Under the pieces are notes generated by a model. That model saw only the letters and a program-made list of their open reading frames with translations, ran no database searches and had not been told where the DNA came from. The translations under genes and the position numbers were made by a program. A stretch of DNA of 64,000 nt. Source: Anaerolineae bacterium. GTDB lineage: Bacteria > Chloroflexota > Anaerolineae > Aggregatilineales > Phototrophicaceae. Positions 1-64,000 of the stretch are shown here, one piece after another. The stretch lies in NCBI GenBank assembly GCA_022820665.1, contig JAJEFB010000026.1, forward strand, positions 1-64,000. The letters are read 5' to 3'. How positions within the stretch are numbered: position 1 is the first letter of the stretch; every line of letters starts with the position of its first letter.

Positions 1-180
1 TCTCTTTAACCATTCCTGTTTATCCTCGCCAAAATCAACAATGTCCACCCGGGTCTCCGCACCGCTGATCACCGCGCAGATAGCGATGATGATGATATCC
101 AGCAACTGGTGTAATTGGCCATGTTCGCGGCGCGGGTCTTCTAAACCGGCAAAGGCTTCCGCTATGCCACTTGGGCTCAT
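1..180 (-). mobile_element. ISAs1-family-like transposase, N-terminal part, truncated by window edge
   Basis: Translation of minus strand from ATG at 180: MSPSGIAEAFAGLEDPRREHGQLHQLLDIIIIAICAVISGAETRVDIVDFGEDKQEWLKR. The 'DPRR.HG..H.L..II.IA.CAV..GA' pattern is typical of the ISAs1 transposase N-terminal domain. Confidence 0.8.
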
Positions 181-343
181 CTCGCTTACTCCTCAATCCA
201 TATCGATGAACCCAGTCTAATCTTCTTTCATTTTTGGTACGATTGCCCTGGTCATAATAGAGGTTCCGTTGTCATAGCTTGCGGGTAGATGATACAATAA
301 GATCGGAATCGTCTCTTTTGGAGATTTCCGAGCGAGGACCATC

Positions 344-1315
344 ATGGCGCTGCAAACCGATACGCACTCGATGAAACTGCTGGATCTTCCTTTGATGCTG
401 CGGCTCAAACAGAATGCCATCGTTATGCATAGCGAGCTGGGTTTGACCGAAGACGCGCGAGGTAGAAACAGCGCCTTGCTCTCCAGCATCGTCTTTCCGC
501 GCGGCTTGCATACGCTCTTGGGTCACGTCGACGACAAGAATGTTGTTGGTCAGTTTCGCTATCGCCCGGGCGAATCCAATGCGCATATTGTTTACCTGGC
601 GCCAACACTGGATGACGACGAGGATGATAGCCCCTGGCTGCATATGCTCGATGCCATGGCGGAACAAGCGGGCAAGAACGGCGCGCAGAATCTCGTCGGC
701 GAGGTTGAACTGAGCCACAGGCTTTTTGAGACGATGCGCCGGGCGGGTTACGCGGTGTATAGCCGGCAAGTGATCTGGCAGCATGGGCCGATCGTCGCGG
801 AGTTCCCGTTTGCGGATTTGGAAGTCACGCCGGAATCCGAGAACGATCAGATAGGCATCGCCGCGCTGCTGGGATGTACAATTCCGCGCATCATGCAGAC
901 GGTCATGGGACCCTCGGCCGACATGGAAGGATTGGTCTATCGCAAGGATGGCCAAGTTGAAGCCTACGTCGCCTATTCCGAAGGCAAGCACGGCGTTTAT
1001 CTTTTGCCCTTTTTGCATCCGGAAGTATTGAGCGAGGCGCCGGATATCATTGCCGCCGCGTTGCTAAAAATCGAGCGTTGCCGCAAGCTGCCGGTCTACA
1101 TCAGCGTCCGCGGGTATCAAGGCTGGTTGGAGAACGCCATGCTGGATCTAGGCTTCAATCCCTGGCTGGAGCAAGCAGTGATGGTCAAGCACTTAACCGC
1201 AGGCGTGCGACAGACGTCATTCGCGCAAGTTAATTTGAGCGCGAGCGGGGGGCAGAAACCAGCCGCTACCTTGCAAATGGAATATCTCAACGATAACCTT
1301 GCGCTGCGAGAGTGA
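344..1315 (+). CDS. Conserved hypothetical protein, GNAT-like fold possible
   Basis: Long ORF (323 aa) with ATG start, upstream of the R3H ATPase gene; weak acetyltransferase-like character. Confidence 0.6.
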   Translation: MALQTDTHSMKLLDLPLMLRLKQNAIVMHSELGLTEDARGRNSALLSSIVFPRGLHTLLGHVDDKNVVGQFRYRPGESNAHIVYLAPTLDDDEDDSPWLHMLDAMAEQAGKNGAQNLVGEVELSHRLFETMRRAGYAVYSRQVIWQHGPIVAEFPFADLEVTPESENDQIGIAALLGCTIPRIMQTVMGPSADMEGLVYRKDGQVEAYVAYSEGKHGVYLLPFLHPEVLSEAPDIIAAALLKIERCRKLPVYISVRGYQGWLENAMLDLGFNPWLEQAVMVKHLTAGVRQTSFAQVNLSASGGQKPAATLQMEYLNDNLALRE

Positions 1316-1395
1316 AAGCGCGCCCGGGCGCCTTTCCCGGCATCTGGATTGATTCAAGCGAATCCCGCAATAGCAAAAGGACAGCACCCGAGTAG

Positions 1396-3015
1396 ATGGA
1401 CAAACGCATAACGGACGATTTCGAAGTACTCAGAAACGTCTTGCCGCCGCGCATCCGAGACGCGGTTGATGAAGTCGGCAATACCAGTCAACTTCTGGAA
1501 ATCGTCTTGGATCTGGGAAGGATCCCTGCCGCCCGATATGTTGACAGCGAACACGCGCTTGCCGAACGTGAGGTGACGGAGGAAGACCTGCGGCAGGTGC
1601 TTGATGAACTCGGCGAGTTTGACGATGACAATCGCGCCGGCATTGAGCGCTCTCTGCATCGCATTTCGGCGATTCGCAATCGCCGTGGCAAGATTGTCGG
1701 TTTGACCGTCCGTATCGGTCGGGCGGTTTACGGCACCATCGATATCATTGCCGACTTGATCGAAACAGGTCAGAGCGTGTTGATAGTAGGACCGCCCGGC
1801 GTCGGCAAGACAACGCTGCTGCGGGAAGCGGCCAGAGTGCGAGCGACGCGCAAGCGCGTGGTCATCGTTGATACCTCCAATGAAATCGGCGGCGATGGCG
1901 ACATCCCGCACGAGGCGGTCGGCAAGGCGCGCCGCATGCAAGTGTCGCAGCCCGATCGTCAGCATGAAGTGATGATCGAGGCGGTGGAAAACCACAATCC
2001 CGAAGTGATTGTGATTGACGAAATCGGCCGAGAATTGGAAGCGCAGGCGGCGCGCACCATCGCGGAACGCGGCGTGCAGCTAATCGGCACCGCCCACGGC
2101 AATTCCCTGGAAAACTTGATGCTGAACCCGACTCTGTCCGACCTCATCGGCGGCATTGAATCCGTCACGCTATCCGATGACGAAGCGCGGCGGCGCGGGA
2201 CACAGAAGGTCGTGCTAGAGAGGCGCACGGCGCCAACCTTCGACATCATGATCGAGATTCAGGCTCGCGATCGTTTGGTCGTACACGCGGACGTCGCCAC
2301 GGCTGTAGACGCGATTCTGCGCAACCGCCCGCAGCCCGCCGAGTTGCGAGAGCGCGACAGCGCGGGCCTTATTCACGTGAATGTATACATTCCGGAAGCC
2401 GATTCGCGTTCATCGCCGGCTCGCCTGGGCGCCCAACTGCAAGGTAACAGGCGCGACATGAACGCTCATCATGTTCGTGGCACGCGCGAAAATGGCGTCA
2501 CGCGCAACGAGATGAGAGACGATCTGGCTCAGATAGGCAGACGCGATTTGAGCCCGGTGAGCGTATATGCCTATGGCGTGGCGCGCAATCGGCTCGAACA
2601 AGCCGCGCGTCGGCTGAACGTGCCGCTCATTTTGACCGATGACTTTAGCGACGCGCAAGCCATCGTCACCCTGAAGACACATTATCGCCGCCGTCCGCGC
2701 CTGATCACAGATGGCGAAAAGCGGGGCATGTCGATCTACGTTTTGCGGGCGAATACGGTGACGCAAATGGAAAACTTCCTGGTCGATCTGTTCCGGCTGA
2801 ATGGCAGGAAAGATCTTGATCCCTTTGGTCAAGCCATACAAGAAGCTGAACAAGCCATCAGGCGCATCCGGGCCGGAGAAGACTATATCGACCTCAAACC
2901 GCAGGTCTCCCAGATACGCAAGCGCCAGCATCAACTGGCGCGTCAGGCGCAAATGCATTCGGCCAGCGTCGGCGAAGAACCACGTCGTTATGTCACGATC
3001 TTCCGCGATGCTTGA
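1396..3015 (+). CDS. AAA ATPase with R3H-type nucleic-acid-binding region (SpoIIIAA/Ycf45-like)
   Basis: Walker A VGPPGVGKTTLLREAAR, Walker B VIVIDEIGRELEAQAARTIAERGVQLIGTAHG; C-terminal R3H-like segment. Confidence 0.85.
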   Translation: MDKRITDDFEVLRNVLPPRIRDAVDEVGNTSQLLEIVLDLGRIPAARYVDSEHALAEREVTEEDLRQVLDELGEFDDDNRAGIERSLHRISAIRNRRGKIVGLTVRIGRAVYGTIDIIADLIETGQSVLIVGPPGVGKTTLLREAARVRATRKRVVIVDTSNEIGGDGDIPHEAVGKARRMQVSQPDRQHEVMIEAVENHNPEVIVIDEIGRELEAQAARTIAERGVQLIGTAHGNSLENLMLNPTLSDLIGGIESVTLSDDEARRRGTQKVVLERRTAPTFDIMIEIQARDRLVVHADVATAVDAILRNRPQPAELRERDSAGLIHVNVYIPEADSRSSPARLGAQLQGNRRDMNAHHVRGTRENGVTRNEMRDDLAQIGRRDLSPVSVYAYGVARNRLEQAARRLNVPLILTDDFSDAQAIVTLKTHYRRRPRLITDGEKRGMSIYVLRANTVTQMENFLVDLFRLNGRKDLDPFGQAIQEAEQAIRRIRAGEDYIDLKPQVSQIRKRQHQLARQAQMHSASVGEEPRRYVTIFRDA

Positions 3016-3045
3016 GCGAATCTTGCCCCTGCCGAAAGGGAATAC

Positions 3046-4269
3046 ATGCCCGTGTCGTTGAAGCCACCGCCACCTATCCGCACCGATCATAGCAACGCTT
3101 TCGCGCACAACACCATGGCTGCGCGCATCCCCGCCATCCTTCAAGAAACGCTCGATCTGAATCCGGATTACCCGACGGGTATCAAGGATCGCCTTGGTCG
3201 TTTGCGCGATGACATCGGCGCCGGAGAGGCGATACCGCCTCTGGAAGCGGAGCGGGCGAGCGACTATCAGCAGTGGCTGCACGCGCTGCGTCAACAGCAA
3301 GACATTATAGGCGCGCCGGTGACATGGCATAACGCCGAGTGGTTCTTTGCCGAAACCTATGCCTATCGCTGCCTGGTTGAAGCGACGCGCTATTTCGAAT
3401 CGCGGCGAGATCCCTTCGCGCCCAAGAAGAAATCTGAACTGACCAGCGAGGCGCTTTGGTCACTGATCGAAGGCGCTTTGGCATCCGATGTTGCGGCGGA
3501 GCGGCAGGTCGCGCAAGCTGTGTTACTGGACCTGTGGGCAAACCGAATCGACCTCAGTTATGCGGCGTCTTTGGAACGGGGCACCGATATCGCGCCCGAA
3601 GATCTGCTGGTGGATGACAGCGCTAATTTGATGGATTACCTTTGCCGCTCGGCGACGGCTTCCCCTCAAAAGCGCGATGAAGGCACCATTTACATTGTGG
3701 TGGACAACGCCGGTTCCGAGTTGGCTATGGATCTGGTCTTGGCGGATCGCCTGCTGCGCTACTTGGCTGACCGCGTCGTGCTTTACTTGAAAGCGCATCC
3801 CACGTTTGTCAGCGACGCGACGCCGGAAGATGTCTGGATCATGCTGGATGAGATGAAGCGGCGCCGCGGCGCTAGCGTTCAACTGGCTGAACGACTGGCA
3901 GCCAACTGGGAATCGGCGCGTTTGCTGTTCGTTCCGCATCAGTTTTGGAATAGCAGCATGCTTTTACGCGATATGCCATCAGCGTTGTGCGACAGGCTTA
4001 ACGCGTCGCGACTTGTGATAATCAAGGGAGACGCCAACTACCGGCGCGCGGTCGGCGATTGTCTTTGGCCTGTAGACAGTCCATTCCGCGATGTCATGTC
4101 TTATCTCGACGCGCCGGTTTTGTGCTTGCGAACGCTCAAGAGCGATCCAATCGTGGGCTTGCCTTCCGAGGCAGTCGCCGAGGATCTCGACCGAAGCGAT
4201 CCAACTTGGCGGGTAAACGGAAAGCGCGGGCTGATTCAGTTCAAGCCTCAGTCGTCGAACAGCCAGTAG
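3046..4269 (+). CDS. DUF89/ARMT1-like damage-control phosphatase family protein
   Basis: LWANRIDLSYAAS..., IYIVVDNAGSELAMDLVLADRLL, LVIIKGDANYRRAVGD match DUF89 signature regions. Confidence 0.75.
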   Translation: MPVSLKPPPPIRTDHSNAFAHNTMAARIPAILQETLDLNPDYPTGIKDRLGRLRDDIGAGEAIPPLEAERASDYQQWLHALRQQQDIIGAPVTWHNAEWFFAETYAYRCLVEATRYFESRRDPFAPKKKSELTSEALWSLIEGALASDVAAERQVAQAVLLDLWANRIDLSYAASLERGTDIAPEDLLVDDSANLMDYLCRSATASPQKRDEGTIYIVVDNAGSELAMDLVLADRLLRYLADRVVLYLKAHPTFVSDATPEDVWIMLDEMKRRRGASVQLAERLAANWESARLLFVPHQFWNSSMLLRDMPSALCDRLNASRLVIIKGDANYRRAVGDCLWPVDSPFRDVMSYLDAPVLCLRTLKSDPIVGLPSEAVAEDLDRSDPTWRVNGKRGLIQFKPQSSNSQ

Positions 4270-4748
4270 GTCGCCGTCAGCGGGAAATCACGCTCCAGCC
4301 ATGCCATGACTTTCTGAGGTTTCAAGCGATACTGAACGGCGTCTTCTTCGTCCAGGCTGGGGTCGAGATCGTATTTGTCAACATAAACCTGGTTAATCCT
4401 CGCTTGCAAGGACTCACAAGGTACGGTTTCTGAGAGAGCGCCTTCGAAAATAACGGTTTCATCGCCGCTTTCCAGGTGTAGGACGACCCGGCTGTCCTGT
4501 GAAATATTACGCGCTTTGACCGAATTGCGATCGGTGGCGGTGAACAACTGTCCCTCGACCCAGGCGCCCCAGACGGGCGCCGCATGCGGCTTGCCATCCG
4601 GGCAGGTGGTACAAATCCAATAATTGCGGGCGGCTGCCATCTGGCTTTCGATCCAATCCCAGGTCAGCATTGACCCCGTCTCTTCAACGTTGACGCCATA
4701 ATGCGGCATATTCGGTCGGACGCGCCGCGCGTTTTTCGGTTGGATCAT
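4248..4748 (-). CDS. Pyridoxamine 5'-phosphate oxidase-like FMN/F420-binding protein
   Basis: YWICTTCPDGKPHAAPVWGAWVEGQLFTATDRNSVKARNI is typical of the PPOX-like split barrel. Confidence 0.8.
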   Translation of the reverse strand: MIQPKNARRVRPNMPHYGVNVEETGSMLTWDWIESQMAAARNYWICTTCPDGKPHAAPVWGAWVEGQLFTATDRNSVKARNISQDSRVVLHLESGDETVIFEGALSETVPCESLQARINQVYVDKYDLDPSLDEEDAVQYRLKPQKVMAWLERDFPLTATYWLFDD

Positions 4749-4780
4749 GGCGGCGGCTCGTTTCCCTGGGTCCTCATGCG

Positions 4781-5905
4781 CTATTTGCTCATGGGCATGA
4801 TGACGTGGGTGAAGTCCTCGCGGTTTTCCGGCCGCAAGACGCCGGGATTCTCGGGACCATTGCTCTGGAAGACGACTCGTTCTTCCTTGATCACGCGCAA
4901 CACCTCAATCAAGTACTTGATGTTAAATGAGATATCAAGCGCTTCGCCTTCTGCGGAGGCGTCGAGCATACCTTCGCTGTCGCCGCGTTCGGCGCTCTTG
5001 CCCACAATCAGCACCTCGGCCGGTTCGCCGGGGTTCTGCGCCGGCTTGACATGCAGGTTGGCGCTGTTGGCATTGTCCCGGGCGAAGATCTCGGCGCGCT
5101 GGCAGACGGTCAGCAAGTCGCTGGTATACATTACTGTCGAGGTCGCATAGGAGCGCGGGATTATCGAGGCGAAATCGGGGAATCGACCTTCCAACAATTG
5201 CGACGAGACCAGGATATTGGGCATAAAGACCGTGACGCTGTTGCGCTGCTTGGGCAACGAAATGCCGACTTCCTGGTCGTCTTCGGCGATGCGAGCGATC
5301 TCGCTCATGGCTTTGGCGGGGATGACCATATCTTGACGGTCGCCGAAGTTCTCTTCTAACTCGGCTGTGCGCACTGCCAGGCGATAGCCATCGGCCGCCG
5401 CCATCGTCAAGGCATTGCCTTCAAGCTGCATGTATACGCCCGTCAAAATGGGGCGGTTCTGCTCGCGGGCGGCGGCAAAAGCCGTCTGCACGATCATCTC
5501 GCGCAAGGTTTTGCCTTCCAGATATAGATCCGCGTTTTCGTTGTGGTTAATCGGAGGGAATTCGTCAGCGTCGATGCCGCGGACGTTGGAAGTCTGTATG
5601 CCACAGCGCATATGAACCGTATGCGTGGAAGCGTCCAGGCGCAGGTCGACGCGCTCCCGGGAAAGATTGTTGACCAATTCACTGAAGGTTTTGGCGGGGA
5701 GCGTGATGCTGCCAGCCTGTTCCACTTTGGCGCCGATCCAGACCGTGATGCTCATTTCCAGGTTTGTCGCCGAGAGCTTCAAGCGTGAATCTTCAGTTTC
5801 CAGCAGCACGTTGGCGAGCACGGGAAGCGGGGGATTGCTGTCCACCGCTTTGGTCACAGTATTCAAGCTCTTCGCCAGGTTTTCTTGCAGCACACTTACG
5901 ATCAT
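4781..5905 (-). CDS. dnaN: DNA polymerase III beta subunit (sliding clamp)
   Basis: 374 aa; MIVSVLQENLAKSLNTVTKAV..., C-terminal FTHVIMPMSK. Confidence 0.95.
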   Translation of the reverse strand: MIVSVLQENLAKSLNTVTKAVDSNPPLPVLANVLLETEDSRLKLSATNLEMSITVWIGAKVEQAGSITLPAKTFSELVNNLSRERVDLRLDASTHTVHMRCGIQTSNVRGIDADEFPPINHNENADLYLEGKTLREMIVQTAFAAAREQNRPILTGVYMQLEGNALTMAAADGYRLAVRTAELEENFGDRQDMVIPAKAMSEIARIAEDDQEVGISLPKQRNSVTVFMPNILVSSQLLEGRFPDFASIIPRSYATSTVMYTSDLLTVCQRAEIFARDNANSANLHVKPAQNPGEPAEVLIVGKSAERGDSEGMLDASAEGEALDISFNIKYLIEVLRVIKEERVVFQSNGPENPGVLRPENREDFTHVIMPMSK

Positions 5906-6275
5906 GGTTATCCTCTAGTAGAGAGCTCTGGGCGCCGACGTTACCAGTCTAGGCGCGCATTCATTTTGTCCGCATTATAGCCCAAGACAGGCGGACTTCC
6001 CACTATCAACACGGCCAGGGCGTATTGCAGATTGTTGGCGCGTCAAGCCCCCATCTTCCACCTTCAAGCACATAATCCTATAGGGTCGAGGCGGTGGCGT
6101 CTGTTGAAATACAGCCCTCATCCCCCAGCACTGTTCCCCCTCATGTCTCCGCTAAACGGGGGGCGGAATTCCCACACGGGGCTGAGTATTTGGCTAGCGC
6201 GCTATTTGCTTACAATCACTCCCACTGAAGGCATCTCCAAGGCATCAGGCGGTAAACAGACACAAGAACTTTGAG

Positions 6276-6372
6276 ATGTGTCCATGTTGTGTCCCTTGAC
6301 AGCTTTTTATGTCCGCGTTGTGTCCGCTCACAGTTTTTTATGTCGGCGCTGTGTCCGTTCGCGGCAGTTTTT
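6276..6372. repeat. Three tandem imperfect repeats of 31-33 nt
   Basis: Units 6276-6308, 6309-6339, 6340-6372; each begins ATGT, contains TGTGTCC and ends CAG(C)TTTTT. Confidence 0.75.
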
Positions 6373-6721
6373 CAGCCCTAAGAGGGGCTTGCCCCGACTG
6401 CGACAGAGCGAAGCAGTCGCTCGCGCAGGTCGCGCCGACACTGACTTTCAGCAAGGAAAAGGGCTCCCGCGCTCACGCGGGCGGGACTTGTTAAAAGAGG
6501 GCGCGGACACATGGCAGGGCGTCGTTGGGTTCCACAATTTTTTTCGGACATGGGTGAGAGCTCTTTGCTTTAGGCGAATGAGACAATGATAGCACAGATG
6601 TTCGCTTGAAAGGGCGACTAAATGGTCGCGTTTTGCCATCTTTGTGCATATTGCCGAAGAGTCGCTCGGCTAGATTTTCAAACGTTGATTGTCACCGTAA
6701 GGGTCAGGTCGCGCGATGATT

Positions 6722-7105
6722 TTACGCTTCCGGATCTACAGGTCTAACATCGTCCGTCGAGATCTCAATTGTTTCCCCGTCTTCGTCGATGTCTTCAACG
6801 CGCACGATCTCGATTTTCAGTTTGGCGATCAAGGCAGCCATTGTTCCTAACGCCGCGAGTACCGGATTAAAGATCGTGGCAACGCCGCCAACCACCACCG
6901 CCGGCGTCAGCGGGACTTCGATCAGGACTTCGTCGTTGGCGTTGCGAATGATGAGGCGGCGTACGTTGCCTTCCGCGACCAACTCCTTAACGCGCTCGAC
7001 AAGTTCACTGCCGGCGACTTCCATCTCTTCGACCCAATCGCGCTGATTTTTCGGTTTGCGCGGATCTTCGCTCATGTCTTTCTCCTGATCACTGGATTGC
7101 TTCAT
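6722..7105 (-). CDS. DUF4342-like small protein
   Basis: VAGSELVERVKELVAEGNVRRLIIRNANDEVLIEVPLTPAVVVGGVATIFNPVLAALGTMAALI. Confidence 0.75.
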   Translation of the reverse strand: MKQSSDQEKDMSEDPRKPKNQRDWVEEMEVAGSELVERVKELVAEGNVRRLIIRNANDEVLIEVPLTPAVVVGGVATIFNPVLAALGTMAALIAKLKIEIVRVEDIDEDGETIEISTDDVRPVDPEA

Positions 7106-7165
7106 CCAGTAGTTTCTACGTATCCGCCGATGCTGAGTTGTACAACTGTCGACTGAGCCGCTTGT

Positions 7166-8143
7166 TTAGCGGAGCAAATCGTAGAGCATGCCCTTCCAGC
7201 GCGCGGCGTCCAATTCCCAGCAGATGAGCGGCTTGTTGGGGTTTTGTAGCGCCTCGCGCCAGGCGTCGATGTTCCGCACGTCGTCCGCAAGGTTGAGCTT
7301 GTCCACCACTGTCATGCCACGCGTGAGTTCGCTGCGGCATTCGATATCGACGAGATGACGGCTGGTTGACGTTACGATCGAGGGATCAATGGCAACAGCC
7401 ATGGCCACGCCGTCGGGCAGCGATATGCCGATTTCGCCGGTCTGTATTTCGTAACCGCGCATGCCCTTGATATTGCAATCGATTGTGAAGTCGGCGTATT
7501 CGGTACCGATCCCGCGTACGCTGTCGATATCTTCCAGCGAAAGAACGAATTCGCCCTGGCTGAACTCCCAGCCGACCATTTCGATTGGCAAACCGGAGCG
7601 GAAGACGATTTGCGCCGCTTCGGGATCGCACCAGATATTGTATTCAGCCGCTGGCGTCACATTGCCGTTGGTACAGGCTGCGCCGCCCATCACAACGCAC
7701 CGGGATACGCGCGATACGATGTCCGGGGCTTTTCGAAGCGCGAGAGCCAGGTTGGTCAAAGGACCCAGGGTTACGATCACGAGATCCGGCGTGGACCGGG
7801 CTGCCTCGATAATTGCGTCTATGGCATGCTGTTCTTGTACCTGGCTGCGGCGAGGTTTGTAGCGGTCGCCCCAGTCGCCAAGGCCATCGGCGCCGTGAAA
7901 CCAGTCCGCCGACACGTATTCGCGGGTGAGCGGCCGATCGGCGCCGGCGTAAACAGGGGTATTCGCCTTGCAAATTTCGGCGAAGTAGAGCGAGTTTTCA
8001 ACACCCTGTTCAAGGGGCACGTTGCCCGCGACGACGGTGATCGCGAGAACATCGATATCGCTGTGGCGCAGCGCCATCAGCACGGCGACGGCATCGTCCG
8101 ATCCGGCGTCGGTATCAATCAAAAAAGGGCGGGACATATCCAC
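7166..8143 (-). CDS. Nucleoside hydrolase (IunH family)
   Basis: N-terminal DTDAGSDDAVAVLMAL metal-binding motif, VTLGPLTNLALAL. Confidence 0.92.
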   Translation of the reverse strand: MDMSRPFLIDTDAGSDDAVAVLMALRHSDIDVLAITVVAGNVPLEQGVENSLYFAEICKANTPVYAGADRPLTREYVSADWFHGADGLGDWGDRYKPRRSQVQEQHAIDAIIEAARSTPDLVIVTLGPLTNLALALRKAPDIVSRVSRCVVMGGAACTNGNVTPAAEYNIWCDPEAAQIVFRSGLPIEMVGWEFSQGEFVLSLEDIDSVRGIGTEYADFTIDCNIKGMRGYEIQTGEIGISLPDGVAMAVAIDPSIVTSTSRHLVDIECRSELTRGMTVVDKLNLADDVRNIDAWREALQNPNKPLICWELDAARWKGMLYDLLR

Positions 8144-8158
8144 ATCTCCTGCGGTCGC

Positions 8159-9340
8159 CTAAACTTTGAGGACGAGGCTGTCGACCGCAACTTTCAGTCG
8201 TTGAAGTCCTTCCTCCAGGACAGATCGCGGACAGCCGAAATTCAGGCGGACAAAGCCTTCGCCAGCGCTACCGAAGAAGCTGCCTCCCGTTGGCGCGACG
8301 CTGGCGCGTTCGGTGCAAAACGCGGCGACATCGCCCTCGATCGGCAAGTCGCGCATGTCGAGCCAGAGCAGGTAGGTCGATTGCGGAATCGTTGTCTTCA
8401 CTTGCGGCATGTGTTCTCGAATGAAATCGATAGCGAAGTCACGGTTGTCCTTGAGATACCGGAGCAACTGCCGAAGCCATTCTTCTCCGCCGGTGTAGGC
8501 GCCGTAGGCAGCCTCGTAACCCATGATGTTGACATGCGCGCTGAAGCTTTGCAGCGCCGCCGCCATCGTCTCGCGGATTTCCTTGTTTTGCGCGATCAAA
8601 ACCGAACAAGCCATGCCGGCCAGATTGAATGTCTTGCTCGGCGCGATCATTGTCAGCGTATTCTGCGCGATCTCGTCAGACAAAGTAGCGATGGGAATGT
8701 GCTTTCCCTCCAGAATCAGATCGGAGTGGATCTCGTCGGCGATAATCAAGAGACCGTGTTTTAGGCAGATTTCTCCAATGCGCTCGAGCTCCGCTCGCGA
8801 ATAGAGAAAGCCGGCTGGATTCTGCGGGTTGCATTGCAGGTGAATCGATGTGCGCGGGTCCCGCGCGACCATTTCAAACTCATCGTAATCGTTTTCATAA
8901 TGGAAGCTGTTGGCGCTATCGGCGATGTATTCCATATCGATGTTGCCAGTGAATTTTCGATTGGCGCGGACGGCTTTGAAGAAAGAGCCATAGACCGGGG
9001 TCTGAATCAAAACGGTATCGCCGGGCGCGCCGAAACCACTGCAGGCCGCGCAGAGCGCCAGGACCATGCCCGGCGAAAACATAACGTCACCGGGCTGGAT
9101 CTCCCAATCATAGAGCTGGCTCATGCGCTCGACGATGACGTCTTTGAGCTTGGGAGGATCCAGCGTATATCCGAATACGCCGTGTTGAGCGCGCTCGATC
9201 ATGGCATTGATGGCGGAGGGCGGCGAGCGGAAGTCCATATCAGCCACCCACATCGGCAAGCAGCCCTCGTCTACTGCGCCCCATTTCGCGCTGTGATGCC
9301 CGCTGCGGTCGATGATCTCATCAAAGTTGTACTCGGTCAT
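8159..9340 (-). CDS. MalY/PatB-type aminotransferase (cystathionine beta-lyase-like)
   Basis: MTEYNFDEIIDRSGHHSAKWGAVDEGCLPMWVADMDFRSP; CNPQNPAG; SKTFNLAG PLP lysine region. Confidence 0.9.
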   Translation of the reverse strand: MTEYNFDEIIDRSGHHSAKWGAVDEGCLPMWVADMDFRSPPSAINAMIERAQHGVFGYTLDPPKLKDVIVERMSQLYDWEIQPGDVMFSPGMVLALCAACSGFGAPGDTVLIQTPVYGSFFKAVRANRKFTGNIDMEYIADSANSFHYENDYDEFEMVARDPRTSIHLQCNPQNPAGFLYSRAELERIGEICLKHGLLIIADEIHSDLILEGKHIPIATLSDEIAQNTLTMIAPSKTFNLAGMACSVLIAQNKEIRETMAAALQSFSAHVNIMGYEAAYGAYTGGEEWLRQLLRYLKDNRDFAIDFIREHMPQVKTTIPQSTYLLWLDMRDLPIEGDVAAFCTERASVAPTGGSFFGSAGEGFVRLNFGCPRSVLEEGLQRLKVAVDSLVLKV

Positions 9341-9613
9341 GTTCCTGGCTTTCTCTGGTTCACGACGGTTTCAGGAAAACATGCCAGAAACTATAACCGA
9401 TTGCGCAGATAGATGCACGGGCGGTTTGCGGCGACAGCTTGCCAGAACTGACGCCAAGAGCCGGATTGCTTTGCTGGCTTGAATCGCCTAAGCAATTCTT
9501 CACTGAGGTCACCGGCGCTTCCGGGTTGGCGGGATAATTGATATCGACGAAATGCGGAATCTCGACGAGCGCGTCGAGAAGCGGATACAATAAGGTCTAG
9601 CGATTGTCTTCCG

Positions 9614-10213
9614 CTACTGGACGCCGACCGGGCGTTCCGACAAACGCGCGAGCAGCTTATGTCCGTCGACGCTGTCGGTTTGCGCTGCGACGCGCAGGGC
9701 AAAGCTGAGGCGAGGATCGTCGTAAGCGCGCTCCAGCGCAATTTCACATCCGTAGATGTCGGCAAGAATTGCGCTTAACTCGTCTTGCAGCGCGGTAAAG
9801 AGTGACAGGTCATTGCGGTAGCGCCGGCGATCCAGAAAACTGATCTTGGCGCTGCTGAAATCGAACTCGATATCGCCGGGCGCCTCGTCTTCCAGGCATA
9901 GCGCCGCACCCAGCGCGAGGCGAAACGCCATGAGCAGGGCGTCGGACAAGAGCCCGGGCAGATTGCGCTTGCGGATGTAGTGCAAGCCGACTTGGCCGTC
10001 GCCGAAGTCATAGGCGTAGTCGCCTTCGTCCGCGATCAAGATCACACCGGGTCCTTCGGGAACATGTTTGTAGTCGATGACATCAATCAACATACCGTCG
10101 ACCGTGTGTTCCTGAATCCAGCGTTGGAAAATCGGAACGATATCGGCTGCCGCTATCGCAGGTTCGCGTTTCAAGTTGAATTTGACCCCAAGGCGATTGG
10201 GAACGATTGTCAT
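9614..10213 (-). CDS. Conserved hypothetical protein
   Basis: 199 aa ORF directly downstream of the sulfite reductase gene, same strand. Confidence 0.6.
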   Translation of the reverse strand: MTIVPNRLGVKFNLKREPAIAAADIVPIFQRWIQEHTVDGMLIDVIDYKHVPEGPGVILIADEGDYAYDFGDGQVGLHYIRKRNLPGLLSDALLMAFRLALGAALCLEDEAPGDIEFDFSSAKISFLDRRRYRNDLSLFTALQDELSAILADIYGCEIALERAYDDPRLSFALRVAAQTDSVDGHKLLARLSERPVGVQ

Positions 10214-10254
10214 TTGCTTTTCTCCAGGCGCTTTGCTTACAGCTCTCGATGCCG

Positions 10255-12501
<2,247 letters not shown>

Positions 12502-12554
12502 GATTTGTCCTTCCATTTCCAAACATTGTTGCTTGAGAGTTGGGCTTTCAGTTG

Positions 12555-13355
12555 TCAAATGGTGCCATTGGAGGCTTGGCCTGGCGCGAGAAGATCTGCC
12601 GGCAAGAGATCGAACCATTGTAAGCCACGTTCGCGCAAGCGAACAACTTCGCCAATCACGGTGATGGCGGGCGATTGAATGTGGTGTTCGCTGGCGATAT
12701 CAGCGATTGTCGATAGCGCGCCGATCAAGGCGCGCTGGCGGGGCGTCGCGCCCCATTCGATGATCGCGGCCGGCGTCTTGTCATCGAGACCCTGCGCGAT
12801 CAAGGTCCGAGTTATGCGCGTCAAGCGCTTTACGCCCATCAATATGACGATAGTCCCGCCGATTTTCGCCAGCGCCTCATAATCGATGCTGCTTTCGGGC
12901 TTCTGCGGATCCTCGTGGCCGGTGATAACCGTGAAGCAACTGCTGAGATGTCGATGCGTCAGCGGGATACCGGCGTAGGCGGGTACGGCATAAGCGCTGG
13001 AAATGCCCGGAACGATCTCGAAATGAATGCCGACCTTGTGGCAAGCCAGGGCTTCTTCGCCCCCGCGCCCAAAGACCAGCGGATCGCCGCCCTTCAGCCG
13101 AAGGACTGTGTTGCCCTTCAAGGCGCGATCGACCATGATCTGGTTAATCGACTCCTGGGACAACCGGCGCTTCGTCGGCTCTTTGCCGGCGTCGATCAAT
13201 TCGGCGTCGGGGCGCGCTTCCCAGAGCAGTTCCGGCGGAATCAGACGGTCGTATATGACAACATCCGCTTCCCCCAGCAGCCGAAGCGCCTTGCGCGTAA
13301 TCAAGTCCGGATCGCCGGGTCCTGCCCCGACCAGATAAACCTTGCCAAGTTTCAT
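12555..13355 (-). CDS. cobA: Uroporphyrinogen-III C-methyltransferase
   Basis: MKLGKVYLVGAGPGDPDLITRKALRLLGEADVVIYDRL; VLRLKGGDPLVFGRGGEE. Confidence 0.93.
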   Translation of the reverse strand: MKLGKVYLVGAGPGDPDLITRKALRLLGEADVVIYDRLIPPELLWEARPDAELIDAGKEPTKRRLSQESINQIMVDRALKGNTVLRLKGGDPLVFGRGGEEALACHKVGIHFEIVPGISSAYAVPAYAGIPLTHRHLSSCFTVITGHEDPQKPESSIDYEALAKIGGTIVILMGVKRLTRITRTLIAQGLDDKTPAAIIEWGATPRQRALIGALSTIADIASEHHIQSPAITVIGEVVRLRERGLQWFDLLPADLLAPGQASNGTI

Positions 13356-14680
13356 ATCGTTGATTCTCCCAGTTTTGCGGCGGTTGACAACCAGTAATTG
13401 CAAGCGGTCTTGCAGGGCAGATCTGAGGCCGGCTCGTCCCTCCACCAGGTCGGTTGGCGGACGCAAGCGCCGCATACCTTGGCCACTGTCTTTTCAATGA
13501 CTTCGGCAGCCAGATTGTGTATCCCCTTGAACATGCCAATTTGGCGCTCGCTGGTGACTTTGAGAGGCTCAGCCAGGAAGTCTCCCTGACGCCTTGCCGC
13601 CCAATCGGCGACCAAACCCGGATAAACGGTTTCCAGCACGGCATGCGCTTGCGCGGGTTGGTCGAGATCAACGCGCCAACCGGCGGGCATGTCCGTGGAT
13701 GTGGGCAAGAGGCGGAAGGGATCTTCGCGCAAGCAGGCGCGAAGCTGCGCGGCCGACGACATGGGGGCGCTGCATGCATCATTATCGCAATGCCAGACAC
13801 GTTTTTCCGTTATCATCACTTGACCGAATTGAAGCGACTCCCCTTTCTTCAGCGCCTTTACAAGACGGTCGCAGCCAGCCTTGGGGAAGCCATGCCAAGA
13901 GCGACTGTCGGAGTCGCGTTCGACAGGAAGCCCGGCGTCGAGAGCCAATTCGTGGATCGCTGAACAGATGGATTCGTCCTCGCTCAGGGATTCGGTGTAA
14001 TACACCCGTCTGCCCGCGACCGTCTGCGGACTCGTCAGTTCGGAAATGCCAAGCGCGCGCGGCACATCGATAGTGACATGGGATCCGGGCGCCAGAAAAT
14101 AAGGCAGAGCGATGATATTGCCGGCGCAAGTTCTCCGATAAATGCTTTGGATGTCGGGCTCGTCGTCCAGGTATACATCGACCACCTCGCCGACCCAGTT
14201 CATGTCGCGCAGGACTTTGGCCTGGTAGCGGGTTGTAGCGCGGCTATTTGGATTGCGACGGGTGCCGTGTCCGATGATTGCGACGGCGGTATCCGCTCGA
14301 TCCAGATTGTGGTTATCAATGTATTTGCGCACGATGTTGCGCACAACGCTTGTCATCGCCGGATGTTCGCCGAGCGGCCGCGTGAGCGTGATCGACTTGC
14401 CGTCTCGCCTGGTCACAGGTCCATGCAAAGCCATTTCTGACGGTATCACGGAAGCCGTGAAATAGCCGCGCGCCGTGAATACAGGCACGACGAAGATTTG
14501 AGTCGCCTTCACCGTATCGAGCACCTGGTTCAAAGCCGGCGGTTCTTTCCAGAAACAAGCCGTGACTTCGGGTGCTGCTCCCAGCGCGCGCAGGCGGTCG
14601 ACATAGCTCCAGACGACGCCGGCGGTGTTTGGGCTGACGTGTGAGCCGTGTCCGGCGAGTATCAGCGCGGAGTCCGTCAT
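13352..14680 (-). CDS. Sirohydrochlorin chelatase (CbiX-like) with C-terminal DR2241-type Fe-S region
   Basis: LILAGHGSHVSPNTAGVVWSY; HGTRRNPNS; C-terminal Cys cluster CDNDAC...CGACVRQ...CKTACNYWL; ATGA overlap with cobA. Confidence 0.85.
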   Translation of the reverse strand: MTDSALILAGHGSHVSPNTAGVVWSYVDRLRALGAAPEVTACFWKEPPALNQVLDTVKATQIFVVPVFTARGYFTASVIPSEMALHGPVTRRDGKSITLTRPLGEHPAMTSVVRNIVRKYIDNHNLDRADTAVAIIGHGTRRNPNSRATTRYQAKVLRDMNWVGEVVDVYLDDEPDIQSIYRRTCAGNIIALPYFLAPGSHVTIDVPRALGISELTSPQTVAGRRVYYTESLSEDESICSAIHELALDAGLPVERDSDSRSWHGFPKAGCDRLVKALKKGESLQFGQVMITEKRVWHCDNDACSAPMSSAAQLRACLREDPFRLLPTSTDMPAGWRVDLDQPAQAHAVLETVYPGLVADWAARRQGDFLAEPLKVTSERQIGMFKGIHNLAAEVIEKTVAKVCGACVRQPTWWRDEPASDLPCKTACNYWLSTAAKLGESTI

Positions 14681-15339
14681 AAAGCCAATTCCCGACTTAC
14701 AATTCTATCGAAGATTCGCCGGGCGATTTCGGGCTGGCCATCGCGCAATAGCGGGAGTACATCTGAATCCAGAATGCGGCGATAAAGCGTTTCCCTGGCC
14801 ATTTGGGAATCGAGTTGGCTTTTGAGCGGTTCCCGCAACTCGCCCAGCCATTCGCCGAGAATCGCGTATTCATCGCCAATAGCGCGTTCCAATTGTTTCT
14901 TGAGCTCCCGCAGCATCGCGGGCGAGGCGCCATTGGTGCTTAGCGCGACTATCAGCGGGGACCGGTCGACAACCGCCATGTTGCTGAAGTCGCTGTCGTC
15001 GCTGCTGCCATTGGCGACATTTGTTAAGGCTCGGATGCGATGCGCGTCTTGAGCCACGATTTGGTTGACAGCATCATCGTCAGTTGTGGCGATTACCAGA
15101 AAAGGCATGTGTTCATTTAGCATGTCGCGCTGATATTCGGAATGAATTAACTCAATCTGACCCTCATTGGCCAGCGCCAGAAGCTCTGTCGATACTACCG
15201 GGCTGATAAGCAGAACCCGGGCGCCCGAATGGAGCAAATGCTTGACTTTACGCGTCGCCACTCGGCCGCCACCGATGACGGCGACTTGCTTGTCTTGCAG
15301 GTGCAGCAAGATGGGATATCCGACCGTCGGCTCAGGCAT
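14677..15339 (-). CDS. Precorrin-2 dehydrogenase (Met8/CysG N-terminal type)
   Basis: MPEPTVGYPILLHLQDKQVAVIGGGRVATRKVKHLLHSGARVLLISP; start moved to 15339; ATGA overlap with downstream gene. Confidence 0.9.
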   Translation of the reverse strand: MPEPTVGYPILLHLQDKQVAVIGGGRVATRKVKHLLHSGARVLLISPVVSTELLALANEGQIELIHSEYQRDMLNEHMPFLVIATTDDDAVNQIVAQDAHRIRALTNVANGSSDDSDFSNMAVVDRSPLIVALSTNGASPAMLRELKKQLERAIGDEYAILGEWLGELREPLKSQLDSQMARETLYRRILDSDVLPLLRDGQPEIARRIFDRIVSRELAL

Positions 15340-16069
15340 GGACGCCTTCCCGAGCCGGTTTGTCGATATGCTCGATATGGATGCCACATTCTGTTTTGTC
15401 TCGGCGCCACCAACGGCCGCTTCGAGAATCGGCGTCTTGATTGACCGCTTTGGTGCAGGTCCAGCAGCCGATGCTGGGATAGCCGATGTCGTGCAGGGGA
15501 TTGTAGGGCAAGTCATGGGCGCGCAGGTAGGTCCAGATCCTGTCTTCGCTCCAATTGGCAAAGGGCGCGATCTTGAGCAGGCTCGTTCGCGAATCCCGGC
15601 TGATGATGGGCGTGTTGGCGCGACTGGCTGATTGATCGCGGCGAAGCCCGGTCACCCAAGCCGAATAACCGGAAAGCGCCTCTCGCAAGGGAATCGTTTT
15701 GCGAATATGACAGCAGCGGTCGGGATTGCGCTCCCACAAGCGGTCGCCGTAATCGCGCGCTTGCTGCTGCGGCGTTTGGCGCGGTCTGACGCGCCGAAGA
15801 TTAAGTTGGAAACGTTCTTCCAGCGCATTCACCAGATCGACAGTCTCCGGAAAAAGAAAGCCCGTATCAAGTGTCAGCACTTGCGTAGCGGGAGCAATCT
15901 CTTGCATCATGTGCAGCGTAACGATCCCGGTGGCTTGAAAACTGGTTACTATGGCGAGTTTGTCGCCAAAGTTATTGTTCGCCCAGGACAAGATTTCGCG
16001 TGGATCCGCGCTCTCGAATTGGTCCGCCAATCCGTTGATCTGTGCAGCGCTCATGTTCAATCCCAGCAC
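15332..16069 (-). CDS. cysH: Assimilatory APS/PAPS reductase, [4Fe-4S] type
   Basis: SFQATGIVTLHM; CCHIRKTIPLREAL; GCWTCTKAV; KTECGIH; likely GTG start at 16069 with AGGAG upstream. Confidence 0.92.
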   Translation of the reverse strand: MLGLNMSAAQINGLADQFESADPREILSWANNNFGDKLAIVTSFQATGIVTLHMMQEIAPATQVLTLDTGFLFPETVDLVNALEERFQLNLRRVRPRQTPQQQARDYGDRLWERNPDRCCHIRKTIPLREALSGYSAWVTGLRRDQSASRANTPIISRDSRTSLLKIAPFANWSEDRIWTYLRAHDLPYNPLHDIGYPSIGCWTCTKAVNQDADSRSGRWWRRDKTECGIHIEHIDKPAREGVHA

Positions 16070-16100
16070 TTTGAACTCCTATTCCGCATTATTGACCTCT

Positions 16101-16132
16101 AAAACAAAAAACGCTTCGGATTATCCGAAGCG
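16101..16132 (-). terminator. Intrinsic terminator of attenuator 2 in cysH leader
   Basis: Minus strand CGCTTCGGA-TAA-TCCGAAGCG (9-bp stem, 3-nt loop) then TTTTTTGTTTT. Confidence 0.88.
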
Positions 16133-16156
16133 CCCCAAGATTCCTGAACGACTCTG

Positions 16157-16255
16157 CTAGCGAGACTCAAGCGCCAGCATCGGATAACCCAGCCTGCCCG
16201 GCTCGGTACAGCAACAACAACAAACGTGGCGGCGGTGGGTCTTGCTTGTTGGCAT
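16157..16255 (-). CDS. Poly-cysteine leader peptide 2 (32 aa)
   Basis: ATG at 16255, TAG at 16157-16159: MPTSKTHRRHVCCCCCTEPGRLGYPMLALESR*; five consecutive Cys codons (TGT TGT TGT TGC TGT); just upstream of an intrinsic terminator and cysH. Confidence 0.8.
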   Translation of the reverse strand: MPTSKTHRRHVCCCCCTEPGRLGYPMLALESR

Positions 16256-16284
16256 CTTCAAAAATGTCCCTTGCGTCTTGCAAC

Positions 16285-16310
16285 AAAAAAGCCCCGTGTC
16301 GTAACGGGGC
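16285..16310 (-). terminator. Intrinsic terminator of attenuator 1 in cysH leader
   Basis: Minus strand GCCCCGT-TACGAC-ACGGGGC (7-bp stem) then TTTTTTGTTG. Confidence 0.85.
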
Positions 16311-16344
16311 TGCTCGTTTCGGATTGATCCAGGCTTTCAATAAC

Positions 16345-16419
16345 CTAGCAACGTCCCACCGCACGACTATCGGAAGATAGTGTCTGACAACAACAGGCGG
16401 AACAGCAGTTAGGGAACAT
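16345..16419 (-). CDS. Cysteine-rich leader peptide 1 (24 aa)
   Basis: ATG at 16419, TAG at 16345-16347: MFPNCCSACCCQTLSSDSRAVGRC*; 6 Cys of 24 residues, 35 nt upstream of a terminator hairpin. Confidence 0.78.
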   Translation of the reverse strand: MFPNCCSACCCQTLSSDSRAVGRC

Positions 16420-16452
16420 CTGGATTTCCAAGGTTTAGACCGATTTCAAGAG

Positions 16453-16481
16453 AGCGTAGCGCATGTTTGCGCCTTTGTCAA
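16453..16481 (-). promoter_or_regulatory. Sigma70-like promoter for cys leader/operon
   Basis: Minus strand TTGACA (16476-16481), 17-nt spacer, TACGCT (16453-16458); leader 1 ATG lies about 33 nt downstream of the -10. Confidence 0.65.
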
Positions 16482-16539
16482 CTGATTAATGGAAACTCGT
16501 TTCTCAGCGCCTGCTTTTCATATGATTTCGCGATGTCGC

Positions 16540-17307
16540 TCAAGTGCTACCCATGCGCAAAGCGCCGTCGAGGCGAATCGTTTCGCCGTTGAGCATTTCG
16601 TTTTCCACGATTTGCTGCGCCAATTGCGCGTATTCCGCGGGCAAACCCAAGCGCGAGGGGAAGGGCGCTTGTTCGCCGAGCGAGTCGCGGACGGCTTGCG
16701 GCAAACTGCCGAGCAGCGGCGTATCAAAAATGCCTGGCGCGATCGTGCAGACACGGATGCCATTTCGGGCGAGATCGCGGGCGATTGGCAAGGTCATGCC
16801 GACGATGCCGCCTTTGGAAGCCGCATAGGCTGCCTGTCCGATTTGGCCTTCGAACGCAGCGACGGAGGCGCTGTTGATAATCACGCCTCGCTCGCCGCCC
16901 TCGCTGGCTGGATTCGCCGACATCATCGCGGCGGCCAGACGAATGGCGTTGAATGTGCCTGTCAAATTGATACGAATGACCGTCTCGAACAAGTCCAGCG
17001 GATGCGCGCCGCGGCTGCTGATCGTACGGATGGCGAGCCCGACGCCGGCGCAATTGACAAGCGCGTTCAGAGCGCCGAATTCAGCCACTGCCAGATCCAG
17101 CGCGGCTTGGATATCCGACTCGCTTGTCACGTCCGCCTCGGCAAAGCGTGCAGCTTCGCCTATGATCGCCGCGAGTTCGCGTCCCTTTTCGAGTTCGCGA
17201 TCAAGAATCACGATCTTGGCGCCACCTTCGGCAAAACGTATCGCGGTCGCCGCGCCTAATCCGGACGCGCCGCCGGTGACAAGCGCTACAACCTCTTCCA
17301 TTCTCAT
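16540..17307 (-). CDS. SDR-family oxidoreductase (3-hydroxyacyl-CoA dehydrogenase-like)
   Basis: [54 protein letters not shown]. Confidence 0.88.
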
Positions 17308-17407
17308 GGTTATGGCTCCCGATAGACTGTGTAACGCAAAGGGCCGCGACCGAAAGCACCGTTCGGTCGCCGTGCGTCGAGAGGAACGCGCTGCTGGCCC
17401 GGGATGC

Positions 17408-18676
17408 CTAGCGCCCGTTTGAGCCGCTCAAGCTGTTGAGGAACTTCTCGTTGGTGTCGTAAAGTCGGAAGCTGTGCAGCAATTGTTCGGTAGCGCCGAC
17501 GATGCCTTCCGGCTGTTCCGCCAAATGCGACCACATACGCCGCATGGTATAGACGCGTTGCAAGACGTCGGGACCGAGCAACAACTCTTCGCGACGGGTG
17601 GAAGACTGCTCGATATCGAAGGCGGGGAAGATCCGACGCTCCTGCAGCTTGCGGCTGAGGTGGAGTTCCATATTGCCCGTGCCCTTGAATTCTTCGTAGA
17701 TGACGTCGTCCATCTTGCTGCCGGTATTGACCAGGCAGGTCGCGACTATGGTCAGGCTGCCGCCTTCTTCGACGTTGCGGGCCGCGCCAAACAAACGCTT
17801 TGGCGGGTGAATCGCGGAGGGATCCAAACCGCCGGAAAGCGTGCGCCCGCTGGTGGGGACGACGAGGTTATAAGCGCGCGCCAAACGCGTTACGCTATCC
17901 AGCATCATCACGACGTGACGCCTGACTTCGACCAGACGCTTGGCGCGCTCCAGCGCCATTTCGGCAACCCGGACATGATGATGCACCGGATCGTCAAAGG
18001 TGGAGGCGATGACCTCGGCATCAACGGAACGATCCATATCGGTCACTTCTTCCGGGCGCTCGCCAATGAGGGCGATCATCAGGTGGACTTCGGGATAGTT
18101 ATGGCTGATTGCGTTGGCGATGTCTTTGAGAACGGTGGTCTTGCCGGCCTTGGGCGGCGATACGATCAACCCGCGTTGTCCGAATCCGATGGGCGCGATC
18201 AGATTCAGCATGCGTGTGGACATGATGCGCGGCAGCGTTTCCAGGTTGAAGCGAACTTCCGGGAAGATGGGCGTCAAGCGTTCGAAATTGGCGCGCTGCC
18301 TGACCTCGTTGGGGTTGAGACCGTTAACCGCGTCGACGCGGAGCAACCCGAAGTAACGCTCGGTATCTTTTGGCGGACGAACCTGACCAATAACCATGTC
18401 GCCAGTGCGCAAGTTGAACTTTTTGATTTGCGTCTGGCTGACGTAAATATCGTTTTTGCCCGGTAGGTAGCCCTCGGCGCGCAAGAAGCCGATACCATCG
18501 TCCACTACTTCCAAGACACCGCCGCGAAGCTCGTGGCCTCGCCGCACGGCGTCTTGACGCAGTAAACCTATGATGAGGTCCTGCTTCTTCAACCGGCTGA
18601 AGCGCGGCACATTATGGTCGCGCGCCAGACTGCGCAATTCTGGAAGGGTCTTCGTTTCAAGTTTTGCGATATTCAT
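17408..18676 (-). CDS. rho: Transcription termination factor Rho
   Basis: [63 protein letters not shown]. Confidence 0.96.
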
Positions 18677-19084
18677 GCTGATTGTCCTGAGTTAATTTGT
18701 TGCGGCAGGGGTGTATGTTGGGGTCGCCGCGCGAACAAAGATTGTGTCCTTTGCGTGTTTAGTGAATTGCCGGAAGATTACTGGGAACTCGTTTCCTCTG
18801 GGAATCGTGAACTGTCGTCGTAAGGGACATTAGATCTGGAGACGCTCAACCGAGTGGAATTCTGACCGACGGACGAATTTCAAGACATGCTCACTTAATT
18901 CACTCGCTACGCGGATAGCCAAAAGAGGTTTTTTGACACTCCACAATTATGACGTTTACGGGTGCAGATGTGGAAAAAAGAACCTGTATAGCAGACTATA
19001 GCATAGATTTAGGAAGGCGTCAAATGTTTATTGAATCAGTATTTGGTTTTTGCAGTAATTGATATGACATTGCAATGCATGGTT

Positions 19085-19110
19085 TGATCCCCGCCCGCGG
19101 GCGGGGATCA
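19085..19110. repeat. Perfect 26-nt palindrome
   Basis: TGATCCCCGCCCG/CGGGCGGGGATCA, 21 nt beyond the stop of the ABC substrate-binding gene; no U-tract on either side. Confidence 0.85.
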
Positions 19111-19130
19111 ACTGTGCTGTTGTTGGATGC

Positions 19131-20471
19131 TTACATGTCCAGGTCGGCGTGCAATTCAGCCACTTCCTCGTTCAATTCCGCCAGCGCGTCGGCGACCGGG
19201 GCATCGCCATTGACGACTTCGGCGATCACATTGGGCACCAGCCCACGCACGGCGCTATAACTGGGAAGACCGGGCGAGGCATAAATGCTGACCATTTCGT
19301 CAGCTAAGATGCCCTGCACTTCGACAAAGCGGTGATAGGGCATGCGCGGCTCGGTGAAATCGTCCTCGGTGATCTCAATGTCGTTGCGTATGCTGAAGTA
19401 TCCGGTCGCGCCGGACCAGGCAAGCTGCGCCTCGGCGCCGGCCAGGAACTTCACGAACAGCCAGGTGGCCACTTCTTGTTCCGGCGTCGCGGTCAAGATC
19501 GCCTGGCTGGGGACGAAGAGTTGCAGCGTAGGACCAACGCCGTCGGCGCCAGGGAATGCGGAAACTACCCATTCGTCGGTCATTTCGGCAGTTGCGGCGT
19601 CCCAGGTGACAAAGGGAATGCCGGCGGAACTGCCCGCTGCGAATGGCGTGACGCCCACCGCGAAGTCACCTGTGTTTTGATAGCGTTCCGCGAAAAGATA
19701 GGCGCAATTGTTTTCCAGCATGCGCGTGAACATTTCCAGGACGGCAGCTACTTCGGCGGATTCGAAGATGTACTGGCCGGAGTCGGCGTCAAATATCGCG
19801 CCGCCATGCGCGGCGACGAAACTCTCGAAGTGCGATGTGCCGGTATCCAGGGGATAACCCTGGTACATCTCGCTGGCGCCGGCCGCGCAGGAGATTGCCT
19901 CGAACTCCGCCAGCGTCTCGGGCGGACGCCGATCAAAGCCCAGCGCTTCGACGATGTCAAGATTGGTATAGAAAATGTTCAGCGAGTTCTGGTTCGCCCA
20001 GGCGACGCGCATACCGTGAAACGGCGCGAAGTCCAGTTGGTTGACGTCGAGCAGATCGAAGTTGAGATTGGCTTGCTCGTCCGGCGGGATTCCCCACATC
20101 GGGCTATTGAGCAATTCGTTGATGTCGACGACAACGCCTTCGTTGGCCCAGCCGGCGATGGCATTGGCGTATCCCGCAACCAGGTTTGGCAGCTCTCCGG
20201 AGAGAATGGCGGTGTTCATCAGATCTTGAATGGGGCTGTAGCTGCCCTGATGGATAGCTTCCACCGTGATTCCATACTCGTTGCCGCTATTGAATTCCTC
20301 GATCAATGCCGACATCGTTTCGGCCTGCGAACTGTCATCGGAATACTGATGCCAGTAGACGACCGTCTGTCCACTGGGATCAACACCTTCATAGTCGGTC
20401 GTGCTCTGCGCTTGAACCAGTCCAAGCGTTAGAACGCAGAACATGAGCGCGATGGTCATTTTTGTCTTCAT
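19131..20471 (-). CDS. ABC transporter sugar-binding protein (family 1 SBP)
   Basis: Signal peptide MKTKMTIALMFCVLTLGLVQAQS; YWHQYSDDSSQAETMSALIEEFN; upstream of two MalFG-type permeases. Confidence 0.9.
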   Translation of the reverse strand: MKTKMTIALMFCVLTLGLVQAQSTTDYEGVDPSGQTVVYWHQYSDDSSQAETMSALIEEFNSGNEYGITVEAIHQGSYSPIQDLMNTAILSGELPNLVAGYANAIAGWANEGVVVDINELLNSPMWGIPPDEQANLNFDLLDVNQLDFAPFHGMRVAWANQNSLNIFYTNLDIVEALGFDRRPPETLAEFEAISCAAGASEMYQGYPLDTGTSHFESFVAAHGGAIFDADSGQYIFESAEVAAVLEMFTRMLENNCAYLFAERYQNTGDFAVGVTPFAAGSSAGIPFVTWDAATAEMTDEWVVSAFPGADGVGPTLQLFVPSQAILTATPEQEVATWLFVKFLAGAEAQLAWSGATGYFSIRNDIEITEDDFTEPRMPYHRFVEVQGILADEMVSIYASPGLPSYSAVRGLVPNVIAEVVNGDAPVADALAELNEEVAELHADLDM

Positions 20472-20592
20472 AGCTTGCGAGTCTCCTTCGTATAAATGAG
20501 CTTTCGAAATAGGCGGCTGCTCCATACCCCCTCTTACGGGATTCAGCCACGGAATGAACACCGCATTGCCTGATACGGTGGAGGGTTCAATT

Positions 20593-21558
20593 CTAACCTC
20601 GGATGCCTGTCTGCGCGATACCTTCGGTGAATTGCTTCTGCGCTACGAAATACAAGATCAGGATCGGTATGACGGTAATCACGGAAGCCGCCATTTGCAA
20701 GTTCAAATCTCCGGGCGTGTCGGCGGTTACGAAATTGGACAAGCCTACGGCTATCGGTCGCCAATCGTCGTTGATGGTGACCAGCAGGGGCCACATCAAG
20801 GCGTTCCACGAGCCGATAAAACCCAGGGTAACGATGGTCATGATGGGCGCCTTCGACAAGGGAAGGACTACGCTCCTTAAGAACTTGAAATGTCCCGCGC
20901 CGTCGATCCGCGCGGCCTCCCAGAGATCATTGGGGATCTGAATGAAGAACTGTCGCAGCAAAAAGATGTTAAAGACGGAAGCGAAGAAGGGGATAGTTAG
21001 AGCGGGCCAATTGTTGAACCAGGCGCCTGCGGGTCCGAAAAGGCTTTCGCTCAAACGCCCCAGCCAAATAACCGTTAGCAGATGCGGTATCAGCATCACA
21101 ATACCCGGGATCATCATGGTGGACAAAAAAAGGGCGAATATGAAATTGCGCCCGATGAAATCCATCCGCGCGAAAGCGTATGCGGCCGGAATGCAAACGA
21201 CGAGCGATCCGGAAACACTGATCAGGGTAATACGCAGGCTGTTCCACAGATAACCCGATATGCCGATAGACTGCAGGATGCCGCTAGTCGGATCTGTAGT
21301 TAGTTCAATATCAAGGAAGTTCGCCCGGCGCAGGGCGGTGGCGTAATTCTCCCAAAGCAGATTCTCCGGCAGCAGCCGCGTTAGATTGACCTCGCTCAGC
21401 GTCATGAAGGAGGCGCTGATCATCCATAGAAAGGGACCCACTGCAATGATGACGCCGGCAAACAGTACCGCGTAAATCGCGAGTTGACCCCGGTTGACGC
21501 GGGGCGGTAGCGTCTTCTTCGCCTTGGTTGCTTTAGGGTCGCGGCTTTGGCTAGGCAT
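20593..21558 (-). CDS. Carbohydrate ABC transporter permease (MalG-like)
   Basis: EAA motif region ELWEAARIDGAGHFKFLRSVVLPLSKAPIM-like; multiple TM segments. Confidence 0.9.
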   Translation of the reverse strand: MPSQSRDPKATKAKKTLPPRVNRGQLAIYAVLFAGVIIAVGPFLWMISASFMTLSEVNLTRLLPENLLWENYATALRRANFLDIELTTDPTSGILQSIGISGYLWNSLRITLISVSGSLVVCIPAAYAFARMDFIGRNFIFALFLSTMMIPGIVMLIPHLLTVIWLGRLSESLFGPAGAWFNNWPALTIPFFASVFNIFLLRQFFIQIPNDLWEAARIDGAGHFKFLRSVVLPLSKAPIMTIVTLGFIGSWNALMWPLLVTINDDWRPIAVGLSNFVTADTPGDLNLQMAASVITVIPILILYFVAQKQFTEGIAQTGIRG

Positions 21559-23233
21559 AAAAGACTCGTCTTCCCATGACGCGGTTTTGGAAAAGCGTCA
21601 TCAGCAAGATCAGGGCGAAGAGCACAAAAGCCATCGATGAGGCGTAACCGTAGCGGTTGCTGTTCTGCAATTCGTCAAAGATATAGACGCTGGCCGTATT
21701 GACCTTGCTGCCCACCGCGCCGGTGCGCAGGATCCAGATCTGCGTGAAGGCTTGGAAGGTGCCGATTATCGCTACCAGGGACAGGAAGAATACGGTGGGG
21801 GACAGCATGGGCAAGGTGATGTGACGAAAAATGCGCCAGCCGCTGGCGCCGTCAATGCGCGCGGCTTCGTAAAGTTCGCCCGGGATGTTGCCCAAGCCCG
21901 CCAGAAAAATCACCGCGTCGTAGCCGATATAAGTCCAGGTCGAATAGATCATGATCACGACCAGCGCCAGGGCGGGACCCGCAAGGAAATCGGGCAGCCC
22001 AAAAAGCTCGCCGATGGAATTGCGCTCCAGAATCCATCGCTGCGGCTCTATGCCAAAGAGCGAGAGTACGCGGTTCGCCGGCGCGGTTTTGCCCGCGTCA
22101 AACATGACGCGAAAAACGATCGAGGTCGCGACAAAGGGCGTGATGTAGGGTATGAAATAGACCATGCGGAAGAAGGCGCGGAAACGGATCGGCTGGAAGA
22201 GCAGGTACGCCAGCGCCAAGCCAACGGACAATTGCACTGGCACCGTCCCGAATGCGTACATAACAGTAACCCAGAAGCCTTGCAGCAGGTCGTCATCTGC
22301 CTCGGCCAGGGCGGCGGGCAGTTCCGCCATGAGCAGATATCCGCCTACCGCCAGCGTCAGACCGCTAAATGCCATAAGCGTGAAGCGCCTGTTTTCCTGG
22401 GCATTGATACCGCGCTGAAAGATCCTCCAAGCCAGCGCGATAAGAATGACGCCGGCGCTTACAAAGACCAATTGGGACCAAATCGGCAGCGCCTCGCCGG
22501 ACTCGCGGGCGGCGTCAAGCGCCGCCCGGATTTCGGTCAGGGTGAGCTGCAGCAAGAAGACGCCGCTGACGATTAAGGTAGTTGCAAAAGCGCTCCAAAC
22601 AATCAAGTCGTTGCTGCGAGCCGACCGAAAAAACCAAGCTGTCAGCGCGGTGACGCCAATCGCTATGAGCAGGCCGAGAATCATCAGGTTGCCGGCCGCG
22701 AGTACCTCGGGCATAGCAAAACTCTCGCCGAGTTTAGCCATGAACAGTTCAAGACTGGTATTTTGTCCGCGAACTTGACGCGGGATAAGCATGATTGCCG
22801 GGATGAGTTTGAAGAACCAGTCAAGAACCAGCAGCGCTACGTAGCCGCAAACAAGTCCGGACAACAGATTCAAGGATTCGGTCGGCGAATCCGACTCTCG
22901 AAGCGCGCGCAGTACGCGCCGGATCATCAATGCCGCCAAAGCAAAGGCAGCCAGCGCGAACCAGAAAAATAATATATACGCTAGGTTGCCCAGCGCCTTT
23001 TCATAATTGGCGAGGCCATTGTAATGATCCGGGAAACGGCGCCAGCGGTGCAGGCTCACGAAGAAAGCGAATGCCACCGGGAACAGCCCAAACAAGGCAA
23101 TGAGCAAGCCAGCCGGCGCGAGGAATACGTAGGCTGTCAGATTTTCCAGTACAATTCTACCGCGTCGCGTATCAAAAAAGCCCAGTCGTGGAATATCTGT
23201 TGCTCTATGACGATTCATCTGTTGCTCGTGCAT
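21551..23233 (-). CDS. Sugar ABC transporter permease (MalF-like) with large hydrophobic insertion
   Basis: C-terminal core with ELYEAARIDGASGWRIFRHITLPMLSPTVFF; N-terminal about 250 aa extra hydrophobic region. Confidence 0.88.
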   Translation of the reverse strand: MHEQQMNRHRATDIPRLGFFDTRRGRIVLENLTAYVFLAPAGLLIALFGLFPVAFAFFVSLHRWRRFPDHYNGLANYEKALGNLAYILFFWFALAAFALAALMIRRVLRALRESDSPTESLNLLSGLVCGYVALLVLDWFFKLIPAIMLIPRQVRGQNTSLELFMAKLGESFAMPEVLAAGNLMILGLLIAIGVTALTAWFFRSARSNDLIVWSAFATTLIVSGVFLLQLTLTEIRAALDAARESGEALPIWSQLVFVSAGVILIALAWRIFQRGINAQENRRFTLMAFSGLTLAVGGYLLMAELPAALAEADDDLLQGFWVTVMYAFGTVPVQLSVGLALAYLLFQPIRFRAFFRMVYFIPYITPFVATSIVFRVMFDAGKTAPANRVLSLFGIEPQRWILERNSIGELFGLPDFLAGPALALVVIMIYSTWTYIGYDAVIFLAGLGNIPGELYEAARIDGASGWRIFRHITLPMLSPTVFFLSLVAIIGTFQAFTQIWILRTGAVGSKVNTASVYIFDELQNSNRYGYASSMAFVLFALILLMTLFQNRVMGRRVFYA

Positions 23234-23342
23234 TCCATCCGGCTGCGCTCATTATAGCTAAAGCAGACGCGAAATCCAAAACAATGCAGCGGTCGATTGT
23301 AGTGATTCCAAGTAAGCAATGTAAAAAATGAGGAGCCTGTAC

Positions 23343-23415
23343 GGGCGAGCCGACGGCTCGCCCTCAAAATAAACACAAGCGGAACGATAGCAATGGGTCA
23401 GCCACCGGCTGACCC
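23343..23415. repeat. Two adjacent 9-bp-stem palindromes
   Basis: GGGCGAGCC-GAC-GGCTCGCCC (23343-23363) and GGGTCAGCC-ACC-GGCTGACCC (23395-23415), bracketed by CTGTACGGG (23337-23345)/CCCGTACAG (23413-23421). Confidence 0.8.
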
Positions 23416-23601
23416 GTACAGATTTCGACCGTTGGATGTGGATGGGGGTGAAGTGTGGCATTTTTTCTCATTACTTACTTGGTTCTACTGTGTAGTGAAG
23501 TCAGCTGAAATAAGGAACAACAAACTGACAGCCGATAGAGGTGATCCGCTGGTCCATGATACAATGGAGCGCGATAATCACACATGCGAGGACGACGTTC
23601 G

Positions 23602-24522
23602 ATGCCTCGAATCCATGTTATTGGCGCTCTGGTATATGACCTGGTGTTTAATGTCCCCGATTGGATTGAACCCAATCGCGCGGTTCACGCCTCCCAGGTG
23701 ACCTTGTCCCCCGGCGGCAAAGCCTTAAACCAGGCTGCGGCGGCCCGTCTGCTCGGCGCTGATGTGGCGCTGATAGGTTGTGTAGGCGACGATCTTTTTG
23801 GCGCGCAGATGCTGCATGAACTGCGGAATATCGGCGTGAACATCGACCATGTCATGACGCACGGCTCAGCCAGGACCAGTTTGGCCAGTATCGTGGTCAA
23901 AGACTTGGTCCCGGGCTTTATCGGCGCGCCGGATGCCAGCCGCAAGATCGGCGAAGGCGATATCGACAGAGCCCTGCGGCATCTGCAAAAGGACGATCTG
24001 CTGTTAATTGACTTCGAAATCCCTCAGGAACTGGTTCATTATGCGCTGACACTCGCCAAGAACGCTGGCGCTACAACTGTCGTTAATCCCGCGCCATTCT
24101 TTACCCGCGACGCCTTCGTTTTCGAATATCTTCATTTGGTGGATGTCATCATACCCAACAAGTTTGAGGCGCAACTGATCGCCGGGGACGACAGTGATGA
24201 CCCGGACGTGTTGGCGCGTCGATTGCTGAATATGGGGATCAGACGAGTCGTAATGACACTGGGAGAAGATGGCTGCGTACTATATGAAAGGGAGCGCAAG
24301 CTGGAGCAATCCGCATTCGCGGTCGCGGTCGTGGATACAACCGGCGCGAGCGACGCCTTTGTCGGGGCTTACGCGCTTGCTATGGTCAAAGGCTGGTCCG
24401 GCAAGCGGGCGCTGAAGTTCGCTACAGCGGCGGCTGGACTCGCTTGCAGCAAACACGGTACTATGTCGTCATTGCCGCGATTGAGCGATGTAAATTCGCT
24501 TTTGCGGGCGCAGGGTAAGTAA
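23602..24522 (+). CDS. PfkB/ribokinase-family carbohydrate kinase
   Basis: SPGGKALNQAAAARLLGADVALIGCVGDDLFG; DTTGASDAFVGAYALAM. Confidence 0.9.
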   Translation: MPRIHVIGALVYDLVFNVPDWIEPNRAVHASQVTLSPGGKALNQAAAARLLGADVALIGCVGDDLFGAQMLHELRNIGVNIDHVMTHGSARTSLASIVVKDLVPGFIGAPDASRKIGEGDIDRALRHLQKDDLLLIDFEIPQELVHYALTLAKNAGATTVVNPAPFFTRDAFVFEYLHLVDVIIPNKFEAQLIAGDDSDDPDVLARRLLNMGIRRVVMTLGEDGCVLYERERKLEQSAFAVAVVDTTGASDAFVGAYALAMVKGWSGKRALKFATAAAGLACSKHGTMSSLPRLSDVNSLLRAQGK

Positions 24523-24577
24523 ACGCTTACGATCTCTAGAGTTGCGTAACCGCACATATCGTCACGGGTTTTAGACT

Positions 24578-25192
24578 ATGCAAAAGTTGTTCGCGCGACG
24601 CAAGAAATACAAAACGCTTGATGACAGGGCGCTGGTAGAATTGGCCGCCGACGACAAAGAGGCATTTGGCGAGCTTTACGAGAGATATTTGACCAAGATG
24701 TACAACTATGTCTACTATCGTACCGGCAACACGCACGACGCCGAGGATTTGACCGCCAAGGTATTTCAGCGAGCGATGTCTCATATTGGCGCTTATGTCG
24801 ACAGGGGTCTGCCCTTTCAAGCCTGGCTCTATCGTATCGCTCACAATTTGGTTGCCAACTGGCATCGTGATCAGGGCAGACGCAAGATCATCGCGCTTGA
24901 TGATTTTGTCGCGCATTCGCTGCAATCCGAAGCGCCGGATCGCTGGACCGAAGAGCAGGAAGAGCAAAAGCAACTTATGGAGGCGGTGCGCCGATTGCCG
25001 GAAGATCGCCAGCAGTTGCTCTTGCTGAAATTCATCGAGCAATTGTCAAATGCGGAAATCGGCGAGATTATGGGTCGAACGGAAGGCGCGGTCAAATCGC
25101 TGTATCACCGGACGCTATTGGCCTTGCGGGAAGATTTGCAGCGCCAGGAAGATATCGGCGCCGCTCGTCGTCTAAGCGGAAGAGAGGGATAA
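24578..25192 (+). CDS. ECF-type RNA polymerase sigma factor
   Basis: FGELYERYLTKMYNYVYYRTGNTHDAEDLTAKVFQRA; LLLLKFIEQLSNAEIGEIMGRTEGAVKSLYHRTL. Confidence 0.93.
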   Translation: MQKLFARRKKYKTLDDRALVELAADDKEAFGELYERYLTKMYNYVYYRTGNTHDAEDLTAKVFQRAMSHIGAYVDRGLPFQAWLYRIAHNLVANWHRDQGRRKIIALDDFVAHSLQSEAPDRWTEEQEEQKQLMEAVRRLPEDRQQLLLLKFIEQLSNAEIGEIMGRTEGAVKSLYHRTLLALREDLQRQEDIGAARRLSGREG

Positions 25193-25200
25193 GAGCGATC

Positions 25201-25584
25201 ATGGATTCACATGCCGACGCGAAGGCGCAAGACTTCGTCGATGACATCACCGGCGCGCTACAACGGGGAGATTCGATAGACCCGCTTGTTGACTTGTCCG
25301 ACGGCGCCCACGAGGAGTATGCGGATCTGGTTTCTGTCATTCAAGATTTGCGCGATACCTTGCTTCCGGTTGAGCCGAGCGCGGAATTTGCCGCTCACTT
25401 AAAAACGCAACTGCTGGAAAGCGAAGCGGGGCTGGCGGCGCGATTAAGGAAAATGCCCGCGCGCCTTCATGTCGCTGCGATTCTTGCCCTGTTCGCCGGA
25501 TTCAGCCTGCTGCTTTCGAGGCGACTATTCGGCGACTCCACCGCGCAGGAAATCTCCGAGGAACCTGTCGCGACAGCGCTTTAG
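25201..25584 (+). CDS. Small single-TM protein, possible anti-sigma partner
   Basis: 127 aa, starts 8 nt after the sigma factor stop; one hydrophobic segment LHVAAILALFAGFSLLLS. Confidence 0.6.
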   Translation: MDSHADAKAQDFVDDITGALQRGDSIDPLVDLSDGAHEEYADLVSVIQDLRDTLLPVEPSAEFAAHLKTQLLESEAGLAARLRKMPARLHVAAILALFAGFSLLLSRRLFGDSTAQEISEEPVATAL

Positions 25585-25808
25585 CTTCCCTTCCTTTTGA
25601 TACCGAATTATTCACTGAGCCGCTCGGCGCGCAACCGGCGAAGATGTTCCAGGCATACCGTACTCGCGCAAAATAGCAAACCTGCTTGTCACAAGAGCGC
25701 CACAGTTTACATAAACGGTACGAGGCGGTTTTCGCTTTGAACTGTATTGGCGCATCTTCAGGACGACGGACTATTTCGTCGACTATTGATTTTGATTAGG
25801 ACCGGTCA

Positions 25809-26909
25809 ATGGCAGAGACCCGGCTAACGCTACGACAACTGAATCGGACATTATTGGCCCGGCAAATGCTCCTGGAACGTCGGGAGGCGCATCCAGTTGC
25901 CGCTACCGAGCATCTGATCGCCTTGCAGTCACAGATACCCAATCCGCCCTATATTGGCTTGTGGACACGGCTACGCCTGTTCGAACGCGGTCAACTGACC
26001 GAGCTATTGGCGTCTCGCGAGATAGTGCGCGCGCCGTGGGTACGCTCGACCTTGCACCTGGTTTCGGCGGCGGATCATCAACGCTTTCAGTCGGTCATTC
26101 AGCCGGCGCTGGTTCGCGGTCTTCGGTCGTTTTTTGGGGCGCGCGGCGCGGACCTGAATATCGAGCGACTGCTAAGCATCGCCAAGCCCTTCCTGGAGTC
26201 AAATCAGCCTTCGATAGGCGCGCTTCGCAAGCATTTGCAGGAGCACGAGCCGGAATTGAACAAGGAAGCGATGGCTTATGCCGTGCGCAGCCACCTGCCG
26301 CTGGTTCAAATACCGCCTAGCGGGAGCTGGGGCGCGGGTACGCGCGCGACCTACACGACCGCGGATAGCTGGCTGGGACCGGCCAATCCCTCCGATCTGC
26401 CAAGCCTATTCCGCCGATATCTGGCGGCTTATGGTCCCGCGGACATCATGGATTTCCAGACCTGGACCGGCATGACCCATTTGAAGTCTCAACTGGCGCC
26501 GACGCTAGCCGATCTCGTGGTTTATCAGAGCGAAAGCGGCCGGGACATGTACGACCTGCCCGAATTGACAATTGCCGCGCCTGACTCGATAGCGCCACTT
26601 CGCTTCATCCCGGAATACGATAACATTCTTATCGCGCATCGGGATCGGTCGCGAATCCTCCCCGACGAGCATCGCAAAAAAGTTTTTCTGAGCGCCGGCC
26701 GCGTCATTGGCACGGTCTTGATCGACGGTTTTGTCGGCGCAACCTGGAACGTCAAAAAGGACAAGCGCTCCTTAACTCTCAATGTCAAGCTCTTCGAGGC
26801 GCAGCCAAAGGATTGTTTGCGGGCAATAGAGGAAGAGGGCAATCGGCTGCTTCAGTTCTTTGACGAGGAGGCAAGCAGCCACACCGTCGTGATCGATACC
26901 TACGATTGA
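25809..26909 (+). CDS. Winged-helix DNA-binding domain protein (HTH_42/AlkZ-like)
   Basis: LNRTLLARQMLLERREAHPVAATEHLIALQSQIPNPPYIGLWTRLR; REIVRAPWVRSTLHLVSAADH. Confidence 0.85.
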   Translation: MAETRLTLRQLNRTLLARQMLLERREAHPVAATEHLIALQSQIPNPPYIGLWTRLRLFERGQLTELLASREIVRAPWVRSTLHLVSAADHQRFQSVIQPALVRGLRSFFGARGADLNIERLLSIAKPFLESNQPSIGALRKHLQEHEPELNKEAMAYAVRSHLPLVQIPPSGSWGAGTRATYTTADSWLGPANPSDLPSLFRRYLAAYGPADIMDFQTWTGMTHLKSQLAPTLADLVVYQSESGRDMYDLPELTIAAPDSIAPLRFIPEYDNILIAHRDRSRILPDEHRKKVFLSAGRVIGTVLIDGFVGATWNVKKDKRSLTLNVKLFEAQPKDCLRAIEEEGNRLLQFFDEEASSHTVVIDTYD

Positions 26910-26995
26910 GCGCCGGCGCGCACTCTACTCGTTCATGCATTTGCATGGTAGTCTGTTGTTTTGATGTTCAATAGGGTAGATACGGTCCGCTGATC

Positions 26996-28549
26996 ATGCC
27001 ACCGGCACAAAAAATCACGGCTTTGCGCGGCATGCGCGACGTATTCAGCGCTGAATACGCGCAGCGCAGAGAGATTCAGACGCAACTGGAAGGGCACCTG
27101 CTGCGGCATTCCTACGTGCCGATTGAATTGCCAATCCTGGAAAACACCGAACTCTATCTGCGCAAATCTGGCGAAGACATCGCCTCACGTTTGTATGAGT
27201 TCGATTTCAAGAGCCGGCGCATCGCCCTGCGACCGGAGGTTACAGCGTCCATTTTGCGCGCATATGTTGAGCATTTGCAAGAAGAGCCGCTGCCATTGCG
27301 GATTCAGTACGCGGGACCGGTCTTTCGCTACGAGAAGCCACAGCAGAACCGATTCCGGCAGTTTACCGTTGCCGGCGCCGAGCTTTTGGGCGCGGCGGGA
27401 CCATTGGCGGATGCGGAAATTCTCTACCTGGCTTGCAGCGGGTTGGGGGCGCTTGGACTTCGCAAGTTCCGTCTCGTTGTCGGTCATAGCGAGATACTGG
27501 CGGGTTTTTTGACTTCGCTGGGCTTGCGCAGGCAACTCCTGAATTATCTCCTGCGCAACATGGAAAACGTCCGCAAACGCGGCATGGAGGCTGTGGTAGA
27601 TTCTCTATGCGATCTCTATCCCGACCTTGCTGGTCTTGCGACCGCAGAAGCGGGTTCTCGACCAGCCGACGGCTCCAAGAGCCAGCGCTTGATTGATTTG
27701 CTGCGCGAGATGAATGATAGCGAAGCGCATCAAGCAATCACGGACTTTCTGCACAGCCTCAATATCCGCATAGATACCAATCGTGACGAAGACGAAGTTA
27801 TCGACCGGCTTTTGCACAAGATCCGAGAAGACGAACAAGCCCCGAGAGTTCGAATCGCGCTCGAATACATGCGCAAGCTGAGCGATCTGACTGGTCCATC
27901 AGGAGAAGTCCTTGGGCGGGCGCGCGACTTGTTCGCGGAATACGGTGTCAATCCAAGCGCCCTGGACACTTTGGAGGCGACATTCCTTCAACTCGGTCTA
28001 TTCGGCGAGCTGGACGCGGATATACATTTGGACTTGGGATTGAATAGAGGATTGCACTATTACACCGGCTTGATGTTCGAGATCCACTGCCCGAGCGAAA
28101 GCGGGGAAGATATCCAGCTTTGTGGAGGCGGGCGCTACGATAATTTGGTCAGTATTCTTGGCGGTAACGAGCCAACGCCGGCTGCGGGCTTCGCCTACGG
28201 CATCGAGCGGGTCGCCAGCGTTTTGGATATCGCAGATCGTCGGTCGCTGAACCGTCCTGACGTATACGTCATTCCGGTAGCGGAGGGCGAAGTCGCCTAT
28301 TGCCTGCAATTGGCGAACAGTCTTCGCGCCCGGAGTCTGGTGGTGGAGGTCGGCCTTGACGACCGCAATTTGCGCAGGAGCCTCAAGCATGCTGATCGCA
28401 AGGGAGCGGAGGCAGTTGTCATCGTTGGCGAGAGAGAACGCGCGCAAGGTCAAGTCGTCCTGAGAGATATGCGCAGTCGTCAAGAGATGACCGTCGCCCT
28501 GGACGAGGTCCCCGATGTAGTGACGAGGGTGTTCACGGACGATGATTGA
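26996..28549 (+). CDS. hisZ: ATP phosphoribosyltransferase regulatory subunit / histidyl-tRNA synthetase-like protein
   Basis: Class II motif 2 GPVFRYEKPQQNRFRQFTVAGAELLG; LNRGLHYYTGLMFE; CGGGRYDNL; C-terminal anticodon-binding-like domain; overlaps hisG by 8 nt. Confidence 0.8.
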   Translation: MPPAQKITALRGMRDVFSAEYAQRREIQTQLEGHLLRHSYVPIELPILENTELYLRKSGEDIASRLYEFDFKSRRIALRPEVTASILRAYVEHLQEEPLPLRIQYAGPVFRYEKPQQNRFRQFTVAGAELLGAAGPLADAEILYLACSGLGALGLRKFRLVVGHSEILAGFLTSLGLRRQLLNYLLRNMENVRKRGMEAVVDSLCDLYPDLAGLATAEAGSRPADGSKSQRLIDLLREMNDSEAHQAITDFLHSLNIRIDTNRDEDEVIDRLLHKIREDEQAPRVRIALEYMRKLSDLTGPSGEVLGRARDLFAEYGVNPSALDTLEATFLQLGLFGELDADIHLDLGLNRGLHYYTGLMFEIHCPSESGEDIQLCGGGRYDNLVSILGGNEPTPAAGFAYGIERVASVLDIADRRSLNRPDVYVIPVAEGEVAYCLQLANSLRARSLVVEVGLDDRNLRRSLKHADRKGAEAVVIVGERERAQGQVVLRDMRSRQEMTVALDEVPDVVTRVFTDDD

Positions 28550-29582
28550 CAGGGCTGCCGCGGACAAACTGATACTGGCATTGCCAAGCAAGGGAAGGTT
28601 GGGGGAGGCTTCCGAGAGTTTTTTTGGTCGGGCGGGCTTGCGGATATACAAACCCAATCGACGTCAGTACACGGCGACGATCCCCAGCTTGCCGCGCGCC
28701 GAGGTCGTCTATCAGCGTCCGCGCGATATCCTCGGCAAGGTAGGCGAGGGACGCGTCGATATCGGTATCACGGGTTACGATATCGTTGCCGAATACGGTG
28801 GTGAAACGGAAGACGTGATTGTCATTGAAAAGCTCGGGTTTGGCAGATGCGAATTGCTTTTGGCCGTGCCCGATTCCTGGATTGACGTCACGTCGATTGC
28901 GGACTTGGCCGACCTGAGTTTGCGGTATCACGAACGTGGAAAACAGCTGCGTATCGCCACGAAATATGGGAACTTGACCAAAGGTTTTATGTACCACCAG
29001 GGCATCTCCCAGTTTTTGCTGGTTCATGCCGACGGCGCCATGGAAGCCGCGCCCCGCATGGGTTACGCTGATATGATCGCTGACTTGTCCGAAACGGGCA
29101 CTACCTTGCGCGAGAACCACCTGCGGCCAATTGACGGCGGCGCGATACTCGCTTCGCAAGCGGTGCTCATTGGCAATCGCCGCAGCTTGCGCGCATCGTC
29201 GGCCAAGCTGGAGACCTTGCGTGAGATGATTGAGCTAATTGAGGCGCATCGTCGCGCCAGCCGGTTTGTATCTCTGCGCGCGAACATCCGGGGCCAATCC
29301 GTTGCGGATGTACAAGGGCGAATTCTTGCCAACCCCGCGTTAAGCGGAAGCAAAGGACCCGGCGTCGTTGAGGTGGCCAGTCCGCAGGGAGTTGCTGAAA
29401 AATGGTTCGAAACAAACTTGCTGGTGCCGGCGGACCTGATCCACAAAACCATGCAGCACTTGCGGGATCTTGGCGGGACCGACATCATCGTGATGAGACC
29501 GAATTATGTCTTTGACGACAAGTCGGAAACTTATGGGCGATTTGAATCATTGTTGTCTGGAGGCGATAATGTCAGTTTGTGA
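28542..29582 (+). CDS. hisG: ATP phosphoribosyltransferase, long form
   Basis: LILALPSKGRLGEAS; RDILGKVGEGRVDIGITGYDIVAEYG; C-terminal about 80-aa extension. Confidence 0.92.
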   Translation: MIDRAAADKLILALPSKGRLGEASESFFGRAGLRIYKPNRRQYTATIPSLPRAEVVYQRPRDILGKVGEGRVDIGITGYDIVAEYGGETEDVIVIEKLGFGRCELLLAVPDSWIDVTSIADLADLSLRYHERGKQLRIATKYGNLTKGFMYHQGISQFLLVHADGAMEAAPRMGYADMIADLSETGTTLRENHLRPIDGGAILASQAVLIGNRRSLRASSAKLETLREMIELIEAHRRASRFVSLRANIRGQSVADVQGRILANPALSGSKGPGVVEVASPQGVAEKWFETNLLVPADLIHKTMQHLRDLGGTDIIVMRPNYVFDDKSETYGRFESLLSGGDNVSL

Positions 29583-29591
29583 GAATAGACC

Positions 29592-30434
29592 ATGAGCAAG
29601 GTTGGCATCATTAATCCGGGCGCCATGGGTATATCGATCGCGGCTTCGACGCGGGCTGCCGGGCACGATGTGCTATGGTCTTCCGCCGGACGCAGCCCGG
29701 CAAGTCGACAACGGGCCGCGGAACAGGGCTTGCTCGATGTCGATTCGATTGAGGAGCTCTGCGCGGCCTGCGAATTGATTCTATGCGTCTGCCCTCCACA
29801 TGCTGCGGAAGCCGTGGCGCAATCGGTCATCGAGACCGGATTCCGCGGTCTGTATTGCGATGGCAATGCGATCGCGCCCCAGAAGGCTCTCGCAATAGGC
29901 GAAAGAATGGACGCGGCGGGCATCGACTTCGTTGACGGCAGCATCATCGGACCGCCGGCATGGAAGCCGGGCAGCACGCGCTTCTACCTCTCGGGCGCCT
30001 CCGCTACGCATGTGGCTGACTTGTTTGCGGCTACTGTCACGGAAGCGATTGTGATAGGGGACGAGGTCGGACGAGCCTCGGCGCTGAAGATGGTATTCGC
30101 GTCGGGGACAAAAGGATTCACAGCCTTGCAATCGGCGATTCAGGCGCTTGCCGAGCGCCTTGGCGTACGAGAAGACTTGTATCGCGAGTGGGAAAGGCGC
30201 GATCCCGATTCAGCGACCAGGGCGCAAAACAATATGCGTGGCGTCACCGAGAAAGCCTGGCGCTTCACGGGCGAGATGAAAGAAATCGCCAATACCTTTG
30301 AAGGGGCGGGGCTGCCGAACGGATTCTTCCTCGCCGCCCACGACATCTACCAAGGCATGTCGCATTTCAAAGAGGCCGATGAATTGCCGACGCTCGACGA
30401 GGTTCTAGCTGCGTTGCTGTACGCTCGCCATTAG
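29592..30434 (+). CDS. NAD(P)-dependent oxidoreductase, 6PGDH-like with DUF1932-type C-terminus
   Basis: MSKVGIINPGAMGISIAASTRAAGHDVLW; VDGSIIGPPAWKPGSTRFYLSG. Confidence 0.85.
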   Translation: MSKVGIINPGAMGISIAASTRAAGHDVLWSSAGRSPASRQRAAEQGLLDVDSIEELCAACELILCVCPPHAAEAVAQSVIETGFRGLYCDGNAIAPQKALAIGERMDAAGIDFVDGSIIGPPAWKPGSTRFYLSGASATHVADLFAATVTEAIVIGDEVGRASALKMVFASGTKGFTALQSAIQALAERLGVREDLYREWERRDPDSATRAQNNMRGVTEKAWRFTGEMKEIANTFEGAGLPNGFFLAAHDIYQGMSHFKEADELPTLDEVLAALLYARH

Positions 30435-31222
30435 TCGGCGGACTTCAAGGCTTTGACTAACTCCGGCAAACCCTCGAATACAAAATCCGGCCTGGTCGCG
30501 CTTTCGGCTAGACTCGTCTCATCTTCGACCCCGGTCATGACCAGCGCGGTCTTGATGCCGAGCGACTGCGCTCCCTGGATATCAGTGCCGATGCGGTCAC
30601 CGATCATCAGCGTCTCTTGCGGATCCGCGTCCAATTGACGTAGCGCCGCCTCGAACATGCCGCGTTCCGGCTTTCCGATGACAATTGGCGGCTGACCGGA
30701 GGCGGCCTCGAGTAGCGCCAGAATGCTGCCGGCGCCCGGAACCAAGCCCTCCGGAGAAGGAAAAGACGAATCCGGATTCGTGCCGATGAAGCCGGCGCCG
30801 CCGCGAATCAGCAGCGTTGCCTTACGTACTTTTTCGTAAGTCAGATCAATGTCGATGCCGCATACGACCAAGTCAGCATCATCTTCGACTATCATGAAAC
30901 CAGCCTTCGTCAGGATCTGCTTCAGTCCCGCGCCGCCAACCACAAATATGCGCGTGCCGGGTGGAAACTTCGTCCCTAAGAAGCTGGCGGTTGCTGTGCC
31001 GCTGGTGACAATATGCGAGGGCTGCAATCCACGCACATTGAGCTTCGCGAGCTTGTTCACATAGTCCATCCGGGTTTTGCTGCTGTTGTTGGTGGCAAGC
31101 ACAAAACCGATGTCATTGTCCAACATATAAGCGAAAAAGTCGTGCAAGCCGGGCAAAGGCTGCATGCCGCGCCACAAGACACCGTCCATGTCGGAGATAA
31201 TCGCTCGTATTTGTTTGAGCAA
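30431..31222 (-). CDS. HAD-IIA family hydrolase (NagD-like)
   Basis: IISDMDGVLWRGMQPLPG; VLATNNSSKTR; MIGDRIGTDIQGAQSLGIKTALVMTG. Confidence 0.92.
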   Translation of the reverse strand: MLKQIRAIISDMDGVLWRGMQPLPGLHDFFAYMLDNDIGFVLATNNSSKTRMDYVNKLAKLNVRGLQPSHIVTSGTATASFLGTKFPPGTRIFVVGGAGLKQILTKAGFMIVEDDADLVVCGIDIDLTYEKVRKATLLIRGGAGFIGTNPDSSFPSPEGLVPGAGSILALLEAASGQPPIVIGKPERGMFEAALRQLDADPQETLMIGDRIGTDIQGAQSLGIKTALVMTGVEDETSLAESATRPDFVFEGLPELVKALKSAD

Positions 31223-31305
31223 TTGACTTTTCCTCTCTTCTGATGGGTCAAGCGGTTATTCTAGCATGCGCGCGGCAAGTTTAGGCAGGCGCCTCCGGAA
31301 TGCGA

Positions 31306-32295
31306 TCATTTGTCACGCAAGAGATCCAGTGTCTGTTGTTCGAGCGCCCAAAGTTCGTGGCTTTCCTGCGCGCGTAACAAGGCGCCGAGACGTGGATAAC
31401 CGGCTTCATATTCGCGCGCCCACTCTTTGGAAAAATCACCGTTCCGGATATCCTCCAAGGTGGCCTCCATGAGTCCTTCCAGCTTCAGTTCTTTGAAGCG
31501 CGGCAAACGGCTGAAGATCCCGTATTGCCCGGTCAGCGACGAGAGGCGCATCGCGTGTAAAAGGCCGCCCTGCGCCACGCGGGACAAATAGTCGGTGAAT
31601 TCCCCGGACAAGATCAAGTCCGTCATGACAGCCTCCGCCGGGTATCCGACTTCCAGCAAAACGTGAGCTGCAGTGGTCATCACATGGTGAAAAGCAGGCA
31701 ATATCGCTTGCTGCACAAATAGATCAAGCTGGGCCTCCAGGACCATGGAGATTTCGATCGCGCCCGCCTTCAGGCTGCCCATGGCTTTCGCCAGGGCTAG
31801 CAGCGATTCCCAGGTAGTGCCGGTTGCGTCTTGCCCTACGCCGACGAAACTGAAGAAACCGCTGCCATCGAGATAGCGCGTGCGTACTGCCGCGCCAATG
31901 GTGCGCGGAGCGATCATGCCGACATCGACGAACGGCGGCGGCTCCACGAAGCCAAAGGCGATATTGTATCCGTTGGCGAATACCAGCAGATGTCCCCGCT
32001 GCAGCGTGGGCGATATCGTCTCCAAATACACCTCGGGCAGAACTTCGTCAGGAAGCATAAGCAGCAGGATATGGCTGCGGGGAATAACTTCCTGGATATC
32101 TTGTGGCTCGAATCCATCCTCGCGCGCATGATCGCGCGTCTCATCTTCGCGCAGCCCAATCAACAATCGAATGCCCGAATCGCGTAGGTTTCTTGCCACC
32201 GGCCGTCCCAGATTCCCGTAACCGATGATGCCGACGGTCTTGCTGCTCAGCACGCCGAGGTTGGCGTCGTTTTCATGATAGATAATGCTCATCAC
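31306..32295 (-). CDS. Ketol-acid reductoisomerase-like protein (divergent active site)
   Basis: SKTVGIIGYGNLGRPVARNLRDSG; VGMIAPRTIGAAVRTRYLDGSGFFSFVGVGQDATG; LDLFVQQAILPAF. Confidence 0.8.
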   Translation of the reverse strand: MMSIIYHENDANLGVLSSKTVGIIGYGNLGRPVARNLRDSGIRLLIGLREDETRDHAREDGFEPQDIQEVIPRSHILLLMLPDEVLPEVYLETISPTLQRGHLLVFANGYNIAFGFVEPPPFVDVGMIAPRTIGAAVRTRYLDGSGFFSFVGVGQDATGTTWESLLALAKAMGSLKAGAIEISMVLEAQLDLFVQQAILPAFHHVMTTAAHVLLEVGYPAEAVMTDLILSGEFTDYLSRVAQGGLLHAMRLSSLTGQYGIFSRLPRFKELKLEGLMEATLEDIRNGDFSKEWAREYEAGYPRLGALLRAQESHELWALEQQTLDLLRDK

Positions 32296-32309
32296 GTGCT
32301 TTCTTTTGT

Positions 32310-33182
32310 CTATTCTGGTGACGGTCTTGGCAGGCGTTTGTTCCAGATTTCAAGATCAAAGCCAGTTCGGAAAAAGCCGTAGCGTTGATAGAGGCGCTGC
32401 GATGGCAAGTTGCTCAACTGTGTATTGACGCTGATAGTCGTGATCCCTCTCCGTTCGAAGTCACTCAACTGACGCTGCAGCAGCGCCGAACCGATATTCC
32501 GCCTTTGCATTGTGGGGGTGACAGCCAGTCGAGCCAAATGACCGACCTCGCAATGCCGTGTGCTGACTTGGTAGCCAACGATTTCTCCCTCATATTCCGC
32601 GACAGTGGCGGCCGCTGCTATGCGCAACGCCTGGCGCAGATCGATTTGCGACAGGCGAAAGTTGTGGCGAAATGCCATCCGATCGACCCGGGCAATGGCC
32701 GGCAGATGTTCCATTTCAGCTGGCCGTATTTTTAGCGATGGGTTGGGTTGATGTGGGTCGTAGTTGCCAAGATAATTGAAGGTGATGATATCGTCCCAAT
32801 AGATAAAACCGTAATCGCGCAGGTAAGCGGGCAGCCAATTGGTAACCATCAACACCATGATATTGCTTATGCCGAGTTCAATGCACTTTGCCTCCGCGCA
32901 TTGCCACAATTCTCTGATGATCGTTTCGGGCATGAATCCGTCGCGCAGACCCATGAGGCGGATCCAGGAAGAGCCGTAGTTTTCCGGCGACAAGCCTATG
33001 TATCCAACCAGCTTTTCACCCTCCCATGCCAGGAAAACGAGGGCGTCATCGCGATCAAGCCAGCGACTGGTTGTATACCAATCCAGGTGCTTGTGCGTCC
33101 ATTGGCTGTACCAGGACAGGTCCAGCAAGGCGCCCCGATAATGCCGACTGTAAGGCGTAATGCGGAGCCGCGTACCAAGCAT
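32310..33182 (-). CDS. GNAT acetyltransferase, tandem-domain
   Basis: LVGYIGLSPENYGSSWIRLMG and LARLAVTPTMQRRNIGSALLQRQL; start at 33182 in TGATG overlap with upstream gene. Confidence 0.82.
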   Translation of the reverse strand: MLGTRLRITPYSRHYRGALLDLSWYSQWTHKHLDWYTTSRWLDRDDALVFLAWEGEKLVGYIGLSPENYGSSWIRLMGLRDGFMPETIIRELWQCAEAKCIELGISNIMVLMVTNWLPAYLRDYGFIYWDDIITFNYLGNYDPHQPNPSLKIRPAEMEHLPAIARVDRMAFRHNFRLSQIDLRQALRIAAAATVAEYEGEIVGYQVSTRHCEVGHLARLAVTPTMQRRNIGSALLQRQLSDFERRGITTISVNTQLSNLPSQRLYQRYGFFRTGFDLEIWNKRLPRPSPE

Positions 33183-34603
33183 CAGCGAAGGTTTTTCATC
33201 CGCTTGACGTAACTGCGGGCTTCCAGGGCGAAGATCGTGCACACTCTGCGGTCAGCCAAGCGAGTTGCAAGCCGTTCATCGGTCTCTTCCACCGTTTCAG
33301 ACGACGTGAAGACCGTCGGCATACGCGACAGATAACGGTAATCGATGATCTGGAAGAGCTTTTCTTTCGCCCATGGCGTAGCGCTGGCCATGCGCAGATC
33401 ATCGAGCACCAGAAAAGGAACATTGACGATCTCGTGAAATCGTTTGTCGAAACGCGCTTCCGAGCGCGGATTAAAACTCAGGCGCAGGAAATCCAACAGA
33501 TCAGGAACTGTCGTGAACATGACATCATGGCCGCGCTCGTACAAATCGTAGGCAATGGCGGCCGCCAGATGCGTCTTTCCTGATCCATACTCGCCCATGA
33601 TGTACAACCAGCCCTCGGGATTCTCTGCCCACTCCACCGCCACCGTCAGCGCGCGCTTCAGGTTGCCGACATCTTCGACGAAGACGCTATCTGTGGAGAA
33701 TGTGTCAAAGCGCATATCCCGGTACAAGTGCATATTGAAAATATCACTATCACGAGCCTCTTTGCGCGACACTCTTCGGAAATCGGGGGCTTGAATCTTG
33801 ATGTGCTTGACCAGCGACCGTTCCATCAAGCGACTGCCAAGCCGTGGATCCAAATCCTCGACCCGCGTGTTGGTTGTGATGACTGTGGGCAACGCTTCGA
33901 CATGCCGGTGATTCAGCAGTTGAAATAATTTTTCCTTTGCCCAGTCGCTGGGCTTTTCCACGCCCAGATCGTCCAAAACCAGGAGGTCCGCGTCGCGGAT
34001 TTGATCAAAATAGTTGTCGAATGAACTCTGCGAATTTGGATCATAGGTCGAACGAAGCAGGTCGAGCAAGTCGGGACTTGTAATGAACAAGACGCGCTCG
34101 CCGTATTTTTCTAGGCGCCAATTGGCAATCGCCACAGCCAAATGCGTCTTGCCGCAGCCATAGCGTCCCTCAAACACGATCCATCCACTTGGATTGTCCG
34201 CGAACTGTTGAGCTGCGCTTTTGGCATTACTGAGTGAGCTGACGACGTTTTGCGTGTAGCTGCTGCCGCCGAAATCGGTCTGAAAGTTCTCGAATCTTTT
34301 CTCTTTGTATGCCTCCAGATTGCCATAGCGCCGCAGCCTTTCTTGCAGCCATTGATCGTCCTGAACTGGATTATTGGGGCAGCGCTGGAACTTGCCGAAG
34401 CGCGGGTCATCAAGTGGAACGTCCAGCGCGTATACGCCTTTTCCACCACATAGCGGACAGGGTTCATCCTTGTTTTTTGGATCGCGACAGATGATCTGCA
34501 GGGGAAGTTCGAGACCGGTATCGGACTCAACTTTCGATGAAGTCTTTCCATTCCCCGGCGGTGTACTGTTTGCGCCGCTCAAGATCTTGTCCAGCTTTTT
34601 CAC
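33182..34603 (-). CDS. Tandem (double) DnaC/IstB-like AAA+ helicase-loader protein
   Basis: Two P-loops GRYGCGKTHLAVAIANW and GEYGSGKTHLAAAIAYD, two Walker B LLVLDDLG / FLVLDDLR, N-terminal CPLCGGKG; likely GTG start at 34603. Confidence 0.85.
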   Translation of the reverse strand: MKKLDKILSGANSTPPGNGKTSSKVESDTGLELPLQIICRDPKNKDEPCPLCGGKGVYALDVPLDDPRFGKFQRCPNNPVQDDQWLQERLRRYGNLEAYKEKRFENFQTDFGGSSYTQNVVSSLSNAKSAAQQFADNPSGWIVFEGRYGCGKTHLAVAIANWRLEKYGERVLFITSPDLLDLLRSTYDPNSQSSFDNYFDQIRDADLLVLDDLGVEKPSDWAKEKLFQLLNHRHVEALPTVITTNTRVEDLDPRLGSRLMERSLVKHIKIQAPDFRRVSRKEARDSDIFNMHLYRDMRFDTFSTDSVFVEDVGNLKRALTVAVEWAENPEGWLYIMGEYGSGKTHLAAAIAYDLYERGHDVMFTTVPDLLDFLRLSFNPRSEARFDKRFHEIVNVPFLVLDDLRMASATPWAKEKLFQIIDYRYLSRMPTVFTSSETVEETDERLATRLADRRVCTIFALEARSYVKRMKNLR

Positions 34604-35240
34604 TTCTGCGTCCTTCGTGCCGCCAGCTATCAAGCACTTTACGAATGTATCTCCAATTGCGGGCGCTGCGCTCTGCCGCGTAGCGCATCGCGTCCTCAAT
34701 CCAGTCATTGGGGAATTCGGATTCCGCTTCGCGGATGGCGTCAACGATCATGGGCGTCAGCACGCCGATGTTTTCCTCGTAAAGCCCGTAAAGCGTCGGC
34801 CGCGGCGGCAGGATTTCTATCTCGTCCTCGCCGGCCGGTATCCATTCCCCGGCGACGAGTTGACGGTGGGTCATCCGCCCGTCGGCGTCGTTGAGCAAAT
34901 AAACGCGCCTTTGCATACCCTGGCGACGGATAGTCGCCTCCAATAGCGTTCCGCGACGAACTGCTTTTTCCAGCGCATCGTCAAGCGTTTCGGATGCCCG
35001 CCGCGAATCGTCCGCGGTCTGAAGACTGTTCATTAGTTGCTTGTTCGCGAGCAATTCATCGTAGCGCAGATAGCGGTAATTGCCTTCTTTCTGCTGAATC
35101 GCGGACAGGCTAAAGAGCGTCAGCTTTAATTCCGCGAGATCGTCAATCTCCAGCAGCAAGGATTCGAATAGCTGAGCCGGCAGGGCGACGACCTCGTCTC
35201 GAATCATGAATCCAGCGAAGCTATCGGTCATAGCGCTCAT
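34527..35240 (-). CDS. DnaD-domain replication protein
   Basis: NDWIEDAMRYAAERSARNWRYIRKVLDSWRHEG matches DnaD C-terminal motif; between dnaB and dnaC-like genes. Confidence 0.82.
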   Translation of the reverse strand: MSAMTDSFAGFMIRDEVVALPAQLFESLLLEIDDLAELKLTLFSLSAIQQKEGNYRYLRYDELLANKQLMNSLQTADDSRRASETLDDALEKAVRRGTLLEATIRRQGMQRRVYLLNDADGRMTHRQLVAGEWIPAGEDEIEILPPRPTLYGLYEENIGVLTPMIVDAIREAESEFPNDWIEDAMRYAAERSARNWRYIRKVLDSWRHEGRRSEKAGQDLERRKQYTAGEWKDFIES

Positions 35241-36601
35241 TCCAAATTACTTAGATCAACCCGCTTCATGTTGACATCCATGAATTTGGTGATCGATTTC
35301 TCGAAGTAGAGTTGAATGGTGCCGGTGGGTCCGTGACGATGCTTTGAGAGCATCACATCGGCCTGATTGGGGAATTCGGTGGTATCCGGGTTGTAGACCT
35401 CGTCTCGATACAAGAACAATACAGCGTCCGCGTCTTGCTCAATGCTCCCGCTCTCGCGCAAATCCGATAACTGCGGTCGCTTGTCTTGTCGCTGCTCGAC
35501 CGCCCGCGAAAGTTGCGCCGTCGAAATGATCGTGACGTTGAGTTCGCGAGCCAGTTCTTTGAGCGACCGGCTGATATAACTGATCTCTTGCACACGGTTG
35601 TTTTCGTAAGCCTTGCCGGCCGACATGAGCTGCATATAGTCCACCATCACGATATCAAGCCCGTATTCATGCTGCAGCCGACGGCATTTGGTGCGCATTT
35701 CAATCGGCGTGATCGAAGGCGTGTCGTCGATGAAAAACGGCAAATTGGAGATGCGACTGACCGCTTCGGTGAAGCGTGTATGCTCGCGCGCCGAGATATT
35801 GGCCGAGCGCAACTGGTGAATGCGAATGCCGGTCTCCATCGAGATCAGGCGCTGAACCATCTGCTCGACACCCATCTCCATGGTGAACATCGCGACGCGC
35901 GCCCCACGCCGCGCCACGTTTAAGGCTACGGTCAGTATCCAGCTTGTCTTGCCCATGCCGGGTCGCCCTGCGAAGACGATCAGGTCCGACTTTTGGAAAC
36001 CGCCCAGCAAGCCATCCAGCGCTTTGAAGCCTGTCGGCAAACCGACCGTGCCCGCGCCGGCAGCCAGCAGCCGCTCCATCTCGTCGTAGTAATCGCTGAG
36101 GGCTTCGGATACTGGCACGAATTCGCGCTTGATCTGGCTGTTGCTGACGGCGAACAGCGCCAATTCGGCATCGCTAATCACTTTATCGATGGGGAGTTCT
36201 TCGTCAACTGCCAGGCGACGAATCTCGTCGGAAGCCAGCAGCATCTTGCGCCGAATCGAGGTGCGTTCGACCAGTTTGCCATAAACTTCGGCATGAACCG
36301 ACGAAGGCGTATTGTTCACCAGGTTGGTCAAGTAGGCTTGGCCGCCGATTTCATCCAGCACGCTCATGTTTTGCAGTTCAAGGGAGAGGGTCACATAATC
36401 GATGGCGTCGCCGCGTTCTTGCAAGCGATTGAGCGCAGCCCAAATATATTCGTGCCTTTTGAGGAAAAAATCGCCGCCTTCCAGGAACGAGGCGATGTTA
36501 AGAAAGGATTTAGGCTGTAAGAGTATAGCGCCGAGCAAAGCTTGCTCGGCTTCCAGGCTAGCTGGAATCTGCAAATGCGTTTGAGTTAACTGGTCTGTCA
36601 T
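35237..36601 (-). CDS. dnaB: Replicative DNA helicase
   Basis: LIVFAGRPGMGKTSWILTVALNVA; IVMVDYMQLMS; LSDLRESGSIEQDADAVLFLYRDEVYNPDT. Confidence 0.96.
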   Translation of the reverse strand: MTDQLTQTHLQIPASLEAEQALLGAILLQPKSFLNIASFLEGGDFFLKRHEYIWAALNRLQERGDAIDYVTLSLELQNMSVLDEIGGQAYLTNLVNNTPSSVHAEVYGKLVERTSIRRKMLLASDEIRRLAVDEELPIDKVISDAELALFAVSNSQIKREFVPVSEALSDYYDEMERLLAAGAGTVGLPTGFKALDGLLGGFQKSDLIVFAGRPGMGKTSWILTVALNVARRGARVAMFTMEMGVEQMVQRLISMETGIRIHQLRSANISAREHTRFTEAVSRISNLPFFIDDTPSITPIEMRTKCRRLQHEYGLDIVMVDYMQLMSAGKAYENNRVQEISYISRSLKELARELNVTIISTAQLSRAVEQRQDKRPQLSDLRESGSIEQDADAVLFLYRDEVYNPDTTEFPNQADVMLSKHRHGPTGTIQLYFEKSITKFMDVNMKRVDLSNLE

Positions 36602-36717
36602 GCCTTCGGTTCCGCGGGAACAATGCGCTAATGGCAGTGAAAGCGCCGCCTGCCTACAACTGGCAACAGCATCGATTTTTCAGGCGACGGCTGGCCGATC
36701 CCAGTCTTGACTGGCGA

Positions 36718-37263
36718 CTATTCATCCTCGTCGAAATCATCGAGATTGAGCGTATCTACGAAATCGGCAAAGGCGCTGAGCTTGGTCTCGTCGACCTTTT
36801 CCGATGGATCCATGGAGTCCGCGAATTCATCGTCCAGCCCCAGTATCTCCGGCTCGACATTGCGGTCGGGGCGAATGCCGGCCTTGTCCATTACCTGTTT
36901 GTCAACGTAGATTGGCGCTTTAAGGCGAACCGCCAGGGCAATGGCGTCGCTTGGGCGCGAATCGATGTCTATCGAATCGCCATTCACTTCAATGTTGATC
37001 TGGGCATAAAAGACATCTTTGCTCAAATTGTTGATGAAAATGTGGCGAACGGCGCCGCCCATTTCGGTGATCGTTGCCTTGAGCAAATCATGCGTCAAAG
37101 GGCGCTCGCGCAGCATTCCCTGCAATTCCAGGGTGATTGCCTCGGATTCAAACGCGCCTATCCAGATCGGCAAATATCGCTCTTCCTGCGTGTCCCGCAA
37201 AACAACCAGGCGATGCTGCGACATCAGGCTCACCTGGACACGATCTACGATCATTTCAATCAT
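36718..37263 (-). CDS. Bifunctional nuclease family protein (DUF151)
   Basis: RYLPIWIGAFESEAITLELQG; RPLTHDLL; SRPSDAIALAVRLKAPIYV. Confidence 0.92.
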   Translation of the reverse strand: MIEMIVDRVQVSLMSQHRLVVLRDTQEERYLPIWIGAFESEAITLELQGMLRERPLTHDLLKATITEMGGAVRHIFINNLSKDVFYAQINIEVNGDSIDIDSRPSDAIALAVRLKAPIYVDKQVMDKAGIRPDRNVEPEILGLDDEFADSMDPSEKVDETKLSAFADFVDTLNLDDFDEDE

Positions 37264-37402
37264 GGAATTCGATCACTTTACCTCAGATTGAGTCTGCTCA
37301 GATTATACACCTTTATCGCGCCACTTCAAAACAGTTCGAAGTACAGCGCAGGGCAATCGCATCAAATTATTTCTTAGCCCCGGGTACAGCGAGGGTCGCG
37401 TA

Positions 37403-37422
37403 GGTCGCGTAGACACTGACCG
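37403..37422. repeat. Dispersed repeat copy GGTCGCGTAGACACTGACCG
   Basis: Same core at 37961-37980 and 47151-47170; weaker relative near 6428-6445. Confidence 0.7.
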
Positions 37423-37537
37423 TCGGTCGCGTCGACACCGGCTAAGCCGCCGACACAAAGTTTTTTGTTTGCTAGCGAAGTTATCATGTATTCGGAATGA
37501 AGCCACTCCCGGAGAATATTTGTTTTCAGTTTGTTTT

Positions 37538-37585
37538 TTGTCCGACTTTGTCCGTTTCGGACAATAAAATATATTTTTCGGACAA
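37538..37585. promoter_or_regulatory. Cluster of TTGTCCG / CGGACAA half-sites
   Basis: TTGTCCG at 37538 and 37548, CGGACAA at 37558 and 37579; starts spaced 10, 10, 21 nt; central 17-nt palindrome 37548-37564. Confidence 0.5.
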
Positions 37586-37960
37586 TAGACGCGGTTTTGC
37601 GGCTGAAACGGAGAAAAGGCAGGCGGCTGACGGTATGAATTTGGCTTGCCGGCGCAGCGGCGCTTCCGCCGCCATAAAGTCGGCTTCCGCCCCTGACATG
37701 CCTCTGAACCACCCATAGTTGCCCCACTAAATTCCGCAAGTGTATCGACACCGTATAGATACAGTCTGATTTTTCGAGGGATACTTTTTAGAATCCGGCG
37801 GTGAAGGCGGGAACAGGCGGATTGCATCGGCTGGGGAGCGAGATTGAGAGCTTGCGATAATTGATCCATAGGGGGAGCATATCATCATTTTGAGCAGAAA
37901 TGAAGAACAAATGTTCGCAGTTTTCGAGATTGCCGAAAAGCGATTTTTGCCCCCCGGGGG

Positions 37961-37986
37961 CGCGTAGACACTGACCGCCGACACAG
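37961..37986. repeat. Dispersed repeat copy CGCGTAGACACTGACCGCCGACACAG
   Basis: Shares CGCGTAGACACTGACCG with 37403 and 47151 copies. Confidence 0.7.
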
Positions 37987-38205
37987 CCCGCCTAGATCTA
38001 GTAAGCCTTCGACACTGACTACCGATACTGAGCTGCGGGAAAAGATTCAGGGTGGGGATGGAAAGGCAATTGTTTTTAATGCGATTACGCTGAAGTACAT
38101 CGGAGAAAATTCACCTGAGAAAATCGACTTCGATCGACGCTGTCAAATCTACTATTTGGCGCCGATATTGACTACACTTGCTGCAGCCGACGCCACGGGG
38201 TTCTC

Positions 38206-38883
38206 TTGCGCATTCATCTGTGCCTTGTCTTTATCTTGCTGACAGCGTCTTGCCAGTCCATCGTTGAACGACTGGGGACGGGCGATGGTCCCGGCGTCGG
38301 TTTTACTTACCTCGACTTGATTTACAGCGATCGGTTTGACGGTCCCGGCAACTGGACGAGCTACGACGGCGGCGACAAGCTAAAAATGGCGGTGGATGAC
38401 GGCAGCTACAGAATTTGGCTGACGAATCGCCAATACGTTTGGGCGCAGCTCCCCTATACATTTGACGATGTTGTTATTGAAGCGGAAGTCAGGCAATTGT
38501 CCGACTTCAATCATAACGCCTATGGAATCGCCTGTCGGCTTGATCCAGCAAACAGCGGTCGCGGCTATTACTTTTTGATAGGCGGCGACGGCTACTACAG
38601 CATTCGCTGGAGCAATGGACGTTCCTTGGATGAAATCGTCAGCGCCAAGCCCTCGGGGGTGATCAATCGAGGCTCGTCTATGAACCGAATTAAGGCAATT
38701 TGCGTGGGCGACTATTTGGCGCTATGGCTCAACGGTCAATTCGTCGCTGAAGCGCGGGACAGCCGCGCCGATGCCGGCGCGGTTGGTCTGTCGGCGGTGA
38801 TGAACTATACCGGCAAGACCGTGGAAGTGGTCTTTGACGACCTCAAAATTTGGCGGTCGGCGCTGGATGAGCCCGGCAAGTAA
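38206..38883 (+). CDS. Lipoprotein with concanavalin/LamG-like (DUF1080-like) domain
   Basis: Lipobox FILLTASC; YSDRFDGPGNWTSYDGGDKLKMAVDDGSYRIWL; VEVVFDDLKIW. Confidence 0.7.
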   Translation: MRIHLCLVFILLTASCQSIVERLGTGDGPGVGFTYLDLIYSDRFDGPGNWTSYDGGDKLKMAVDDGSYRIWLTNRQYVWAQLPYTFDDVVIEAEVRQLSDFNHNAYGIACRLDPANSGRGYYFLIGGDGYYSIRWSNGRSLDEIVSAKPSGVINRGSSMNRIKAICVGDYLALWLNGQFVAEARDSRADAGAVGLSAVMNYTGKTVEVVFDDLKIWRSALDEPGK

Positions 38884-38975
38884 TACGACGACTAGACGGC
38901 ACAGGATCGCGCAACGACCACGCGTCATATCGCGTATACTGTACACCATAAACCCTGGGTTACAGGTCAATTGAT

Positions 38976-39815
38976 ATGGGACTGGAAGACACCATTGCGG
39001 AAGCCATTGTGATGGCGATGGATGAATTGGCGGGGAATCCGCAAAAGGCAGCCGCTTCGGCGATGGAATGCGATTCCGCGGCGCAGTGGATCAAGCAAGA
39101 GACCACCAAGCTGGCGCTGGTTGGCGGCGCGGAGATGGTGATCCCGGGCCTTCATGCCTTTACCATTCCGACTGGCATCAGCTACTTGCTGCACAAGATG
39201 GGATACATCTGTTGGGGCGTCGGCGCCTTGAAGGGCGCCTTTTTGGTCGAAACGGAAGCCTATTCGGATTTGCGCAATATCCTGGCGCTTTGGGCTAACA
39301 ATACGCACTTTGACGCCAGCATTATCGAGCATCTGGCGATTTCCCTGGCGTGTTTCAGGTGGGCGATGTCTGCGGAGGGACAAGCCGCTATGCCCAAGCT
39401 CTTGGAGTCGTCCACCGACGAGACGACCTTGCGTACGTATCATATTTTGCAGCGACTGGTGGAAAACTACGTAGCCGGCGACGAACGCGGACTGCTGATG
39501 ATGGAGGCAATAGGCGGACCGGCATTCGCGCAAGAATTGCTGCAGAGCGGCGAAGCAAACGTCCAGCACCTCGATAACGAAGTTATGTTAACCCGTCCTC
39601 TGGGACGCAAAGTCAGCTGGCGTCTGGCAAGCAAGCTGGCCTCACGTTTGGGCGCCCGCGTGCCGGCCAGGATGATCGTCGGCTTTGTTCCGCTGGCGGG
39701 CGCGGTCGCGAATGCCTTCTTCAACGTTCAAACCATGCAGAGCATGGCGGAAGCTGCCGAAAAGTATTACGACCGGCAACTGCGCCTCGAACATCTGAAA
39801 GAGGCGCTGCGTTGA
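38976..39815 (+). CDS. EcsC family protein
   Basis: Glycine-rich amphipathic KLALVGGAEMVIPGLHAFTIPTGISYLLHKMG; VGFVPLAGAVANAFFNVQTM. Confidence 0.75.
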   Translation: MGLEDTIAEAIVMAMDELAGNPQKAAASAMECDSAAQWIKQETTKLALVGGAEMVIPGLHAFTIPTGISYLLHKMGYICWGVGALKGAFLVETEAYSDLRNILALWANNTHFDASIIEHLAISLACFRWAMSAEGQAAMPKLLESSTDETTLRTYHILQRLVENYVAGDERGLLMMEAIGGPAFAQELLQSGEANVQHLDNEVMLTRPLGRKVSWRLASKLASRLGARVPARMIVGFVPLAGAVANAFFNVQTMQSMAEAAEKYYDRQLRLEHLKEALR

Positions 39816-39824
39816 TGTAGCTGT

Positions 39825-40706
39825 TCAAGACGATTCGCTTGCTCGCAGGACTGCCAGGATCTGTGCCAAAACTCCCTTGAACGATTCCAGAATCTCCGCG
39901 CTGCTCAAAACAGTTAGCGGAATGGTCGGTCTGCGATCGGACTTGGCCACGGGCAATCTATACTCGGACGGCAGTATCTGATTGAGCCGCTTCAGAAGAA
40001 CGCGGCGAGCCCTTATTCGATGATAAGGCGCGAAGGATGCCAGGTGGTCAAAATATATTTGCGCGGCGGGCGTCTTGGGGTATGCCCAAATCGACAGAAC
40101 CGTCACCGGGCGGCCTTTGAAGTTCATGCGCACATGACAACCAGGATTCACGCGCCCGCCAAAAGCCACCTCATCTGCAATCCGAGTCGACCAATGAAAC
40201 AGATCGCGCGCCGCCAATGTAGCAATTTCGCCACCCGGCAATTGTTCTACATAAGGGAAAAAATTGGCGCGATTGGCTTTGGAAGCATTGGCTTCATCTG
40301 GGTAGGCGATACTGGATCCGAGCGACGATAATGCGCTGGTCAGAGATTGAGCCAACTGCTTTGACCCTGCCGCGAAATCTTCTCGAAAGTCGCAGTATTG
40401 GATGTTGACCAGATGCAAGGGCAGGCGAAGGTCATCCACGAGCGCGGTGAAGAGCGGTTTCTTCAGTTGAAAAGCATAGAGGCATTCTCGCTCGACCCAA
40501 ACCGATCCCAGGGAGGCTTTGGAAAGGACTGTGACTACAGCGTCGCAGCGTTCGATGCCGGCTTGAATCTCGCAGAGCCAATCGGCGCCGCCGCGAATGT
40601 TCTCGTAATCGACCCAGACATCGAATCCGGCGCGCTTCAAGCCTTCGACGATGCGCAGGGTCTCGTCATTGTTTTGATTGCTGTGACTGACAAAGACTTT
40701 GGGCAT
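39825..40706 (-). CDS. TIR-domain protein with uncharacterised C-terminal domain
   Basis: KVFVSHSNQNNDETLRIVEGLKRAGFDVWVDYENIRGGADWLCEIQAGIERCDAVVTVLSKASLGSVWVERECLYAF. Confidence 0.9.
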   Translation of the reverse strand: MPKVFVSHSNQNNDETLRIVEGLKRAGFDVWVDYENIRGGADWLCEIQAGIERCDAVVTVLSKASLGSVWVERECLYAFQLKKPLFTALVDDLRLPLHLVNIQYCDFREDFAAGSKQLAQSLTSALSSLGSSIAYPDEANASKANRANFFPYVEQLPGGEIATLAARDLFHWSTRIADEVAFGGRVNPGCHVRMNFKGRPVTVLSIWAYPKTPAAQIYFDHLASFAPYHRIRARRVLLKRLNQILPSEYRLPVAKSDRRPTIPLTVLSSAEILESFKGVLAQILAVLRASESS

Positions 40707-40802
40707 TTGCTGTACTTGGGATTCGCGCTCTCTCTCGCAATACGTGGTATTGCGAGTTCCAAATGCGGTGCTGCCGCGAAGCCGAAAATAGATTGTCCCG
40801 TC

Positions 40803-41999
40803 CTAACGAGGCTTGTCCATCGCGCCGTAACGCTTGATGACATCGCGGGCGACGACCATGCGATGCACCTCGGACGCGCCGTCGTAGATGCGAAAGGCGC
40901 GCGCCTTTTCGTACCAGGTAGAAAGCGGCAAATCCCGAGAGATCCCGCGTCCGCCGCAGATCTGTATACAACGATCCAATACGCGGCTGACGGCTTCCGC
41001 CACTTGCACCTTGGCGATTGAGGTTTCGACCCGCGCTTGCTCGCCCTGCGCCAAGAGCCAAGCCGCTTCGTGGATGAGCAGGCGCCCCATCTTGAGTTCC
41101 ATCTCGGAATCAGCCAGCATCCATTGCAGAGACTGATGAGAGCTCAGCGCGCCGCCAAATGCCTCCCTGGTTGTGGCATATTCAGTCGCGATTTCCAGCG
41201 CGCGCTGCGCGATGCCGGTCCAGCGCATGCAGTGCGTCAGGCGCGCCGGACCCAGGCGCGATTGCGCCAGCATGAATCCCTCGCCTTCGCCGCCCAGGAT
41301 TGCGCTCTGCGGCAGGCGCAGGTTGTCGTAGCGGATCTCGACGTGACCGCCGAAGTCTTTGGCGCCCATCACCGGCACATCGCGCAGGATATGGATGCCC
41401 TTGCTTTCGCGCGGCGCCAGAAACTGCGTACAGCCTTGATAGGGGTGCACGTCGGGATTCGTCACCGCCATGATAATGAAGAAGTCGGCGATTTCACCGT
41501 TGCTGCTCAGCCATTTGTGTCCGTTTATGACCCAATCATCGCCGTCCTTTTCGGCGCGGGTCAGGATCATTCGCGGATCGCTTCCCGCGCCGGGCGCGGG
41601 CTCAGTCATCGAGAAGCTGGAAAAGGTCTCGCCCTTTGCCAGCGGCGCCAGGTATCGTTCTGTTTGTTCTTCGTTCGCCCAATTGTGCAGCAGGTGCATA
41701 TTGCCTTCGTCGGGCGCGGCGCAATGGATTGCGAGCGGTCCCAACATGCTGCGGCCCGCAGCTTCAAAGACCGGCACGATCTCTTGAATGTTGAGACTCA
41801 TGCCGCCCCAGGCTTTGGGCATGGTCGGCGCCCAAAGCCCCGCCGCCTTCGCCTTGGCGCGCAGACCTTGCAAGATGTCGTTGTTCAGGTCCCGACCCGT
41901 TCGCAGCAACTCGCTTTCCACCGGGATGACCTCATCGTCGACGAATTGCCGAACGCGGTGAGCAATGGTCTGCACATGGCGGGGAATGGTGAATTCCAT
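40803..41999 (-). CDS. Acyl-CoA dehydrogenase
   Basis: FSSFSMTEPAPGAGSDP; VINGHKWLSSNGEIADF; CIQICGGRGISRDLPLSTWYEKARAFRIYDGASEVHRM. Confidence 0.95.
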   Translation of the reverse strand: MEFTIPRHVQTIAHRVRQFVDDEVIPVESELLRTGRDLNNDILQGLRAKAKAAGLWAPTMPKAWGGMSLNIQEIVPVFEAAGRSMLGPLAIHCAAPDEGNMHLLHNWANEEQTERYLAPLAKGETFSSFSMTEPAPGAGSDPRMILTRAEKDGDDWVINGHKWLSSNGEIADFFIIMAVTNPDVHPYQGCTQFLAPRESKGIHILRDVPVMGAKDFGGHVEIRYDNLRLPQSAILGGEGEGFMLAQSRLGPARLTHCMRWTGIAQRALEIATEYATTREAFGGALSSHQSLQWMLADSEMELKMGRLLIHEAAWLLAQGEQARVETSIAKVQVAEAVSRVLDRCIQICGGRGISRDLPLSTWYEKARAFRIYDGASEVHRMVVARDVIKRYGAMDKPR

Positions 42000-42165
42000 G
42001 CCCGTTACCTCGCTGTTTCTGCACTATGGTTTGACTGGCGAGTATACCATAAGGATGTCGGCATTGTGGCGGAGATCGCCGCCATCGCGCGATGGCAGGC
42101 AACAGATTCGCCTATTGCGGTATGGCGGATATGGCCTTTTCACCAGCGCAATATGTGTTTGCTTG

Positions 42166-42188
42166 CGGGCGACCTATCAGGTCGCCCG
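42166..42188. repeat. Dispersed palindrome CGGGCGACC-TATCA-GGTCGCCCG
   Basis: 9-bp perfect stem; relatives at 55561-55581, 60636-60656 and 60677-60697. Confidence 0.85.
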
Positions 42189-42410
42189 CTTCCTGGCTCG
42201 GAGCGACTTGGCAGTTTGAGATTGTTGATCGACACTAAGTTGATACTGTAGCAGAAAACCGGTGGCTATAGGTGAAAAATGTTCGCGGATTGAAGTTTCT
42301 TTTCATAGACAGTCGTTGGATCACTTGTAGCCAGCATATACAGCCCCTATTGCTTGCATGTTATTGGCGAGCCTCATATACTCGCGAAAGGCTCTGGGAA
42401 GGAGATGGTC

Positions 42411-43343
42411 ATGCGCAAATTCATCATTGATACGGACACCGCCTCCGACGACGCTGTCGCGCTGGTGATGGCGCTGCAAGATCCCGATATTGACGTGCGG
42501 GCGATCACGGTCGTGGCGGGCAATGTCCCTTTGAGTCAAGCCCTGCAAAACGCGCTGTATACGGTGGAATTGTGCGGGAAGGACGCGCCGGTTTACAGCG
42601 GTTGCGCCAAGCCCATCTTACGTGAGCTGGAGACGGCGCAAGACGTTCATGGCGCCGATGGCATGGGCGATATCGGCCTGCCGCTCGCGGGACGAGCGCC
42701 GGCGCCGGGGCATGCGGTTGATGTTCTGCGACAGGTCATCAGGGAAGACGCCGGCGACATCACATTGGTCACGCTGGGACCATTGACCAATGTCGCGCTG
42801 GCTTTGCTGCGAGAGCCGGAATTGGCCGCGCTTGTCGAACACTGCTATATCATGGGAGGCATTGGCGAGGGGCACGGTAACGTGACGCCAACAGCCGAGT
42901 TCAACATCTGGGCGGATCCCGAAGCGGCCAAAATCGTCTTTGAATCCGGCATGAAGATGACTATGGTTGGCTGGGACATCTCGTGGAAATACGCCACCTT
43001 TGATCCCGGGCAAGCGGCTGAAATTCGCGATATTGGCAGTCCATTGGCTCACTTTGTCGTGGATATTCAGGCGACTTTGACGGAGTACGCCATTGAGTCG
43101 TCGCATTTGGCTGGTTTTGACTTGCCCGATCCTATCACGATGGCGGTCGCCATTGATCGCGGCATCGCGACCTTTCGAGATTTCCGCGTGGACGTCACAA
43201 CGGGAGACGGTTTGCAGCGGGGCATTACGGTCGTAGATGTATTGGGCGTTACAGGACGAAGCCCGCAGATGGCAGTGACGACAGGCGTCGATCGCGCCGC
43301 CTTCGTGGACATGCTCAAGCGATCGGTGTCGCGTCCGGTCTAG
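42411..43343 (+). CDS. Nucleoside hydrolase (IunH family), second paralog
   Basis: MRKFIIDTDTASDDAVALVMALQDPDIDVRAITVVAGNVPL; GGAG ribosome site before ATG. Confidence 0.92.
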   Translation: MRKFIIDTDTASDDAVALVMALQDPDIDVRAITVVAGNVPLSQALQNALYTVELCGKDAPVYSGCAKPILRELETAQDVHGADGMGDIGLPLAGRAPAPGHAVDVLRQVIREDAGDITLVTLGPLTNVALALLREPELAALVEHCYIMGGIGEGHGNVTPTAEFNIWADPEAAKIVFESGMKMTMVGWDISWKYATFDPGQAAEIRDIGSPLAHFVVDIQATLTEYAIESSHLAGFDLPDPITMAVAIDRGIATFRDFRVDVTTGDGLQRGITVVDVLGVTGRSPQMAVTTGVDRAAFVDMLKRSVSRPV

Positions 43344-43377
43344 CTGAGCCCGGAAACTTGTTCCGGCACTTTCAAGA

Positions 43378-44997
43378 CTAACGGTGAGGCAGGGGCGCGC
43401 TTTTGCCGGTGCTGCAAATTGGCTGGCCTCCCGCGAGGGCGATCACTTCCCATTGCAGGGCGCCCCCAACGCCCAGTTGCCCGGCGCTGAAGCTGATCGT
43501 TGTTTGATCGGCGCCGGTGCGGAAGCTGCCGAGCAGCGAGCCAGTCCCATGGTCATAAACGTCGACTTGATAGCCGGTGGCGGCTGCGATGCCGTCCCAA
43601 TAGTAGGGGCTAATACCGCCCGGCGCGGTTTCCAAGGGTGATGTCAGCCGAAGGCCGCTACAATCCGGAGGCGCGGTTTTTGGCGCTATGGCAAGCGAGG
43701 TTGAGGGCTCTTCTGGCTTTGCGGAAACCAATCCAGCGAATCCGCTGCCCGGATTGGGAATCAAGAGTTGGTCCCCGACATAGAGCAGCAATGGAGAGCG
43801 GAGACTGTTGGCTTCGACAATGTCTGCTACGCGGACATCGTAGCGGCGCGCCAGCGCAAGTAGCGAATCGCCACTCGCCACGACATGGATGAAATCGCCC
43901 ACGGTCATTTTGCTGTCGTGTTCGGCCCAGTTGTTGGCGCGCGCCAGTCCATTCAAGGCTTCCTGCAGCCTCTGGCCGCGCGCCAATTCAGCGTCAGAAA
44001 CGGGCAAGGCGCCGCTCCAAGCCAGGATAGCAGTTTTGCCGCTCCCGGCACTGGTCAGGATGCCGACAACGGTATTTCCCGCCAAAACCGTATTGCCAAA
44101 GGCAGTGGTTACCGCGCCCCGGTGTACGGTCATGCTCAAGGCATTGCGGTGGACCTGTTGAAAACTGACGAGCGATTGGACATGGATGTCGACGCCGTTC
44201 AGGGTTAAATTCACGCTGGATGCCTCCGGCGTTTGAATAGCGAGCACAGGCTCCGCCGCATCACAATCGGTTATTTCTCTCGCCGAGGAAAATGAAAGAG
44301 CCTGCAAAGCGAAAGGGTCAGCGACGTCGACAACCGGCAGCGCCTCCATCGCTTGCAGGGGCGCCAGATGATCGCGCTCTACCCAAGATACCGTTCCATC
44401 ATTGACGACGCGCAGCCATTCTCCTCCGCGCGTCCTGGCGTCTACCAGCGCGATCTCGTCCTGCTGCAGTTGTCCCAGTTCTTCGGCGATCTTGGCGGCT
44501 TGAGAGAAGCGCGTCGTGGATTCGAGCGCGACTGTGCTTAGGGGTTCGCGAATCTCGTCTATCGCGGAGAGAACAACCTCATGGTCGAGTGATGCGTCCC
44601 CGGCAAGCATCATAATCGGTCCGGCGCCCGGGCGCGACTGGGGCAGATTCGCTTGCAGGTTCATGACGGCCAAGCCCCAATGTCCTCTTTCGAGATTCAG
44701 CGCGGAAGTTTGGAGGCTCTTCAATTGGGTGAGCGGCGCGCGCGCTCCGGGCGCGTCGAAATCAGTGGGGTTTGAATCTTCCGCGAAACTGGCATCGACT
44801 TGGGAATGACCGTAGCACAAACTGTTTCGCTCCAGATCGGCGCAATGCTCGCTCAAGTTCAGCAGCGCCTGGGCGACGATTTCCTGACAGGCTGCTTCTT
44901 GCGCGTCGGCCGAGACAAGGGCAAAAGCAAACAAGAGCGGCAATATCAGAGCAAATCGTTTGTGAGGCAAAGCGATTCCACTTTCGGCCGGGGGCAC
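43378..44997 (-). CDS. Secreted LysM-domain protein (SH3-like/FecR-like modules)
   Basis: Signal peptide; VVASGDSLLALARRYDVRVADIVEANSLRSPLLLYVGDQLLIP LysM. Confidence 0.8.
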   Translation of the reverse strand: MPPAESGIALPHKRFALILPLLFAFALVSADAQEAACQEIVAQALLNLSEHCADLERNSLCYGHSQVDASFAEDSNPTDFDAPGARAPLTQLKSLQTSALNLERGHWGLAVMNLQANLPQSRPGAGPIMMLAGDASLDHEVVLSAIDEIREPLSTVALESTTRFSQAAKIAEELGQLQQDEIALVDARTRGGEWLRVVNDGTVSWVERDHLAPLQAMEALPVVDVADPFALQALSFSSAREITDCDAAEPVLAIQTPEASSVNLTLNGVDIHVQSLVSFQQVHRNALSMTVHRGAVTTAFGNTVLAGNTVVGILTSAGSGKTAILAWSGALPVSDAELARGQRLQEALNGLARANNWAEHDSKMTVGDFIHVVASGDSLLALARRYDVRVADIVEANSLRSPLLLYVGDQLLIPNPGSGFAGLVSAKPEEPSTSLAIAPKTAPPDCSGLRLTSPLETAPGGISPYYWDGIAAATGYQVDVYDHGTGSLLGSFRTGADQTTISFSAGQLGVGGALQWEVIALAGGQPICSTGKSAPLPHR

Positions 44998-45139
44998 TCG
45001 GCGAGTAACCGGCGAATTTGGGCTACCGTGGCCACAGAAAATAATGAAACTGCTCGGCTATCGCAAATCGCGGTTCATTAAGAACGGGACCAGGCAGCTT
45101 AATGCTAGCACATAAGCCATAACTGTACCCCACGCTTAA

Positions 45140-46879
45140 TCAACGATTGCCGCCTTTCTTCTTCCGCGCATTGCCTCGGCCTTTTTTCCGCGCTTTGGAC
45201 CATTGATCGCGCAGCGTAACCGTGCGATTGAAAACGAGCTTGTCGTCAGTGGAATCTGGGTCGACCACAAAATAAGCCAAACGTTCGAACTGGAAGCGAT
45301 CGCCACTTTTAGCATGGCGGAGGCTGGGTTCGACGAAGACAGGGTCCAGGACGCGCAAGGAATCCGGATTGATGAATTCGGTGAAGTCCTTTTGGCTGTC
45401 GGCTTCTGGGTCTTCGACAGTGAAAAGACTGTCATAGAGCCGCGCTTCCGCCTCGAGGGCGTGCGCGGCGGATACCCAGTGCAAGGTCGCTTTCACGCGC
45501 CTGCCGTCGGGCGCGGCGCCGCCTCGCGTGGCTGGATCGTAAGTACAGCGCAGTTCCAGGACCTCGCCGTCGTCGTCTTTGATGACATCGGTACAGGTGA
45601 TGAAATAGGCATAACGGAGCCGCACTTCCCGGCCTGGCGCCAAACGGAAGAACTTGCGCGGCGGGTCTTCCATAAAGTCGTCGCGTTCGATGTACAGCAC
45701 TTTGGAAAAGGGAACGTTTCGCGTGCCAGCCGATTCATCTTCCGGATTGTTGATCGCTTCCAGTTCTTCGATCAGGTCGTTGGGGTAATTCTCGATCACG
45801 ACTTTGAGCGGATTAAGCACAGCCATGACGCGATCCGCGGTCTTGTTCAGGTGTTGGCGGATGTGATACTCCAGTTTATGAAAGGCGACCACGCCCTTGA
45901 CTTTGCCGACGCCGGTATCTTCACAGAATTGCCGGATCGCTTCTGGTGAGTATCCGCGGCGTCGTAGCCCGGCGATGGTAGGCATGCGCGGATCGTCCCA
46001 CCCGCCGACATGGTTTTCTTGCACCAGCCGAATCAGCTTGCGCTTGCTAAGTACAGTATGGCTGAGTTCCAGCCGGGCGAACTCGATCTGCTGGGGATGG
46101 TAGATCTCGATATTGTCCAGGTACCAGTCGTAGAGCGGACGGTGGTCTTCGTATTCCAGTGTGCAAATGGAGTGCGTGATTTCTTCGATTGAGTCGGATT
46201 GTCCGTGGGCGAAATCGTACATCGGATAGATTTTCCACTTGGCGCCGGTGCGGGGATGGGGGGCGTCGAGGATGCGATACATGACCGGATCGCGCATGTT
46301 GATATTGCCCGATGTCATGTCGATTTTGGCGCGCAATACGGCTTCACCTTCTTTGAAGGCTCCCGCGCGCATTTTCTCGAAGAGCGCCAGGTTTTCTTCG
46401 ACGGGGCGATTTCGGTAGGGGCTTTCCACGCCCGGTTGCGTCAGCGTGCCGCGGTACTCGCGGATCTCGTCCTGGCTAAGCTCGTCGACGTATGCCTTGC
46501 CAATCTGAATGAGCTCAATCGCCATCTCGTATAGCTGGTCGAAGTAATCGGAGGCGTAATAGAGGCGATTGTCCCAGTCGTAGCCGAGCCAACGCAGATC
46601 CTCGGTGATGGCGTCGATATATTCCTGCTCTTCCTTGGCTGGATTGGTATCGTCAAAGCGCAGGTTGCACAAACCGCCGTATTGTTCCGCGATGCCAAAG
46701 TTCAAACAGATGGACTTGGCATGGCCAATGTGCAAATAGCCATTGGGTTCCGGCGGAAAGCGCGTATGTACTTTGCCATCAAAGCGCCCGCTTTCGGCGT
46801 GTCCGTCGATGATATCGGTGATGAAATTCTTCTTCGTCTCGTTTACCGGCATGTCTGTTTTCCCAAGATTGACGCGCAA
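45140..46879 (-). CDS. glnS: Glutaminyl-tRNA synthetase
   Basis: [45 protein letters not shown]; start probably at [11 protein letters not shown]. Confidence 0.95.
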
Positions 46880-46980
46880 GCTGAGTTTCTATCATATGCT
46901 TCCGCCGCTATTCGTTCAAGAGGGCTGTTTGTCCGGGCAAGCGCATCAAACTGCAAAATCCGCGCCTAGCTCACAAGATT

Positions 46981-47180
46981 TTAACCACCGCGGACACGAA
47001 GGGCACCGAGACTTTTTTCACCGCAAAGACACGAAGCGCATAAAGGTTTTGGGAGGGAGGTATGGGATTGCGGGTTGTGGGTCCGGCGGGGATAGTGCCG
47101 GTTTTTTTGCCACAGAGGCTCAGAGGCACAGAGAGATCTTAACCGCCGAGGGTCGCGTAGACACTGACCGCCGGCACAGA
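46981..47180. repeat. Intergenic low-complexity (GACACGAAG/CACAGAGG) phased repeats ending in a dispersed-repeat copy
   Basis: accaccgcggacacgaagggcaccgagac...caccgcaaagacacgaag...cacagaggctcagaggcacagaga; GGTCGCGTAGACACTGACCGCCGGCACAGA at 47151-47180. Confidence 0.6.
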
Positions 47181-47392
47181 CCATCAGGCGTCCCTACAGA
47201 TTATCAATGCGGTAGATAATTTGTCATTGTCAGCGACATTTCAATTTGAAGCGATTGCCCGGGGCTGTTTAGGGACCGGGTGTTGATATACATAGTCTCG
47301 TTCGTGGGGATTTCGGCGTTTCCATGTTTTGCGGCTGCCTCATATAATGAGTCCATGTTGATAGTTTTCCCTGCTAGCGGGTTCTTGCTCCT

Positions 47393-49621
47393 ATGACAGT
47401 TTTGCGTCTACTGCTCGCGTTGTTGGTTCTCTCGGCCTCGCTGATGCTGGTAGGGGCGCATGGATATGTCGTGCGGGCGATACCCGCCGACCGCAGCACG
47501 CTCGAGCGTCCTCCAACGCGCCTGCAATACTGGTTCAGCGAAGCGCTTGAACCGCGTTTCAGCGAGATCAATCTGCGTGATCAGACGGGTACGATCATCG
47601 CCAGCGGCGGCGTCGATCAAGACAGCTTTTCTTTGCTGTCACTACGCGTGCCGAGTGACTTGCCCGATGGCGCTTATATCGTCGAATTGCGTCCGGCATT
47701 TGCCAGCGACGGTCATGTCATCGCCGAGAGTCGCGTGTTCTTCGTGGGGGAGGAGGTCGGCGGCGTCAGCGGAAGAGTAGCCGACGACCGAGCCATTCCG
47801 TTTGAGGTCTTCTGGAGATACTTGCTTGGCATCGCGAATACGATGTTTTTTGGCGGATCTTTTGCTTACGCCGCCCTTCTGTTGCCCGCGTGGGGCAGCG
47901 CAGGCATTTCGCCAGGCGGTTTGCCGCCCCGTGTCATGGGGCGCCTGCGCAATTGTTTCGTTTTGGCTGTGGCAATCGCCATCAGCACGAATTTGCTCGC
48001 GTTGATTCAGCAGTCGATGGTCTTTTTCAACGCGGACGCGTCTCAAGTCGTGCAGGAGGGTCTTTGGCAGGTGGTGCAGATTGGCTCGCGCTTCGGCGAT
48101 ATCTGGACCCTGCGCATGGTCTTGCTCCTGTTCACCGCCATACTTATTTTCGCTGCCGAATACATGCGCGAAACAGTTCCCCAGATGTCTGTGGGCATCT
48201 GGAAAGGGATGATCTGGCTCGGCGCGCTCTTCATCGGATTGAGCATGATAACCAGCCACGCTGCCGGATCATTGGTACTGCCCTGGGTGGCCATCTTGGT
48301 CAATTGGATTCACGCGCTGGCGGTGGCGGGCTGGGTTGGCGGTCTCTTCGCTTTGGCGCTGGCGCTGCCAGCCGCGCTTGATCCTTACGGAGAGGAGGAA
48401 AGACGTCGGGCGCGCGCTGCGGTGCTGATGCGTTTCTCGCGACTGGCCAAGATCATGGTCATCATTGTGATTGTCACCGGCGCCTACAACGCGCTGAACT
48501 ATTTTGCCAGTCCAGCGGAGATCGCGAGCAGTTACGGCAACGCCCTGGGCAGAAAGCTCCTGCTTGTTGCCTTGCTGCTGCTGGCTGGCGGATGGCAGCA
48601 TCTCACGCTGCGGCCGCATCTTTTGGCGGGAATCCGCGGCAAGCTGGAACGTGCAGGCATTCGACTACGGGGAGAAAGCCGTGAACGTTTGTTGCGGCTG
48701 GAAGTTCTGCTGGCGCTGGCGACTCTGCTCACGGTTTCCTGGCTCAGCGCGACGCCCATTCCCGAACCGCAGTATGCGCCGCCCGACGCGCAAGTTCCGC
48801 AATCGACCGGGACAGCCGGCGACTTCAGGATAAGTGCTGCCGCACTGCCCGGCGGACCCGGCGTCAATACTTACGATCTGCTTGTCAGCCGCGCCGGCGC
48901 GCCGGTCCCCGACCTCAATGTCTATTTGCAGTTGGTCCATCCACAAGGTGGACGACGCAGCCCATGGCATCGGGCGGAAGAGGCGGAAACGGGCCTTTAT
49001 GTGGCTGCGGGAGACGAAATCGACAGAGCGGGCAACTGGTGGGTACTTATTGATGTTGTCGACGACGATGGGCTAAGGCGGGCAGCCTTTTACTGGGAGA
49101 TAAGCGCAGCCGCCGCCGTGCGGCAGTCCCGTGACGCGAATAGCCTGCAGATCATATCACTCGCGACAATCTTGATTACGATCGGCGCGCTGGCTTATCC
49201 GGCGGGAAAGCGCCTTCTCGCGCGGATGAACCTCGGAACCGCTAGCTGTCTGCTTGCGAGCGGCGCAGTTGTCGTGGCGCTCGGCACGATGGGCATCGGC
49301 GCGGCGTTGATCGCCGAACAGCAGCGAGAATATGAGCGCGCGCTCAACCCGCCGCCCCAAGTCGTCAATGCTGTCTTGCCCGATGCCGAGTCGCTGGCGC
49401 GCGGCGCGGCGCTGTACCGGGAACACTGTCTGGTTTGGCAGGGGGAGTCGGCCGATTTCCGCGCCTTGCGCGGGCAGCTAAGCGCGGTCGGCGATGATTT
49501 TCTCTATGGTGTGGTGAGGGAGGGTTGGCGCAAGCTGCCGCGCTGCAGCGGGGACCTGAGCGAAGGGCGGGTTTGGGATATTGTGAACTTTTTCCGCACG
49601 TTTGACGGGCGCGGTGAATAA
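47393..49621 (+). CDS. CopC-CopD fusion copper resistance protein with C-terminal cytochrome c-like domain
   Basis: N-term HGYVVRAIPADRSTLERPPTRLQYWFSEAL (CopC); multi-TM CopD; C-term LARGAALYREHCLVWQGES...GRVWDIVNFFRTF. Confidence 0.88.
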   Translation: MTVLRLLLALLVLSASLMLVGAHGYVVRAIPADRSTLERPPTRLQYWFSEALEPRFSEINLRDQTGTIIASGGVDQDSFSLLSLRVPSDLPDGAYIVELRPAFASDGHVIAESRVFFVGEEVGGVSGRVADDRAIPFEVFWRYLLGIANTMFFGGSFAYAALLLPAWGSAGISPGGLPPRVMGRLRNCFVLAVAIAISTNLLALIQQSMVFFNADASQVVQEGLWQVVQIGSRFGDIWTLRMVLLLFTAILIFAAEYMRETVPQMSVGIWKGMIWLGALFIGLSMITSHAAGSLVLPWVAILVNWIHALAVAGWVGGLFALALALPAALDPYGEEERRRARAAVLMRFSRLAKIMVIIVIVTGAYNALNYFASPAEIASSYGNALGRKLLLVALLLLAGGWQHLTLRPHLLAGIRGKLERAGIRLRGESRERLLRLEVLLALATLLTVSWLSATPIPEPQYAPPDAQVPQSTGTAGDFRISAAALPGGPGVNTYDLLVSRAGAPVPDLNVYLQLVHPQGGRRSPWHRAEEAETGLYVAAGDEIDRAGNWWVLIDVVDDDGLRRAAFYWEISAAAAVRQSRDANSLQIISLATILITIGALAYPAGKRLLARMNLGTASCLLASGAVVVALGTMGIGAALIAEQQREYERALNPPPQVVNAVLPDAESLARGAALYREHCLVWQGESADFRALRGQLSAVGDDFLYGVVREGWRKLPRCSGDLSEGRVWDIVNFFRTFDGRGE

Positions 49622-49651
49622 CTTATAGATGTGGTGTTGCCCGCATATCTG

Positions 49652-51451
49652 TCATTCTTCTTCATCCAGAAAATCTCGAGCCATGCGCCCCCAATCCCAT
49701 CGAACCTCTTGAGCTTGCAAACGACGTTTACCATCGGGCTGCTCATCTTCATATCGCGCCCAAGCAAACAGAAGCAATTCCAAGCCATTGCGGGCATTCG
49801 CAATACTTTCTTTGAGCTTGCTCTCATCCAAATCACCCAAATCTTGCTGCAGGATTTCTAGCGAATGCTGATATGCAGGGTGGTCGACATTTAACGAAAC
49901 AATCATAGCACCTCCGCGCGATCTTACATCGAAAAACGCTGGTGACGACAAGCTCGATTTTGTCAAAGTATATTTTAGGCCTCGACTTACTGTCTGAGCG
50001 GCGAGATGCTGGGCCTGTTCCTGTGTTGTACCGTGCTCAACAAGTTCTGAAGCGATTTCTTTTTCTCTTTCTTCAGCGCTTTGCTGTTTTTCCTGTTCGT
50101 CGCTTTGACCCAAATAGCCTTCTTTAATGCGGTCTCGAACTACTTCAGTACCTTTTTCTTCCGACTGAGCTGATTCAGAATGCCGCTTATTCTTTGTAAT
50201 TGCTCCCTGTGTACGTAATAACCTTCGGATAGTTGAGATGTTTGTGCGAATATAATTCACAAGTTCCGACAGCGGTAAGCGAGGATCTTCAACTTGGCGC
50301 ATTTCATCCTTTGTTGCCATCCAAGTTTGTCCTAGTTCTCTTAATGTTTCTGGATCCGCTTTTGCCAATTCAGAAAAGTTTCGCGCGGATTGTTTGTTGT
50401 TTGTGACTCCGAAGAGTTCGTCTAATTCTGGTGGGAAACTGATCTCTGCTCCCCACCAACGGTCTCTAAGAGCTTCAGCGTCTTCCGACCAAGAGGTATC
50501 CAGGTCTAGCTCGCGCCCAGCTCGGACGATTGATACTCCCTTGTTATGGTTTGCATGTCTGCCATGTGGTTCTCTGCCGGCGTTACTTCCCTTTCGTGCC
50601 TCTTCTTTTGCGTAAGAAAATCTTACAGTCACGGTATGTTCTTCTTCGCGGAATCTGATTTTGAATTGAGTATTTTGAAAATCTGCCTGTGTGAACATAG
50701 GAATAATATCCCAAGGAGCCGGGCAGGAAGTATTAGAGAGCAAGTACAAAGGGTCGTTTGGACGAGCGTACTTTCCTTCAGTTTTGCGGATAGCATCCAT
50801 ATCAAAGGTTACTAGCCTGATTTTCACTCTTTCTTCCGCCAAAAAATATCGATACATTCGTCCAATCAAAGATTCGGAATTCTTGATAATTGTATTTGCT
50901 GTACGCCAAAGAATGCGATCTAGCTTCGACCAAACAACTAGAGAACCGGATATTCCATAATTGTATCCGACTTCTTGCCACAATTCAGGAATAGGCTTGT
51001 TGGTTGGGATAGGCACATCCTCGAGTTTTCCTGCCTCAATCTCATCTATGTCAATATAAGTATATATGGGGTTTTGATGGCCATCTTGCCAAGACCACAC
51101 CTCGACCCGCCGCGCTTGTGAAATTGAAGAACTTGGCAATCCCAAGCCGAAGCGTCCAATGCCACTATAGTCTTCAAGGTGCGTCCCATTGCCGAATTGC
51201 AAAGCCATCTGCAATACTTCCGCATTCATGCCGGATCCATTGTCCAAGACAGCAATCTGATGAATTCGTGAACGATTGCGCTGACCACTCATGTCTACCC
51301 GCTCTCCACAGAGAAGTTCGACGCTCGTCGCATCAGCTTGAATCGAGTTATCTATCAATTCTGCTATGGCGTAAGCCGCATTCTTGTATCCGTTGTCCCT
51401 AAAAGCTTTCACAGCTAAATGTACTGGCACAATACTGTGGTTCGGCATCAC
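49652..51451 (-). CDS. GHKL (HATPase_c_3/MORC-MutL-type) ATPase, candidate defence protein
   Basis: AIAELIDNSIQADATSVEL; VLDNGSGMN; YSGIGRFGLGLPSSSISQARRVEVWSW; starts (GTG-ATG) directly after helicase stop. Confidence 0.88.
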   Translation of the reverse strand: MMPNHSIVPVHLAVKAFRDNGYKNAAYAIAELIDNSIQADATSVELLCGERVDMSGQRNRSRIHQIAVLDNGSGMNAEVLQMALQFGNGTHLEDYSGIGRFGLGLPSSSISQARRVEVWSWQDGHQNPIYTYIDIDEIEAGKLEDVPIPTNKPIPELWQEVGYNYGISGSLVVWSKLDRILWRTANTIIKNSESLIGRMYRYFLAEERVKIRLVTFDMDAIRKTEGKYARPNDPLYLLSNTSCPAPWDIIPMFTQADFQNTQFKIRFREEEHTVTVRFSYAKEEARKGSNAGREPHGRHANHNKGVSIVRAGRELDLDTSWSEDAEALRDRWWGAEISFPPELDELFGVTNNKQSARNFSELAKADPETLRELGQTWMATKDEMRQVEDPRLPLSELVNYIRTNISTIRRLLRTQGAITKNKRHSESAQSEEKGTEVVRDRIKEGYLGQSDEQEKQQSAEEREKEIASELVEHGTTQEQAQHLAAQTVSRGLKYTLTKSSLSSPAFFDVRSRGGAMIVSLNVDHPAYQHSLEILQQDLGDLDESKLKESIANARNGLELLLFAWARYEDEQPDGKRRLQAQEVRWDWGRMARDFLDEEE

Positions 51452-53068
51452 CTACTCCCAAATATCTTCCCAGTTGTTGAACGCCTCGGAAACACTTCCG
51501 AAACCTGGCAAATTATAATCAACTACAGTTACAATTTCAGCGCTTAAGTTTCCACCGACTCGCAGCCCCCGTATTGCCCGGCCCACCATTTGACTGTATA
51601 AAACAAGGGATTTCGTCGGTCGCGCTATTAGAGCAGCACTTGTCAGAGGAGCGTCAAAACCTGTTGTCAATACGCCAAAGTTGCAAAGTATTCTAACTTC
51701 TGGAGTATTTTGCTTGAATTTCTCAATCATTCGAGAACGCAGTATTCCTGGTGTGTTGGCAGTTACAGACTCTGCGTCATAGCCTTTCATCTGCAAGACG
51801 GCTGCTAACACATCTGCATGTGTAACAGTAGCGGCGAACACCAGAATTCTCTTGTGGCGTTTCGCAAGTTCCTCTAGTTTCGTGATGATTGCTAAGTTTC
51901 TCAATTCGTCCTCGGCAAGACGCTTTAGAATGTTGTCAGGTATGTCAAAACTGTTTTGAACTTTCCTTATGTCGGAATCTGATAATTCAGTACCTCCATC
52001 ATGGTAGAGAGGACTATAATTAACTTGAGCCAAATACTGCTCTGAAACCAGATAATCAATTGGATTGCAATAGTTTTCAATTTGAAGTGTGACCTTGCGA
52101 CGGGCAAAAAACTCCGAAAGCTCTTCGTCAATTTCAATATCTGCCCAAGTTCTCCCAGGAGTTGCTGTTAATCCTAACAGCGCGGGATTCGGGTGCGGCA
52201 TTCTCACAAGTGCATCAAGTATTAGTTGGTACGTTTTCGCTATTGCCGAGTGCGCTTCGTCAATTATTACAAGCGAAGTGCGCCCTGCCAATTCCATAAT
52301 GAATTCTAATTGCTGCTTGGTGGCACTGTACATTTTCGCTAGTCCACCAACCAGCAAACCATCATGCACCTCATCAAGTGCTAATCCGCGGTTACCCCAA
52401 AATCGGTACACTCCAATATCTCGATTGCCCAAGTAGCTCCACGCACTTTCAAATTCGGAAGCCGACTGCTCGCATAATTCTTCCGAATTTGCCAGCCAGA
52501 TCACTAGCTTTGGTTCGTGTTTGCGCAAATGATCCGCGATAATACTCATAGCAACTCGCGTCTTGCCTGCCCCTGTGGGCATATGCAGCATTACACGATT
52601 TGGGTTTTCTTCCAAAGCACAAGTAACAGCCCGGACAGCAGCACGTTGATGAGCAAAGAGAGAATATTGCCCGGGGCTGAAATGTGTTGCCGGTGTCTGT
52701 TCGTGAACCTCACGAACAGGTGCATTCAAACCAAAAAAATTGAACATTGCCTGCTCACGTTCAGACCCTCGTCTAAATTGAGCGAGCTTCAACTCATGGA
52801 ATGTATTCCCATTTTGCGAAAGTCGAAGCACTCTGTGGAGAATTTCGGCGCTTTCTTTAGGCAACAGATCAAAAAGTATTTGCCTCTTTTCGGATGAAAG
52901 TAGTAAGCTTTCCGCTGAGTAGATGTTCAGAATCAATTCACGTATTCGTTGCGGTGTAACTAATTGAGCATCAAGAGTTAAAAGCAACTTCAAAGGCGCT
53001 TGTCCTAGAATAAGCTGAAGCGTTTCATCATCTGCTCGTGAAAGCAAATCTTCGAATCTCAAGCTCAA
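51452..53068 (-). CDS. SF2 DEAH-box helicase (ResIII-like)
   Basis: Walker A MLHMPTGAGKTRVAMS; VIIDEAHSAIAKT; LGLTATPGR; SQMVGRAIRG; start codon TTG (53068 or 53062). Confidence 0.92.
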   Translation of the reverse strand: MSLRFEDLLSRADDETLQLILGQAPLKLLLTLDAQLVTPQRIRELILNIYSAESLLLSSEKRQILFDLLPKESAEILHRVLRLSQNGNTFHELKLAQFRRGSEREQAMFNFFGLNAPVREVHEQTPATHFSPGQYSLFAHQRAAVRAVTCALEENPNRVMLHMPTGAGKTRVAMSIIADHLRKHEPKLVIWLANSEELCEQSASEFESAWSYLGNRDIGVYRFWGNRGLALDEVHDGLLVGGLAKMYSATKQQLEFIMELAGRTSLVIIDEAHSAIAKTYQLILDALVRMPHPNPALLGLTATPGRTWADIEIDEELSEFFARRKVTLQIENYCNPIDYLVSEQYLAQVNYSPLYHDGGTELSDSDIRKVQNSFDIPDNILKRLAEDELRNLAIITKLEELAKRHKRILVFAATVTHADVLAAVLQMKGYDAESVTANTPGILRSRMIEKFKQNTPEVRILCNFGVLTTGFDAPLTSAALIARPTKSLVLYSQMVGRAIRGLRVGGNLSAEIVTVVDYNLPGFGSVSEAFNNWEDIWE

Positions 53069-53079
53069 TCTCCTATGAC

Positions 53080-55275
53080 TTACCGCAGGAAGGCTTCGTT
53101 CAAGCCGCCGTCAACGCTGATTATGTGTCCGGTGGTCTTGCTGAAAGCATCGCTAATCAAAAGATAAGCGACCTCGGCCTCGTCTTCCGGCGTGATGGCG
53201 CATTTGGTCAAGGTGCGCTGGGCATAAAATGTAGCAAGCCGGTCGCGCAAGTCCGGCGTTGATTCGTCCTCGCAATAGTCGATCTCGTATTTCTTCAGCG
53301 AACTGATGACGCGGTCGCGGGGGAACATGTTGCTGCCCTTGACGACCGTCGCCGGCGCCAAGCCGTTCACGCGCACTAATGGCGCCAACTCGATCGCCAT
53401 CTCGCGCACGAGATGATTGGCGGCGGCTTTACTGGTGTCGTATGCCACCGATCCTTTTTTGGAGACGACAGCATTGACGCTGGTGGTCAATACGAGCGCT
53501 GCTGGCAGGTCCTGCGTTTGCCAAATCGGTTCCGCGCAATCCGCGACGATGTATCCACCCAGGACATTGACGTCAAAGGTAAAGCGCCACTTGTCGTCGG
53601 GTATGTGCCCGGTCTTGTCCGGGGCGAAGAAGACGCCAGCTGTGACAATGATGTCGTCTATGCCGCCGTAAGCCAGCAGCACTTGATTCATGAATTCGCG
53701 CACGCTTTCGTGCGTCGTGATATTGACCGGCAGGGCGATCGCCTGCCCGCAGTTGGATATGCCGGAACCAGCTACGCCGATACCGGCGCCGTATTTCTCC
53801 GTCAATTCCCTGGCTGTAGCTTGCGCCGCTTCGAGATTGAGGTCCGCGCAGACCACGTGCGCGCCTTCTTCAGCGACGCGTTTGGCAGCGGCTACGCCGA
53901 TTCCGCTGCCCGCTCCCACGACGAGCACCACTTTGCGCTCCAGGGGGCGTTCGGGCGGCATGCGCTGCAGCTTGGCCTCTTCCAATGCCCAGTACTCGAT
54001 GTCAAAGGCTTCTTGCCAAGGCAGGGCGACGTAGTCGCCGACGGCTTCGGCGCCACGCATGACGGCAATCGCGCAATTGTAGAACTCGGCGGTCACGCGC
54101 GATTCGCTTTTATTCTTGCCGTAGGCGATCATGCCGATACCCGGAATCAATATCACACGCGGATTGGCATCGCGGATGGCCGGGCTGTCCGGATGTTTGC
54201 ATCCCTCGTAGTACGCGGAGTAGTCCTCGCGATACCGCGCGACTCCATCGCTCAGTTTTTGCAACAGCGCCGCGCCGTCCTCCCGTTGCGGGTCCCAATC
54301 CACATAGAGCGGTTTGATCTTGGCCCGCAAGAAATGATCCGGGCAGGATGTGCCCAGGTCGGCGAGGCGCCGCGCTTCCTTGCTGTTGACGAATGTGAGG
54401 ACATCAGCATCGTGTTGAATCGTCGCGATGAAGCGGTCCTTCGTCGAAATCATTCTCCGCAAGTGGGGCAGTATCTGGACGAGAACAGCATCGCGCTCGC
54501 AGGGAGTTAGCGTCTCGTATTTGGCGCCGCCGAAGGTAGTAGCGCCCATGTCGTGGCGACTAAGATGGCGCGCGGCTTTTTCGATCAGCGTCAGCGACAA
54601 CTCGTAACAAGCCTTATCGTCGTCCGCCCAGTTGATAAGCCCGTGCCCGCCGAGGATGATGCCGACAATGCCGGGATTGGCGGCTATTGCCTCTCGCAAT
54701 CGCAAGCCCAAGTCAAAACCGGGGCGTTGCCAATCGACCCAGAGTACTTCGTCTCCATAGATCTCGCGCGTCAGTTGCTCGCCGTTGCTGCAGGCGGCGA
54801 TGGCGATAACCGCGTTGGGATGACTGTGATCAACATGGCGGTACGGTATGAAGGCGTGCAGGGGGGTATCGATGGAACTGGCGCGAGGGTTCAGATTGAA
54901 GACACAATGCGGATACATGGATACCATCTCGTCCTCGATCGGCGTTTTGACGCCCTTCAGCTCCGCTGCATGATAGACTCCCGGGAGTTGCAATAGCTTG
55001 TCCATATAGAGGGAAGCGAAATTGGCGCGTTTTGCGGTCCGGAGATCGCCGCCCGAGCCCTTGACGAACATGACGTCGACTTCGTCGCCGGTCAAGGGGT
55101 CGACTTGCATAATCTTGCTGGAGGTATTGCCGCCGCCGGTGTTGGTTATGCGTTGGTCTTCGCCGAGCAGATTTGAGCGATAGACCAAGCGATCTACGTC
55201 ATCAAGCGAGTCGGCGCGTTTATCGTCCCAAAGGTAATTCACGAATCGGTATTCATCGGGCTTTAAGAGTTGCAT
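53080..55275 (-). CDS. Bifunctional rhamnulose-1-phosphate aldolase / short-chain dehydrogenase
   Basis: Class II aldolase N-terminus (DHSHPNAVIAIA) fused to SDR (VVLVVGAGSGIGVAAAKRVAEEGAHVVCADLN). Confidence 0.92.
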   Translation of the reverse strand: MQLLKPDEYRFVNYLWDDKRADSLDDVDRLVYRSNLLGEDQRITNTGGGNTSSKIMQVDPLTGDEVDVMFVKGSGGDLRTAKRANFASLYMDKLLQLPGVYHAAELKGVKTPIEDEMVSMYPHCVFNLNPRASSIDTPLHAFIPYRHVDHSHPNAVIAIAACSNGEQLTREIYGDEVLWVDWQRPGFDLGLRLREAIAANPGIVGIILGGHGLINWADDDKACYELSLTLIEKAARHLSRHDMGATTFGGAKYETLTPCERDAVLVQILPHLRRMISTKDRFIATIQHDADVLTFVNSKEARRLADLGTSCPDHFLRAKIKPLYVDWDPQREDGAALLQKLSDGVARYREDYSAYYEGCKHPDSPAIRDANPRVILIPGIGMIAYGKNKSESRVTAEFYNCAIAVMRGAEAVGDYVALPWQEAFDIEYWALEEAKLQRMPPERPLERKVVLVVGAGSGIGVAAAKRVAEEGAHVVCADLNLEAAQATARELTEKYGAGIGVAGSGISNCGQAIALPVNITTHESVREFMNQVLLAYGGIDDIIVTAGVFFAPDKTGHIPDDKWRFTFDVNVLGGYIVADCAEPIWQTQDLPAALVLTTSVNAVVSKKGSVAYDTSKAAANHLVREMAIELAPLVRVNGLAPATVVKGSNMFPRDRVISSLKKYEIDYCEDESTPDLRDRLATFYAQRTLTKCAITPEDEAEVAYLLISDAFSKTTGHIISVDGGLNEAFLR

Positions 55276-55560
55276 TTGACCACCTCAATTGCCTAGCCGC
55301 CTTTAGAAACTCTGGTTATTCGCATCTTTAGTGTCGATGAGCAAGTAGTAACAAGTTAATCATGCGAAAATTGATTGGAAATAGTTGACAATAGTGGGCG
55401 AGCCACCGGAGTGCGTTGAAATTCTATCTAACCCCGCCCCAAAGCGTTGGAGAGGGGTGTAAACAGTTCAGAAGAGACCAATCTTTAAGACCAAATCCTA
55501 TTTTTCAACGGCGTCAGAATGGTCGCCCCTACATTGCGTCATTTATGTCGAAACCCGTAG

Positions 55561-55581
55561 GGGCGACATACCATGTCGCCC
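55561..55581. repeat. Dispersed palindrome GGGCGACAT-ACC-ATGTCGCCC
   Basis: Flanked by GTAG; inverted partner GGTCGCCCCTAC at 55521-55532. Confidence 0.8.
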
Positions 55582-55683
55582 GAAACCTGTTCACTTAGCT
55601 GTCCTCAAAATGTCCATTACTTTCTTGGAGCTACTTCTGATTTTTCACGATTAGCTTGGCACTACTCGGTATTCGCGTGTCGT

Positions 55684-56958
55684 TCAAGCGCGTTGCGACA
55701 AGACCGTTTTTTCGTAGGCGCTGATCTCATCCATAAAAGCCATGCCGACTGGCACGTTCTGTGACAAGCAGTAATGATCCCAAACGGCGCCGAAAGGCAA
55801 ACCTTTGAGTTCCTCCAGCAGCGCGAGCCGGGCGGTGAAGTTCCCTTCGTTTTCGTAAGCGCGCAGCAGATCGCGCGGCTCTAGGAGCGCCATCAACAAG
55901 GCGCGGCAGGCATTGCGCGTGCCGATGGCCCAGGCGCCAACCCGGTTGATGCTGGCATCAAAAAAGTCGAGGCCGATGTGGATGCGATCCAGGGCGTCGC
56001 AGCGGACGATCTCTTGCATGATCGCTTGCAGGTCGTCGGTCAGCGTGACAACGTGGTCGCTGTCCCAGCGCACGCCGCGGCTGACGTGCAGCAGGATCTC
56101 CGGCACGTAGAACAGAATAGAAGACAGTTTGTCGGCGATGGTTTCTGTGGGATGGAAGTGGCCGGCGTCGAGGCAGAGCAGCTTTTGTCGTGAAACGGCG
56201 TATCCGAGATAAAACTCGTGCGAGCCGACGACGTAGCTTTCGGAGCCCAAGCCAAAGAGCTTGCACTCGACGGCGTCAAGATTGTGCGCTGGATCGAGCT
56301 CTTTTTCGAAGATGGCATCAAGCGCGTCAACCAGGCGTTGCCGCGGGGCGAGGCGATCAGCGGGCTGGTCTTTGTAGCCATCGGGAATCCAGATGTTATT
56401 AACCGATGGCGTACCCAAGGCGGCGCCAAAGGAGGCGCTGATTTCGCGCGTGGCGATGCAATGATCGATCCAGAATTGGCGGATACTATCATCGGCGTGC
56501 GAAAGGGTGAAGCCGTCGTCAGCCAGGTCATGAGAAAAAAGCGTCGGATTGAAATCTAAGCCGTGATTGTTGGCTTTCGCCCAATCGACCCAGGATTCGA
56601 AATGCTCCGGCTTTAGTTCGTCACGCGGCACTTTGGTGGGGCTATCGAGATAGGAGCCGTGCAGCGCAAGACGATGGTCGCCGGGTATCAAGCTGTAGGC
56701 TTTGTCAAGATCGCTCCGTAATTCGTCGATATTGCTGGCTTTGCCGGGATAATTGCCCGTGGCCATGATGCCGCCGCTGAGACCGCGGTCGGGGTCTTCG
56801 AATCCGCCTACGTCATCGCCTTGCCAGCAGTGCAGGCTGATGGGCACGGTTTTCAGCGTCTCAGTCGCCGCGGATACGTCGACGCCAAAGGCGGCGTAGC
56901 GCTCGCGCGCGATGTCGTAGGCTGAGTTGATCTGTTTGTCGCTGGGTTGAAAGCTCAT
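55684..56958 (-). CDS. L-rhamnose isomerase
   Basis: [60 protein letters not shown]. Confidence 0.93.
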
Positions 56959-56979
56959 GTTTGTTCAGGTCCCGTTCGC

Positions 56980-57783
56980 TCAGCGCGCGCCGGCGGCTTG
57001 CAGGCAGGCTTGCATGTGACCGCGCGCTTCGGCGCCAATGGTGATACATTGCTCGAGACTGTGCCCAAGCCTCTTGGTGCCGATCACTTCCAGATTCAGG
57101 GGGCCCGTGTAGCCGTTTTCGTGTAATACGCGGATGTAACCGACCAGGTCGATATCGCCGCGGCCATTGGCTTGATCTTCGGGCGCGCCGGGTCCTTGTT
57201 GACTTCCCTTGCAATCGCGAATGTGCACATGCTTGATGCGGTCGATGACCGCTGCGATCGCTTCGACCGGGTTTTCGCCAGCGCGATGGATATGCGACGG
57301 ATCCATATCGAGGCCGAAATTGGGCGAGGTGATATCCTTTAAGACTTTAAGACTGGTCGGCGTATTGTAGACATAATTGCCGACATGAGCCTTGACGCAA
57401 AGCATGATGCCGTAATGTTCGGCTCGTCTCACCAGCGCGCCCAATTCATCCAGCACTTGCTGATAGGTGGACTCATCGTCCGATTTTCCGCCGGGACCGA
57501 CGTTGATGATGGGGATGCCAGTCTCGACCGCCGCCTGCATCGCCCGCTCCATCAGGTCGGGATCGCGCGACGATTGTTCCATCGCCAGCAATTCAAGGTC
57601 GTATTCTTTGGACAGGCGCACAATCTCGGGCGCGCATTCCTGCCAGCGTGATAAAACGAGATGTTGGCTCATGGCGTCGATTGCCGACATTTCAATGCCG
57701 TCGTAGCCGGCCATCTTCAGGTACTTGAAAGCGGTTTCCATATCCCAATTGCCGAATAGAAGTGAATTTGCTCCAAGTTTCAT
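56980..57783 (-). CDS. Sugar phosphate isomerase/epimerase (AP endonuclease family 2 TIM barrel)
   Basis: FKYLKMAGYDGIEMSAI; FGLDMDPSHIHRAGENP; HVHIRDCKG. Confidence 0.9.
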   Translation of the reverse strand: MKLGANSLLFGNWDMETAFKYLKMAGYDGIEMSAIDAMSQHLVLSRWQECAPEIVRLSKEYDLELLAMEQSSRDPDLMERAMQAAVETGIPIINVGPGGKSDDESTYQQVLDELGALVRRAEHYGIMLCVKAHVGNYVYNTPTSLKVLKDITSPNFGLDMDPSHIHRAGENPVEAIAAVIDRIKHVHIRDCKGSQQGPGAPEDQANGRGDIDLVGYIRVLHENGYTGPLNLEVIGTKRLGHSLEQCITIGAEARGHMQACLQAAGAR

Positions 57784-57815
57784 GATTTTTCCTTTTCCCG
57801 AATACTTTCAAAGCT

Positions 57816-58814
57816 TCAATTGTCCAGATATACCACCGACTCCGTCTCGAGCGACTTGATGGCCGCCGCCAGGACCTTCTGCGCCGCCAAGCCGTCTGCG
57901 CCGCTACCGTCAATATCTTCGGGCGCGACGCCGTCTGTCACTTGCCGCAAGAAACAATGGATGCGCTCGCGGAAGGTGTTTTCGAAATTGTGGAAGCCGC
58001 CGAAGAGCGGATCGGTATAGACGGTCTTTTCCAGGTCGCCGGCCGGATAGAGCGTCAGTTCACGCCACATATCGTCGAGCACAAAGCGTCCGCCGGTACC
58101 GGCCACCTCGCAGCGCTCCATGGGATGGCCGCGTTCGATATCGTAGCTGCCGGTCAACGCGCCGACTGAGCCGTTGGCAAAACGGAAACTGAATTGCGCT
58201 GTCGACCAGATTTGACGACCGGGCGCTTTGGTGGCGAAGCAATGCACGGCTGATATATCTCCGCAGAAGTAACGCATGACATCGACGGTATGGGGATGCA
58301 ATGATTTGATATGGTAGTAGGGCGAGGTCTCGGCTGGATTCATGATCCACATCGCCATATTGACAAAGAGCAGATGTCCCAGACGCCCTTCGTCGAGCCA
58401 GGTTCGCGCCAGGCGCGCCGCAGGCGTGAAACGGTGGTTGAGGTTGATGCCATAGCAGAGGCTCATTTCTTTGGCTTTGGCGACCATCTCTTCGGCGGGA
58501 GCGATCTCGTTGGAGATGGGCTTTTCGCCCAGGACATGACAGCCGGCGGACAGCGCCAGCATGGTCGGTTCGTAGTGGTCGCTGCTGTTCTCGAAGCCGC
58601 CGGTTGTGACGCTGACGACATCCGGCGCCAACTCCCGCAGCATCTTTTCCATGTCATAATAGGCGGGGACGTTGTATGCGCAGGAGGCTTGGTCGGCTCT
58701 TTCCTCAATCAGGTCGCAAACAGCGACTAGCTCGGCAAGCGGGTCTTGCCGATAGAGCTTGGCGTGGCGGTTGCCGATGGGTCCTAAGCCGATGACAGCG
58801 ACTCTCAGCGTCAT
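57816..58814 (-). CDS. Gfo/Idh/MocA family oxidoreductase
   Basis: RVAVIGLGPIGNRHAKLYRQDPLAELVAVCD; VLGEKPISNEIAPAEEMV. Confidence 0.93.
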   Translation of the reverse strand: MTLRVAVIGLGPIGNRHAKLYRQDPLAELVAVCDLIEERADQASCAYNVPAYYDMEKMLRELAPDVVSVTTGGFENSSDHYEPTMLALSAGCHVLGEKPISNEIAPAEEMVAKAKEMSLCYGINLNHRFTPAARLARTWLDEGRLGHLLFVNMAMWIMNPAETSPYYHIKSLHPHTVDVMRYFCGDISAVHCFATKAPGRQIWSTAQFSFRFANGSVGALTGSYDIERGHPMERCEVAGTGGRFVLDDMWRELTLYPAGDLEKTVYTDPLFGGFHNFENTFRERIHCFLRQVTDGVAPEDIDGSGADGLAAQKVLAAAIKSLETESVVYLDN

Positions 58815-59593
58815 TCAACGGCGCTCCTGGCGGGCGCGGCCGCGAATACGGTCGACGGAATCTCGTAGTTGTATTCGCGCATAGCCGGCTCGAAGAAATC
58901 GAAGTAATTGACGCCCTCATCGCGCTGCCAGCGATTAATCGTATCCTTGCGCATGACGACGCGCGCCAGCGGAATGCCCAGAAAATCTTCCAGTCGTTCC
59001 AGGGTTTTTTCCTGCTTTAATACGAAATCCTCAAAACGGACTTCGATCCAGCGTTCGGGCTTGGGGGTGGACTTGACCAGGTCGTATTGGTATTTCCAGG
59101 AGATGGCGCGGCGCAGGCGCTCGGCTTCTTTTGCCTCTCCCTGTTCATCGGGGAGGGTGGGATACTGGATGCCGAAGTCGCGCAGATCATCGGTCTTGTG
59201 CCGGCCGATGATGCAATCGCGCGGATTGCGAATCCAGAAGATGTAGTGGATGTCCGGGTATATCCGCGCCAGCCAGGGGTAGACCAGGGTCGTTTCGGGA
59301 ATCTTCCAGCCCTTGAGCTCGCCGCCATGTTTCAATACAGACGAGAGATATTCGCCCAAGAGACGCGTGAAGACCGGTGGAATGTCCGTCGCATGCGCGC
59401 GGCTGAAATCCCAAGTCAGGTCGCCGTTCCACTTGACGTAGCGCGCGAAGACCCGGCAGGCGTCGTACATATGATGTCCCGGGACCAGATCGCCGGAGGG
59501 GTTGAGCGTTTGCCCCATGTAGACGCCGGATGAATAGAGCGTATGTGAAATCGTCCGCGTGCCGCTGTGACCGCGGCCGATGACCGTTATCAC
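58811..59593 (-). CDS. Sulfotransferase family protein
   Basis: ITVIGRGHSGTRTISHTLYSSGVYMG 5'-PSB-like loop; IFWIRNPRDCIIGR; likely GTG start at 59593 in GTGA overlap. Confidence 0.85.
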   Translation of the reverse strand: MITVIGRGHSGTRTISHTLYSSGVYMGQTLNPSGDLVPGHHMYDACRVFARYVKWNGDLTWDFSRAHATDIPPVFTRLLGEYLSSVLKHGGELKGWKIPETTLVYPWLARIYPDIHYIFWIRNPRDCIIGRHKTDDLRDFGIQYPTLPDEQGEAKEAERLRRAISWKYQYDLVKSTPKPERWIEVRFEDFVLKQEKTLERLEDFLGIPLARVVMRKDTINRWQRDEGVNYFDFFEPAMREYNYEIPSTVFAAAPARSAVE

Positions 59594-60606
59594 AGCGAAA
59601 CCACCTGCTTGGTATCCCAGGACTCGATGGCCGCTTCGATGATGCGTTGGACGTGCAGCGCGTCGGCGCCTGAGGCGTCGATCTTGTCCGGCGCGACGCC
59701 GGCGAGATTTTGATCGACCCAATGGTTGATGCGGCTCTGGAAAGTTTCGCCGAAGTGACTCATGCCGCCATAATTCTCGTGCCGTTCGAGCGAGCCCTCG
59801 AAGCGGGGATAATAGATGAGTTCTTCGCAGGCGTCCCTAATGAAGAAGCGCCCGTCCGAGCCGAAGACATCAAGGGTTTCCAACCCGTAGGAGCCGCCGC
59901 CCATGCTGGTATGGCCCCAGTTGCCGTCGTAGCTGCCGCGCAGATGGCCGATGATGCCGTTCTGGTAGAGCAGGTTCACTTGCACGTTAGACCAGATCTT
60001 TCGTCCTTCGCCCTTCTTGAAAATCGCGTGCACCTGGCTCACGTCCGACCCCGCGAAATAGCGCATGACATCAAGCGAATGCGGGTGCAGCGCGCGCATG
60101 TGGAAGTGGGGGGAAGTCTCGTTGGGGTTGTTGATCCACATGGTCATGTCGATCATATTGACTTCGCCCAGGCGGCCGCGCAATATCCATTCTTTGGCCA
60201 GCGCGGCGGCGGGCGTGAAGCGGTGATTGAGGTTGATGCCGTAGCGCAGGTTGTTCTCACGGGCGAGCGCGACCATCTCCTCGGCTTCCGGGACGCGGTT
60301 CGAGATTGGCTTTTCACCCAGGACCGGATAACCAGCGCCCAAGAGTTGCATGGTCGGCGCGTAATGATCGCCGCCATTCTCGACGCCGGCGGTCGTGACG
60401 CTGGCGGCGTCAAATTCGATGCCGCTTTCGAGCAGCGCTTGCACGGAGTAAAAGCCCTGGCAGCCAAAATCCTCCGCTGCCTTGTCCGACCGTTCTTGAA
60501 TGATGTCGCAGACGGCGACGACTTCCGCCTCCGGATGATTGGTGTAGCAGCGGCCGTGGTTGTTGCCGATGCCGCCCATGCCGACGATTGCTACGCGCAG
60601 GGTCAT
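59590..60606 (-). CDS. Gfo/Idh/MocA family oxidoreductase (paralog)
   Basis: RVAIVGMGGIGNNHGRCYTNHPEAEVVAVCD; VLGEKPISNRVPEAEEMV. Confidence 0.93.
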   Translation of the reverse strand: MTLRVAIVGMGGIGNNHGRCYTNHPEAEVVAVCDIIQERSDKAAEDFGCQGFYSVQALLESGIEFDAASVTTAGVENGGDHYAPTMQLLGAGYPVLGEKPISNRVPEAEEMVALARENNLRYGINLNHRFTPAAALAKEWILRGRLGEVNMIDMTMWINNPNETSPHFHMRALHPHSLDVMRYFAGSDVSQVHAIFKKGEGRKIWSNVQVNLLYQNGIIGHLRGSYDGNWGHTSMGGGSYGLETLDVFGSDGRFFIRDACEELIYYPRFEGSLERHENYGGMSHFGETFQSRINHWVDQNLAGVAPDKIDASGADALHVQRIIEAAIESWDTKQVVSL

Positions 60607-60635
60607 ATGTAATCTCCCTTTTTATTTTAGTTTGC

Positions 60636-60697
60636 GGGCGACCAGATTGGTCGCCCCTACAATTTTCGCTTGACTCGGGCGACCTAGCAGGTCGCTC
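60636..60697. repeat. Pair of dispersed palindromes
   Basis: GGGCGACCA-GAT-TGGTCGCCC (60636-60656) and GGGCGACC-TAGCA-GGTCGCTC (60677-60697). Confidence 0.85.
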
Positions 60698-60803
60698 CTG
60701 TTTATGTAAACCGCGTCGCTCATGCGACGAGAAGGCTTACTATTTTGCGTGAGCGCGGCAGACCTTTTCGCTGCCGCCGTGCGGCTACATGTATTTGCCC
60801 TTG

Positions 60804-62213
60804 CTATTCTTCTTCGCGGGATTCCGCTTGCAAGCGGATTGCCTCGTCCAGATCGCCGATGTAGAGCGTCTCATAAGCCTGCTGCGACGTTTTGAATGCG
60901 CCGACGCCTTCCTTTCCATGCCAGTCGCCTTGCGTGAGCATGGGATTGGTAAAGCCGGTTTCGGCTTCTCGCTTGGCGATCCACGCTTCCATGCGCCCGT
61001 GCAGCGACTCCACGACATCGGGTCGATCGTCTGCCAGATTGTTGTTCTCTTCCGGATCTTCGATCAAGTTGTAAAGCTCGACAGGCGGCTTGAAATGGAA
61101 ATCCGGCTCAAGGGCAATCATCAGCTTCCAGGTCGGCGTGCGCCAGCCGTGCTTGCGCATCCAGGTGCATTCGCTGATGTAGAACTCGCTGTCGAACGAG
61201 GCTACATCTCCGTTCACCATTGACATCAGGCTTTCGCCGTCGAAGCTGTGTCCATCGTCGGCGGCTTTGCCGGACAGTCCCGCCAGGTCGAGCAAGGTGG
61301 GCAGTAGATCCTTGTGCTGGTTGTATCCGGAGATTCGTCGACCCTGCGGCACCCTTGACGGGTAGCGGATTATCAGCGGCACATGCAAAACGTTGTCAAA
61401 AATGCCGTGGTGATCGAACCACAGTTCATGATCGTAGAGTGTTTCGCCGTGGTCGCCGTTGAGGGCGATAATCGTATTATCGAGGATACCCATGCTATCC
61501 AATGCTTCGAATATCGATTGAATGCAGGCGTCCATGTAGGCGATGGCGCCATCGTATTGGGCGATGACGTAATCTTTGTCGGTGATTCCTGGCGGCATCC
61601 AGGATTTGAAAAAGTCGCAGAAGGGCTTGAAGCTGAGCACGGGGTCCATCGAACGATTGGAGGGATCGCATTCATCGCCGTGGTAAAACATGCGCTCGTA
61701 GGGCTCGGGCGGCAGGTAGGGCGCATGGGGATCCATGTGGCGCAGCATCACGAACCAGGGTTTGTCATCCGCGCAGAGGCGCTCAAACTCCGGGATGGCG
61801 ACTTCGTTCAGGCGCTGCGCTTTGGGGCTGCGCCCCTGCTTAAAGCTGCCCCAACCGGCGAATTCGATATAGTTGTCGAAGCCGCGCGAACTGGGATTAC
61901 CTTTGAAGCCGACAGAAGTTGTGTTATAGCCATATTGGCGGAAGATTTCGGCCGCGGTCGGCGCTTCCGCGCGCAGCGGACCCTTATGGCGCAGCGCCAC
62001 GACCTGGGTGCCGAAGCAGTCAAGCCCGGTGAGCATGGAGGCGTAGGCGGGCGTTGTGGGGATGTGCGCGCTGAAGGTGTTTTCGAAGAGGGTTCCGGAT
62101 CCGGCGAAGCGATCGATATGCGGTGTGGTAAGCCGATCGTAACCATAGCTACTCATGTGATCGGCACGTATGGAATCAATAGCGATCAGTAAGACATTCG
62201 GTTGTTTTGGCAC
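60804..62213 (-). CDS. Sulfatase-like alkaline phosphatase superfamily hydrolase, Thr at nucleophile position
   Basis: NVLLIAIDSIRADHMSSYGYDRLTTPHIDRFA; IPTTPAYASMLTG; ALNGDHGETLYDHELWFDHHG; start GTG at 62213 or further upstream. Confidence 0.85.
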   Translation of the reverse strand: MPKQPNVLLIAIDSIRADHMSSYGYDRLTTPHIDRFAGSGTLFENTFSAHIPTTPAYASMLTGLDCFGTQVVALRHKGPLRAEAPTAAEIFRQYGYNTTSVGFKGNPSSRGFDNYIEFAGWGSFKQGRSPKAQRLNEVAIPEFERLCADDKPWFVMLRHMDPHAPYLPPEPYERMFYHGDECDPSNRSMDPVLSFKPFCDFFKSWMPPGITDKDYVIAQYDGAIAYMDACIQSIFEALDSMGILDNTIIALNGDHGETLYDHELWFDHHGIFDNVLHVPLIIRYPSRVPQGRRISGYNQHKDLLPTLLDLAGLSGKAADDGHSFDGESLMSMVNGDVASFDSEFYISECTWMRKHGWRTPTWKLMIALEPDFHFKPPVELYNLIEDPEENNNLADDRPDVVESLHGRMEAWIAKREAETGFTNPMLTQGDWHGKEGVGAFKTSQQAYETLYIGDLDEAIRLQAESREEE

Positions 62214-62504
62214 CTTTTCGTCCTTTTCGGAAGAATCGTAGTTCAATAAAGTCTGGCCTGTCCCGGTACGCCAACCAGGCTGTCGCGCCATTGTAAAGGA
62301 CTGCGCGAACTATAGCAGGGCATTATAAACAGTTTCTCGCTTTAATGCAAACGGTTGCACAATTTCCGATTTGTGGTTATAGTCACTGTGATTGCAGCCA
62401 TGGCAGAGGCGAGAAAGCCATGTCGGACGATGTTTGCGCTGACGAAGGCGACGCCCTGGAAATTCATCGACCGGTCTCGCGGGTTGTTTTTGAGGAAGAT
62501 TATT

Positions 62505-63512
62505 TTGGCGACTATTCGTGATGTAGCCAACCGCGCCAACGTGTCGGTGTCCACGGCGTCGCGCATACTGTCAAATTCCACCAAGGAAAAGTACGCCGAC
62601 GAGACCCGCGAGCGGGTGCGCGAGGCGAGTACGGAATTGGGCTATCGTCCGAACTTCGCCGCGCGGGCGCTGGTATCGGGCAAGACGCGCATCATCGCGG
62701 CGGTTTTCCCAAGGTTTTATGATACGCCTTTCACAGCGCTGGCGTCACTGCAGATCTTGTCTGGCATAGAAGCTTATTGCAGCGACGAGGGTTATCATTT
62801 GCTCATTTCGTCGCCGAAGATCGAAAACGGCGTACTGGACCGCAACTTCGCCGATTTGCTTTCCGGCGGTTATCTGGATGGCGTGATTATGGATGGCCAT
62901 TCCGACATTACGCCCATCATGGAGTTTATGTCCGGGTTGGATTTGCCGCTGGTGATCCTGGGCACATATCCTTATCAACATTATCTGCGCAGTGACAACC
63001 TGCTGGGCGGTCGCCTGATGATGGAGCATTTGATCGAATTGGGACATCGTGAGATTGGTCTCATCGCTTTGCGCGCCATTGAAGATCGTATGCTGGGCGT
63101 GCGCCTGACGGCGGAAGACCACGGTCTGGATATTCGCGCGTTGCCTTGTGAATACGGCAACTTCTCCGAAGCTAGCGGCGAAGTGGCTGCGGAGAAGTTG
63201 ATAAGGGACAATCCTGGTCTGACCGCGATGGTCGCATTTAATGATCGGATGGCGATGGGCGCGATACGACGCCTGCACGAACTAGGTTATCAGGTGCCGG
63301 GGCAGATCAGTGTGGTTGGCCACGATGACTTGCCGCGCTCGCGCGATTTCAATCCGCCCCTGACAACAGTCAATCACGATCTTTCGGAATGGGGTGGTTT
63401 GGCGATGAATATGCTGTTAACGCTGATGCATGGCGAATGCCCGGAGCCGATCACGATGGCGCCTCGGTTGGTGGTACGTCAGTCGACCGCTGCCGCGCTA
63501 GGTCAATCGTAG
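62505..63512 (+). CDS. LacI-family transcriptional regulator
   Basis: ATIRDVANRANVSVSTASRILSNSTKEKYADETRERVREASTELGYRPN; probable TTG start. Confidence 0.9.
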   Translation: MATIRDVANRANVSVSTASRILSNSTKEKYADETRERVREASTELGYRPNFAARALVSGKTRIIAAVFPRFYDTPFTALASLQILSGIEAYCSDEGYHLLISSPKIENGVLDRNFADLLSGGYLDGVIMDGHSDITPIMEFMSGLDLPLVILGTYPYQHYLRSDNLLGGRLMMEHLIELGHREIGLIALRAIEDRMLGVRLTAEDHGLDIRALPCEYGNFSEASGEVAAEKLIRDNPGLTAMVAFNDRMAMGAIRRLHELGYQVPGQISVVGHDDLPRSRDFNPPLTTVNHDLSEWGGLAMNMLLTLMHGECPEPITMAPRLVVRQSTAAALGQS

Positions 63513-63574
63513 GGAGTAGGAGTATCGCAATGATGCTCTTTAAGAACATTTATCCATATTCAAGGAGCGTTACT

Positions 63575-64000
63575 ATGCTAAGGAAACTTGTACTTTTGTT
63601 TTTGTTGGCGCTGCTGGCAGTGCCAACGCTGGTCGGTTTCGCGCAGGAGCCAGATGGTCTTCCCGTCGATGTCCCGCGTGAAGACCTCTGGGTCTTTGAC
63701 CAGATTTTCCGCTGGGGCACGGTAGGCAACTACAATGTCTGGCGTATCGGCGGTTCGACGCCCTTCCACCATGCCTTGATGCTCGAGACCTTCTGGAATC
63801 GCGATCAGGAAACTGGCGAGTTCATTCACGCGCTGGCGGACGGGGACCCGGTTTACAACGATGACTTCAGCGAAATGTCGGTTAACTTGCGCCAAGGCGT
63901 CATGTGGAGCGATGGCGAAGAATTTGATGCCGATGACGTCGTTTACACGATCGAAACCATCAAAGCCGTGCCGGAACTTGGCCAAGGCGGCTGGCATCCG
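63575..64000 (+). CDS. ABC transporter substrate-binding protein family 5, N-terminal part (window edge)
   Basis: MLRKLVLLFLLALLAVPTLVGFAQ signal peptide; MSVNLRQGVMWSDGEEFDADDVVYTIETIK. Confidence 0.9.
   Translation, partial: MLRKLVLLFLLALLAVPTLVGFAQEPDGLPVDVPREDLWVFDQIFRWGTVGNYNVWRIGGSTPFHHALMLETFWNRDQETGEFIHALADGDPVYNDDFSEMSVNLRQGVMWSDGEEFDADDVVYTIETIKAVPELGQGGWHP

Follow-up and report, generated by a model that had tools for sequence, protein, structure and literature searches.

An SF2 helicase and a GHKL ATPase between copCD and rhaD

The window analyzed here, a 64,000-nt stretch of an Anaerolineae bacterium contig (JAJEFB010000026.1), carries two adjacent minus-strand genes. The upstream gene (51452..53068) encodes an SF2 helicase of the RadD/XPB type with ResIII and Helicase_C domains, an assignment on which the ORF, Pfam, NCBIfam, a PDB profile and Foldseek agree, and the downstream gene (49652..51451) encodes a MORC/MutL-type GHKL ATPase of 599 aa when counted from GTG, as indicated by the ORF, the HATPase_c_3 domain and Foldseek. 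The pair is flanked by a gene for a rhaD-like bifunctional aldolase/dehydrogenase on the same strand (53080-55275) and by a convergent CopCD-like gene on the plus strand (47393-49621), whose stop codon lies 30 bp from that of the ATPase. The ORF list, the flank positions and the junction sequence thereby bear out a preliminary description of this DNA, in which two ORFs, joined by a TAG stop codon followed by GTG-ATG, were placed between CopCD and a rhamnose gene.

The helicase comprises 538 aa counted from TTG, or 536-538 aa depending on start choice. The likelier start appears to be the TTG at 53062, which is located 7 nt past an AGGAG sequence and approximately 18 nt past the rhaD stop codon. 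At the junction of the two genes, which reads GAG TAG GTG ATG CCG AAC, an ATPase start codon directly follows the helicase stop codon. The ATG at 51448 is nevertheless the probable start, because aligned relatives begin there; the GTG therefore need not be used, and the obligate co-translation proposed in the preliminary description is too strong. As the helicase start is so close behind the rhaD stop, the pair may be translated, probably as an operon extension, from the rhamnose operon message. Promoter and terminator scans around the pair gave results near chance level, no long repeats pointing to a transposon were found around it, and the window contains no tRNA.

The pair has a G+C content of 0.44-0.46, versus about 0.57 around it, and a GC3 of about 0.40 versus 0.70-0.72 for copCD and rhaD, consistent with the AT-rich composition and deviant codon style noted earlier. 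Each of the five carrier species shows a similar GC3 contrast between pair and flanks. Elsewhere in the window, translations of the intergenic segment that separates copCD from the glutaminyl-tRNA synthetase gene (46900-47390) resemble an 'NHRGHEGHR / TEAQRHREIL' repeat, which is frequent in bacterial non-coding DNA.

Domain architecture of the two proteins

The RecA1-RecA2 core of the helicase (51569..52666, minus strand) is intact by Pfam and by its invariant columns, retaining Walker A (MPTGAGKT), DEAH, TATPG and QMVGRAIRG motifs, and the ResIII match (E 1.5e-24) together with Helicase_C confirms the original call of an SF2 DEAH helicase. Its closest relative of known structure is RadD, which is recovered by NCBIfam (E 8.8e-38, although at 130 bits this match falls far below the equivalog cut-off of 720), by the profile of PDB entry 6jde (E 1.6e-40) and by Foldseek of the helicase model (E 1.5e-18). 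The likeness to the RadD repair helicase lies in the fold and sequence of the core, whereas the window protein has in addition an all-helical N-terminal domain (residues 1-112; 52727..53062, minus strand), modeled by AF2 with pLDDT mostly 80-92, and a GHKL gene next door.

The ATPase begins with a GHKL (Bergerat) domain (PF13589, residues 26-154; 50990..51376, minus strand) that is supported by its invariant columns and by a HATPase_c_3 match (E 1.5e-20), in agreement with the earlier MORC/MutL-type assignment, and that carries intact ELIDN, DNGSGM and GIGRFGLG motifs. The AF2 model and invariant columns indicate a following S5-fold transducer of MORC2/MutL-like fold with a conserved VTNNKQ lysine, K353 (50387..50839, minus strand), and a C-terminal region of long helices and a small beta sheet (49655..50386, minus strand). 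SMCHD1, MORC2 and MutL are the closest solved folds to the model according to Foldseek. The two hallmarks of the MORC family, GHKL motifs and an S5 domain, are accordingly both found, the S5 domain as a modeled feature. The ATPase sequence GVSIVRAGREL fits the S5 motif GhXhhpXXRhl save for an E at a hydrophobic position, and the protein may be one of the paraMORCs. A scan of viral contigs revealed no relative of the ATPase.

The last approximately 125 residues of the ATPase also form the end of a protein in another genome of the same order (G045), with 24% identity over ATPase residues 470-595. That protein, whose gene separates GHKL from PLD in a phosphorothioation locus (L017:8285-10057, minus strand), contains multiple winged helices ahead of this related C-terminal domain, and it may represent a duplicated partner subunit.

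The preliminary description proposed that the helicase N-terminus and the ATPase C-terminus could carry an effector. The models instead reveal an all-helical domain in the former and helices with a small sheet in the latter, and neither Pfam, AF2 nor Foldseek recognized a nuclease fold or Pfam nuclease in either region, although at the moderate confidence of the two models (mean pLDDT 83 and 82.5) a divergent nuclease might have escaped recognition.

Linkage to SspBCD and phospholipase D genes in relatives

A scan of GTDB genomes yielded 278 loci, the best 80 of which were kept, 76 of them outside the host genus; frequencies derived from this set therefore apply to close relatives. Among the non-genus loci in these best 80 of 278, homologues of both window proteins align over their full length at approximately 43-60% identity, and the helicase lies directly upstream of the GHKL gene in 69 of the 71 loci with room for both. 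The pairing suspected in the preliminary description is therefore conserved, and the genes do not occur mostly alone. Again among non-genus members of the best 80 of 278, SspB, SspC or SspD is encoded in 41 of the 43 loci with full flanks, and a PLD gene is present in 53 of the 68 loci with room downstream. Six co-directional genes in the order SspB-SspC-SspD-helicase-GHKL-PLD, spanning about 9.6 kb in most cases, make up 24 loci of the best 80, and all six genes occur in other arrangements in 16 further loci, with the complete sets spread over several phyla. For two loci (L084 and L089), gene order was derived from rearranged or overlapping BLAST pieces and both calls are less certain.

Plasmid homologues are likewise full-length (about 38-56% identity). 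Their annotated neighbors include genes for DUF4007 (SspB), a large ATPase (SspC), PAPS reductase (SspD), cysteine desulfurase and DndB/DGQHR, with a phospholipase D family gene annotated in most of the copies examined. As some loci without PLD carry other nucleases (GmrSD in L043, HNH in L031), the nuclease of the module looks exchangeable. In an Agrobacterium plasmid locus (L014:9031-18994), the gene after the pair encodes, in place of PLD, a 358-aa protein that matches a PADLOC 'Effector' endonuclease model; the genes that come next end with one for an FtsK/SpoIIIE protein and may be an SspFGH-like set.

From this gene content, we infer that helicase, GHKL ATPase and nuclease constitute a restriction arm of SspBCD phosphorothioation, and the pair in the window looks like the motor half of this apparently unnamed Ssp arm. 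The restriction-like system envisaged earlier is not a generic methylation-based restriction-modification system: the context in relatives consists of SspBCD phosphorothioation and a separate PLD gene. For the scanned proteins, PADLOC 2.0, NCBIfam and Pfam contain no dedicated model and return distant matches to PbeA, MzaB, ZacB and DrmC; the PADLOC comparison called for in the preliminary description gives MzaB as the best library match of the ATPase (E 2e-15) and matches the helicase to PbeA (E 1.5e-26, to the helicase part of PbeA). No paper that we found in the open-access PMC literature connects SspBCD with phospholipase D and a helicase.

Comparison with described systems

SspABCD systems with SspE or SspFGH share their modification arm, SspB, SspC and SspD, with the relatives of the pair (PMC8092258), but the helicase-GHKL-PLD arm of these relatives comprises other genes, and the copy in the window is without modification genes. 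SspE is a DUF262-type nickase; SspF has been described as a Walker A protein and SspH as an FtsK-like one, neither with notable homology to annotated genes (PMC8092258). The possibility that the linked genes are themselves SspFGH was considered and rejected, as SspFGH are other proteins (PMC8092258). The branches listed in a 2025 review are DndFGH/SspFGH, SspE and PbeABCD only (PMC12707154).

In the DndCDEA-PbeABCD system, PbeA is a single fusion protein with PLD, ResIII and helicase parts (PMC6459918). The window helicase resembles PbeA, and the solitary PbeAC that occurs without dnd genes in 320 of 553 cases parallels the orphan pair (PMC6459918); modification-less PbeAC being common, decoupling from modification is not unique to the pair described here. 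The relatives' PLD is a separate gene, absent in the window, and the partner ATPase is of the GHKL type, as opposed to the SMC/AAA-like PbeC. In place of the PLD-ResIII-helicase fusion and PbeC that define PbeABCD, the window thus encodes the helicase part without a PLD domain and a GHKL partner.

The main text of a 2008 report describes operons of MORC or paraMORC proteins with SFII helicases as restriction systems, some with HKD nucleases (PMC2292703). Like these operons, the genes examined here and in relatives combine a GHKL-S5 ATPase with an adjacent SF2 helicase, are sporadic in distribution and have HKD (PLD)-fold partners; that main text differs in describing neither phosphorothioation genes nor such orphan helicase-GHKL pairs (PMC2292703).

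An orphan pair at a single site in the host genus

The helicase is encoded in five of 34 genus genomes (G000, the host genome, and G001, G020, G021 and G031), and the same five carry the full-length ATPase, such that the pair is not a syntenic feature of all relatives. It is located between copCD and rhaD in all five, with CopCD adjoining the ATPase where relatives have PLD. The rhaD gene is found in 32 of the 34 genus members. In 24 other genomes, copCD and rhaD converge on a gap of 5-733 bp that lacks the pair; in G008 and G032, whose rhaD is about 88-90% identical, this junction measures 42 bp.

The five carriers have full-length adjacent homologues with the helicase first, as the SspBCD-linked module does at the family level. 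At the system level, its modification genes and nuclease went undetected: their whole draft genomes gave no match to SspB (PF13182/DUF4007), SspC or DndC and no detectable homologue of the linked PLD gene, and neither a PLD-fold nuclease past the ATPase nor any nuclease in the immediate neighborhood of the pair was found. The same searches detected SspB, SspC and PLD adjoining the pair in G045. The host genome is a 95.7% complete draft, and all five genomes agree on the absent partners. The earlier observation that a nuclease or methyltransferase partner is missing thus holds genome-wide for the linked PLD family, and Ssp/Dnd modification genes were likewise not found.

The five orphans group as a single clade inside the tree, most other members of which are linked, and the nearest relative of this clade is an Anaerolineae locus (L028) with PLD and SspA/SspC; because of this placement, loss of the partner genes in the orphan lineage is the simpler reading, which would make the orphan state derived. 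Derivation of the pair from a phosphorothioate-linked module appears very probable. A second orphan group, separate from the host-genus clade in both gene trees, occurs in Microcoleus, with no SspBCD or PLD nearby (L037:8391-11812 from Microcoleus vaginatus, with full flanks, and L047 and L033, with shorter flanks). The pair is followed in L037 and L047 by a 202-aa gene of an unnamed family.

The copCD-rhaD junction of seven other genus genomes (G005, G015, G017, G019, G022, G023 and G026) contains a small winged-helix gene of 72 to about 190 aa in rhaD orientation (for example, L142 about 2737-2952 and L143 5960-6520). Across 121 genomes, its sole other match is the 590-aa protein between GHKL and PLD in the G045 phosphorothioation locus. 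Within the genus, the winged-helix gene and the orphan pair never occur in one genome. The view that these ORFs are common genomic HTHs is unsupported, as matches occur in just eight of the 121 genomes.

Purifying selection and allele exchange

All five genus copies of both genes are open, free of stops and frameshifts down to 67% identity. Across all pairs with dS < 1.5, omega is 0.08-0.11 for the GHKL gene (0.09-0.11 against the window copy) and 0.09-0.20 for the helicase (0.09-0.16 against the window copy), values similar to or lower than those of the flanks (rhaD 0.07-0.16, copCD 0.18-0.27). Conservation of at least 93% among the mostly linked relatives was found at 136 positions of the GHKL protein and 114 of the helicase, and the five orphans keep 128 and 108 of these, respectively. 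Both genes of the orphan pair are evolving under purifying selection.

The flanks of G020 and G000 are close (rhaD 90% identical in nucleotides, dS 0.41), as are their helicases (87% aa identity), but the G020 ATPase is 68% identical to that of G000 and 89% identical to that of G001 (dS 0.56), a genome whose flanks are distant (dS 1.2-1.3). GHKL and helicase trees conflict inside the genus, in line with this pattern. By these comparisons the copCD-rhaD site recombines and alleles have been exchanged horizontally, and a horizontally acquired two-gene unit is supported.

Interpretation and alternative explanations

RadD-type SF2 proteins, like GHKL proteins of the MORC/MutL type, are ATPases linked to DNA, and closure of the GHKL dimer depends on ATP. 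The full system would consist of SspB, SspC, SspD, a RadD-like SF2 translocase, a MORC/MutL-like GHKL clamp ATPase and a PLD nuclease. In such a system the helicase would translocate on DNA, the GHKL dimer would close around DNA as an ATP-dependent clamp, phosphorothioate marks would distinguish self and non-self, and cutting or nicking would fall to the PLD protein. We propose, as the reading we consider reasonably probable, that the window contains the decoupled motor half of this phosphorothioate-linked restriction module, which in the host genus was separated from the modification genes and nuclease, is kept at the one copCD/rhaD site, and persists as a two-gene cassette most likely still hindering invading DNA. 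The two motors might load on foreign DNA and hold or remodel it without cleavage, or might recruit a nuclease encoded elsewhere. The original proposal of a defense module is in keeping with the defense-type context in relatives, the horizontal two-gene unit and its patchy occurrence, though it did not name the system. The site between two metabolic genes is no defense island, which counts against a defense reading, and since the usual restriction would be impossible with neither nuclease nor modification, a new role in repair or chromosome handling is conceivable.

One such role would be that of a domesticated housekeeping pair, in which both ATPases were recruited to DNA repair or chromosome maintenance, tasks that RadD and MutL/MORC relatives perform, after nuclease loss. 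This idea fits with the repair helicase RadD as the nearest solved structure for the window helicase, with a fixed site and possible rhaD co-expression, and with selection as strong as on the neighboring genes; a distribution limited to five of 34 species, foreign composition kept in all five and horizontal swapping of alleles are unlike housekeeping genes and leave it unlikely. Selection also bears on whether the genes are a decaying remnant or a selfish passenger with no current function. Partner genes have been lost, and in seven other species a junction of this kind contains just small winged-helix ORFs, but an omega of about 0.1, reading frames intact in five species and the retention of nearly all conserved positions largely refute this explanation and render it very improbable. 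Membership in MZA (MzaABCDE) or another described MutL/MORC restriction system is suggested by MzaB being the best library match of the ATPase (NCBIfam E 1.7e-19, in addition to PADLOC). This likeness is confined to the N-terminal GHKL domain, where it scores 70 bits and the cut-off is 850, with no similarity outside it; no other MZA genes were seen, and Ssp partner genes rather than those of MZA lie beside the relatives examined, so that membership is extremely unlikely.

A further alternative retains defense but supplies cleavage in trans, through a chromosomal nuclease, for instance GmrSD, an HNH enzyme or one of the host's general nucleases. The variation of the nuclease in linked relatives, mostly PLD with occasional GmrSD or HNH, makes the motor pair seem untied to any one; the immediate neighborhood encodes none in five genomes, and discrimination of self from non-self without a mark would require another signal, which makes this a lesser possibility. 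Returning to the decoupled motor half, a role against invaders that continues today, independent of any unknown partner acting in trans, is quite conceivable, if short of probable. The boldest version, a nuclease-free and modification-free defense in which a translocase resembling RadD and a clamp resembling MORC stop foreign DNA on their own, as a bacterial counterpart of MORC silencing by DNA compaction that evolved at least twice (in the Chloroflexota genus and in Microcoleus) from an unnamed phosphorothioation restriction arm, is speculative and rather doubtful.

Implications

Among 2,678 sspBCD occurrences, 196 have sspFGH, 199 have sspE and 36 more have both (PMC8092258), and many SspBCD loci are thus without a known restriction partner. 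If the interpretation above is correct, the conserved SspBCD-helicase-GHKL-PLD six-gene operon is a candidate further arm for such loci. The orphan pair would then represent a natural deletion experiment, in which the motors have been retained by selection after loss of the mark and the nuclease. It would be suited to testing MORC-like clamp action on foreign DNA in the absence of cutting, and would bear on the origin of the eukaryotic MORC silencers.
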